A DNA stretch of 33,748 nt, taken from NCBI GenBank assembly GCA_017417385.1, contig JAFPZF010000034.1, positions 1-33,748 of the forward strand, read 5' to 3'. The position numbers and the translations under genes were made by a program. Position 1 is the first letter of the stretch, and every line of letters begins with the position of its first letter. The notes under the pieces were generated by a model. The model was not told where the DNA came from and did not search any database. It worked only from the letters and a program-made list of their open reading frames with translations. The stretch is from Bacteroidales bacterium. GTDB taxonomy: Bacteria > Bacteroidota > Bacteroidia > Bacteroidales > Marinilabiliaceae. This document shows positions 1-33,748 of the stretch, one piece after another.

Positions 1-228
1 AGTAGTGACACGTGGGGGAAGGCCTCACACAGAGGGCACGGAGACACAGAGGAGTTTAGGACACAGAGGCGAGCTGGCGCTCGCAGGGAGAACACAGAGG
101 GGCGGAGGAGTCGAAAGGAAGAGAAAGCGGGAGTAGTGACACGTGGGGGAAGGCCTCACACAGAGGGCACGGAGACACAGAGGAGTTTAGGACACAGAGG
201 CGAGCTGGCGCTCGCTGGGAGAACACAG
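1..228. repeat. Two direct repeats of about 97 bp, 131 bp apart
   Basis: Bases 1-97 recur at 132-228 with one visible mismatch (85 versus 216). Each copy holds a small palindrome, gcgagctggcgctcgc (69-84 and 200-215), with a 6-bp stem. The units are rich in cacagag/cacgg motifs. The left copy starts at the window edge, so the array may continue outside. No gene is supported in 1-424. Confidence 0.9.
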
Positions 229-263
229 GGACAGAGGAGCGATTAGCAATTTGCAATGAGGGA

Positions 264-301
264 TCGGAGTCGTCGGAATCGTCAGAGTCGTCGGAGTCGT
301 C
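264..301. repeat. Short tandem repeat of the type tcggagtcg
   Basis: About four imperfect 9-bp units built on tcg/gag. It is flanked by degenerate gcaat/gatgagg words at 241-260 and 302-340. A shorter piece of the same repeat occurs at 5511-5534, also in intergenic DNA. On the minus strand it would read Asp-Asp-Ser, but no credible gene contains it. Confidence 0.85.
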
Positions 302-392
302 TAGCAATAAGCAATGTGCAATTAGCGATGAGGAATGAGGGGTCAGGGAAGCGAGAGAGAAGAGAAAAGGAAGAAGTTTTGGAGAAACTATG

Positions 393-400
393 TATATTTG
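393..400 (+). promoter_or_regulatory. Bacteroidota -7 box upstream of the Rpn-type gene
   Basis: TATATTTG matches TAnnTTTG and lies 25 bp before the start codon. A TTTTG at 377-381 is too close to be an ideal -33 element. A ggagg at 417-421 serves as ribosome binding site. Confidence 0.45.
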
Positions 401-424
401 CGGAAAATATAGGAACGGAGGATT

Positions 425-1609
425 ATGGTTAGGATAGCGAACTTGTCGTATGACACATATTTCAAGTATCTGATGGAGGATACTATGGCTGCGCGAGTTC
501 TGCTGAGTGCGTTGCTGCGGAGGAAGGTCGTGAGCCTGACGCAGATGAGGAACGAGATTTCGTCGGTGACCAAGGAGAGTGATGGTGTGGAGCTGAACAT
601 GCTTCGGCTTGACTTCGGTGCGGTGATCCTCGACGAGAAGGGGGAGAGGCGATCGGTCCACATAGAGCTTCAGAAGACGAGGGGAGAGGGAGACGCGATG
701 CAATTCAGTCAGTATATAGGGCCGCACTATCAGGACATGAGCCTGGCGGACGACGACGGGAAGGCGATACCGCTGATAGAGATATACATCTTGGGACACA
801 ACTTGCCGGACGTCAAGATAGACGAGGCAGTCCTCTATGCGAAGCCACAGCTGACGAACGTCCACAATGAGCCGATACCATTCGAGGGGAGCAGCGAGTA
901 TATAGACGGGCTGACGCACAGCCTGATAATAGTGCAGTTGCCGAAGGTGAAGAACGTGAAGAAGGAGGGTTCGATACTGAACGTGCTGCTATCGTTCTTT
1001 GCATACAACGACAATTCGAAGACGATAGAGGTGCCAGAGGCTGAGTCTTATTCGCTGGAGGACAAGGAAAGTCTTGAAGTACGGCTGGTGCAGTTGCGAC
1101 TCGAGAATGCAGTAGGAGCGAAAGAGCTGATGAGGGACATTGATTTGGAGCTCGAGGTGCAGCGGGAACTGGTGAAGAGAATAGAGGAGAAGCGGAAGTT
1201 TGAGCAGATGGCGAGGGAGAAAGCAGAGGTGGAAAAGGAGAATCAGGAGATGGAGAGGAAGAATCAGGAGTTGACGAGGAAGAAAGCAGAGGTGGAAAAG
1301 GAGAATCAGGAGATAGAGAGGAAGAATCAGGAGTTGACGAGGGAGAAAGCAGAGGTAGAGAGGAAAAATGCAGAGATAGAGAGGAAAAATGCAGAGATAG
1401 AGAGGAAGAATCAGGAGATGGCGGAGATGATGGAGAGGGAACGTCAGGAGCGGGAAAAGGAACGAGAGGAAAAGGAGAAAGCTGAACAGGAGAGGGAGAA
1501 GGCTATGGCAGTGGCGATAAGGGCGCTGTATGCGACGGGGAAGGGTGTTGACGAGATAGCAGGGATGCTGGGAGTCAAGAGGGAGGATGTGGAGATGATA
1601 GTGGGGTGA
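425..1609 (+). CDS. Rpn-family recombination-promoting nuclease / PD-(D/E)XK transposase-like protein
   Basis: The N-terminal ~200 residues match the PD-(D/E)XK nuclease family transposase group (PDDEXK_2, Rpn-like). The likely catalytic core is D63 in RLDFGAVI followed by E81-x-Q83 in HIELQKT. The opening, with YDTYFKYLMED, is typical of the family. Residues ~215-355 form a long charged coiled coil made of 21-residue tandem units. The last ~30 residues (ALYATGKGVDEIAGMLGV) look like a small helical HTH-like tail, as many Bacteroidota members carry. E. coli RpnA-type proteins are DNA endonucleases that raise RecA-independent recombination; whether this one is mobile is unknown. The ATG at 425 follows a good ribosome binding site. 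A relic of a related tail lies at 31561-31656. Confidence 0.85.
   Translation: MVRIANLSYDTYFKYLMEDTMAARVLLSALLRRKVVSLTQMRNEISSVTKESDGVELNMLRLDFGAVILDEKGERRSVHIELQKTRGEGDAMQFSQYIGPHYQDMSLADDDGKAIPLIEIYILGHNLPDVKIDEAVLYAKPQLTNVHNEPIPFEGSSEYIDGLTHSLIIVQLPKVKNVKKEGSILNVLLSFFAYNDNSKTIEVPEAESYSLEDKESLEVRLVQLRLENAVGAKELMRDIDLELEVQRELVKRIEEKRKFEQMAREKAEVEKENQEMERKNQELTRKKAEVEKENQEIERKNQELTREKAEVERKNAEIERKNAEIERKNQEMAEMMERERQEREKEREEKEKAEQEREKAMAVAIRALYATGKGVDEIAGMLGVKREDVEMIVG
1220..1408 (+). repeat. 63-bp tandem repeats inside the Rpn-type gene
   Basis: Three 63-bp units start at 1220, 1283 and 1346, the first two nearly identical and the third diverged. Each codes for 21 residues (KAEVEKENQE...), that is three heptads of a coiled coil. 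Within the third unit a 21-bp subrepeat (KNAEIER) occurs twice. The number of units can probably change by slippage. Confidence 0.9.
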
Positions 1610-1726
1610 ACAGGGGATAGAAAAGGGAGAAGATTTAGGGGATAGGGGGATGACGAGTCGGATTTTTGATTAGATTTGTAGGTCGATGACTCTACGCCAG
1701 GGGCATGGGGTTGTCGGAAGACATAT

Positions 1727-1755
1727 AGGGAGCTTCTAAAAATTTGAAGCGCCCT
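1727..1755 (+). repeat. Small imperfect hairpin resembling the end of the dispersed repeat family
   Basis: aggg-a-gcttc pairs with gaagc-g-ccct around an A/T-rich loop. Its left arm, gggagcttctaaaaatt, resembles the terminal sequence gggaacttctataaatt of the repeats at 9647, 17950 and 20880. It sits between the Rpn-type gene and the structured RNA, in a stretch (1610-1755) where no gene is seen. Confidence 0.45.
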
Positions 1756-2028
1756 AAAACAAAGGAAAGCGTTTGCTAGAGCTTTGTCGCTTGTGTTGTC
1801 GGAACTAGCACCTTCGATTAGTAACCAAGGGCAATGTGAAAGTGGATGCTGCGGAGTATGGTATATATCATAACCCCGTTGGCGTGCGGAGGGAGGTGTC
1901 CCTCAGGCACGCTTTGCGGGCGTATAGATACCAGACTGGCGTGGGCATCTCTTTACTTGTCGGTTACTAAGGGTTGTGCTAGACCTCGACAACAGGACAA
2001 GTAAAGGTAAGATACCCCGCTTTTTTTT
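1756..2028 (+). ncRNA. Rod-shaped structured RNA with terminal U-tract; 6S RNA (Bacteroidales-1 type) candidate
   Basis: At least ten helices nest in strict order: 1782-1785/2003-2006, 1790-1794/1997-2001, 1795-1801/1987-1993, 1805-1811/1976-1982, 1818-1826/1962-1970, 1845-1849/1945-1949, 1859-1864/1928-1933, 1875-1878/1917-1920, 1882-1887/1907-1912 and 1889-1894/1899-1904. Eight T residues follow at 2021-2028. A long bulged rod of about 200-260 nt ending in a U-tract is the architecture of 6S RNA, and the Bacteroidales-1 motif has been assigned to 6S. A competing 11-bp hairpin, 1951-1961/1996-2006, extended by 1947-1950/2010-2013 and ggg/ccc pairs, would act as the terminator. The 5' end is a guess. 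A -7-like TAGATTTG lies at 1671-1678. The 6S identity is inferred from shape, not sequence search. Confidence 0.6.
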
Positions 2029-2334
2029 ATGTCTATACCTGAAGAGAATTGCTGCCAAGAAGGGGTATTGAGGCGGGGAAGAAGAAAGGTGAGGAGGGGT
2101 GGCATAAAGATTCACGTCGGAGAACTCATAGGAAAGGAGCTTAAGCGGAGTGGCATGGGCAAGAAGGAATTCAGCCGGAGGCTATTCTGCTCAAGGGAGA
2201 ATGTGTATCGGATAATAGGGTCGGAGAACATTGACGTGCAGCAGCTTATGAGGATAGGCGAGATACTGGGGTGTGACTTTTTCGCCATGATATCCCAAAG
2301 CCTCCAAAGGGAGGAACGAGAAAAGCAAGAGTGA
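2029..2334 (+). CDS. Small XRE-like helix-turn-helix protein
   Basis: The segment IHVGELIGKELKRSGMGKKE followed by FSRRLFCSRENVYRIIGSENI is a Cro/C1-type HTH as found in short Bacteroidota regulators, which usually begin MKIHVGELI. The family is expected to bind DNA as a dimer. The start is uncertain. The ATG at 2029 directly abuts the U-tract of the preceding RNA, so ribosome binding there would be poor. An in-frame GTG at 2089, or the ATA at 2104 where the family Met usually sits behind gaggagggg, fits the family length better. The ~25 residues before KIHVG have no family resemblance. It ends ...REERE, and there is no obvious terminator before the next gene. Confidence 0.7.
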   Translation: MSIPEENCCQEGVLRRGRRKVRRGGIKIHVGELIGKELKRSGMGKKEFSRRLFCSRENVYRIIGSENIDVQQLMRIGEILGCDFFAMISQSLQREEREKQE

Positions 2335-2408
2335 CGTGTCAACAAATCCGTAACACTGTGTGACGAGATTGGTAACACGGAGACAAGAAGGGGGAGGAGG
2401 CGGGGAAG

Positions 2409-2416
2409 TAACTTTG
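2409..2416 (+). promoter_or_regulatory. Bacteroidota -7 box before the lipoprotein operon
   Basis: TAACTTTG matches TAnnTTTG, 37 bp before the ATG at 2453. No clear -33 TTTG was found at the right distance. Confidence 0.45.
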
Positions 2417-2452
2417 CGGGGTGGAAAAAGATAACCGATTAGTAGGTACATA

Positions 2453-2707
2453 ATGATAGAGTTCATAGAGAACAATTGGCTTGGCATACTTGGTATCCTT
2501 TTGAGTTTCTTCGGAATCACCTTTGTAAGTGTGGTGAACTTTCTGAGGGAGACGGGACATAAGCTGGCGGACCTGATCAGGAAGAGCAGCGTAAGGAAGG
2601 AATTCTACCGGTGGACGGCAGATTGGTATAGGAAGCTGCCAAGCAGGTGGAAGAAGAGAGTGAGGAAGATGGAAGAGGCTTTGGGTCTTAGAAAGAAGAA
2701 TAACTAA
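2453..2707 (+). CDS. Small membrane protein of unknown function
   Basis: 84 residues. After a short N-terminus comes one hydrophobic segment at about 9-31 (LGILGILLSFFGITFVSVVN), then a strongly basic C-terminal half (WYRKLPSRWKKRVRKMEEAL) that would face the cytoplasm. No family was recognised. It is the first gene of a tightly spaced plus-strand operon, 13 bp before the first FISUMP lipoprotein gene, and lies just behind a promoter-like box. The size and basic tail recall small accessory membrane proteins in mobile regions, but there is no direct evidence for that. Confidence 0.6.
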   Translation: MIEFIENNWLGILGILLSFFGITFVSVVNFLRETGHKLADLIRKSSVRKEFYRWTADWYRKLPSRWKKRVRKMEEALGLRKKNN

Positions 2708-2720
2708 TAACAATTTAGAT

Positions 2721-3431
2721 ATGAATAGATTATTGCTGATGCTGAGCGCAGTAGTTGCGCTGTGTATGTCGTCTTGTAAAGACGATGATGAAGATTGTTC
2801 CTATTCCGTGGCGACGTCGGACGCAGTAGACCTCGGACTGTCTGTCAAGTGGGCGAGGTGTAACCTTGGGGCAACTAATCGTGAAGACTACGGCGATTAC
2901 TTCACTTGGGGCGAGACAAAGTCAGCTACAGATAGCGAGTGCACTTGGGAAAGCTACAAGTACGCCAATGGGGCAAAGTACAATTTGACGAAGTACGTCC
3001 CCGAGGCTCGGGCCTCCAAAGATGGTTACAACGGCTTCTTCGACAACAAGACCGTCCTCGATCCCGAGGATGACGCTGCTCACGTAGTTCTCGGTGGCAA
3101 GTGGCGTATGCCGACCAAGGCTGAATGGGAGGAACTTTACAATAACTGTACTTTTACTTGGACTCGGATCAATGGCGTCCAGGGTTGCTTGGTTACTTCC
3201 AACAAGGAGGGCTTCGCTGACAGGTCGATTTTCCTTCCAGCCGCCGGGCATCGCAGCAATGGCGTCACCTATCAGGGTTCCACTTGCTCATACTGGTCCA
3301 CGTCGCTCGCATCCCCCCTTGCCTACTTTGCCGAATACTGGTTTTTCAACGAGAAAGGTCTCTACTACTCGGATATCCTAGATCGCCGCGATCGGAGCCA
3401 AGGGCTGCCAATCCGTCCAGTCTCAGAATGA
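2721..3431 (+). CDS. FISUMP-domain surface lipoprotein (paralogue 1)
   Basis: Residues 1-18 form a signal peptide ending in a lipobox, with C19 the predicted lipidated residue. The following KDDDED resembles the acidic surface-export signal of Bacteroidota lipoproteins, so exposure on the cell surface is inferred. The mature part is a FISUMP (Fibrobacter succinogenes major paralogous) domain. It shows the hallmark VDLGLSVKWA opening, the DYFTWGE motif, the GGKWRMPTKAEWEEL block and the final SYWSTS...LPIRPV. The domain function is unknown; it is common in secreted Bacteroidota and Fibrobacter proteins. It shares an operon with a second FISUMP gene at 3900 whose mature sequence is clearly related. 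Confidence 0.85.
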   Translation: MNRLLLMLSAVVALCMSSCKDDDEDCSYSVATSDAVDLGLSVKWARCNLGATNREDYGDYFTWGETKSATDSECTWESYKYANGAKYNLTKYVPEARASKDGYNGFFDNKTVLDPEDDAAHVVLGGKWRMPTKAEWEELYNNCTFTWTRINGVQGCLVTSNKEGFADRSIFLPAAGHRSNGVTYQGSTCSYWSTSLASPLAYFAEYWFFNEKGLYYSDILDRRDRSQGLPIRPVSE

Positions 3432-3446
3432 TATGCCAGATTAGCA

Positions 3447-3893
3447 ATGGATTTTATGATGAGTGTCATAGCAGGTGTGGTCGCCTCTGTGATAGGAGCA
3501 ATGGTTTCGGCATATCTGACCCAGCGAGCAAAGAGGGAAGAAGAAGGATCGGCGAAATTAATCGTGAAGTCGGCGGAATTGGAGTCCAATCGGGAAAGGA
3601 CTCGTGTGGAAGTGATGAATGTTGGTTCGGCAGATGCCGAAGAAGTGAAAGTAGAGATTGTTGGCGAAGGAACTGAGTTTACTGCAGATGATCGTGATTT
3701 ACCTTTTGGTGCGCAAGACGAGCCTATGCCGACTATAAAAGTACGTGATTTGGGGACAATAGTTGCTAAGATGGGACAGTCTTGTATGTCAATTCGTGGG
3801 GTTGATAAGACAATTAAGATTAGGATAAGTTGGAGCGACAAGAATGGTAGGCATACAGAAGACAGAACACTAACATTATCAAATACAATATAA
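3447..3893 (+). CDS. Single-pass membrane protein of unknown function
   Basis: 148 residues. A hydrophobic N-terminal helix (about 4-24, MMSVIAGVVASVIGAMVSAY) is followed by a charged linker (TQRAKREEEG). The ~115-residue remainder is beta-rich, with features (ELESNRERTRVEVMNVGSAD) that recall the opening strands of Ig-like or CARDB-like folds. No signal cleavage site is clear, so it is probably membrane-anchored. It lies between the two FISUMP lipoprotein genes, 15 bp after the first and 6 bp before the second, so it is very likely co-transcribed. Codon use here is more A/T-rich than in the flanking lipoprotein genes, which may indicate a different origin. No function can be assigned. Confidence 0.65.
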   Translation: MDFMMSVIAGVVASVIGAMVSAYLTQRAKREEEGSAKLIVKSAELESNRERTRVEVMNVGSADAEEVKVEIVGEGTEFTADDRDLPFGAQDEPMPTIKVRDLGTIVAKMGQSCMSIRGVDKTIKIRISWSDKNGRHTEDRTLTLSNTI

Positions 3894-3899
3894 AGCAAG

Positions 3900-4649
3900 A
3901 TGAATAAGTTGATTGCAATTGCACTGGGCGCAGTGATGGCGTTGTCTTTCACAGGGTGTGGAGACGATGACGAGGAAGGTTCGTATTCCGTGGCGATGCC
4001 AGAGGCTGTAGACCTTGGGCTGTCTGTCAAGTGGGCAAGTTTCAACCTTGGTGCGACGGAACCAATTGGGAACGGTGATTACTTCGCTTGGGGGGTGACT
4101 GAGCCTAACGGTGAGTACAACACTAGTAGTTGGAGCAGTAGCAAGTATGATGCATTGTATAACATACAAAGCTATAAGTGGTGGGGAGGAAAGCGAGTTC
4201 AGGTTGGACTGCCAAGTTGTGATGACTGTTATGAGTACAATGTGACTAAGTATTGCACTGTCGAAGAACAATGGGGTGGTAATGGAGTGATGGACAACAA
4301 GACAGTTCTTGATCGAGAAGATGACGCAGCTAGTGTTCATCTTGGGGGCTCTTGGCGTATACCAACAGCGGAGGAGTGGAAGGAACTAATTGACAATTGT
4401 CGTCTAGAAGATTATGGTGACCGTGATATTAAGTTGGTGTCAAAGAAGAAAGGATTTGAAGATAAGTGGATTGTTCTTCCGCTAAATTGTTATAAAAACC
4501 AAGGGTATTGGTCTTCAACGTTGAAAGAGGGCGATGTGTCGAGAGCTATCGGTGTACATGCTTCTCGAGAAGAAAGGACGAGAGTTTACATTAGTGAATA
4601 TGGATATGATAGATACAACGGGGAATGTATTCGTCCTGTATGTAAATAG
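3900..4649 (+). CDS. FISUMP-domain surface lipoprotein (paralogue 2)
   Basis: The signal peptide ends in LSFTGC with C20 predicted to be lipidated, followed by GDDDEEG, an acidic surface-export-like stretch. The FISUMP domain shows AVDLGLSVKWASFNLGA, DYFAWGVTEP, GGSWRIPTAEEWKEL and the final YNGECIRPV. Relative to paralogue 1 it has a longer middle insertion around residues 75-115 (KWWGGKRVQVG...CDDCYEYNVTKYC) containing extra cysteines. It has the same gene order and orientation as its paralogue, consistent with a local duplication followed by divergence. Its leader is nearly identical to that of the next gene, whose mature domain is unrelated. Function unknown. Confidence 0.85.
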   Translation: MNKLIAIALGAVMALSFTGCGDDDEEGSYSVAMPEAVDLGLSVKWASFNLGATEPIGNGDYFAWGVTEPNGEYNTSSWSSSKYDALYNIQSYKWWGGKRVQVGLPSCDDCYEYNVTKYCTVEEQWGGNGVMDNKTVLDREDDAASVHLGGSWRIPTAEEWKELIDNCRLEDYGDRDIKLVSKKKGFEDKWIVLPLNCYKNQGYWSSTLKEGDVSRAIGVHASREERTRVYISEYGYDRYNGECIRPVCK

Positions 4650-4657
4650 TTGTTGAT

Positions 4658-5422
4658 ATGAACAGAAAGTTGATTGCAACTGCGCTGGGCGCAGTGATGG
4701 CGTTGTCGTTCACGGGTTGTGGAGATGATGACGAGGAAGGAGGAGCGGGTGCTGCTACCACCGCGAAGGCTACGGACATTGACGGGGCTGGGGTCAGGCT
4801 CCTGAAGGGGGCGGCAGTGTCGTACACGGGTAGCTCGGTCAGAGAGTCTACGTTCGCATATAACGAGGACGGGAGTCTTAAGACACAAGATGGAGTAGAC
4901 TTTGCGGTGTTCTGCGCAGAGGTTGGGGCGGAGTTCAACTCGCAAGGGTATTTATCTCGCACAGCGTTCTCTGACGAGAATGATTATGAGACGAGCGCAT
5001 TTGACTATGACGGGGATGGTCATCTGACGAGGTGCTATATGACGGAAGAATGGGAAGAGGAAGGCGAGAAGGGTTATTGGTCTTCGGAGGTAAAGTTCAC
5101 GTGGAAGAATGGGCTTCTGACGACAATCAGATGTGAGGAAGATGGAAGTCTGTATTACGAGACTAGCATAGAGTATTCGGATGTTGACAACAAGCATCTT
5201 CAGCCGGTGTTCGTAGATGGCGATTGGGAGCCGACGCAGCCATTCGTCTTGATGGGGAAGGGGCCGAAGAAGTTGCCGTCTGAGATACGATATGTCGAGT
5301 ATTACAATGGCAAGAAGCAGTATGACAGGACGTTGAAAGTATCGTTTGCTGTTGACACTGAGGGACTGATCAAGTCTTGCACGGCGGGAGGTAAGACGTA
5401 TCAGTACACGTATACGAAGTAG
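4658..5422 (+). CDS. DUF4595-like surface lipoprotein
   Basis: The signal peptide and lipobox (LSFTGC, C21) plus GDDDEEG are almost the same as those of the preceding FISUMP gene. The mature part differs. It consists of repeated short beta-hairpin units of YD-repeat character (FAYNEDGSLKT, FDYDGDGHLTR, VKFTWKNGLLTTI, KSCTAGGKTYQYTYT), matching the DUF4595 type of Bacteroidales lipoproteins. Such proteins are usually surface-exposed and of unknown role. It is the last gene of the operon, followed 20 bp later by a strong terminator. Confidence 0.75.
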   Translation: MNRKLIATALGAVMALSFTGCGDDDEEGGAGAATTAKATDIDGAGVRLLKGAAVSYTGSSVRESTFAYNEDGSLKTQDGVDFAVFCAEVGAEFNSQGYLSRTAFSDENDYETSAFDYDGDGHLTRCYMTEEWEEEGEKGYWSSEVKFTWKNGLLTTIRCEEDGSLYYETSIEYSDVDNKHLQPVFVDGDWEPTQPFVLMGKGPKKLPSEIRYVEYYNGKKQYDRTLKVSFAVDTEGLIKSCTAGGKTYQYTYTK

Positions 5423-5441
5423 AAGAGTTTTTGAAGATAAG

Positions 5442-5488
5442 AGTCCGTCCTTTCTTGGCGAAAGCTGGGGAGGACGGGCTGATTTTTT
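5442..5488 (+). terminator. Intrinsic terminator after the lipoprotein operon
   Basis: A 10-bp stem (5442-5451 with 5471-5480, one G-U pair) is followed by TTTTTT at 5483-5488. The loop contains ggcgaaagct, which can form a GNRA-capped mini-hairpin. Confidence 0.85.
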
Positions 5489-5579
5489 ATTGTTGGTGCT
5501 TGGCGGAATGGTCGGAGTCGTCGGAGGGGTCGGGAGGGTAGATTGTGAGGGAGACAGGAGGAAAGAGGAAGTGGCAGTT

Positions 5580-5611
5580 TTTGAATAATTCAGAAATGGT
5601 AATTATCTTTG
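5580..5611 (+). promoter_or_regulatory. Bacteroidota promoter for the beta-helix gene
   Basis: TTTG at 5580-5583, a 20-bp spacer and TATCTTTG at 5604-5611 match the Bacteroidota sigma consensus closely. Transcription would start near 5617, giving a leader of about 17 nt before the GTG start at 5634. Confidence 0.75.
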
Positions 5612-5633
5612 TGTAATCATAGATAGACACGAA

Positions 5634-6899
5634 GTGCGAGGAAGAAGATATATATATGAACTGATAGCAGTAGCAGGAGCGTTGTTGTTCTTCTGTAGTT
5701 GTCAGCGGCATGACATCTACGTGTCGCCAGACGGGGACGACAGTGCGGACGGGACGATAGAGAACCCGTATAGGACGATAGCCAAGGCTATTACAGAGAT
5801 AAGGCCAGGGGAGACGATATACCTCCGCGAGGGGACTTACAAGCCGACGGCAGAAGAGGCGATGGGCGGCACACTGCATGGGCTGTACCTGTGCGTCTAC
5901 ATGCTTGATGCGTCGGGGTCAGAATTCAGGCCGCTCACGATATCGGGCTATGAGGACGAGAAGGTGACGATAGACCTTAGCGGAGTCGTCCCAGAGAATC
6001 AGAGAGTCAGCGGATTCCAGCTGTCGGGTGACTACTGGAGGCTCAGGAAGTTCGACATAGTCGGGATACAGGTGACGCAGACGGGGCACACGCAGAGCGA
6101 GAACATCACATTGACGGGCAGTAACTGCATCATAGAGAGGGTCAACATGCACGACGGCATGGGCATCGGGCTGTATGCAAAGAGCGGAAGAGGGAACCTC
6201 GTCTTGAACTGCGATGCATATAACAACTATGACCCGGTCTCGGAGAACGGGAAGGGCGGCAACTGTGACGGATTTGGATTCCACCTCTCGGATCCGCAGT
6301 GCACGGGGAACGTCATAAGGGGCTGCAGGGCGTGGAGGAACAGCGATGACGGGTTTGACCTCATCAACAACCTTGCGGAGGTCGAGATAGACAGTTGCTG
6401 GTCGTGGCAGAACGGATATGACTCTAACATGACGGCGCGGGCGGATGGGAGCGGGTTCAAGATGGGCGGATATGGACTCAGGAAGATGGCTGTCAATCCT
6501 GTCCCGCCGATGAACGTCGTCAAGAACAGCATAGCGTGGGAGAACAAGAACGTCGGGTTCTACTCGAATCATCATCTCGGGGGCATAAGATTTGAGAACA
6601 ACAGGTCTGGGAGGAACAACTACAACTACAACTTCGTCAATCAGATAGCACACAACGACAACACCGACGTCGGAGGGTATGGGCACGTCATCAAGAACAA
6701 CGTCTCGTACAGGGGTGCGAGGGGTGAATATACCATGATAGACCCGTCGCAGTGCACAGTCGAGGGCAACACTTTCTTGCCAGACATGGCGCTCACGGAC
6801 AGCAGTTTCGTATCTGTCGACCCGGCGTTGCTATACAGCCAGAGACAGAAGGACGGGTCGCTGCCCGACATAGATTTCCTAAGATTGCGACAAGAGTAG
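5634..6899 (+). CDS. Right-handed beta-helix lipoprotein, PL9 pectate-lyase-like
   Basis: A GTG start gives a signal peptide with lipobox FFCSC (C23). From ~28 the sequence opens DIYVSPDGDDSADGT, the usual start of secreted parallel beta-helix enzymes. Rungs follow with NPYRTIAKAI, GNVIRGCRAWRN and SDDGFDLINN. The last two, with NCDGFGFHL, strongly resemble polysaccharide lyase family 9, which cleaves pectin (polygalacturonate) by beta-elimination; the Asp cluster would bind calcium. The length (421 aa) suits a single-domain PL9 enzyme. Activity on pectin is inferred; it could act on another acidic glycan. No SusC/SusD pair lies nearby, so it is not in a standard polysaccharide utilisation locus. 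The next gene starts 5 bp downstream. Confidence 0.8.
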   Translation: MRGRRYIYELIAVAGALLFFCSCQRHDIYVSPDGDDSADGTIENPYRTIAKAITEIRPGETIYLREGTYKPTAEEAMGGTLHGLYLCVYMLDASGSEFRPLTISGYEDEKVTIDLSGVVPENQRVSGFQLSGDYWRLRKFDIVGIQVTQTGHTQSENITLTGSNCIIERVNMHDGMGIGLYAKSGRGNLVLNCDAYNNYDPVSENGKGGNCDGFGFHLSDPQCTGNVIRGCRAWRNSDDGFDLINNLAEVEIDSCWSWQNGYDSNMTARADGSGFKMGGYGLRKMAVNPVPPMNVVKNSIAWENKNVGFYSNHHLGGIRFENNRSGRNNYNYNFVNQIAHNDNTDVGGYGHVIKNNVSYRGARGEYTMIDPSQCTVEGNTFLPDMALTDSSFVSVDPALLYSQRQKDGSLPDIDFLRLRQE

Positions 6900-6904
6900 G
6901 CACG

Positions 6905-7384
6905 ATGAAGATAGACGGTCGGAGGGTAGATAGCATACTATTTGTCTGTCTCGGGAATATCTGTCGTTCACCGGCGGCAGATGCCGTCATGCGGAAGAAG
7001 GCGGCAGAGAGGGGACTGACAATCTCGGTAGATTCGGCGGGCATAGGGCCGTGGCATGTCGGGCAGTTGCCGGACAGCAGGATGAGGCGATGCGGGGCGA
7101 AGCACGGGTATAACATCAATCACATAGCGAGGCAGGTCAAGGCTTCGGACTTCGAGCTGTATGACGTCATAGTCGGGATGGACGGCGAGAACATGGCGGC
7201 GTTGACCAGGATGGCGAAGCAGAACGGGGCGGACGCTGGGCGGATAGTGTGCCTCGCGGACTACCTGACAGAGAGCAGGGAGTATACGACAGTCCCAGAC
7301 CCGTATTATGGAGACGAGGAGGATTTTGAGATAGCGCTACGGCTGATAGAGGAGGCGGTAGATAATTTGCTTGCTCAGGAGTAG
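6905..7384 (+). CDS. Low-molecular-weight protein-tyrosine phosphatase
   Basis: 159 residues. The P-loop VCLGNICRSP gives the CX5R signature (nucleophile Cys and Arg), and VPDPYYG carries the general-acid Asp of the DPYYG motif. The ATG at 6905 is preferred over upstream in-frame codons because those lie inside the beta-helix gene and the family begins just before the P-loop. LMW-PTPs dephosphorylate tyrosine-phosphorylated proteins, often in exopolysaccharide control, or act on small phosphomonoesters such as arsenate-type substrates. It is probably co-transcribed with the beta-helix gene. A hairpin between this gene and the convergent porX ends the transcript. Confidence 0.92.
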   Translation: MKIDGRRVDSILFVCLGNICRSPAADAVMRKKAAERGLTISVDSAGIGPWHVGQLPDSRMRRCGAKHGYNINHIARQVKASDFELYDVIVGMDGENMAALTRMAKQNGADAGRIVCLADYLTESREYTTVPDPYYGDEEDFEIALRLIEEAVDNLLAQE

Positions 7385-7420
7385 ACAAGAGAAAACAAAT
7401 AAGACATTATAAGACGAAAT

Positions 7421-7466
7421 AAGGAGTCCGTCCTTTCTGGCGAGGGTCAGGAAGGACGGACTTCTT
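7421..7466. terminator. Bidirectional hairpin between convergent genes
   Basis: A 15-bp stem (7421-7435 with 7452-7466, one G-T pair) encloses a 16-nt loop containing ggcgagggtc. It ends with short T-rich stretches on both strands and lies between the stops of the phosphatase gene (+) and porX (-). Confidence 0.75.
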
Positions 7467-7490
7467 ATAACCTAGAGAATAGACGTCGGC

Positions 7491-9059
7491 CTACTTGTTC
7501 TTTTTAGCCTTGAGCGTAGCTAGGGGGAGAATCATCTCCTCCATAGATATGCCGCCGTGCTGGAAGGAGTCCTTGTAGACCCTGACATATTCGTTGCGGT
7601 CGTTAGGGTAGACGAAGAAGCCGTCGTTGTTGGCGAAGACGAAGGAGGAGGCGACGGAGCTTGTCGGGAGGCCGATGTCCTCCGGCTTCTTAGCCTCGAT
7701 GACAGTCTTTTTGCTGAGGGCCTTCTCGTAGTCCATATTCTTGCCCGTCTTGTAGCGGAGATTCGTATTGAGCTCCCTAGGGCCCTTGATGTCGACAGGG
7801 TCGGAGACGCGAATCGTGCCGTGGTCGGTAGTCAAGATGATAGTATAGCCCTTGCTAGCCATGAGTGAGAGCGTCTCGTGGAACTTGCTATGCTTGAACC
7901 ATGAGAGGGTGACGGAGCGGTAGGCGGCGTCGTCGGTGAGGAGGTCTCTCATGACGTTGTTGGTCACGCTATGCGAGAGGTTGTCGACGAAGCAGAAGAC
8001 GAGAGCGTTGAGGTCGTTGTTGGCGTAGCCGCCGAACTTCTTGATGTATTGTTCGGCGCTATCGTTGTTGCCGACCTTGTAGTAGGACTGTTTGACGGCG
8101 GACATCTTGTGCCTCTCGAAGTAGTCAGTCAGCAGTTCACGCTCGTATTTGTTGAGACGTTCCTCGGACTCGCTGTCGTCCACCCAGTATTGTGGGACGA
8201 GCTTCTTGATGTCTCTCGGTAGGAGACCCGAGAAGATAGAGTTGCGGGCGTACTGAGTAGCCGTCGGGAGGATGCCGCAGTAGAGCTCCGTCGAGATGTC
8301 GAAATCCTCGGCGAGGATAGGCCTAATCTTCTTCCACTGGTCTAGGCGGAAGTTGTCTATGACGACGAGAGCGACCTTCGTCTTGTTCTTGATAAGCGGG
8401 AGGACGCGTTCGGAGAGAATGCGGTGGGAGAGGAGCGGAGCGGAGGCAGGGTTCTTGATCCACGTCGCGTACTCCTTGTCGATGAACTTACAGAAGTTGA
8501 TGTTGGCCTCTTTCTTGAGGGCGAGGAGCATCTCGTTCATAGTGTCGTCACCCTCGAGGCGGAGTTCCCAGTCGACTATAGACTCGTAGAGCCTGTTCCA
8601 GTCGTTGATATTACGAGAGGTAGCGATGCTGGAGGAGAGCAGCATATTAGCCTGGATGAACTCCTTGTTAGTTGTCTCCCTGACGATGTTCTGTCTTTCC
8701 ATCATCTTAGTCAGGCAGGCGGTCAGTTGCGGGACGCCGACAGGCTTGACGAGGTAGTCGTCGATTTGCTTGCCGAGGGCTGAGGTCATAGTGTCGACCG
8801 CCTCGCTTTTCGTCATCATCACGACAGGGACCTCCGGTTTGAGACGTTTAAGGACAGGGAGGACGTCGAGGCCAGTCATTCCCGGCATTTGCTCGTCGAG
8901 GATGACGAGGTCGAAGTTTTCAGAGGAGAAGGTGTCGATAGCGTCTTGTCCGTTGGTTTCAGTCTTCAGTACGTAGCCCAGATTGCTGAGGAAAACGCTA
9001 TAAGGCTTAGCGAGGGTGTCGATCTCGTCGTCTACCCAGAGAATACGTTTGTTGGCCAT
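7491..9059 (-). CDS. porX: PorX-type response regulator with PglZ phosphodiesterase domain
   Basis: Residues 1-120 are a receiver domain with acidic pocket D10/D11, phospho-acceptor D55 in VILDEQMPG, T83 and K105 (VKPVG). A helical linker follows. Residues ~225-520 are a PglZ domain of the alkaline-phosphatase superfamily, showing VVIDNFRLDQW, LPTATQYARNSIFSGL with the candidate Thr nucleophile, and a metal-binding TTDHGT. The length (522 aa) matches Porphyromonas PorX. In that system PorX is phosphorylated by PorY, works with SigP, and controls type IX secretion genes; the PglZ domain is a zinc phosphodiesterase acting on cyclic and linear oligonucleotides. This fits T9SS-like C-termini on two proteins in the window. 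It is co-transcribed with the small upstream gene. Confidence 0.93.
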   Translation of the reverse strand: MANKRILWVDDEIDTLAKPYSVFLSNLGYVLKTETNGQDAIDTFSSENFDLVILDEQMPGMTGLDVLPVLKRLKPEVPVVMMTKSEAVDTMTSALGKQIDDYLVKPVGVPQLTACLTKMMERQNIVRETTNKEFIQANMLLSSSIATSRNINDWNRLYESIVDWELRLEGDDTMNEMLLALKKEANINFCKFIDKEYATWIKNPASAPLLSHRILSERVLPLIKNKTKVALVVIDNFRLDQWKKIRPILAEDFDISTELYCGILPTATQYARNSIFSGLLPRDIKKLVPQYWVDDSESEERLNKYERELLTDYFERHKMSAVKQSYYKVGNNDSAEQYIKKFGGYANNDLNALVFCFVDNLSHSVTNNVMRDLLTDDAAYRSVTLSWFKHSKFHETLSLMASKGYTIILTTDHGTIRVSDPVDIKGPRELNTNLRYKTGKNMDYEKALSKKTVIEAKKPEDIGLPTSSVASSFVFANNDGFFVYPNDRNEYVRVYKDSFQHGGISMEEMILPLATLKAKKNK

Positions 9060-9074
9060 TATCAGGGAAAGATA

Positions 9075-9374
9075 TTATTCGCCGGCGATGAAAAGAGCGA
9101 CGATGATGATGATGATAGTCGTGAGCGTTGCGATGAGGAGAGTTTTCTTGCTGAGCCCTTGTTTATTAGTGGAAGAGGCGAGTCGTCTTGCGTCGGAGGG
9201 CTCGTGGAAAATAGGGACGCCATTTTCGCGGCAAAGCTTGTCGATGCACTCCTTAGCCTCGAGGGAAGACGCGCCAGTCTCGCCCATATACATGCGATGT
9301 GCGGTCCGGTGTTTTCCTTGTCGGCAGAGAGCGAGACATTGGTCGCGGAACTCTGTGCTTATATTGTTGTCCAT
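9075..9374 (-). CDS. Small tail-anchored membrane protein upstream of porX
   Basis: 99 residues. A helical soluble N-terminal half with regular short helices (FRDQCLALCRQGKHRTAHRM, SSLEAKECIDKLCREN) is followed by one C-terminal membrane helix at ~79-96 (LLIATLTTIIIIIVALFIAG). No signal peptide is seen, so the bulk is predicted to be cytoplasmic. The N-terminal part looks like a ribosomal-protein-L7/L12-type or short-SHOCT-like helical module, but the family is not certain. It ends 15 bp before porX, so the two are very likely co-transcribed, and a role at the membrane together with PorX is possible. Its -7 region on the minus strand (CATATTTG) is one base off the Bacteroidota box. Confidence 0.75.
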   Translation of the reverse strand: MDNNISTEFRDQCLALCRQGKHRTAHRMYMGETGASSLEAKECIDKLCRENGVPIFHEPSDARRLASSTNKQGLSKKTLLIATLTTIIIIIVALFIAGE

Positions 9375-9646
9375 TACAGTATGCTTTTCGTTAGTGTATA
9401 TGCAAATATGCGAAGATTTTTTGATGAATGCAAGAAGGGCGGCATGAAATGGGGAGGGAGGTTAACATAAGACGGGGCTGGGCTAATACAGGTCTAACCC
9501 GAGGGGGAGGGCAGGATAGTGAGATACGGGAGAGGAGAAGGAGCTGAGTAGAGAGGGCGTGGAGAGGAGCGCGAAGAGTGAAAAGGCGGTGGTAGAATTG
9601 TATTTAACTATTATTATAGCTAAATTTGCGACCGCTTATAGGGGTT
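9375..9646. other. Divergent intergenic region, purine-rich
   Basis: No gene is visible between the divergent start at 9374 and ileS. The stretch 9500-9590 is strongly G/A-rich on the plus strand with several GGG runs. The ileS promoter at 9598-9628 follows. Confidence 0.6.
9598..9628 (+). promoter_or_regulatory. Bacteroidota promoter upstream of ileS
   Basis: TTG at 9598-9600, a 20-bp spacer and TAAATTTG at 9621-9628. Transcription from near 9634 would give a leader of about 310 nt that contains a whole copy of the dispersed structured repeat. Confidence 0.7.
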
Positions 9647-9906
9647 GGGGACTTCTATAAATTGCTTTTTCTGCGTTGGCGTTGCCTTCATTCCTAACGC
9701 TCGGAAATAGGAGCAAGCTCCTTTTCTCTCGCTTAATCGGAATGTTGCACTCAACTTTGAAATCCTCATGTACTACAGTACACTCCGGTATTCAAAGTCT
9801 CGTGCGCCTTGGCTTCGCCTCATGTGCTTTCGCTCGGAAATGGGAGCAAGCTCCATTTCGCTCGCTTGATCGCACAAGTGAAAAATCTAATTTCTAGGAC
9901 TTCCCC
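9647..9906 (+). repeat. Dispersed structured repeat, copy A (in the ileS leader)
   Basis: Its ends form an imperfect inverted repeat: gggacttctataaattgc at the left, and the complement of the right end reads ggggaagtcctagaaatta. Inside are hairpins ggagc-aa-gctcc at 9709-9722 and 9838-9858, and a longer palindrome around 9753-9798 (ctttgaa...ttcaaag). No ORF is conserved between the copies. Confidence 0.85.
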
Positions 9907-9943
9907 GCAGAATAAAGGGTAACCACGGATATAAACAGAGCAG

Positions 9944-12900
9944 ATGGCGAAGAGATTTGCAGAATACAAGGGTCTTGACCTGACGAAGACCGCAGAGGAG
10001 ATGGGGCAGAAGTGGACGGCGGAGAGCGCCTTCCAGAAGAGCCTGTCGGAGCGAGAGGGGTATCCAAGTTTCGTCTTCTATGACGGTCCTCCATCGGCGA
10101 ACGGAAAGCCGGGCATACATCACGTCATGGCTCGTGCGCTGAAGGATGCGTTCTGTCGATATAAGACACAGCGGGGCTTCAAGGTGATGAGGAAGGCCGG
10201 ATGGGACACCCATGGACTGCCGGTGGAGCTCGGAGTCGAGAAGATGCTCGGCATCACGAAGGAGGACATCGGCGGTAAGATATCCGTGGACGACTACAAT
10301 GCAGCGTGCCGCAAGGAGGTCATGAAGTACATTGGTCTGTGGGGCGACCTGACGGACAAGATGGGCTACTGGATAGACATGACCGACCCGTACATCACGT
10401 ACGACAACAAGTACATCGAGAGCTTGTGGTGGCTACTCAAGCAGCTGTATGAGAAGGGTTACCTATATAAGGGATATACGATACAGCCGTATTCGCCGGC
10501 GGCGGGCACGGGACTGAGCTCGCACGAGCTGAACCAGCCTGGGTGCTACAGGGACGTCAAGGACACGACAGTCACGGCACAGTTCACAGTCACGAAAGAC
10601 GGGAAGAGCCAGTGGCTCTTTGACAAGTGCGCGGGCCTCCCGCTGTACTTCCTAGCATGGACGACTACGCCGTGGACATTGCCATCGAACACAGCGCTGT
10701 GTGTCGGCGAGAAGATAGACTACGTATTGCTCCACACGTTCAACCCGTACACGGCAGTCGAGGAGATGGTCGTCATGGCGAAGGATCTCGTCGGGACCTA
10801 CTTCGGCGCTGGGGCTAGCGAGGCGGAGATGACATATAAGGAAGGCGACAAGGTCGTCCCGTACAGAGTCGTCGCGGAGATGAAGGGCAAGGAGCTGATC
10901 GGCATCAAGTATGAGCAGCTGTTGCCATTTGCGAAGCCGGACGGCAAGGCGTTTGAGGTCATCAGTGGCGACTACGTCACGACGGCAGACGGTACGGGCA
11001 TAGTCCACATAGCGCCGGACTTTGGTGCGGACGATGCTAGGGTCGCGAAGAACTATGGAGTCGTCCCGTTGATGTTCGTCGACAGGAACGGCAAGGAGCA
11101 GCCGATGGTCGATAAGAAGGGCCGTTTCTACCTCATCGAGGACCTCGACCCCGAGTATGTCGAGAAGTTCGTCGACAAGGCTGCATACGGCGAGTTCGCG
11201 GGCAGGTATGTCAAGAACGCATACGACGAGACGCTGACCGACAAGGATGCGACGCTCGACATAGACCTGTGCGTCAAGCTCAAGAAGGAGAACAAGGCGT
11301 TCAAGGTCGCGAAGCATGAGCACAGCTATCCACACTGCTGGAGAACCGACAAGCCAGTCCTCTACTATCCACTTGACTCGTGGTTCATCAAGACGACGGC
11401 CATCAAGGACAGGATGATCGAGCTCAACAAGACCATCAACTGGAAGCCGAGCTACACCGGCAGCGGGCGCTTCGGCAACTGGCTCGAGAACCTCCAGGAC
11501 TGGAACCTCAGCAGGAGCAGGTTCTGGGGCACACCGCTCCCGATCTGGAGGACAGAGGACGGGCGCGAGGAGAAGTGCATCGGGAGCCTCGAGGAGCTCA
11601 TCGGCGAGATAGAGAAGGCAGTGAAGGCGGGCGTCATGAAGGAGAACCCGTATAAGAACTTCAAGGTTGGCGACATGACGAAGGAGAACTATGACCCGAA
11701 GAACATCGACCTCCACAGGCCGTATATCGACGGAGTCGTCCTCGTCTCGGCGAGCGGTCAGCCGATGCACAGGGAGCCGGACCTCGTCGACGTCTGGTTC
11801 GACAGCGGTGCGATGCCATACGCGCAGTACCACTATCCATTTGAGAACAAAGAGACCCTGCCGTTCCCGGCAGACTTCATAGCCGAGGGTGTCGATCAGA
11901 CGCGCGGATGGTTCTTCACGCTGCATGCCATAGCATCCATGTGCTTTGACAGCGTAGCGTTCAAGAACGTCATCTCGAACGGCCTCGTCCTCGACAAGAA
12001 CGGCAACAAGATGTCAAAGCGACTCGGTAATGCCGTCGATCCATTCGAGGTCATCGAGAAGTACGGAGCGGACGCCGTCAGGTGGTACATGCTGACCAAT
12101 GCACAGCCGTGGGACAACCTCAAGTTCGACGTCGCGGGAGTTGACGAAGTCAGGAGGAAGTTCTTCGGAACACTGTATAACACCTATTCCTTCTTCGCGC
12201 TGTATGCGAACATCGACGGGTACACGGGCAACGAGCCCAAGGTCCCAGTCGCAGAGAGACCGGAGATAGACAGGTGGATTATCTCTCTCCTGAACACCGT
12301 CGTCGCAGAGGCTACCGACGCCATGGAGAGCTATGAGCCGACGAGGGCAGGCAGGGCGATACAGGACTTCGTCATGGAGAACCTGTCGAACTGGTACGTC
12401 AGACTGAACAGGAAGCGCTTCTGGGGCGGCGAGATGAACACCGACAAGCTGGCGGCATATCAGACGCTGCACGAGTGCCTCCTGAAGATCTCGATGCTCA
12501 GTGCACCGATAGCGCCGTTCCTCTCGGACAGGATATACAGAGACCTCCAGGGCGACAGCGAGAAGACAGTACACCTCTCGGAGTGGCCGAAGGCAGAGAC
12601 ACAGTATATCGACAAGCCGCTCGAGGAGAGAATGGACTATGCGCAGAACCTCTCGTCGATGATACTTGCCCTCAGGCGCAAGGTCAACATCAAGGTACGT
12701 CAGCCGCTGAGCAAGATCATGATACCGGCGCCGGACGAGGAGTTCAGGAAGCAGCTCGAGAGAGTGCAGAACCTCATCTTGACCGAGGTCAACGTCAAGG
12801 AGCTGCAGTACATCTCGGAGGACGAGGGCGTATTGAAGAAGAGCATCAAGCCGAACTTCAAGACACTCGGTCCGAAGCATGGCAAGCTGATGAAGCAGAT

Positions 12901-13360
12901 AGCAGCCACCATGGCGACGATGACGCAGAAGGACATAGCCAAGTTCGAGAGGGAGGAGACATTCGACCTCGTATTGGCGGACGGGCAGAGCGTCCATCTC
13001 GACCTTCAGGATGCCGAGATCATCTCGCAGGACATCCCGGGCTGGCTCGTAGCGAACGAGGGCAAGCTGACAGTCGCCCTCGACATCGAGATTAGTGAGG
13101 AGCTGAGGGAGGAAGGTTTGGCACGTGAGTTGATAAACAGGATACAGAACCTCAGGAAGGATTCCGGATTCGATGTGACTGACAAGATCAAGATAAGCAT
13201 CAGTTCGAACGAGAAGACCGACCAGGCCATCAGCCATTTCTCGGACTACATCTGCCAGCAGACTTTGGCAGTCGAGGTAAAGACGGTGGCTGGCGTGGCA
13301 GGCACGGAGGTCGACATCGACGACGACCTGAAGCTTGTCATAGCAGTCAGCAGAGTATAG
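9944..13360 (+). CDS. ileS: Isoleucyl-tRNA synthetase
   Basis: 1138 residues, a class Ia aminoacyl-tRNA synthetase that charges tRNA-Ile. The HIGH-type motif is in PPSANGKPGIHH (49-60). The Rossmann fold is interrupted by the CP1 editing domain (TTTPWTLPSNTALCV and GTGIVHIAPDFGADD), which clears valine. KMSKR is at 689-693, followed by the helical anticodon-binding region. The length and layout match the long Bacteroidota form (~1130-1150 aa), which resembles the eukaryote/archaeal type, without a clear C-terminal zinc finger. The ATG at 9944 starts a canonical N-terminus (MAKRFAEYKGLDL). It heads a cluster with the DksA-like gene and lspA, the same order as in many Bacteroidales. Confidence 0.98.
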   Translation: MAKRFAEYKGLDLTKTAEEMGQKWTAESAFQKSLSEREGYPSFVFYDGPPSANGKPGIHHVMARALKDAFCRYKTQRGFKVMRKAGWDTHGLPVELGVEKMLGITKEDIGGKISVDDYNAACRKEVMKYIGLWGDLTDKMGYWIDMTDPYITYDNKYIESLWWLLKQLYEKGYLYKGYTIQPYSPAAGTGLSSHELNQPGCYRDVKDTTVTAQFTVTKDGKSQWLFDKCAGLPLYFLAWTTTPWTLPSNTALCVGEKIDYVLLHTFNPYTAVEEMVVMAKDLVGTYFGAGASEAEMTYKEGDKVVPYRVVAEMKGKELIGIKYEQLLPFAKPDGKAFEVISGDYVTTADGTGIVHIAPDFGADDARVAKNYGVVPLMFVDRNGKEQPMVDKKGRFYLIEDLDPEYVEKFVDKAAYGEFAGRYVKNAYDETLTDKDATLDIDLCVKLKKENKAFKVAKHEHSYPHCWRTDKPVLYYPLDSWFIKTTAIKDRMIELNKTINWKPSYTGSGRFGNWLENLQDWNLSRSRFWGTPLPIWRTEDGREEKCIGSLEELIGEIEKAVKAGVMKENPYKNFKVGDMTKENYDPKNIDLHRPYIDGVVLVSASGQPMHREPDLVDVWFDSGAMPYAQYHYPFENKETLPFPADFIAEGVDQTRGWFFTLHAIASMCFDSVAFKNVISNGLVLDKNGNKMSKRLGNAVDPFEVIEKYGADAVRWYMLTNAQPWDNLKFDVAGVDEVRRKFFGTLYNTYSFFALYANIDGYTGNEPKVPVAERPEIDRWIISLLNTVVAEATDAMESYEPTRAGRAIQDFVMENLSNWYVRLNRKRFWGGEMNTDKLAAYQTLHECLLKISMLSAPIAPFLSDRIYRDLQGDSEKTVHLSEWPKAETQYIDKPLEERMDYAQNLSSMILALRRKVNIKVRQPLSKIMIPAPDEEFRKQLERVQNLILTEVNVKELQYISEDEGVLKKSIKPNFKTLGPKHGKLMKQIAATMATMTQKDIAKFEREETFDLVLADGQSVHLDLQDAEIISQDIPGWLVANEGKLTVALDIEISEELREEGLARELINRIQNLRKDSGFDVTDKIKISISSNEKTDQAISHFSDYICQQTLAVEVKTVAGVAGTEVDIDDDLKLVIAVSRV

Positions 13361-13399
13361 AAAGCAATAACAGGACTCCCCGGATAAATACAAATCATT

Positions 13400-13774
13400 A
13401 TGGCAGAGAAGACGCGATATAGTGACGAGGAGCTTCAGGAGTTCAAGGCCATAATCTTGGAGAAGCTCGAGAAGGCGAAGGCAGACTTCGAGATGTACAG
13501 GAACGAGGTGACGCATGCGAATGCCAACGACACGCAGAACACCAGTCCGACGTTCCACACGCTGGAGGACGGACAGGCATTCCTCTCGAAGGAGGAGGCC
13601 AGTCGTCAGGCGGAGCGTGCTCAGAAGTTCATAGCTAACCTCCAGGCGGCACTCGTGAGGATAGAGAACGGGACGTATGGCATCTGCAGGGAGACGGGCA
13701 AGCTGATCCCGAAGGAGAGGCTGATGGCCGTTCCTCACGCGACGCTCAGCATCGAGGCGAAGCAGAAGAAATAG
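13400..13774 (+). CDS. DksA/TraR-family RNA polymerase-binding regulator
   Basis: 124 residues with an N-terminal coiled coil (EFKAIILEKLEKAKADFEMY) and the C-terminal GTYGICRETGKLIPKERLMA followed by VPHATLSIEA. The spacing and the VPHAT ending are typical of TraR/DksA proteins that enter the RNA polymerase secondary channel and adjust initiation with ppGpp. Only one cysteine of the usual C4 zinc finger is seen (GICRETGKL); the remaining positions are Thr, Pro and Ala. The fold must therefore be held without a full zinc site, as in other cysteine-poor DksA relatives. It lies between ileS and lspA, 39 bp after ileS and 13 bp before lspA. Confidence 0.88.
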   Translation: MAEKTRYSDEELQEFKAIILEKLEKAKADFEMYRNEVTHANANDTQNTSPTFHTLEDGQAFLSKEEASRQAERAQKFIANLQAALVRIENGTYGICRETGKLIPKERLMAVPHATLSIEAKQKK

Positions 13775-13787
13775 AGTGCGCGGAGAG

Positions 13788-14462
13788 ATGACACGCAACA
13801 GACTGATTGCGGCACTGACAGTGTCGGCAGTCGTAGTGCTTGACCAGCTGACGAAGTTCCTGGTCAAGCTCAACATGCAGATAGGCGAGGACATACGCGT
13901 CTTCGGCGACTGGATGCGGATACACTTCGTCGAGAACAACGGCATGGCCTTGGGGCTAGAGTTTGCGCCGGGTAGCATCGGGAAGATAGCCTTGAGCCTC
14001 TTCCGGGTGGTAGCCGTCGTCGTCATCGGGTGGTATATCATCCAGATCAGCAAGAAGAAGGAGAGACCGTTCTACGTCATTTGCGTCTCGCTAGTCTTTG
14101 CCGGGGCGATAGGCAACATAATAGACTCGTTGTTCTACGGTATGATCTTCAGTTCGTCGATAGGTCAGGTGGCGGAGTTCCTGCCGGCAGACGGAGGGTA
14201 TGAAAGTTTTCTACACGGACGTGTCGTCGACATGCTGTACTTCCCACTCATCAATGGCACATTCCCGAGCTGGGTGCCGGTGTGGGGAGGTGAGAGCTAC
14301 GAGTTCTTCAGGCCAGTCTTCAACGTGGCGGACTCGGCGATAACAGTCGGAATAGTGCTCATACTCCTATTCTTCAGAGACCGGCTCGGCGCGGACCTCA
14401 ATCAGCAGAAGCAGAAGAGCGCGGGCGCTGAGACAGAGGGCGAGGCGGGGGCCGAGCAGTGA
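13788..14462 (+). CDS. lspA: Lipoprotein signal peptidase (signal peptidase II)
   Basis: An aspartic protease that cleaves the signal peptide of prolipoproteins just before the lipidated cysteine. Family motifs are present in order: VVLDQLTK in the first helix, the ENNGMALG segment, GNIIDSLFYG with the first catalytic Asp, and VFNVADSAITVG with the second. Four membrane helices are expected. At 224 aa it is longer than E. coli LspA (164 aa), with an extracytoplasmic insertion (FSSSIGQVAEFLPADGGYES) usual in Bacteroidota. The ATG at 13788 is chosen over the GTG at 13776 because a gcggagag ribosome binding site precedes it. It would process the many lipoproteins encoded nearby. Confidence 0.96.
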   Translation: MTRNRLIAALTVSAVVVLDQLTKFLVKLNMQIGEDIRVFGDWMRIHFVENNGMALGLEFAPGSIGKIALSLFRVVAVVVIGWYIIQISKKKERPFYVICVSLVFAGAIGNIIDSLFYGMIFSSSIGQVAEFLPADGGYESFLHGRVVDMLYFPLINGTFPSWVPVWGGESYEFFRPVFNVADSAITVGIVLILLFFRDRLGADLNQQKQKSAGAETEGEAGAEQ

Positions 14463-14486
14463 CGGGGAAAGCACACTGAAAATATA

Positions 14487-14522
14487 GAGGCAGCTGTGAT
14501 GTGGTCGCGGCTGTCTCATTTT
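14487..14522 (+). terminator. Intrinsic terminator after lspA
   Basis: A 12-bp stem with G-U pairs (14487-14498 with 14506-14517) is followed by atttt. It lies 24 bp after the lspA stop. Confidence 0.7.
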
Positions 14523-14531
14523 CATAAATAA

Positions 14532-14574
14532 GGGACCTTAGAAAACCTAAATTCTAGAAGTTCTCTAAGTTCCC
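14532..14574 (+). repeat. Minimal form of the dispersed repeat: abutting inverted ends
   Basis: A 43-bp imperfect palindrome, gggaccttagaaaac ... gttctctaagttccc, around ctaaattctagaa. Both halves resemble the ends of the long repeats (for example the aaatctaatttctagaa type at 9880-9906), as if the internal part had been deleted. Confidence 0.6.
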
Positions 14575-14609
14575 GAGACGAAAGGACGGGACAAGAAAGA
14601 GAAGAAAGA

Positions 14610-15386
14610 ATGATAGACACACACACACATATCTACGAGAAGGCGTATGACGAGGACAGGGACCTCGTCGTCAGGAGTGCCGTCGAGGCGGGCGTCGGCG
14701 TCATGCTGCTACCGTCGACCAACGAGGAGGACGTCGAGGATGTATGGGCAGTCACCGAGAAGTACAAGGGAGTGTGCATGCCCATGTATGGGCTACATCC
14801 GACCGAGATAGGGGACAATCCCGACCTGCAGCTCGACAAGATACTCGACTTTGCGATGAGGCATGAGCCGTATGTCGGGATAGGCGAGATCGGGCTCGAC
14901 CTGCACTGGGACAAGAGCAACATAGAAGTTCAGAAGCACATCTTCGAGCGTCAGATAGACTATGCGTGGGAGCATGACAAGCCCGTCAGCATACACTGCA
15001 GGGAGGCCGTGAGCGTATTGATGGACATGTTCGAAAAGAGGGGCGGGCGGATACCTGGTGGGAGCCTACACTGTTATGACGGTAGCGTCGAGCAGGCGAA
15101 GGTCATAGTCAGGAAGTATCCGCAGCTCGGCTTCGGCTTTGGCGGTTCGTGCACCTATAAGAACAGCAAAGTCTCGGAGGTCGCGGCTAACATACCGCTA
15201 ACACATATCTTGACCGAGACCGATGCGCCGTACCTGACGCCGGTGCCGCACAGGGGGACGAGGAACGAGCCCAAGTACGTCCCGCTGGTCGTCAGTCGTC
15301 TGGCGGCAGCCATAGGTGTCAGTGAGGGCGATTTGGGGGCAGTGACGGAGGCCAATGCGCGTCGGATATTCGGGCTAAAAGAGTAG
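14610..15386 (+). CDS. tatD: TatD-family metal-dependent deoxyribonuclease
   Basis: 258 residues of the amidohydrolase TIM-barrel superfamily. The metal ligands are in place: DTHTH near the N-terminus (residues 3-7), GEIGLDLHW, SIHCREA, LHCYDG and ETDAPYLTPVPHRG near the C-terminus. TatD proteins are 3'-5' exonucleases or endonucleases on DNA and have been linked to DNA repair and fragmentation. The length is normal for the family. It stands alone between the lspA terminator and the exbB promoter region, with no terminator visible right after it. Confidence 0.95.
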   Translation: MIDTHTHIYEKAYDEDRDLVVRSAVEAGVGVMLLPSTNEEDVEDVWAVTEKYKGVCMPMYGLHPTEIGDNPDLQLDKILDFAMRHEPYVGIGEIGLDLHWDKSNIEVQKHIFERQIDYAWEHDKPVSIHCREAVSVLMDMFEKRGGRIPGGSLHCYDGSVEQAKVIVRKYPQLGFGFGGSCTYKNSKVSEVAANIPLTHILTETDAPYLTPVPHRGTRNEPKYVPLVVSRLAAAIGVSEGDLGAVTEANARRIFGLKE

Positions 15387-15456
15387 AGAGTGGCGGTAAA
15401 AGGGCATAAAAGAGATATAAAAACGGGCAGGAAGAAAGTTTTAGGAGCATAAGAGG

Positions 15457-15485
15457 TTTGTATGTTCTAAATTTTTCGTAATTTG
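15457..15485 (+). promoter_or_regulatory. Likely promoter of the exbB operon
   Basis: TTTG at 15457-15460, an 18-bp spacer and TAATTTG at 15479-15485, which is one base short of the TAnnTTTG consensus. The leader to the ATG at 15603 would be about 110 nt and is A-rich near the end. Confidence 0.5.
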
Positions 15486-15602
15486 GCACTGCAAAGCGTG
15501 TCGATTTTCGAGTTGTGGGGTGTGATGCCGCCGGCTAGGAGACGACAAAGCTAGACAAACAAGAATCAATAAAAACAAATAAAAGTCAAATTAACGCAGA
15601 TT

Positions 15603-16391
15603 ATGAAAAAGCTAATTGCTTACGTAGCAGTTTTCGGTATGATGGCTTTCGGCATGCCGGCAAGTGCTCAGGAGGAGACACCGGCAACGGAGACCCCAGC
15701 AACGGAGGAGGTCACGGAGGCCGCAGCTCAGACCCCAGCAGCAGATGAGGAAGAGCAGAGCATGCATCAGGTATTGAAGGAGAAGTTCGTCGAGGGTGGT
15801 GTCGAGTGGATGTTGCCAGTGTTGGCATGTCTCGTCATCGGTCTTGCGATAGCAATAGAGCGTATCATCTACCTGACGGCTGCTAACACGAACACGAAGA
15901 AGCTGTTGAAGAAGGTCGAGGCAGCGCTTGAGGATGGCGGAGTCGAGAAGGCCAAGGCAGTATGTCGTAACACGAGCGGTCCGGTAGCGTCGATATTCTA
16001 CCAGGGACTTGAGCGTTACAATGAGGGTCCGGACATGGTCGAGAAGGCAGTCGTATCGTATGGTTCAGTGATGATGGGCCGTATGGAGAGCGGACTCACA
16101 TGGATTTCGTTGTTCATAGCAATTGCACCATCCTTGGGATTCATGGGAACGGTCGTTGGTATGATCCAGGCCTTCGACTCGATCCAGAAGATGGGAGATA
16201 TCTCTCCGGTCGCAGTCGCAGGCGGTATCAAGGTGGCACTTCTTACGACAATCTTCGGTCTTATTGCAGCGGTCATACTTCAGTTGTTCTACAACTACAT
16301 CGTAGCAAAGATTGACGGCATAGTCAACAAGATGGAGGATGCATCAATCTCGTTGATGGACATCATCTTGAAGTATCGCGCTAAGCATTAA
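15603..16391 (+). CDS. exbB: MotA/TolQ/ExbB proton channel family protein
   Basis: 262 residues. A signal-peptide-like N-terminus (FGMPASAQ) is followed by a Thr/Pro/Glu-rich stretch (~24-52), an extension seen in many Bacteroidota ExbB proteins. Three membrane helices are visible: about 69-91 (WMLPVLACLVIGLAIAIERI), 166-190 (WISLFIAIAPSLGFMGTVVG) and 204-232 (GGIKVALLTTIFGLIAAVIL). LGFMGTVVGMIQAF and the ALLTTIFGL block are the conserved channel-lining motifs. ExbB pentamers with ExbD use the proton gradient to energise TonB at the inner membrane, which drives TonB-dependent outer-membrane transport. It is the first gene of the four-gene operon ending at 17940. Confidence 0.93.
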   Translation: MKKLIAYVAVFGMMAFGMPASAQEETPATETPATEEVTEAAAQTPAADEEEQSMHQVLKEKFVEGGVEWMLPVLACLVIGLAIAIERIIYLTAANTNTKKLLKKVEAALEDGGVEKAKAVCRNTSGPVASIFYQGLERYNEGPDMVEKAVVSYGSVMMGRMESGLTWISLFIAIAPSLGFMGTVVGMIQAFDSIQKMGDISPVAVAGGIKVALLTTIFGLIAAVILQLFYNYIVAKIDGIVNKMEDASISLMDIILKYRAKH

Positions 16392-16425
16392 TCCTTGTTT
16401 GTTTTTCATTAATAGTGAAAAGGCA

Positions 16426-16863
16426 ATGAAAACAGCAGGAATAGTATCAAAGGTGGTGATGTACACGATCCTTGCACTCAGCGTGTTATTCATAGCGTTG
16501 AGCGCGAGCGAGGCTAGCCCAATGGCAGACTCGTCGTGGACGGATGTCGTCGTAAGGTGGGCGTATATCGTCCTTGGCATAGGAGTAGTAGGAGCAGTCT
16601 TGTCAGCAGGCATGCAGGCTGCGTCTGACACGAGGTCTTTGATCGTATCGTTGATCGTGATAGCTGTAGTCGCTTTGTATGGTTTGTTCTTGTGGAACGT
16701 ATGTGCAGACGGCACTCCGATGAACATGATCGGATATGATGGAGACGAGAACACGTATGGCTGGCTGAAGACAGCAGACACGAGCATCTTCGTATGCTAC
16801 ACGGCACTTATCGGTGCAGCGATTGCGATAGTGACATCAGAGGTTATGGCACTCTTGAAGTAG
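16426..16863 (+). CDS. Four-helix inner-membrane protein of the exbB-exbD operon
   Basis: 145 residues with four hydrophobic segments: MYTILALSVLFIALSA, WAYIVLGIGVVGAVLSAG, LIVSLIVIAVVALYGLFLW and FVCYTALIGAAIAIVTSEV. The ATG at 16426 (MKTAGIVSKVV) is preferred to the one at 16399, which has no ribosome binding site and lies just after the exbB stop. Proteins of this type commonly sit between exbB and exbD in Bacteroidales and have no assigned function. The position argues for a role in assembling or modulating the ExbB-ExbD motor complex. Confidence 0.85.
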   Translation: MKTAGIVSKVVMYTILALSVLFIALSASEASPMADSSWTDVVVRWAYIVLGIGVVGAVLSAGMQAASDTRSLIVSLIVIAVVALYGLFLWNVCADGTPMNMIGYDGDENTYGWLKTADTSIFVCYTALIGAAIAIVTSEVMALLK

Positions 16864-16891
16864 AGTCCTGACAGAACGAAAGGAGAAAGAA

Positions 16892-17476
16892 ATGGGAAAG
16901 AGTAAGAAAGAGACGCCGGATCTGAACGCGAGTTCAACAGCCGACATCGCATTCCTTCTGCTCGTCTTCTTCCTCGTCTCGACAACGATGAACTCCGACA
17001 CGGGTTTGGCGCGTATGTTGCCACCGTTGGATCCGAACCAGAACAACAGCGACTCTCCGATCATCAAGGAGAGGAACATATTCAAAGTTCAGCTGAACTA
17101 CCAGAATCAGTTGTTGGTTGAGGACGAGTGGATGGAGAACGTCGACATGTTGAGGGCCAAGGCAAAGGAGTTCATAGCGAATCCGATGGATTTGCCTACT
17201 TTGCCGGAGAAGCAGGAGAAGGAGGTCGAGTTCTTCGGAACTGTCAGGGTATCGAAGGGAGTCATATCTCTGCAGAACGACCGAGGTAGCCAGTATCAGG
17301 CGTACTTGAAGGTCCAGAACGAGCTTCAGGCGGCATACAACGAGCTTAGGAACGAGCTTGCTAAGGTCAAGTTCGGACAGGAGTTCGACAAGTGCACAGA
17401 GGAGCAGCAGAAGGCCATCAAGGAGATCTACCCGCAGAAGATATCTGAGGCAGAACCTAAAAACTACAAGAAGTAA
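16892..17476 (+). CDS. exbD: ExbD/TolR-family biopolymer transport protein 1
   Basis: 194 residues. One N-terminal membrane helix (TADIAFLLLVFFLVSTTM) carries the essential proton-carrying Asp at D18. The periplasmic part is longer than in classical ExbD (~140 aa). It includes a charged helical region at ~130-170 (YQAYLKVQNELQAAYNELRN) that is not part of the core fold. The gene stop (TAA, 17474-17476) overlaps the ATG of the second exbD, so the two are translationally coupled. Together with exbB it should energise TonB-dependent transport. Confidence 0.92.
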   Translation: MGKSKKETPDLNASSTADIAFLLLVFFLVSTTMNSDTGLARMLPPLDPNQNNSDSPIIKERNIFKVQLNYQNQLLVEDEWMENVDMLRAKAKEFIANPMDLPTLPEKQEKEVEFFGTVRVSKGVISLQNDRGSQYQAYLKVQNELQAAYNELRNELAKVKFGQEFDKCTEEQQKAIKEIYPQKISEAEPKNYKK

Positions 17477-17940
17477 TGGCAGTAATCAGGAAAAGCAGCA
17501 AGGGTGGCAATCAGAAGTTGAACACTTCGTCATTGCCAGACATCGTCTTCATGCTTCTGTTCTTCTTCATGGTCTCAACGAGCATGAAGGAGGTGACAAT
17601 GATAGTCAGTGTTACGCTGCCTAAGGCGAGCGAGGTCACGAAGATCGAGAACAAGTCGCTTGTAAGTTACATCTACGTCGGAGAGCCGATGCAGAAGAAG
17701 AAGTTCGGATCGGAGCCACGAATCCAGCTGAACGATTCGTTTGCGACGGTGGACGAGATAGGTAACTACATACTTCAGGAGCGAGAGAACATGAAGGAGA
17801 GTGACCGTCCGAAGATGACCGTCTCGCTGAAAGCGGACGCGAAGATCCAGATGGGCACAATAACGGACATCAAGCAGGCCTTGCGTAAGGCGCAGGCGCT
17901 GAAGATTACATACGCATCGACGAGGGACGTCAAGATGTAG
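17476..17940 (+). CDS. exbD: ExbD/TolR-family biopolymer transport protein 2
   Basis: 154 residues. The helix LPDIVFMLLFFFMVSTSM contains the conserved Asp D22, followed by a periplasmic domain of normal size (ISWS-like core: VSLKADAKIQMGTITDIKQA). Having two different ExbD proteins encoded in tandem after one ExbB is common in Bacteroidota and suggests a mixed ExbD dimer inside the ExbB pentamer. The start codon overlaps the previous stop. Nine bases after the stop a copy of the dispersed structured repeat begins, which may stabilise or end the transcript. Confidence 0.92.
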   Translation: MAVIRKSSKGGNQKLNTSSLPDIVFMLLFFFMVSTSMKEVTMIVSVTLPKASEVTKIENKSLVSYIYVGEPMQKKKFGSEPRIQLNDSFATVDEIGNYILQERENMKESDRPKMTVSLKADAKIQMGTITDIKQALRKAQALKITYASTRDVKM

Positions 17941-17949
17941 TATGGTGTA

Positions 17950-18069
17950 GGGAACTTCTATAAATTGCTTTTTCTGCGTTGCTTTCAACTTTGAAATCCT
18001 CATGTACTTCAGTACACTCCGGTATTCAAAGTCTCAAGCGCCTTGAAAAATCTAATTTATAGAAATCTC
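17950..18069 (+). repeat. Dispersed structured repeat, copy B
   Basis: The shortest complete copy (~120 bp). Left end gggaacttctataaattgc, right end aaaaatctaatttatagaaa, and inside the palindrome ctttgaaat...attcaaag around tgtacttcagtaca. It lacks the ggagc-aa-gctcc modules of copies A and C. Confidence 0.85.
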
Positions 18070-18084
18070 CTTAATAAGAGAAGA

Positions 18085-18122
18085 GCAGAGGCGGAGTGTC
18101 GGAGACGACATTCCGCCTCTGC
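18085..18122. terminator. Strong 17-bp hairpin with GAGA loop
   Basis: 18085-18101 pairs with 18106-18122 (one G-U pair) around a gaga tetraloop. There is no T-tract after it on the plus strand; ttcttat appears only on the minus strand. It is likely a 3'-end-stabilising or termination hairpin after the exbD operon. Confidence 0.6.
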
Positions 18123-18159
18123 TGCGTTATGGGGGACTGGGGAGACAGGAGGCCGGCTT

Positions 18160-18240
18160 GGAGCGTGAGGGGAAGAAGGGGAAGAAGGGTGAGAAGGGTG
18201 AGAAGGGGAGAAGGGGGGAAGGGGGGAGAAGGAAGGCCGA
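18160..18240 (+). repeat. G-rich purine tract with GGG runs
   Basis: Imperfect units such as ggggaagaa and gggtgagaa repeat about eight times, giving many G-runs of three or more. It could form a G-quadruplex on the plus strand. It fills most of the 18123-18366 gap before the TorF-like gene, where no gene is seen. Confidence 0.7.
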
Positions 18241-18366
18241 TAGGAGAGGAAAGATGGGGGACAAGGGAGCGACGGGGAGAGGAGGGAGGGCGTCTTAGCC
18301 ATTAAAAAAGGCGAGAAATGCGTCGATGACAGGAAACAAAAAGCGAGAGGACTCGTATAATAGGAT

Positions 18367-19077
18367 ATGAAAAGGAGATCAATACTTTTAGCAGCAATAT
18401 CGTCGGTAGCGATGTTGGTGACTGCACCAGAGGCGGAGGCGCAGGACAGCCTTAGCGTAGATATATCGGGCGAGCTTGTCAGTCGGTATATATGGCGAGG
18501 AATGGACGTCGGGTATGGAGTCAGCCTGCAGCCGGGCCTATGCTTCTCGTATAAGGGGCTAAGCCTTGAGGCTTGGGGAGCTGCGAGCCTTCATGACGTA
18601 GGCCTGAGGGAGATTGACGTGATGCTGTCTTACAACATAGGAGGGTTCACGGCGACGCTGACGGACTATTTCAGTGGCGACGAAGACACGAACTATAAAG
18701 ACTACAGGAACAATCACACCGGTGAGCTGCAGTTGGACTACAGCTTTGATGCCGTCCCGTTGACATTGACATGGGCGACGATGCTGTGGGCCGGGGAGAA
18801 AGATGAGCTTGACGATGAGGGAGACAGGATGTATTCGTCGTATTTCGGAGTGTCGTATGAGGCGGATGTAAGGGGAGTCACGTTGACACCGGCGATAGGG
18901 ATAACGCCGTGGGAGGGACAGTATGCAGACGGATTTAAGGTGACGGACATAACGTTGAAGGCGGAGAAGGCAATAGTAGAGACAGAGCGTGTGAAGGTGC
19001 CGATGTATACACAGGCGATAGTATCGCCAGCGAACAAGAAGACATACCTTGTATTAGGAATCAGGGTAGAACTATAG
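18367..19077 (+). CDS. TorF-like outer-membrane beta-barrel protein (Gcw_chp family)
   Basis: 236 residues with a signal peptide ending around TAPEAEAQ. The mature part starts with [18 protein letters not shown], the signature of the Gcw_chp/TorF family of putative porins. Alternating amphipathic strands continue to the end ([12 protein letters not shown]...VLGIRVEL), as expected for a barrel of about 10-12 strands. No ligand is known for the family, although members have been linked to uptake of small molecules. It is 17 bp upstream of the methyl-accepting chemotaxis gene and probably in the same transcript. No Bacteroidota -7 box was found in the 60 bp before its start. Confidence 0.78.
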
Positions 19078-19094
19078 AACCAAAAACGCATATC

Positions 19095-20867
19095 ATGAAA
19101 AGGAGTTATCGTCTACGGACAATGATTTTTGCGCCGTTTATCGTGTTGCTTATGATATTCATAGCTGTAGCGGTCTCGACGTATGTGATAGTAAAAAAGG
19201 ACGTTCTAGCGTTGCAGTCTCAGACGCTGTCGAACACGATACAGGCGATCAGCTATTCGTTGGCAGACACGCGCATCGACACGCGATCGACAGCGATGAT
19301 GGTGAACGAGGACTATCAGGAGCTATACGAGTACATAGCGAACGAAGACTTGGCCGGGATAAGCGATGAGTTTTCTTTTCATATCAAGACGTCGAGGCAG
19401 GACGGATATGCGTTCTTGACCGTTGATGGTCGTCTGCTCTCACACACGGAAGGCGAGTACAATCTCGAGCAGCTAAAGAAGTATGCAGAGATGGCGTCAG
19501 AGGCCGAGGAACATGTAGTGTCGGGCAGTGACGTGCTTCTTGGGAACAGCGTCTGTGAGTTCACGGCGTGCCAGATGTTCAACAACGAGAAGGAGTTCAT
19601 CGGGACCGTCTTCATAGTGGGGATGGTGATAAGCGACGAGAAGACGATAGAGAGGATCAAGACAGAGGTAGGCTCGGAGGTGCTGATGTTTGACAGGGAG
19701 AAGTGCATAGGGACGACATTGGCGAAGGACAAGGGCGACATTGTGCTGGATCCAATTATACGCGCTGAGGTGTTTGACAAAGGCGAGCGTTTTGTCGGGA
19801 AGAGCGACATGCTCGGGAGTGATGGGTTGTATGCGGCGTTGCCATTGAAGTCGCCGAAGGGGGAAGTCGTAGCGTGCGTGCTTGTCAAGAGCGACACGAG
19901 CATAACCGACAAGATGTTAGGACTGCTTTATTCAGGAGTTCCGGTAGTCGTGCTGATAGTATTAGTTATCTCGGTGATGTTGTTCAGGGACGTCATGTAC
20001 AGGATAATCATGCCGATAGGACAGCTGGACGAGCAGTTGCAGGTCATAGCGACGGGCGACATGCGTCAGACGACGTCGGTAAAGACAAAGTGCAAGGAGA
20101 TACTCTCACTTGAGGAGAGCGTCGCGGAGATGCAGAACAAGATACGGGGGATAATCAGGCCTATACAGGAGGCCAACAGACACATCAGTTCGTCGGCGTC
20201 GATGCTCTCGACATCGAGTGAGAACCTGTCGAACGCGTCGAACAGGCAGGCGGCATCGCTAGAGGAGATCTCGAGTGCGATGGAGGAGATGAACGCTAAC
20301 ATCCAGCAGAACACAGACAACTCCATTCAGACGAACAAGGTGACGGAGGAGGTGAGCGGACTGATAGGCTCGATGAACACGAGCAGCAGCAACAGCTATG
20401 AGGCGATCAAGAACATAGCGGAGGACATCTCGGCCATCAACGACCTCGTAAGCCAGACCAACATCTTGGCACTCAATGCGTCGGTCGAGGCGGCGAGGGC
20501 AGGCGAGGCAGGCAAGGGCTTTGCAGTCGTCGCGAAGGAGGTCGGCAGACTGGCGGACCAGACGAAGACAACGGCGGACGGCATCACGGAGACGTCGACA
20601 GCATGTATACAGGAGGCTGAGGTCGCATACAACTACGTCCAGCAGGTGCTCCCGAAGATAGAGAAGATCGTCAAGCTCGTCAAGGAGATCACGGCGGCGT
20701 CGGTCGAGCAGAATGCCGGTGTCGGACAGGTGAACGAGGCGATCATCGACCTCAACAAGGTCACGCAGGAGAATGCAGCGGGATCTGAGGAGATAGCGGC
20801 GAGTGCGAGAGACCTCAAGCACATGATAGACGACATGAACAAGGCGATGAATGTATTCAAGGTATAG
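19095..20867 (+). CDS. Methyl-accepting chemotaxis protein
   Basis: 590 residues. TM1 is at ~10-33 and TM2 at ~275-297. Between them is a ~240-residue periplasmic sensor of the Cache type ([17 protein letters not shown] and [20 protein letters not shown] are PAS-like strands). A HAMP domain (~298-350) and a long helical signalling domain follow. The conserved hairpin tip is at ~450-480 ([18 protein letters not shown]...[10 protein letters not shown]). Glu/Gln positions around [10 protein letters not shown] and the C-terminal helix could be methylation sites, but this was not tested. There is no C-terminal CheR-tethering NWETF-type peptide; it ends KAMNVFKV. No cheA/cheW or flagellar genes are in the window. 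The Cache ligand is unknown. Confidence 0.93.
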
Positions 20868-20879
20868 AGACATAAGTAT

Positions 20880-21184
20880 GGGAATTTCTATAAATTGCTT
20901 TTTCTGCGTTGGCGTTGCCTTCATTCCTCACGCTAGGCATAACGAGCAAGCTCGTTCTGCTCTCGCTTAAGCGAAAGGGTTCCTCCAGTAAACTCTGGTA
21001 TTCAAAGTCTCAAGCGCCTTGACTTTGTCTTCATTCCTCACGCTCGGCAATCGGAGCAAGCTCATTGACTGGCGTCTTACTTTCTCACGCTCGGCAATTG
21101 GAACAAGTTCCATTGCACTCGCTTAATCGAAAGTTTGCACTCGCTTAATCGCACAAGTGAAAAATCTAATTTCTAGAGCTCCCC
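20880..21184 (+). repeat. Dispersed structured repeat, copy C
   Basis: The left end gggaatttctataaattgc and right end aaaaatctaatttctagagc match copies A and B. It holds three hairpin modules: cgagc-aa-gctcg (20941-20956), gagc-aa-gctc (21054-21063) and ggaac-aa-gttcc (21095-21115). It starts 12 bp after the chemotaxis gene. Confidence 0.85.
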
Positions 21185-21200
21185 ATAACTGAGGCGATAG

Positions 21201-21230
21201 ATAGCCGTCTGGCGAGAGCTGGGCGGCTAT
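21201..21230 (+). terminator. Hairpin following repeat C
   Basis: 21201-21210 pairs with 21221-21230 (G-U pairs included) around ggcgagagct. Only a short aatcg follows, so this is a weak terminator. The apical part matches other terminators in the window. Confidence 0.5.
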
Positions 21231-21239
21231 AATCGTAAT

Positions 21240-21340
21240 CGTACAGAGGGGGAAGAAGGGGAAGAGAAGGGAAAGAGACGTGAAGAAGGGGGAAGAGAAG
21301 AAGAGAATGGGAGAGGGGTGAGAAAGGGAGAGAGGAGGAT
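21240..21340 (+). repeat. Second G-rich purine tract
   Basis: A run of gggaaga-, gggagag- and gaagaag-like words with many GGG triplets, comparable with 18160-18240. It lies between the hairpin and the promoter of the 1602-aa protein. No gene is seen in 20868-21462. Confidence 0.65.
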
Positions 21341-21383
21341 CGGAATGAAATTTGTACGAACATTGCAAAAGAAAGTCCGAAAA

Positions 21384-21418
21384 TTGATAATCGGAGAAGA
21401 AAAAACGGAGTAGTTTTG
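21384..21418 (+). promoter_or_regulatory. Candidate promoter of the 1602-aa protein gene
   Basis: TTG at 21384-21386 and TAGTTTTG at 21411-21418. The spacer of 24 bp is longer than the usual 19-21. The start codon is 44 bp downstream. Confidence 0.5.
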
Positions 21419-21462
21419 CGACACTAAGAGAAGAGAAAGAACAACAGAAAAACATATACGCT

Positions 21463-24400
21463 ATGATAAGAAGGATACTAATGACATTTGCTGTTGCTGC
21501 CGTCGGGCTGGTGACTCCACAGGTCGTCAGGGCTGAGGGCACGGGGCACACCGTCGATCAGGACGGGACGTGGCACATAGCCAGCACAGAGGCGTGGAAC
21601 GAGCTCGTCGCGGAGTTCAACGGGACGGGGAGTGGGGCCCATAAAGTATGGGACACGGAGGCTCCGGGGTGGAACGTGAACTATCCGGACTTCAAGGTCG
21701 TCCTCGACGCGGACATAGAGGTCAGTCAGTCGGTAGGTACGGCGGAGACACCATTCTACGGGATTTTCAATGGACAGGGGTACACCATCACGTGTAATGA
21801 CGTGGAGCTTGCGCCATTTGCGTACATAGTCACTGGAGCGAGCTGGAATGCATACTCGTCGATACAGAATCTCGTCGTCGAAGGGACGGTGAAGTCGAAG
21901 GGCACGAATGCTGGAGGCCTGGTCGGATTTACGAGTTCGACGTCGTGGGGAGACCAGGGGGCATTTGGCGCTGTCTACATCTACAACTGCAAGGTGGCGA
22001 CAAACATCACAGTCGTGGAGAAGTCCGTGCCAAACGGAGTGTGTGTAGGCGGGATAGTCTGCAACAGTTACAACAGCAGTGTAGGCATCGAGGATAGCGA
22101 GGCGTGTGGCACAATAGATGCTGGGGGAAACTTCGGCAGGTTGGCGCAGGTGGTAGCGACAGGAGAGGCTGAAGGGTCGTGGTTTGAGAGAGTAGTAGGT
22201 AGGACGACTTTTACCAACTACAGCACAGATGGCTACGAGCCGTGTTTCCTTGGAGACGGCATAGATGTGGCGGCAAACGACTGCTATACGACGACGTCGC
22301 AGACGGAATCTGGAGATCCTGGTGACGTGTTCCTTTCACCATTGAAAGAAATGACGATAGAAGGGGCGAAGCGAGTAGCGGCGGGGAAGTTCGACATGGT
22401 ATGTGTAAATTATGATGAAAGTGGAAATTGCACGAAGAGCATAGCTGTACTCCCGAGTCAGGCGAGACTGCACTGGGTACTCAACGAGGACAACAGGCCG
22501 ACACTCTCAACATCGAAAGAGGGCTTGGTCTATTGGGCATACGAGTTCGTAGGAACCAATGCATTCCAGAGAGAACAGCACATCATGAAGGGGGACAACC
22601 TCTCGGAGTTCTTTGCAGACTACTTGACAGAAGATGAAATAGCTGAAGGGCACTCTGTTGTCATCCTGATCAAAGACAAGGGAGTGGTGACAGAGGACAT
22701 GACGGCAGAGGGAGATGTCGAGTACAGGGCGATAAGCGGAGAGGAAGGAGTGACATTGGAAGGGAGCACCGTCGTCATCAACAACGAGTGGGGATGGCAT
22801 GCTTTTGCGAACGCGTGGAACGACGGCTTCTTCGGTGAGAGCGTAGACGTCCGTCTTGGGGTAGACCTGACGAACTTCGACATGGGACAGACGACAGCGA
22901 TAGGCACAGAGGAGCGACCATTCAGCGGACGGATAAACGGAGCTGGTCATACGATAGACTTCGGGCTGACATACGACTACATGAGCGAGACGGAAGGAGA
23001 GGTGGTAGCGCCGTTCCGCTACGTCAGGAACGTAGAGGTAGACAGCCTCGCGCTGAACACAATAGTGGACATGACTCAGTATGACGAGATCCCCGAGGGG
23101 AGGAAGTTGGCAGGACTCTTCTGGCATGCAGAGGGTACGAACACCGTCTCGAACAGTTCGATAGGGATAAGTTTCAACGGCGTCAAGGGCATCGTGGCGG
23201 GCGTCGTTGGCGAGATAGAGAGGGACTCGTACGTCCTGCTGAGCGACGTCCTACTGCCGAATGCAGAGATAGTTGCGCCGAGCATAGAGAGTGGAGACAA
23301 GCATTACGTGTTCTGTGCGGACAAGAAGGGTGCGCTGGCGCTGAACAACTGCTACATAGGGAAGCGATTCCTCAGGAACAGCGACTACACGCAGAACCAG
23401 AACGAGTACGTATTCCAGAAGGAGACAGGGATAACCGCGACGAACACCTACAGCGAGATTGACAACGGGGTGGGCGAGTACGTCATGGAGACGACAGAGA
23501 CACCGAACGGTACGTATGACTCATATTCCACGTTTGCACAAACAGGGGGATTCACGTATGCACTCCAGGGGGGAAGAGAGAACCTTGTATGGGGTCAGAC
23601 CCTAAGCGAGAGTGCGCCGAGTCTGATAGCAGTAGCGAACAAGGATGTACTGGAGAGAGGTGCGAGTGCGTGGAACAGCACCGTGGACGGGGCGTACAGA
23701 GTCCTTGCAGTCAAGTATCAGTATGCGGACCAGGACACGTCGATATATACAAGGGCGGCGAACGGTATCGGCTATTTCAACCAGGCAGAGACGCTGAAAG
23801 TGGCGCCACTGACAGCATTCGGAGTGCCGGAGGAGGAGATAGAGAGAGTCCTCAGGCGTTACATAGTCGGCGGAGAGGCGTTCTACGAGTATGAGGTGCC
23901 GAACATCAGGATAGACAAGGACACGACAGTCTACATCAAGACATACGCGCTCGACATAAAGGAGGAGGGCAATGAAGACGCCGAGGAGCTGAAGCTCTAC
24001 TATACAGGCAAGGCCAAGAAGCTCGTCGCGACATTCAAGGACGAGAGCGGCGAGCCGGCGGAGCTCAAGCCGTATAATCCAGACGAGAAGAGTGGGGACT
24101 ATGAGCTCTCTATACTCGGGGCGGACGGTGCTCCGGCAGACCTCGTCTATCCGGGCGAATATTATGCAGAGGCAGCTGGGCAGAACGACATGATAGGTCT
24201 GACGGCTGGGCAGAGGATAGTCATCGAGAAGGGAGCTTTTGATGTCGAGTATAAGGGCAGCTACATCTACACGGGCGAGGCGCAGCCGATAGAGTACGCA
24301 GTCGTAGATTCCATCACGGGAGAGAAGCTGACGCTCGGCGAGGACTATGCGCTATACGAGAAGACAGGCGAGAACTATACAAGACTGAGCGAGATGCCAA

Positions 24401-26271
24401 AGGTAGAAATGGCAGGCACGTACACTTACGTCGTGAGCAGCGACTTCAGGCTTGACGAGGAATTGATAGGGACCAACATCCCGGTAAGCTATTATGGCAG
24501 CGAGAAGGTGATGGAGATAGTCGTCGGCAAGGGAGAGCTCGTAGCAGCAATCTCGGACAGCGTCTTCACGTACACCGGAGAGGCGATAGCACCGGAGCTC
24601 ACAGTAGTTGACGCGAATGGCGAGGCGCTGACACTCGGCGAGGACTACAGACTCTATGAGGGAGAAGAGGAAGTAAGGGTCATCTCGAAGCACGCGGATG
24701 CGGGCAGATATAGCATAAGAGTCGCAGGCGAGGAAGGCAAATATGAGGCCGACACGACAATAGCATGGCGCATAGCACCGGCAGAGCTCACAGTAGAGGC
24801 GGTAGACAGCATCTATCTGTACAGCGACGCACACGACAGATTCCCAGAGTTCACAGTGAAGGCTGGCGAGAAGGAGCTCACGGCTGGCACAGACTATGAG
24901 GTGAGGGGCGTCGTCGAGCCGCAGACAGAGCCGGGCGAGTATGAGACGACAATAGTCGGAACGGGTAACTATGCGGGCAGCCACACCATACATTGGGGCA
25001 TAAGTGAGCCGCTGAAGGAGCTAATAGTCGATGATGCAGAGTCGTTGCTCGACGTCTTTGCGACAGTCGGCAAGGAGGACGGATACCAGTTCGTCGAGGA
25101 CATCAACCTCACGGAGGATGTCGATATGAAGCAGGTCGAGGTAGATCTCGAGAAACTCTCGCACTCGAACGTAGGCGACGTCTTCAGTGCGCTCTCGTCG
25201 ATAGCCGAGATAGCGGGCAACTTCAACGGAAACAGCCATACCATCTCGAACCTCGTCGCGACGGCAGCGGGCCTCTTCGACAAGGTCAGCGAGAGCGGGA
25301 CAGTCTCGAACATCCTCGTGCAGGATGCAATCTTCTATGTCGATCCGACGAACAGCAGATGGGAGGAGCGCAACGACACAATCTTCGTCTATGTCGTAGC
25401 GGGCGAGAACAGCGGACAGATCACGAACTTCGGCTTCACGGGCAAGGTCGTCATCGACGAGAAGATGATACCAGCGGGCAAGGTCGTAGTAGTCTCGCTT
25501 GTCGGGGAGAACAAGGCGGGAGCTACGCTGAGTGGATTCTTCTATGACACCGACATCGAGGCGGCGACGGGTAACAAGAGGTGCATCACCATCAAGCAGA
25601 ATATCGGTTGCGCGAAGAACAGCGGCAGGGCTAAGGTGGCGAGCAGCTCGAGCAACCAGAACAAGGCGTTGAACAAGAAGTATGACTACAGCGAGGAGGA
25701 GGTCAACAAGATGGAGAGGACCTTCACGGCGGACGAGTTTGCGAGCGGAGCAGTAGCATACTGGCTGAACTGGAGCGAGCAGGGCTATACCGGCGAGTAC
25801 AAGCCGATATGGAGGCAGGGCGAGAAGTATCCGGAGATGGCGATAGACGTCGATGGCGTCGTGAATGCGCTGTACAAGGTGAACTACGTCATCAACGACG
25901 ACAAGAACATCGTCGATGCACCAGTATTCGCGAACAACGGCGACAAGATAACCGTCACGTATAGCGAGAAGCCTGAGGCCGTCATGGTCGGCGAGGAGAA
26001 CGTCAAGTTTGGCGAGAAGAGCTTCACCGTAGTCTTTGACGCGACGAAGTCGGTGACGATAAAGTTCAAGGAGACAAACGCCTTGATGACGGCGGACAAG
26101 GCAGGGATAGAGGTCGTCGGACGGACGATAATAGCACCGGCGGGGACCGTAGTATACACACTTAGCGGATTGCCAGTCGGGGTCAGTGACGGAACATCTA
26201 TCGCAGTAACGTCGCCGGGCATCTATCTTGTCAAGAGCAAGATAGGAGTCGCGAAGGTGGCAGTCAAGTAA
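21463..26271 (+). CDS. Large secreted repeat protein with MBG-like domains and T9SS-like tail
   Basis: 1602 residues with a signal peptide (FAVAAVGLVTPQVVRAEG). Residues ~30-520 and ~1185-1330 contain GLUG-like beta-repeat material (NLVVEGTVKSKGTNAGGLVG; NGAGHTIDFG; NFNGNSHTISNL), a type found in adhesins. Residues ~925-1180 form three MBG-type Ig-like repeats of ~80-90 aa, each opening with a Y(I/L)YTGEA-like strand and a T(L/A)GEDY motif. The last ~70 residues (YTLSGLPVGVSDG...GIYLVKS...KVAVK) resemble the T9SS type A sorting domain, fitting the PorX gene nearby. It is probably an outer-surface or secreted adhesin-like protein. The substrate or target is unknown. There is no catalytic domain that I could recognise. 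Confidence 0.8.
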   Translation: MIRRILMTFAVAAVGLVTPQVVRAEGTGHTVDQDGTWHIASTEAWNELVAEFNGTGSGAHKVWDTEAPGWNVNYPDFKVVLDADIEVSQSVGTAETPFYGIFNGQGYTITCNDVELAPFAYIVTGASWNAYSSIQNLVVEGTVKSKGTNAGGLVGFTSSTSWGDQGAFGAVYIYNCKVATNITVVEKSVPNGVCVGGIVCNSYNSSVGIEDSEACGTIDAGGNFGRLAQVVATGEAEGSWFERVVGRTTFTNYSTDGYEPCFLGDGIDVAANDCYTTTSQTESGDPGDVFLSPLKEMTIEGAKRVAAGKFDMVCVNYDESGNCTKSIAVLPSQARLHWVLNEDNRPTLSTSKEGLVYWAYEFVGTNAFQREQHIMKGDNLSEFFADYLTEDEIAEGHSVVILIKDKGVVTEDMTAEGDVEYRAISGEEGVTLEGSTVVINNEWGWHAFANAWNDGFFGESVDVRLGVDLTNFDMGQTTAIGTEERPFSGRINGAGHTIDFGLTYDYMSETEGEVVAPFRYVRNVEVDSLALNTIVDMTQYDEIPEGRKLAGLFWHAEGTNTVSNSSIGISFNGVKGIVAGVVGEIERDSYVLLSDVLLPNAEIVAPSIESGDKHYVFCADKKGALALNNCYIGKRFLRNSDYTQNQNEYVFQKETGITATNTYSEIDNGVGEYVMETTETPNGTYDSYSTFAQTGGFTYALQGGRENLVWGQTLSESAPSLIAVANKDVLERGASAWNSTVDGAYRVLAVKYQYADQDTSIYTRAANGIGYFNQAETLKVAPLTAFGVPEEEIERVLRRYIVGGEAFYEYEVPNIRIDKDTTVYIKTYALDIKEEGNEDAEELKLYYTGKAKKLVATFKDESGEPAELKPYNPDEKSGDYELSILGADGAPADLVYPGEYYAEAAGQNDMIGLTAGQRIVIEKGAFDVEYKGSYIYTGEAQPIEYAVVDSITGEKLTLGEDYALYEKTGENYTRLSEMPKVEMAGTYTYVVSSDFRLDEELIGTNIPVSYYGSEKVMEIVVGKGELVAAISDSVFTYTGEAIAPELTVVDANGEALTLGEDYRLYEGEEEVRVISKHADAGRYSIRVAGEEGKYEADTTIAWRIAPAELTVEAVDSIYLYSDAHDRFPEFTVKAGEKELTAGTDYEVRGVVEPQTEPGEYETTIVGTGNYAGSHTIHWGISEPLKELIVDDAESLLDVFATVGKEDGYQFVEDINLTEDVDMKQVEVDLEKLSHSNVGDVFSALSSIAEIAGNFNGNSHTISNLVATAAGLFDKVSESGTVSNILVQDAIFYVDPTNSRWEERNDTIFVYVVAGENSGQITNFGFTGKVVIDEKMIPAGKVVVVSLVGENKAGATLSGFFYDTDIEAATGNKRCITIKQNIGCAKNSGRAKVASSSSNQNKALNKKYDYSEEEVNKMERTFTADEFASGAVAYWLNWSEQGYTGEYKPIWRQGEKYPEMAIDVDGVVNALYKVNYVINDDKNIVDAPVFANNGDKITVTYSEKPEAVMVGEENVKFGEKSFTVVFDATKSVTIKFKETNALMTADKAGIEVVGRTIIAPAGTVVYTLSGLPVGVSDGTSIAVTSPGIYLVKSKIGVAKVAVK

Positions 26272-26291
26272 AACAAGGAAAATTCAGATAG

Positions 26292-26327
26292 AGAGGGCGC
26301 TGCTGGCGGAGGCTGGCAGCGCCCTTC
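26292..26327 (+). terminator. Terminator after the 1602-aa gene
   Basis: gggcgctgc at 26295-26303 pairs with gcagcgccc at 26316-26324, with further outer pairs. The loop is tggcggaggctg, and ttctct follows. It lies about 20 bp after the stop. Confidence 0.75.
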
Positions 26328-26345
26328 TCTATGGGTATGCTCGGT

Positions 26346-26565
26346 ATGAGTATTGACAAATGGGTGTAAGTCCCGATTGCGGTCCAAGTCAAGTGAGCTT
26401 GTCGTGAGGTGGGAACAGATGGAAGCTGTTGGCAAGCCGCTAGTCCGACGAGCCGAGATTTCATACAAGGAGAATGACAAAGCACGTAAAGCCGTAAGTC
26501 GAAAGGCCGTGTATCGTAGGATAGAAGGTTGCATAGGGAATAGCTCCCTATGCGTCTTCTGGAAG
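26346..26565 (+). mobile_element. Probable orphan 5' fragment of a group II intron (RNA domain I)
   Basis: The stretch contains word patterns of bacterial group II intron domain I in the expected order: gggtgtaagtccc (26361 region), gtgagcttgtcgtgagg, tggaagctgttggcaagc, ctagtccgacgagc and tttcatacaaggag. The region ends near gcgtcttctggaagctcaag. No reverse-transcriptase ORF and no domain V are present, so only the 5' part of an intron survives. It lies directly after a terminator hairpin, a site type used by bacterial class C introns, although the class was not determined. The call rests on recall of intron words and was not aligned. Confidence 0.5.
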
Positions 26566-26636
26566 CTCAAGCGATCGTTTGAGAGAAAACGACGTTAAAG
26601 AAGTCAGGGAGGAGGCTTGAGGGAGAGTCTGAGGAG

Positions 26637-27560
26637 TCAGGAGAGGAGCTGGAAGAGGCGGGAGTCTTGATATACGAGAGGTTTAGTGTGAGCAAAGAAG
26701 ACCGAGGCGTCAGTCGGAGCCTCGATTCGTTGGAGAGTTTCTCCGTTGAGCGGGTCGAGAATTTGAGCGAGGCAGTCGCCACGTCGGACAGACTGCCCGA
26801 CAGAGCAGTGGAGATAGAGGATGCCAGCCTCGGCGGACTTGACCGTCAGGAGTCGGCTCTCATCGAAGGTTTCGGAGCGGTAGGCAGGGCCGACCTTGGC
26901 GTGAGTGGCGCCGATGCTGTTCGTGAAGCGGAGGACAGACTGCCAAGTCAGTTTAGCCATGTCGTGGTGGATAATATCAGTACTGCCGCAGTAGACGGAG
27001 TAGGCGGAAGTCCCGAAGACTTGCCAGTTGTAGTTGAGCACAGTGGTGTCGTAGGGTCGAGGTTCGTATAGTAGGACGTAAGGGAGTCCGAAGGCGTCGG
27101 CGTGGCTAGTATCCTCGTAGCCAGTGTGCATGATACGGACGTGAGGGACGAAGTTGCCGTTCATATAGTAGGAAGCGAGCTGGACACCCCAGTGGTAGTC
27201 TCGGACAGCGTCGAAGATAGCTTCGGCGATACGTTGAGTCGTCTCGCCATCGCCGTAGCCAGGGAACATACGGTTGATATCCGTATTGTCCATCGTCCAG
27301 AAGCGTTTCATGACGTTGAGGGAGAAGGGATTGGCGGTCGGGATGACAAGGATCCCGTGTTCTGGTGATAGATTGCCGTCAGCCTCCATTATACGCAGGT
27401 TCTTGACGATTTGCGAAGCGACGTAGAGTTGTTGAACCTCGTCGCCTCTAAGGCTACCGACGATGGCGATAGACTTCTCACGTGGTCCGAAGTGGTAGCC
27501 ACGGATGATAAAGTCGCCCCTATAAGGAGAGGGCATCCTCATGATCTCTAAAGTCTCCAT
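26637..27560 (-). CDS. AstE/aspartoacylase-fold protein lacking catalytic residues (pseudoenzyme)
   Basis: 307 residues, paralogous to the next gene upstream in the operon. The fold-defining pieces remain: VGSLRGDEVQQ, PTANPFSLN, DINRMFPG, and a C-terminal beta/biotinyl-like region (LHCSVGQSVRRGDCLAQI). The zinc and catalytic residues do not. The HxxE His is R38 (SLRGDE), the second zinc His is A129 (VQLASYY) and the catalytic Glu is Tyr in SVYCGSTD. D40 and E41 and the NR pair at 96-97 are kept. It is therefore predicted to bind but not to cleave substrate. It is last in the minus-strand operon, 13 bp after its active paralogue. A scaffold, regulatory or heterodimer partner role is inferred. 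Confidence 0.85.
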   Translation of the reverse strand: METLEIMRMPSPYRGDFIIRGYHFGPREKSIAIVGSLRGDEVQQLYVASQIVKNLRIMEADGNLSPEHGILVIPTANPFSLNVMKRFWTMDNTDINRMFPGYGDGETTQRIAEAIFDAVRDYHWGVQLASYYMNGNFVPHVRIMHTGYEDTSHADAFGLPYVLLYEPRPYDTTVLNYNWQVFGTSAYSVYCGSTDIIHHDMAKLTWQSVLRFTNSIGATHAKVGPAYRSETFDESRLLTVKSAEAGILYLHCSVGQSVRRGDCLAQILDPLNGETLQRIEAPTDASVFFAHTKPLVYQDSRLFQLLS

Positions 27561-27573
27561 AAGAAAGATGTGC

Positions 27574-28506
27574 TTAACCGATAGAAAAGATACGGGCGAT
27601 GAGAGAGCCCTCGTAGACGACGGGGTAGCCTCTCATCGTGAAGAGGAAGCCGTTGACGGGAGCCATGACCTCGGCGAGGGTGATGCCACGGAGAGGGTCG
27701 GTGACGATGCAGAGCGTCTCTCCCGCCTCGACCCAAGAGCCGTGGGAGGCGATAGAGATGACGACGCCGGAGGCAGGGGAGTTGATCATCGAGACGTGGC
27801 CGGCAGTCGATACGAAGGGTGTCGAGACCTCTCTCTGTGCGTCTTCGGATATGACGCCGAGGTGGGTGAGAGCGTTCATGATGCCGTTGACGAGTTTATT
27901 GCCGTAGCCTGGTGTTATCCTCATGCCAATGCCCATTTCGACGACGACAGTTGGAGTTCCGATAGAGTTGAGGCTATGTGCGATAGTGCTTTCGAGGACA
28001 GTAGCTGCGGCGTGTACCCAGACGAAGTCGACGTTGAGTTGCTGAGCGAAGGGCATGAGACGTTCGGCCGTCTCCTCGCTCATGCGTACCTGGGGGACCT
28101 CGTAGAGATAGATATTACTGCTATGGATGTCGATAACGAGGTCGGCGCCCTTGAGGTCCTCGATGACGTCGTGGGCTACCTTTTCGATGACGTGGCCGTC
28201 TGTGCAGCCCGGGAAGATACGGTTCATATCGAGGTCGAAAGTCGGTATGCCGCGGAATACCGAGTCGACGCCGAGGGGGTTGAGTGCGGGATAGATTTCA
28301 ATGCGGCCGTTGATATGGCCGGAGAAGTCGTTGAGGAGGCGAGCCAGTTCGTAGCAGACGTACTGACCTTCGAGTTCGTCGCCGTGGATGCCCGTGACGA
28401 TGCAGACGCGAGGTCGAGGCTTATCGCCGATGACGTGCTTCGAGATATTGAGGTTCTCGAGGACGGGCATTTTCTCGTTGACGACAGCCAGAATTTTGCC
28501 TTCCAT
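27574..28506 (-). CDS. AstE/aspartoacylase-family amidohydrolase (active-site complete)
   Basis: 310 residues of the succinylglutamate desuccinylase/aspartoacylase family (M14-like zinc carboxypeptidase fold). The zinc ligands are H41 and E44 in TGIHGDELEG and H128 in VIDIHSSN. The catalytic Glu is E190 in VVVEMGIG. DMNRIFPG (93-100) supplies the substrate-binding Arg. The C-terminal part has a barrel-like beta region (GHVSMINSPASGVVISI). The family hydrolyses amide bonds of acylated amino acids or small peptides. The ATG at 28506 (MEGKILAVVNEKMP) is chosen over 28560 because the latter overlaps the transglutaminase gene. It lies 16 bp after the transglutaminase stop. Confidence 0.9.
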   Translation of the reverse strand: MEGKILAVVNEKMPVLENLNISKHVIGDKPRPRVCIVTGIHGDELEGQYVCYELARLLNDFSGHINGRIEIYPALNPLGVDSVFRGIPTFDLDMNRIFPGCTDGHVIEKVAHDVIEDLKGADLVIDIHSSNIYLYEVPQVRMSEETAERLMPFAQQLNVDFVWVHAAATVLESTIAHSLNSIGTPTVVVEMGIGMRITPGYGNKLVNGIMNALTHLGVISEDAQREVSTPFVSTAGHVSMINSPASGVVISIASHGSWVEAGETLCIVTDPLRGITLAEVMAPVNGFLFTMRGYPVVYEGSLIARIFSIG

Positions 28507-28522
28507 AGTAGTCGTAAAAAGA

Positions 28523-29296
28523 TTAAAGACGTTGTTCGTTCCAGACTTCGACAGAGACACGCATAGACTGAGAAGCGCAGCCCGAGAAAGAGCCTCGGCA
28601 CATACTACAGTCGTCGAAGTCTCTGCCGTGAGCGAATTTGATGTAGCCCACGTCGGTTGTTGTCTTGCCGTTGGTCGGGTCGAAAGCGATCCATTTGTCG
28701 GAGTCGAACATTTCGACCCAGGCGTGAGACTCGCCGTGACCGATCATAAGACCGCAGACGTAGCGTGCGTGGAAGCCGGCGAGCCTCAGGAGAGCGACGG
28801 CGATGTGCGCGAAGTCCTGGCAGACGCCTACGCGTCCGTTCCAGGCTGCTGCGGCCGTCGTGTTGATGTTGGTGAACCCGCGTTCGTAGTGCATATTGTC
28901 ATAGAGGAGCGAGGTTATGGAGGCACGTGTCGCGGCGGGGGAGGAGGTGTCTAGGGAGCGGGCGGCGCGGCGGAGGTCGTCGGAGGGGGCGGTGAGAGGC
29001 GTCGGGTATAGGTAGATAGAGTCGGGCGTCGTGTCTGGTGAAGGGGAGGATTCGACGAGGCCGGCGGACTCGTAGGCGAAGAAGTCGTGCCTCATAGGGG
29101 CGTAGCCCGTCAGGAGTTCGTTGCCGAAGGCGTCTCGGGAGCGGGAGAGGGGGACGGAGGGTATGACAGAGACCTGTTCCCACAGCACCTTCTGAGAGGG
29201 GCATCTCATCGGGACGCAGCGGAGAGCGAAGCCGTGGGAGGACACAGGGCTATCTGTCGTTATAAGCGTCGAGTATATGAAGCGGAGGCGAGTCAT
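28523..29296 (-). CDS. Transglutaminase-like cysteine protease
   Basis: 257 residues with an N-terminal Transglut_N beta domain (RFIYSTLITTDSPVSSHGF) and a transglutaminase-like core. The triad is visible: Cys in VGVCQDFAHI, His in ESHAWVEMF and Asp in IAFDPTNGK. The C-terminal RGSFSGCASQSMRVSVEV matches the usual RG-x-Y-x-G ending of bacterial members. Enzymes of this fold break or make amide bonds; the bacterial group is thought to act mostly as a protease or amidase. Its ATG overlaps the alpha-E stop (ATGA), so translation is coupled. In known Anbu-type loci the same order of ATP-grasp, alpha-E and transglutaminase occurs. Confidence 0.93.
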   Translation of the reverse strand: MTRLRFIYSTLITTDSPVSSHGFALRCVPMRCPSQKVLWEQVSVIPSVPLSRSRDAFGNELLTGYAPMRHDFFAYESAGLVESSPSPDTTPDSIYLYPTPLTAPSDDLRRAARSLDTSSPAATRASITSLLYDNMHYERGFTNINTTAAAAWNGRVGVCQDFAHIAVALLRLAGFHARYVCGLMIGHGESHAWVEMFDSDKWIAFDPTNGKTTTDVGYIKFAHGRDFDDCSMCRGSFSGCASQSMRVSVEVWNEQRL

Positions 29297-30000
29297 GCGG
29301 CGAAGATGCCATTGAGACGTAGGAGGATATCGCTCTTCGCATTGCAGTCAGGCTCGGCGACCTTGCATCGGAGGGCGTCGAGAGTAGCCTTGTCGCAGAG
29401 GTTGAGGTAGTTCTCGTCGGCGTCGGCGATACGTTCGAGTTCGTTCACAATGCGAGCAGTGTCGTAGCCGAATCTGATGAGGAGGTCAGCTCGTTCGACG
29501 CTTCGTCCGATAGCGATCAGGTCGTGAATGCAGCGGTAGCGGATATTCTCTCCGACTGCGCCCCAGAAGGCCATGACAGCGTCCGTCACGCTCTGCAGTT
29601 CGTAGAGACCGGCGCCACGTGAGGCGCAGTCGCGTGCCTTGTTGCAAGCCAGTTCGATATAGGCGAGAGTCTCGCTGCCGATGTCGTCACGCTCGAGCAT
29701 CGCGTTGTTCTTGAGGTTCTCGAGAGTCGAGAAGATAGACCAGGGGAGGGCGCGGGAGTAGAGGTAGTCGGCGAGGAAGGTCTCGGAGTCGGAGGTAGGA
29801 GCAGGGAGCCCCATGAGGGCGCAGAACTCGTGGTGGACAGTGCCCGTCGGGCAGTCGATCATCCTATTGTAGAACTTGCGGATGAGGTGGAGAGACATGC
29901 AGACCCTCTCGGCGTAGCGGCCGAGCCAGTAGAGGCGGTCTGCCCTCATAGGGGAGATGGCGCCACTCTTCATGATGGTGGTAGTAGTTGTTGTCTTCAT
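29293..30000 (-). CDS. Alpha-E domain protein
   Basis: 235 residues, almost all helical. It begins with RADRLYWLGRYAERV, the usual opening of alpha-E proteins, which are fixed companions of circularly permuted ATP-grasp genes. ERDDIGSETLAYIELACNKA and GRSVERADLLIRFGYDTARI are other family-like helices. No enzyme activity is known; a role as partner or substrate holder of the ligase has been proposed from gene context. The start may be the ATG at 30000, 29973 or later. The Thr-rich first nine residues (MKTTTTTTI) are not family-like. The gene follows the ATP-grasp stop by 41 bp. Confidence 0.88.
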   Translation of the reverse strand: MKTTTTTTIMKSGAISPMRADRLYWLGRYAERVCMSLHLIRKFYNRMIDCPTGTVHHEFCALMGLPAPTSDSETFLADYLYSRALPWSIFSTLENLKNNAMLERDDIGSETLAYIELACNKARDCASRGAGLYELQSVTDAVMAFWGAVGENIRYRCIHDLIAIGRSVERADLLIRFGYDTARIVNELERIADADENYLNLCDKATLDALRCKVAEPDCNAKSDILLRLNGIFAA

Positions 30001-30041
30001 GGTGATAAGTATTTAGAAATTAGTTGATAAGGTGTGGTGTG

Positions 30042-31379
30042 TTATTCAGAGAGGACCCAGGTATCCTTGAAGCCGCCGCCCTGTGAGGAGTTGACGACAT
30101 AGGAGTCCGGGTTGCGGGTGAAGCGGGTGAGTCCGCTTGGCCAGACGTCGACGTCTCGGCCAGTCAGGACGAAGGCCCGGAAGTCGCTCTTACGCTTGAC
30201 AACCTTGTCGCCGTCCATGACGTCGAGGTCGAGGAACTCGACGATTTCCTGAGCGATCCATCGACGGGGGTCTTTCTTGATGAGGTCGATCATCTCGGCA
30301 GTACGTTCGCGGGAGAGGTCTCTGCCGAACATGACGCCGTAGCCGCCAGCCTCGGAGACGTCCTTGATGACGAGGCGGCTGATATTGTCGATGACATAGC
30401 TGCGGTCTTCGTCGAAGACGGGGAGGTAGGTTGGAGCGTTCTGGAGGATCGGGGACTCGCCGAGGTAGTATTTGACCATCTTCGGGACGAAGTAGTAGAT
30501 CCCCTTGTCGTCGGCGACGCCGTTGCCGAAGGCGTTCATGATGCAGACGTTGCCGGCGCGGTAGGCCTCGAAGATGTTGGGTACTCCGAGGAGGCTATCG
30601 CGATTGAAGGCCATAGGATCCATGAACTCGTCGGAGATACGGCGGTAGATGACAGAGACGCGGGTCTTCTCGCCGTGGAGACTCTTGTAGAAGACCATAT
30701 TGTCTTCGACGAAGAGTTCGTCAGGGAAGGCGAGGACCGTTCCTGTCTTTTCGGCGAGGTAGGAGTGCTCAAAGAAGGCAGAGTTGTAGCGTCCTGGGGT
30801 GAGGACGACCGTGATTCCGGAAGATATGTTCATATCGTCCATGACCTTGCGGAGCAAAAGAGCGTAGCCACGGTTGTCGATGATGTTGGAGCCCTCGAAA
30901 GTTTGCGGGGAGGACTTGCGAGTCAGTTCGCGGGCGATAATAGGGTAGGAGGCACCGCTAGGGACTCGCAGGTTGTCTTCGAGGACGTACCATACTCCAC
31001 CTTCGGCCTCGACGAGGTCGATGCCAGAGATGTGACTAAAGACGTCGTTGACGGGTCTGATGCCGTTGCACTGAGGGAGAAATCCTTTAGAGGAGAGGAT
31101 GAAGTCCTCAGGGATGACCTTGTCCTTGACGATCTTCCTGTCTCCATAAACGTCAGCGAGGAATGCGTTGAGGGCCATGACCCTTTGTCTGAGTCCGCGG
31201 CTCAGGTAGGACCAAGTATTGTTGTCTATGATACGAGGGATTGCGTCGAAAGGGAAGAGCTGTTCGTTGAACACACCGTTTTTATAGACGCCGAATCGTA
31301 CGCCGTATCGTTCCATCCATTTGTCGACGATATCGCGGCTGCGCAATAACGTCTCGTAGCTGTTTCTCGTCTCACCCAT
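30042..31379 (-). CDS. Circularly permuted ATP-grasp ligase (type 2)
   Basis: 445 residues. Family motifs are visible: YVLEDNLRVPSGASY near the middle, YNSAFFEHSYLAEKTG, DEFMDPMAFNRDSLLGVPN, and the C-terminal NSSQGGGFKDTWVL. ATP-grasp enzymes join a carboxylate to an amine through an acyl-phosphate. This subclass is permuted and is predicted to make peptide or amide bonds on small molecules or protein termini; substrates are not established. The ATG at 31379 is preferred to 31409 because the minus-strand -7 box overlaps the latter. It is the first gene of the five-gene operon. Confidence 0.92.
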   Translation of the reverse strand: MGETRNSYETLLRSRDIVDKWMERYGVRFGVYKNGVFNEQLFPFDAIPRIIDNNTWSYLSRGLRQRVMALNAFLADVYGDRKIVKDKVIPEDFILSSKGFLPQCNGIRPVNDVFSHISGIDLVEAEGGVWYVLEDNLRVPSGASYPIIARELTRKSSPQTFEGSNIIDNRGYALLLRKVMDDMNISSGITVVLTPGRYNSAFFEHSYLAEKTGTVLAFPDELFVEDNMVFYKSLHGEKTRVSVIYRRISDEFMDPMAFNRDSLLGVPNIFEAYRAGNVCIMNAFGNGVADDKGIYYFVPKMVKYYLGESPILQNAPTYLPVFDEDRSYVIDNISRLVIKDVSEAGGYGVMFGRDLSRERTAEMIDLIKKDPRRWIAQEIVEFLDLDVMDGDKVVKRKSDFRAFVLTGRDVDVWPSGLTRFTRNPDSYVVNSSQGGGFKDTWVLSE

Positions 31380-31406
31380 ATTGTTGTCTTTGTTTGAGGT
31401 TGAATG

Positions 31407-31414
31407 CAAAAGTA
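31407..31414 (-). promoter_or_regulatory. -7 box of the ATP-grasp operon
   Basis: On the minus strand it reads TACTTTTG, a match to TAnnTTTG, 28 bp before the chosen start at 31379. A -33 TTTG was not seen. Confidence 0.5.
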
Positions 31415-31560
31415 TGAGTTTTGACGAGAGAGCCTAATTTTTATGGGGGTAATTTCTCGAAACGGCATAATATTCAGAGTTGCCCCTATGTTAATTTGGG
31501 GGTATCACCGTAGGATAATACATTTTTTTTGAAAAGAAGCAGGAATAGAGTGGGGCAAGT

Positions 31561-31656
31561 GCCCTGCTGAAGATAGGGATGGCGACGGAGGTGATAGCGG
31601 AGACGACAGGGGTCTCGATAGAGAGGATAGAGGAGATGAGCAGGGAGCAGATGTAA
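31561..31656 (+). pseudogene. Relic of an Rpn-type nuclease C-terminus
   Basis: Read from 31561 it gives ALLKIGMATEVIAETTGVSI and then ERIEEMSREQM with a stop at 31654. This is the helical HTH-like end of Rpn proteins, comparable with ALYATGKGVDEIAGMLGV at the end of the intact gene at 425-1609. An in-frame stop at 31546-31548 and the absence of the nuclease part show that only the 3' end survives. The rest of 31415-31889 holds promoter and hairpin elements but no gene. Confidence 0.65.
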
Positions 31657-31676
31657 GTTTTGTACAATATAGACAG

Positions 31677-31704
31677 AAGGGTGGTTGCAGAGGTGGCTGC
31701 CCTT
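31677..31704 (+). terminator. Hairpin after the Rpn relic
   Basis: aagggtggttgc pairs with gtggctgccctt, including several G-U pairs, around agag. It is followed by tagtcttttg. It probably ended the transcript of the lost Rpn gene. Confidence 0.6.
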
Positions 31705-31814
31705 TAGTCTTTTGTAGATTGTCGGAGGATTAAATGTGTTTATGTGACATGGTGGGAAGGAAATGGGAAGGGTGAATGTGGAAGAAACATGCCAAATAGC
31801 GGGTGTTTTTTCTT

Positions 31815-31846
31815 GCAAGATGGAAGATTTGCAAGATGGAAGATTT
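31815..31846. repeat. Perfect 16-bp tandem duplication in a promoter
   Basis: gcaagatggaagattt occurs twice in a row. The junction forms the TTTG (31828-31831) used as the -33 element of the next promoter. Confidence 0.9.
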
Positions 31847-31857
31847 ACGTAATTTTG
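31828..31857 (+). promoter_or_regulatory. Promoter of the tandem-repeat secreted protein gene
   Basis: TTTG at 31828-31831, an 18-bp spacer and TAATTTTG at 31850-31857. Transcription would start near 31863, which rules out the upstream ATG at 31803 as start and supports 31890. Confidence 0.65.
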
Positions 31858-31889
31858 CGCCGCAAATAACAAATGTGCGACAAGAGAAT

Positions 31890-33152
31890 ATGCAAAGATT
31901 TACTAATGTCAGAGGGGAGGGCGAAGGGCGTCTTCTCCGTAGTGTGCGAGGGCTACGTCTAGTCTGGTCGTTTATGCTAGCATTCCTTCTCGGGGTGTGG
32001 AGCACCGGGGCGATGGCTGGGGAGAAGGTAGACTTAGTCTTGTATTCATACGAGTGGAGTAGTGAGGCGAACGACTTCGTTCTTTCCGAGAAGACCGAGT
32101 ATATCGGTTGTGACAGGACGACTGGCGAAAGCGACCTTGAGCTGGGGTACGCATGGGATGCGGTGACGAAGTCGTGGGTCAACTCATCAAAAGTGGAGGC
32201 TTTCTATGAGGGGAATGACACCACTTACATCTTCTCCAACTGGGATGAGGATGCAGACACATGGGTCAACGACAGCAAAACGGAGTTTTTGCATGACGAG
32301 AAAGGCAACCAGATATCATTGTCTTATTACGATTGGAATGCAGAGACTGAGAAGTGGGTCGGCAGAGAGCGCGATGAATACCAATATGACGATAAAGGAC
32401 GGTGCTCAATGTACATACCGTGCGATTGGGACTCGGAAATACAGGATTGGGTAGGCAAGGGAAGGCAGACAATATATGTCTATGACACCAACGGGAATAG
32501 AGTGTCGGAGATAAGCAGTTCTCTCGATGAGAGTGGAGAGAAGTGGGAGCAGCGTTATAAGATAGAGTTTACATACGGGGAGAATGGGAAGGTAGAGACA
32601 GAGTACATAGATAATTACGACTCTTCGGTTCTCAAAAGAAAGATAGAATATGAGTATGACGAGGCGGGTAATTGCGTTCTCGAGACGCGAGCTGTCTGGG
32701 AGGATGACAATTGGAAAGGCACGGGGAGGATAGAATACACCTATGACGCGAACAACAATTGCACGCTTGAGGTAGATTACAGTGGTGAGACGTTGCACAC
32801 GAAGCGGGAGTGCAGCTATGATGAGAGGGGGAACATGACGTACGTGGCCCATTATAGTTGGAACAGCGGAGCAGAGGAGTGGGTAGGTTATGGAGAGGCG
32901 CTCAAATCGACGTTTGACGAGACAGGTCTTGAGACGTTGTGGTATGATTATGAGTGGGACTCAGAGAAGAAAGAGTGGAGTGTCATTTCCAAAGAGGTGT
33001 GTGAGTACATGAATGAGCCGGCGAGCCTACCATCTGTACCTTCGCGTGCTGTCATCAGGGAGAACGGAGCTTACGACTTGACAGGCAGGAAGGCCGTGGC
33101 GAGCAAGAAGGGGCTTGTAGTAGAGGGTGGCCGGATAGTATTCCGCAAATAG
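31890..33152 (+). CDS. Secreted protein of tandem YD-like repeats
   Basis: 420 residues from the ATG at 31890, which lies downstream of a good promoter. A long n-region precedes a hydrophobic signal segment (LVWSFMLAFLLGVWSTG) ending AMAGEK. The mature part is ~10 imperfect repeats of ~30 residues with the pattern Y-x-YDxxGNxx followed by DWDxExxxWVG. This is similar to YD/RHS-type or DUF3836-type beta-hairpin repeats. The last ~35 residues (GAYDLTGRKAVASKKGL...IVFRK) resemble the C-terminal T9SS-like or sorting tail of Bacteroidota secreted proteins. It is expected to be secreted or surface-attached; its role is unknown. A 12-bp inverted repeat at 33199-33245 follows. Confidence 0.75.
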   Translation: MQRFTNVRGEGEGRLLRSVRGLRLVWSFMLAFLLGVWSTGAMAGEKVDLVLYSYEWSSEANDFVLSEKTEYIGCDRTTGESDLELGYAWDAVTKSWVNSSKVEAFYEGNDTTYIFSNWDEDADTWVNDSKTEFLHDEKGNQISLSYYDWNAETEKWVGRERDEYQYDDKGRCSMYIPCDWDSEIQDWVGKGRQTIYVYDTNGNRVSEISSSLDESGEKWEQRYKIEFTYGENGKVETEYIDNYDSSVLKRKIEYEYDEAGNCVLETRAVWEDDNWKGTGRIEYTYDANNNCTLEVDYSGETLHTKRECSYDERGNMTYVAHYSWNSGAEEWVGYGEALKSTFDETGLETLWYDYEWDSEKKEWSVISKEVCEYMNEPASLPSVPSRAVIRENGAYDLTGRKAVASKKGLVVEGGRIVFRK

Positions 33153-33198
33153 GTGTAGAATAGGACAATAGAGACTGCAATAGCAGGACGCTCGGTAA

Positions 33199-33245
33199 CG
33201 GAGCTATGGGTCAGAAGCTGAACTTCAGTTTTGCCCATAGCTCCG
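33199..33245. terminator. Inverted repeat between convergent genes
   Basis: cggagctatggg (33199-33210) pairs perfectly with cccatagctccg (33234-33245) across 23 nt. There is no clear T-tract. It overlaps the 3' end of the decayed barrel gene on the minus strand. Confidence 0.5.
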
Positions 33246-33375
33246 AGTTGTCTTTGTACATGGCGAACATACCGCCGTCGGCGTAGAAAAGTCGTAGCCG
33301 AGCGTGACGTGCAGCTGGTCGCTGATAGCGTAGTCGGCGGAGAGGCGGTTGAATATGCCGCCAGCCGTCGGTAAC
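33211..33375 (-). pseudogene. Frameshifted C-terminus of an outer-membrane beta-barrel protein
   Basis: Reading the minus strand in one frame gives FNRLSADYAISDQLHVTLGY and D-F. From the TTTT run (plus-strand aaaa at 33287-33290) the reading must shift by one base to give FYADGGMFAMYKDNSELWAK and LKFSF, then a stop at 33211. Alternating strands and a terminal Phe are typical of outer-membrane barrels. A single-base deletion in the T-run explains the break, although a sequencing error is possible. The N-terminal part was not found intact upstream. Confidence 0.6.
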
Positions 33376-33438
33376 GTCAGCGTAGGCGAAGGAGGGAGAA
33401 GATGTCGTTGATTAAGGTTGTGGAGGTGCGGAGGGGTT

Positions 33439-33624
33439 TCAGTTGTGGTAGTCGTCGGGGGACCAGGTGAACTTGATGGTTTCGGGGACCATGTATTTGC
33501 CGATCTTGTAGTCGATGTTGGCTTTGTGGGCTTGGCTGAGCTGGAAGCGGCGGGGGATGCGGTACATCTTGCCGTCCTTGAGGAAGAAGGCACCGGTCTG
33601 ATGGAAGTCCGAGTTTTCCCGCAC
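33439..33624 (-). CDS. Small hypothetical protein or gene fragment
   Basis: 61 residues from a GTG start: MRENSDFHQTGAFFLKDGKM then YRIPRRFQLSQAHKAN, ending KFTWSPDDYHN. Codon use is consistent and the sequence looks protein-like (DGKMYRIP, KIGKYMVPETIKFTW). It has no signal peptide or membrane segment. It lies 7 bp after the stop of the next upstream minus-strand gene and just before the barrel pseudogene. It may be a short real protein of that operon or part of a decayed larger gene; no family was recognised. Confidence 0.45.
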   Translation of the reverse strand: MRENSDFHQTGAFFLKDGKMYRIPRRFQLSQAHKANIDYKIGKYMVPETIKFTWSPDDYHN

Positions 33625-33631
33625 TTTTTAC

Positions 33632-33748
33632 CTAGAATTCCTGGTTGACGGTTTTAGGCTTAGCTGGGCGACCGACTTTTGGTGTCGCAGATTTCTTTCT
33701 TGACACGTACTGAGGGGCGCAGTTCTCCGGTATTTCTATGCCAAACTC
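33632..33748 (-). CDS. C-terminal end of a protein cut by the window edge
   Basis: On the minus strand an open frame runs from the window end to TAG at 33632-33634: EFGIEIPENCAPQYVSRKKS then ATPKVGRPAKPKTVNQEF. The basic KVGRPAKPK stretch is AT-hook-like, which suggests a DNA- or nucleic-acid-binding tail. The start lies outside the window, so the family cannot be told. Confidence 0.5.
   Translation of the reverse strand, partial: EFGIEIPENCAPQYVSRKKSATPKVGRPAKPKTVNQEF

Follow-up and report, generated by a model that had tools for sequence, protein, structure and literature searches.

Organization of the operon and assignment of its products

The window, i.e. the whole stretch of 33,748 nucleotides that was analyzed, carries an operon of five genes on the minus strand (31379..26637). 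According to the ORF list, the intergenic gaps amount to 41, -4, 16 and 13 bp, in agreement with the strands and spacings of the original prediction. Pfam matches were obtained for all five products named there, which are an ATP-grasp ligase, an Alpha-E protein, a transglutaminase and two AstE-like proteins.

The first gene (30042..31379) codes for a circularly permuted ATP-grasp ligase of 445 aa, a predicted carboxylate-amine ligase, with matches to PF14403 (CP_ATPgrasp_2, E 4.7e-134) and PF04174 (E 1.1e-123). The PF14403 match is full-length, covering profile positions 1–373 of 374 with 447.5 bits at a cut-off of 32, and the PDB chain 3n6x_A is matched with an E-value of 9.9e-127. Over six genomes the mean column identity of the ligase is 79%, and the motifs which we take to bind ATP and metal are invariant. 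The second gene (29293..30000) encodes a short Alpha-E protein of 235 aa, matching PF04168 (E 3.5e-20, 73.3 bits, cut-off 20.8) at positions 6–165 of 294 only; nearly the same profile range is spanned in the other six short-form genomes. Its AlphaFold2 model (pLDDT 88.0) consists of helices only. The median length of Alpha-E is 232 aa in AstE-type loci (n = 69) and 317.5 aa in the others (n = 20).

The product of the third gene (28523..29296) is a papain-like protein of 257 aa with a transglutaminase fold, assigned to Transglut_core (PF01841, E 9.6e-17) and Bact_transglu_N (PF08379, E 5.5e-7). The C-H-D triad, originally described as intact, could be located at Cys159-His191-Asp206 and is invariant in six genomes. 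Among the readable copies of the best 80 of 410 relatives, Cys is present in 73 of 74 (one Ala), and His and Asp each in 73 of 73. In these and the following residue counts, weak fragments were skipped (<230 bits for AstE1, <400 for AstE2, <150 for the transglutaminase).

TAnnTTTG is the -7 element of Bacteroidota. For the single promoter box of the original prediction, the candidate TACTTTTG was located on the minus strand at 31414-31407, 35 bp 5′ of the ATG of the ATP-grasp gene. Since the motif occurs 12 times in the window at an expectation of 8.0, the box is weak evidence by itself. Across the relatives, 41 of 67 loci have a TAnnTTTG motif at most 200 bp before the gene start, compared to 12% of mononucleotide shuffles (start codons estimated). 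A simple scan of the minus strand behind AstE2 revealed no terminator-like site, with scan counts near chance.

Conservation of the five-gene set

Gene content and order are shared by 5 of 5 relatives; of 80 loci from named records (the best 80 of 410 confirmed relatives), 67 likewise have all five genes in this arrangement, so that the AstE pair, too, is conserved with the ligase. Ten of the remaining 13 loci are cut by contig ends. A gene counted as present is not necessarily of full length, as in L052, L110 and L111, which are clipped at contig ends, and the 80 loci overlap with the set of genomes, since at least three of them (L034, L048, L081) match contigs of G018, G002 and G055 in length. 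Because the order recurs in this many genomes (67/80 of the best 80 of 410), chance proximity of the genes was rejected.

The carriers span records named after several bacterial families. Those with strain names, which are not marked as metagenome bins, include Prevotella sp. P2-180 and P5-92, Bacteroides ilei Marseille-P3208 and Parabacteroides distasonis An863. The operon is a fixed five-gene set common to many gut Bacteroidales, with formation and cleavage of a nitrogen-containing amide compound as its probable function. Among the open-licence papers listed, none dealt with an AstE pair together with ATP-grasp and transglutaminase.

An AstE pair at the position of Anbu

The recurrence of the first three genes together with the proteasome-like Anbu, as stated in the original prediction, was seen in five Anbu-type loci. 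Three of these belong to the same bacterial order (L153, L156, L157) and carry ATP-grasp, Alpha-E, transglutaminase and Anbu; two others have the identical order. The Anbu-type operon therefore shares its first three genes and their order with the AstE-type operon, whereas Anbu takes the slot held here by AstE1-AstE2, and Alpha-E is short here. In the ATP-grasp tree the AstE-type sequences form a clade of their own (66 rows, support 100/100) against 15 others. The tree was calculated without L032, L052, L111 and the cut L156 and L157; L152, L165 and L166 had no ATP-grasp match.

The absence of Anbu from this operon type, with the AstE pair in its stead, is supported. In 45 of 50 AstE-type genomes no proteasome-family match was detected, and the remaining five contain one match each, of HslV strength (E 3e-22 to 2e-27). 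PF00227 gave no match in G000 and the six other short-Alpha-E genomes, a search which a very divergent Anbu could escape. The gene-neighbourhood survey was based on 66 genomes, comprising the 11 genomes with Alpha-E from the order sample, all 37 of the "same class" and 18 of 105 of the "same phylum". For the distance count 65 genomes were used (G572 was left out), and the partial match of G184 was grouped with the long forms. An AstE gene lies less than 6 kb from Alpha-E in 7 of 7 short-Alpha-E genomes versus 0 of 58 others, and a proteasome-family gene in 0 of 7 versus 18 of 58. An Anbu-like gene adjacent to the operon was not found in any of the genomes searched. Taken together with the gene order of the Anbu-type loci, this places the AstE pair in the Anbu slot.

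AstE1 and its predicted non-catalytic relative AstE2

AstE1 (27574..28506, profile-search ORF 27574-28509) is a predicted zinc amidohydrolase of 310 aa and AstE2 (26637..27560) a protein of 307 aa. Both match the AstE/AspA family model AstE_AspA_cat (PF24827), with E-values of 4.4e-24 and 3.6e-10, respectively. The HxxE motif, a second His and a catalytic Glu form the zinc and catalytic site of the family. In the readable AstE1 copies of the best 80 of 410 relatives, this set is fully kept (His41 76/76, Glu44 76/76, His128 77/77, Glu190 78/78). In AstE2 of the window, Arg38, Ala129 and Tyr190 occupy the positions of the first His, the second His and the catalytic Glu, and both zinc histidines and the catalytic Glu are lost in 80 of 80 loci (best 80 of 410 relatives). 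In the same loci the first His is replaced by Arg in all 80, the second by Ala (74), Pro (3) or Ser (3), and the Glu by Tyr (76), Phe (3) or Cys (1). From these residues AstE2 is predicted to be a pseudoenzyme, and only AstE1 can be a zinc hydrolase; the pair thus appears to consist of an enzyme and a non-catalytic relative. The loss of the AstE2 zinc site had been overlooked in the original prediction.

When up to 81 sequences are compared, 57 positions of AstE2 prove to be near-invariant; Arg38, Glu41, Asn96, Arg97, Ser130 and His140 show no exchange in any of the 81 aligned sequences (81 of 81). Phylogenetically, AstE1 and AstE2 each form one group, and the same tree leaves undecided whether the two are each other's nearest kin. 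A recently decayed pseudogene was rejected for AstE2 in view of its open frame, its near-invariant positions and its single tree group.

AstE1 shares the family match and the full zinc and catalytic set with known AstE/AspA enzymes (succinylglutamate desuccinylase, aspartoacylase, DoeB), but both proteins remain below the cut-off of the DoeB equivalog TIGR02994 (402.7 bits; AstE1 72.6, AstE2 26.7). With the AstE equivalog (cut-off 305.65 bits), AstE2 reaches 19.4 bits and AstE1 gives no match. The nearest solved chains for AstE1 are 2qj8, 3cdx, 6twm and 6twl.

Flanking genes and a possible link to nitrogen

Flanking genes were taken as stop-to-stop ORFs, so that distances are approximate; families were counted from the nearest ORF of at least 120 aa within 3 kb per side, cut to 500 aa. 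Nine of the 80 loci (best 80 of 410) have an ammonium-transporter gene as a neighbour, compared to 0.48 expected under random placement without correction for kinship. The nine loci represent about four related groups, with a P-value of roughly 0.0015 for four. In four loci the transporter gene is located 8–62 bp upstream on the same strand. The available flanks of 71 of the best 80 of 410 loci contain none, and in the genome of the window the sole Amt match is on a different contig. Through its neighbours the operon gains a link to ammonium assimilation, which the original prediction did not contain.

A sixth conserved gene was rejected, since no flank cluster of ORFs of at least 80 aa occurs in more than 9 of 80 loci, the top one being the ammonium transporter. 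A conserved flanking protease was likewise rejected, as the 25 most frequent of the 178 flank families include none; an adjacent protease of another type had been named originally as evidence against the operon model. Glutamate-synthase domains occur in 2 of 138 flank proteins; as flanks of L039/L040 they were discarded, because these encode PIF1-like helicases.

Nitrogen control has been described for an Anbu-type operon of Pseudomonas and for a related cluster of Burkholderia. In one study, the Pseudomonas putida operon PP_2685-2688 is put under NtrB/NtrC in nitrogen limitation; speaking against a nitrogen role of the hydrolytic gene, its table gives little change for Anbu itself (1.12, 4.81 and 1.45 fold), with the three neighbours up 11–37 fold (PMC7801951). 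For Burkholderia cenocepacia, a DUF404/407, DUF403 and transglutaminase cluster is given as down 6–9 fold in an ntrC mutant in another (PMC5491218). We infer that the AstE-type operon may be nitrogen-controlled in these bacteria.

Proposed function and alternative explanations

The explanation favoured here, with middling confidence, is a cytoplasmic cycle linked to nitrogen, in which an amide conjugate would be ligated and hydrolysed; the operon would be a variant of the Anbu type, and AstE2 a non-catalytic partner of AstE1. The ATP-grasp ligase would activate a carboxylate with ATP and join it to an amine or amino acid, with the short Alpha-E protein possibly acting as its adaptor or carrier. 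The transglutaminase-fold protein may transfer or open the amide through Cys159, and AstE1, as zinc amidohydrolase, would free acid and amine in the last step. AstE2, for which no catalytic zinc is expected, retains the Asn-Arg pair as well as strictly conserved residues around the old site and would most likely serve as a partner of AstE1 in a heteromer, in gating or in ligand sensing. All of this chemistry, the role of Alpha-E and the AstE1-AstE2 heteromer are what we infer for the operon. That it "builds and trims an amide-linked product", as first proposed, is plausible.

Parts of this scheme resemble known systems. Phosphate release from ATP by the ATP-grasp protein of the Yersinia bercovieri operon, and no specific interaction of Anbu with the other products, are reported in one study (PMC6376114). 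In cyanophycin breakdown, an AstE-annotated isoaspartyl dipeptidase opens the amide-linked dipeptide of a nitrogen store, and such enzymes are reported to cleave beta-Asp-Arg (PMC10206079). No cyanophycin synthetase or cyanophycinase family was detected among the 25 window proteins scanned. The Rim and Rlo systems likewise combine a ligase with an opposing hydrolase in one operon, to which Rlo adds a transglutaminase-fold protein, but they use a different ATP-grasp family and a retropepsin-like protease, and the transglutaminase of Rlo is inactive (PMC12239564). Here, in contrast, the transglutaminase triad is intact and AstE2 is the member without catalytic residues. No retropepsin family was found among the five operon proteins and 20 other window proteins scanned.

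Protein tagging, in which the ATP-grasp would add amino acids to proteins in a RimK-like manner, AstE1 would trim them and AstE2 would be the substrate-binding arm, is rather unlikely. AstE2 does retain strictly conserved residues without the catalytic set, but the ligase matches only circularly permuted families and 3n6x, and no RimK-type family. Furthermore, small N-acyl amino acids are the substrates of the AstE/AspA enzymes nearest to AstE1. In favour of tagging, PMC6376114 cites work that suggested such a role for the Anbu operon.

It is quite improbable that AstE2 has been repurposed, with Arg38, Glu41, His140 and Asn96-Arg97 forming a novel active site that is either free of zinc or metallated in another way. 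The six invariant residues seem to exceed the needs of a mere scaffold, but AstE2 has lost the two His and the Glu of the family site, and no AstE/AspA protein is known to function in their absence. A pathway independent of nitrogen supply and devoted to a secondary metabolite, modified peptide or osmolyte (e.g., an N-acyl diamino acid) would suit DoeB of ectoine breakdown as the nearest named model (72.6 bits at a cut-off of 402.7). This is very unlikely, as the only flank cluster reaching 9 of 80 loci is the ammonium transporter (ORFs of at least 80 aa, which a small precursor peptide could escape). The originally proposed pair of two hydrolases jointly trimming the product accords with the tandem genes and their common PF24827 match, but is extremely improbable for AstE2, which lacks the zinc and catalytic residues in 80 of 80 loci (best 80 of 410).

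A bolder version of the favoured amide cycle is doubtful. In it, AstE1-AstE2 would be an obligate heteromeric amidohydrolase whose dead subunit, as the sensor of a nitrogen-bearing ligand, gates the live one. Gut bacteria would thereby run a previously unrecognised reversible amide-linked nitrogen reserve, with Anbu swapped for a metabolite hydrolase. If true, this would suggest for Anbu itself, too, that its substrate is a small conjugate and that it is not a protease.

With a metallohydrolase from a family with small amide substrates in place of Anbu, the hydrolytic arm would have a small amide, not proteins, as its substrate. A fixed pair of a live and a catalytically empty protein, seen in records named after several bacterial families, is a clear biochemical target, and the natural exchange of Anbu for a metallohydrolase hints at what the whole system may do.

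Structure of the operon in the window

The five genes lie on the minus strand and code for an ATP-grasp protein (31379-30042), an Alpha-E protein (30000-29293), a transglutaminase (29296-28523) and two AstE/AspA-fold proteins, AstE1 with a zinc site (28506-27574) and its relative AstE2 lacking that site (27560-26637). Their positions in the original prediction were confirmed by checking the ORFs in the window, with stop-to-start gaps of 41, -4, 16 and 13 bp. The ATP-grasp matches the families CP_ATPgrasp_2/1, the transglutaminase Transglut_core and Bact_transglu_N, and each AstE protein AstE_AspA_cat. The Alpha-E match spans only model positions 6-165 of 294, and no solved structure related to this protein was found by sequence comparison. 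A TAnnTTTG box, which we take to be the Bacteroidota -7 element, is located 35 bp 5′ of the first ATG.

The window is one complete contig; the genome it belongs to measures 3.6 Mb and comprises 97 contigs. Just past the 3′ end of the operon, a gene on the opposite strand (21463-26271, plus) codes for a protein of 1602 residues whose start resembles a signal peptide and for which no Pfam family matched at E 0.001. The window also codes for a PglZ domain fused to a response regulator receiver (7491-9059, minus) and an sCache-domain methyl-accepting chemotaxis protein (19095-20867, plus), which seems unusual for a Bacteroidales genome.

Conservation and distribution

Searching 295 genomes of the same order with AstE2 revealed full-length orthologues (>300 bits) in six, namely the genome of the window plus five further ones, and a partial AstE2 at a contig end in one more (G293). 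In all five other genomes the ATP-grasp, Alpha-E, transglutaminase, AstE1 and AstE2 genes follow in the same order on one strand. The Pfam Alpha-E family was detected in 11 of the 295 genomes (seven short form, three long, one partial), the seven short-form genomes being the six with full-length AstE2 and G293.

Among the best 80 of 410 confirmed relatives, the five genes are found in order on one strand at 67 loci, which include L032 (ATP-grasp as two ORFs) and L049 (additional weak matches) besides 65 others. Gaps of at most 60 bp, based on estimated start codons, occur at the four junctions in 54, 60, 58 and 58 of these 67 loci. At ten of the 80 loci the contig breaks off in the region of the operon (L041, L047, L053, L054, L056, L057, L082, L089, L097, L098). 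In a sheep-rumen Bacteroidales bin about 3.3 kb separates the transglutaminase from AstE1 (L101:1524-4848), and this locus is also cut; at L095, ATP-grasp and Alpha-E were not seen upstream. In a Tannerella bin (L096:7023-12221) AstE1 and AstE2 share one strand and face the transglutaminase, Alpha-E and ATP-grasp genes on the other, so that the AstE pair behaves as its own module. The operon is real and conserved.

Whole or partial operons were also found in bins of Mailhella/Desulfovibrionaceae (L057, L062, L063, L073, L076, L079), Treponema/Spirochaetaceae (L056, L069, L086, L095) and Fibrobacterales (L068), with a G + C content of up to 61%. These copies are likely due to horizontal transfer; mis-binned contigs may account for them instead.

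The AstE pair

The residues His, Glu, His and Glu, presumably with the zinc-binding and catalytic roles they have in AspA/AstE, are kept in AstE1 in 76/76, 76/76, 77/77 and 78/78 readable copies among the best 80 of 410 loci. In all 80 of these loci, AstE2 carries Arg for the first His, Ala, Pro or Ser for the second and Tyr, Phe or Cys for the catalytic Glu, and retains the HxxE Glu and the Asn-Arg pair. Thus, of the AstE-like pair proposed as the hydrolytic arm, AstE1 has an intact site, whereas AstE2, judged by these replacements, is very probably dead as a zinc hydrolase. Decay of AstE2 was ruled out by 57 positions conserved to at least 98.5%, including Arg38, Glu41, Asn96, Arg97, Ser130 and His140. 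Its structure model has a mean pLDDT of 81.9, with residues 79-93 weak.

A tree of 163 rows places all AstE1 sequences in one group and all AstE2 sequences in another (SH-aLRT 90 and 99, respectively), and the window's copy adjoins L032 in both. Because the branches between AstE1 and AstE2 are very long, the tree does not settle where its root lies, how old the split is or whether the two are nearest kin.

Relation to the Anbu-type operon

The Anbu operon (ATP-grasp, Alpha-E, transglutaminase and the proteasome-like Anbu, family PF00227) is described in the accessible part of one report (PMC6376114) as four genes of unproven role; there, no Anbu protein tested had peptidase activity, the Yersinia bercovieri ATP-grasp released phosphate from ATP, and specific interaction between Anbu and the other products of the Y. 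bercovieri operon was not detected.

Among 20 comparison loci with long Alpha-E, five show the order ATP-grasp, Alpha-E, transglutaminase, Anbu-like (L153, L155, L156, L157, L159), including three from the window's own bacterial order. Six have an Anbu-like gene immediately 3′ of Alpha-E (L151, L152, L154, L158, L160, L161), and in none of the remaining nine was one placed; 'Anbu-like' here denotes a weak PF00227 match beside Alpha-E, with no Anbu-specific model behind it. In a comparison of 65 genomes, 18 of the 58 with long Alpha-E and none of the seven with short Alpha-E carry a proteasome-family gene at most 6 kb from Alpha-E, which upholds the predicted absence of Anbu; an AstE gene is that close in 0/58 and 7/7, respectively. 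The other 40 long-form genomes have neither within 6 kb, so the AstE pair is not the sole route to lacking a detectable Anbu. PF00227 matches were absent from 45 of 50 genomes searched from the best 80 loci; each of the other five, which are all bins under the names Treponema, Spirochaetaceae or Mailhella, has a match of HslV strength.

The AstE-type ATP-grasps form a single clade (66 rows against 15 others, support 100/100), and the exchange between Anbu and the AstE pair looks long-standing. The operon represents a new form of the Anbu-type system, with the live/dead AstE pair as its hallmark. No prior description was found in the open-licence papers searched, which did not include the main survey of such operons.

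Neighbouring genes and possible function

No flank gene is generally conserved beside the operon in the best 80 of 410 loci. Proteins combining FGE-sulfatase and DinB_2 domains are encoded nearby in a Bacteroidetes bin (L044:9569-11068) and a Paludibacter bin (L049:9573-11072). The most frequent neighbour is an ammonium transporter, present at 9/80 loci, where its copy number and the bases covered would predict 0.48. In four of the nine it precedes the operon by 8-62 bp in the same orientation, and in the tree the nine loci cluster into about four related groups. The transporter was not seen in the examined flanks of 71 loci, and the single Amt match in the window's genome is on a different contig from the operon; both count against a nitrogen link. 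A 2-oxoacid:ferredoxin oxidoreductase subunit gene directly follows AstE2 at L087, L089 and L093, and such a gene lies upstream of the ATP-grasp at L107. Glutamate-synthase domains occur in 2 of 138 flank proteins.

In the available portions of the respective reports, Pseudomonas putida PP_2685-2688 is placed under NtrB/NtrC control during nitrogen limitation (PMC7801951; see also PMC5666114), with fold values of 1.12, 4.81 and 1.45 for the Anbu gene PP_2685 and 11-37 for its three neighbours (PMC7801951). A Burkholderia cenocepacia cluster, for which two transglutaminase-like genes are listed there along with DUF404/407 and DUF403, and no Anbu, is down 6-9 fold when ntrC is mutated (PMC5491218). 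AstE-annotated enzymes are reported to act as isoaspartyl dipeptidases on cyanophycin dipeptides (PMC10206079).

The simplest reading, to which we give about an even chance as a whole, is that the operon runs an amide cycle coupled to the supply of nitrogen. In this cycle, ATP-grasp and Alpha-E would carry out the ligation, the transglutaminase-fold protein would transfer or open the amide, and AstE1 would perform the final hydrolysis with AstE2 as its non-catalytic partner.
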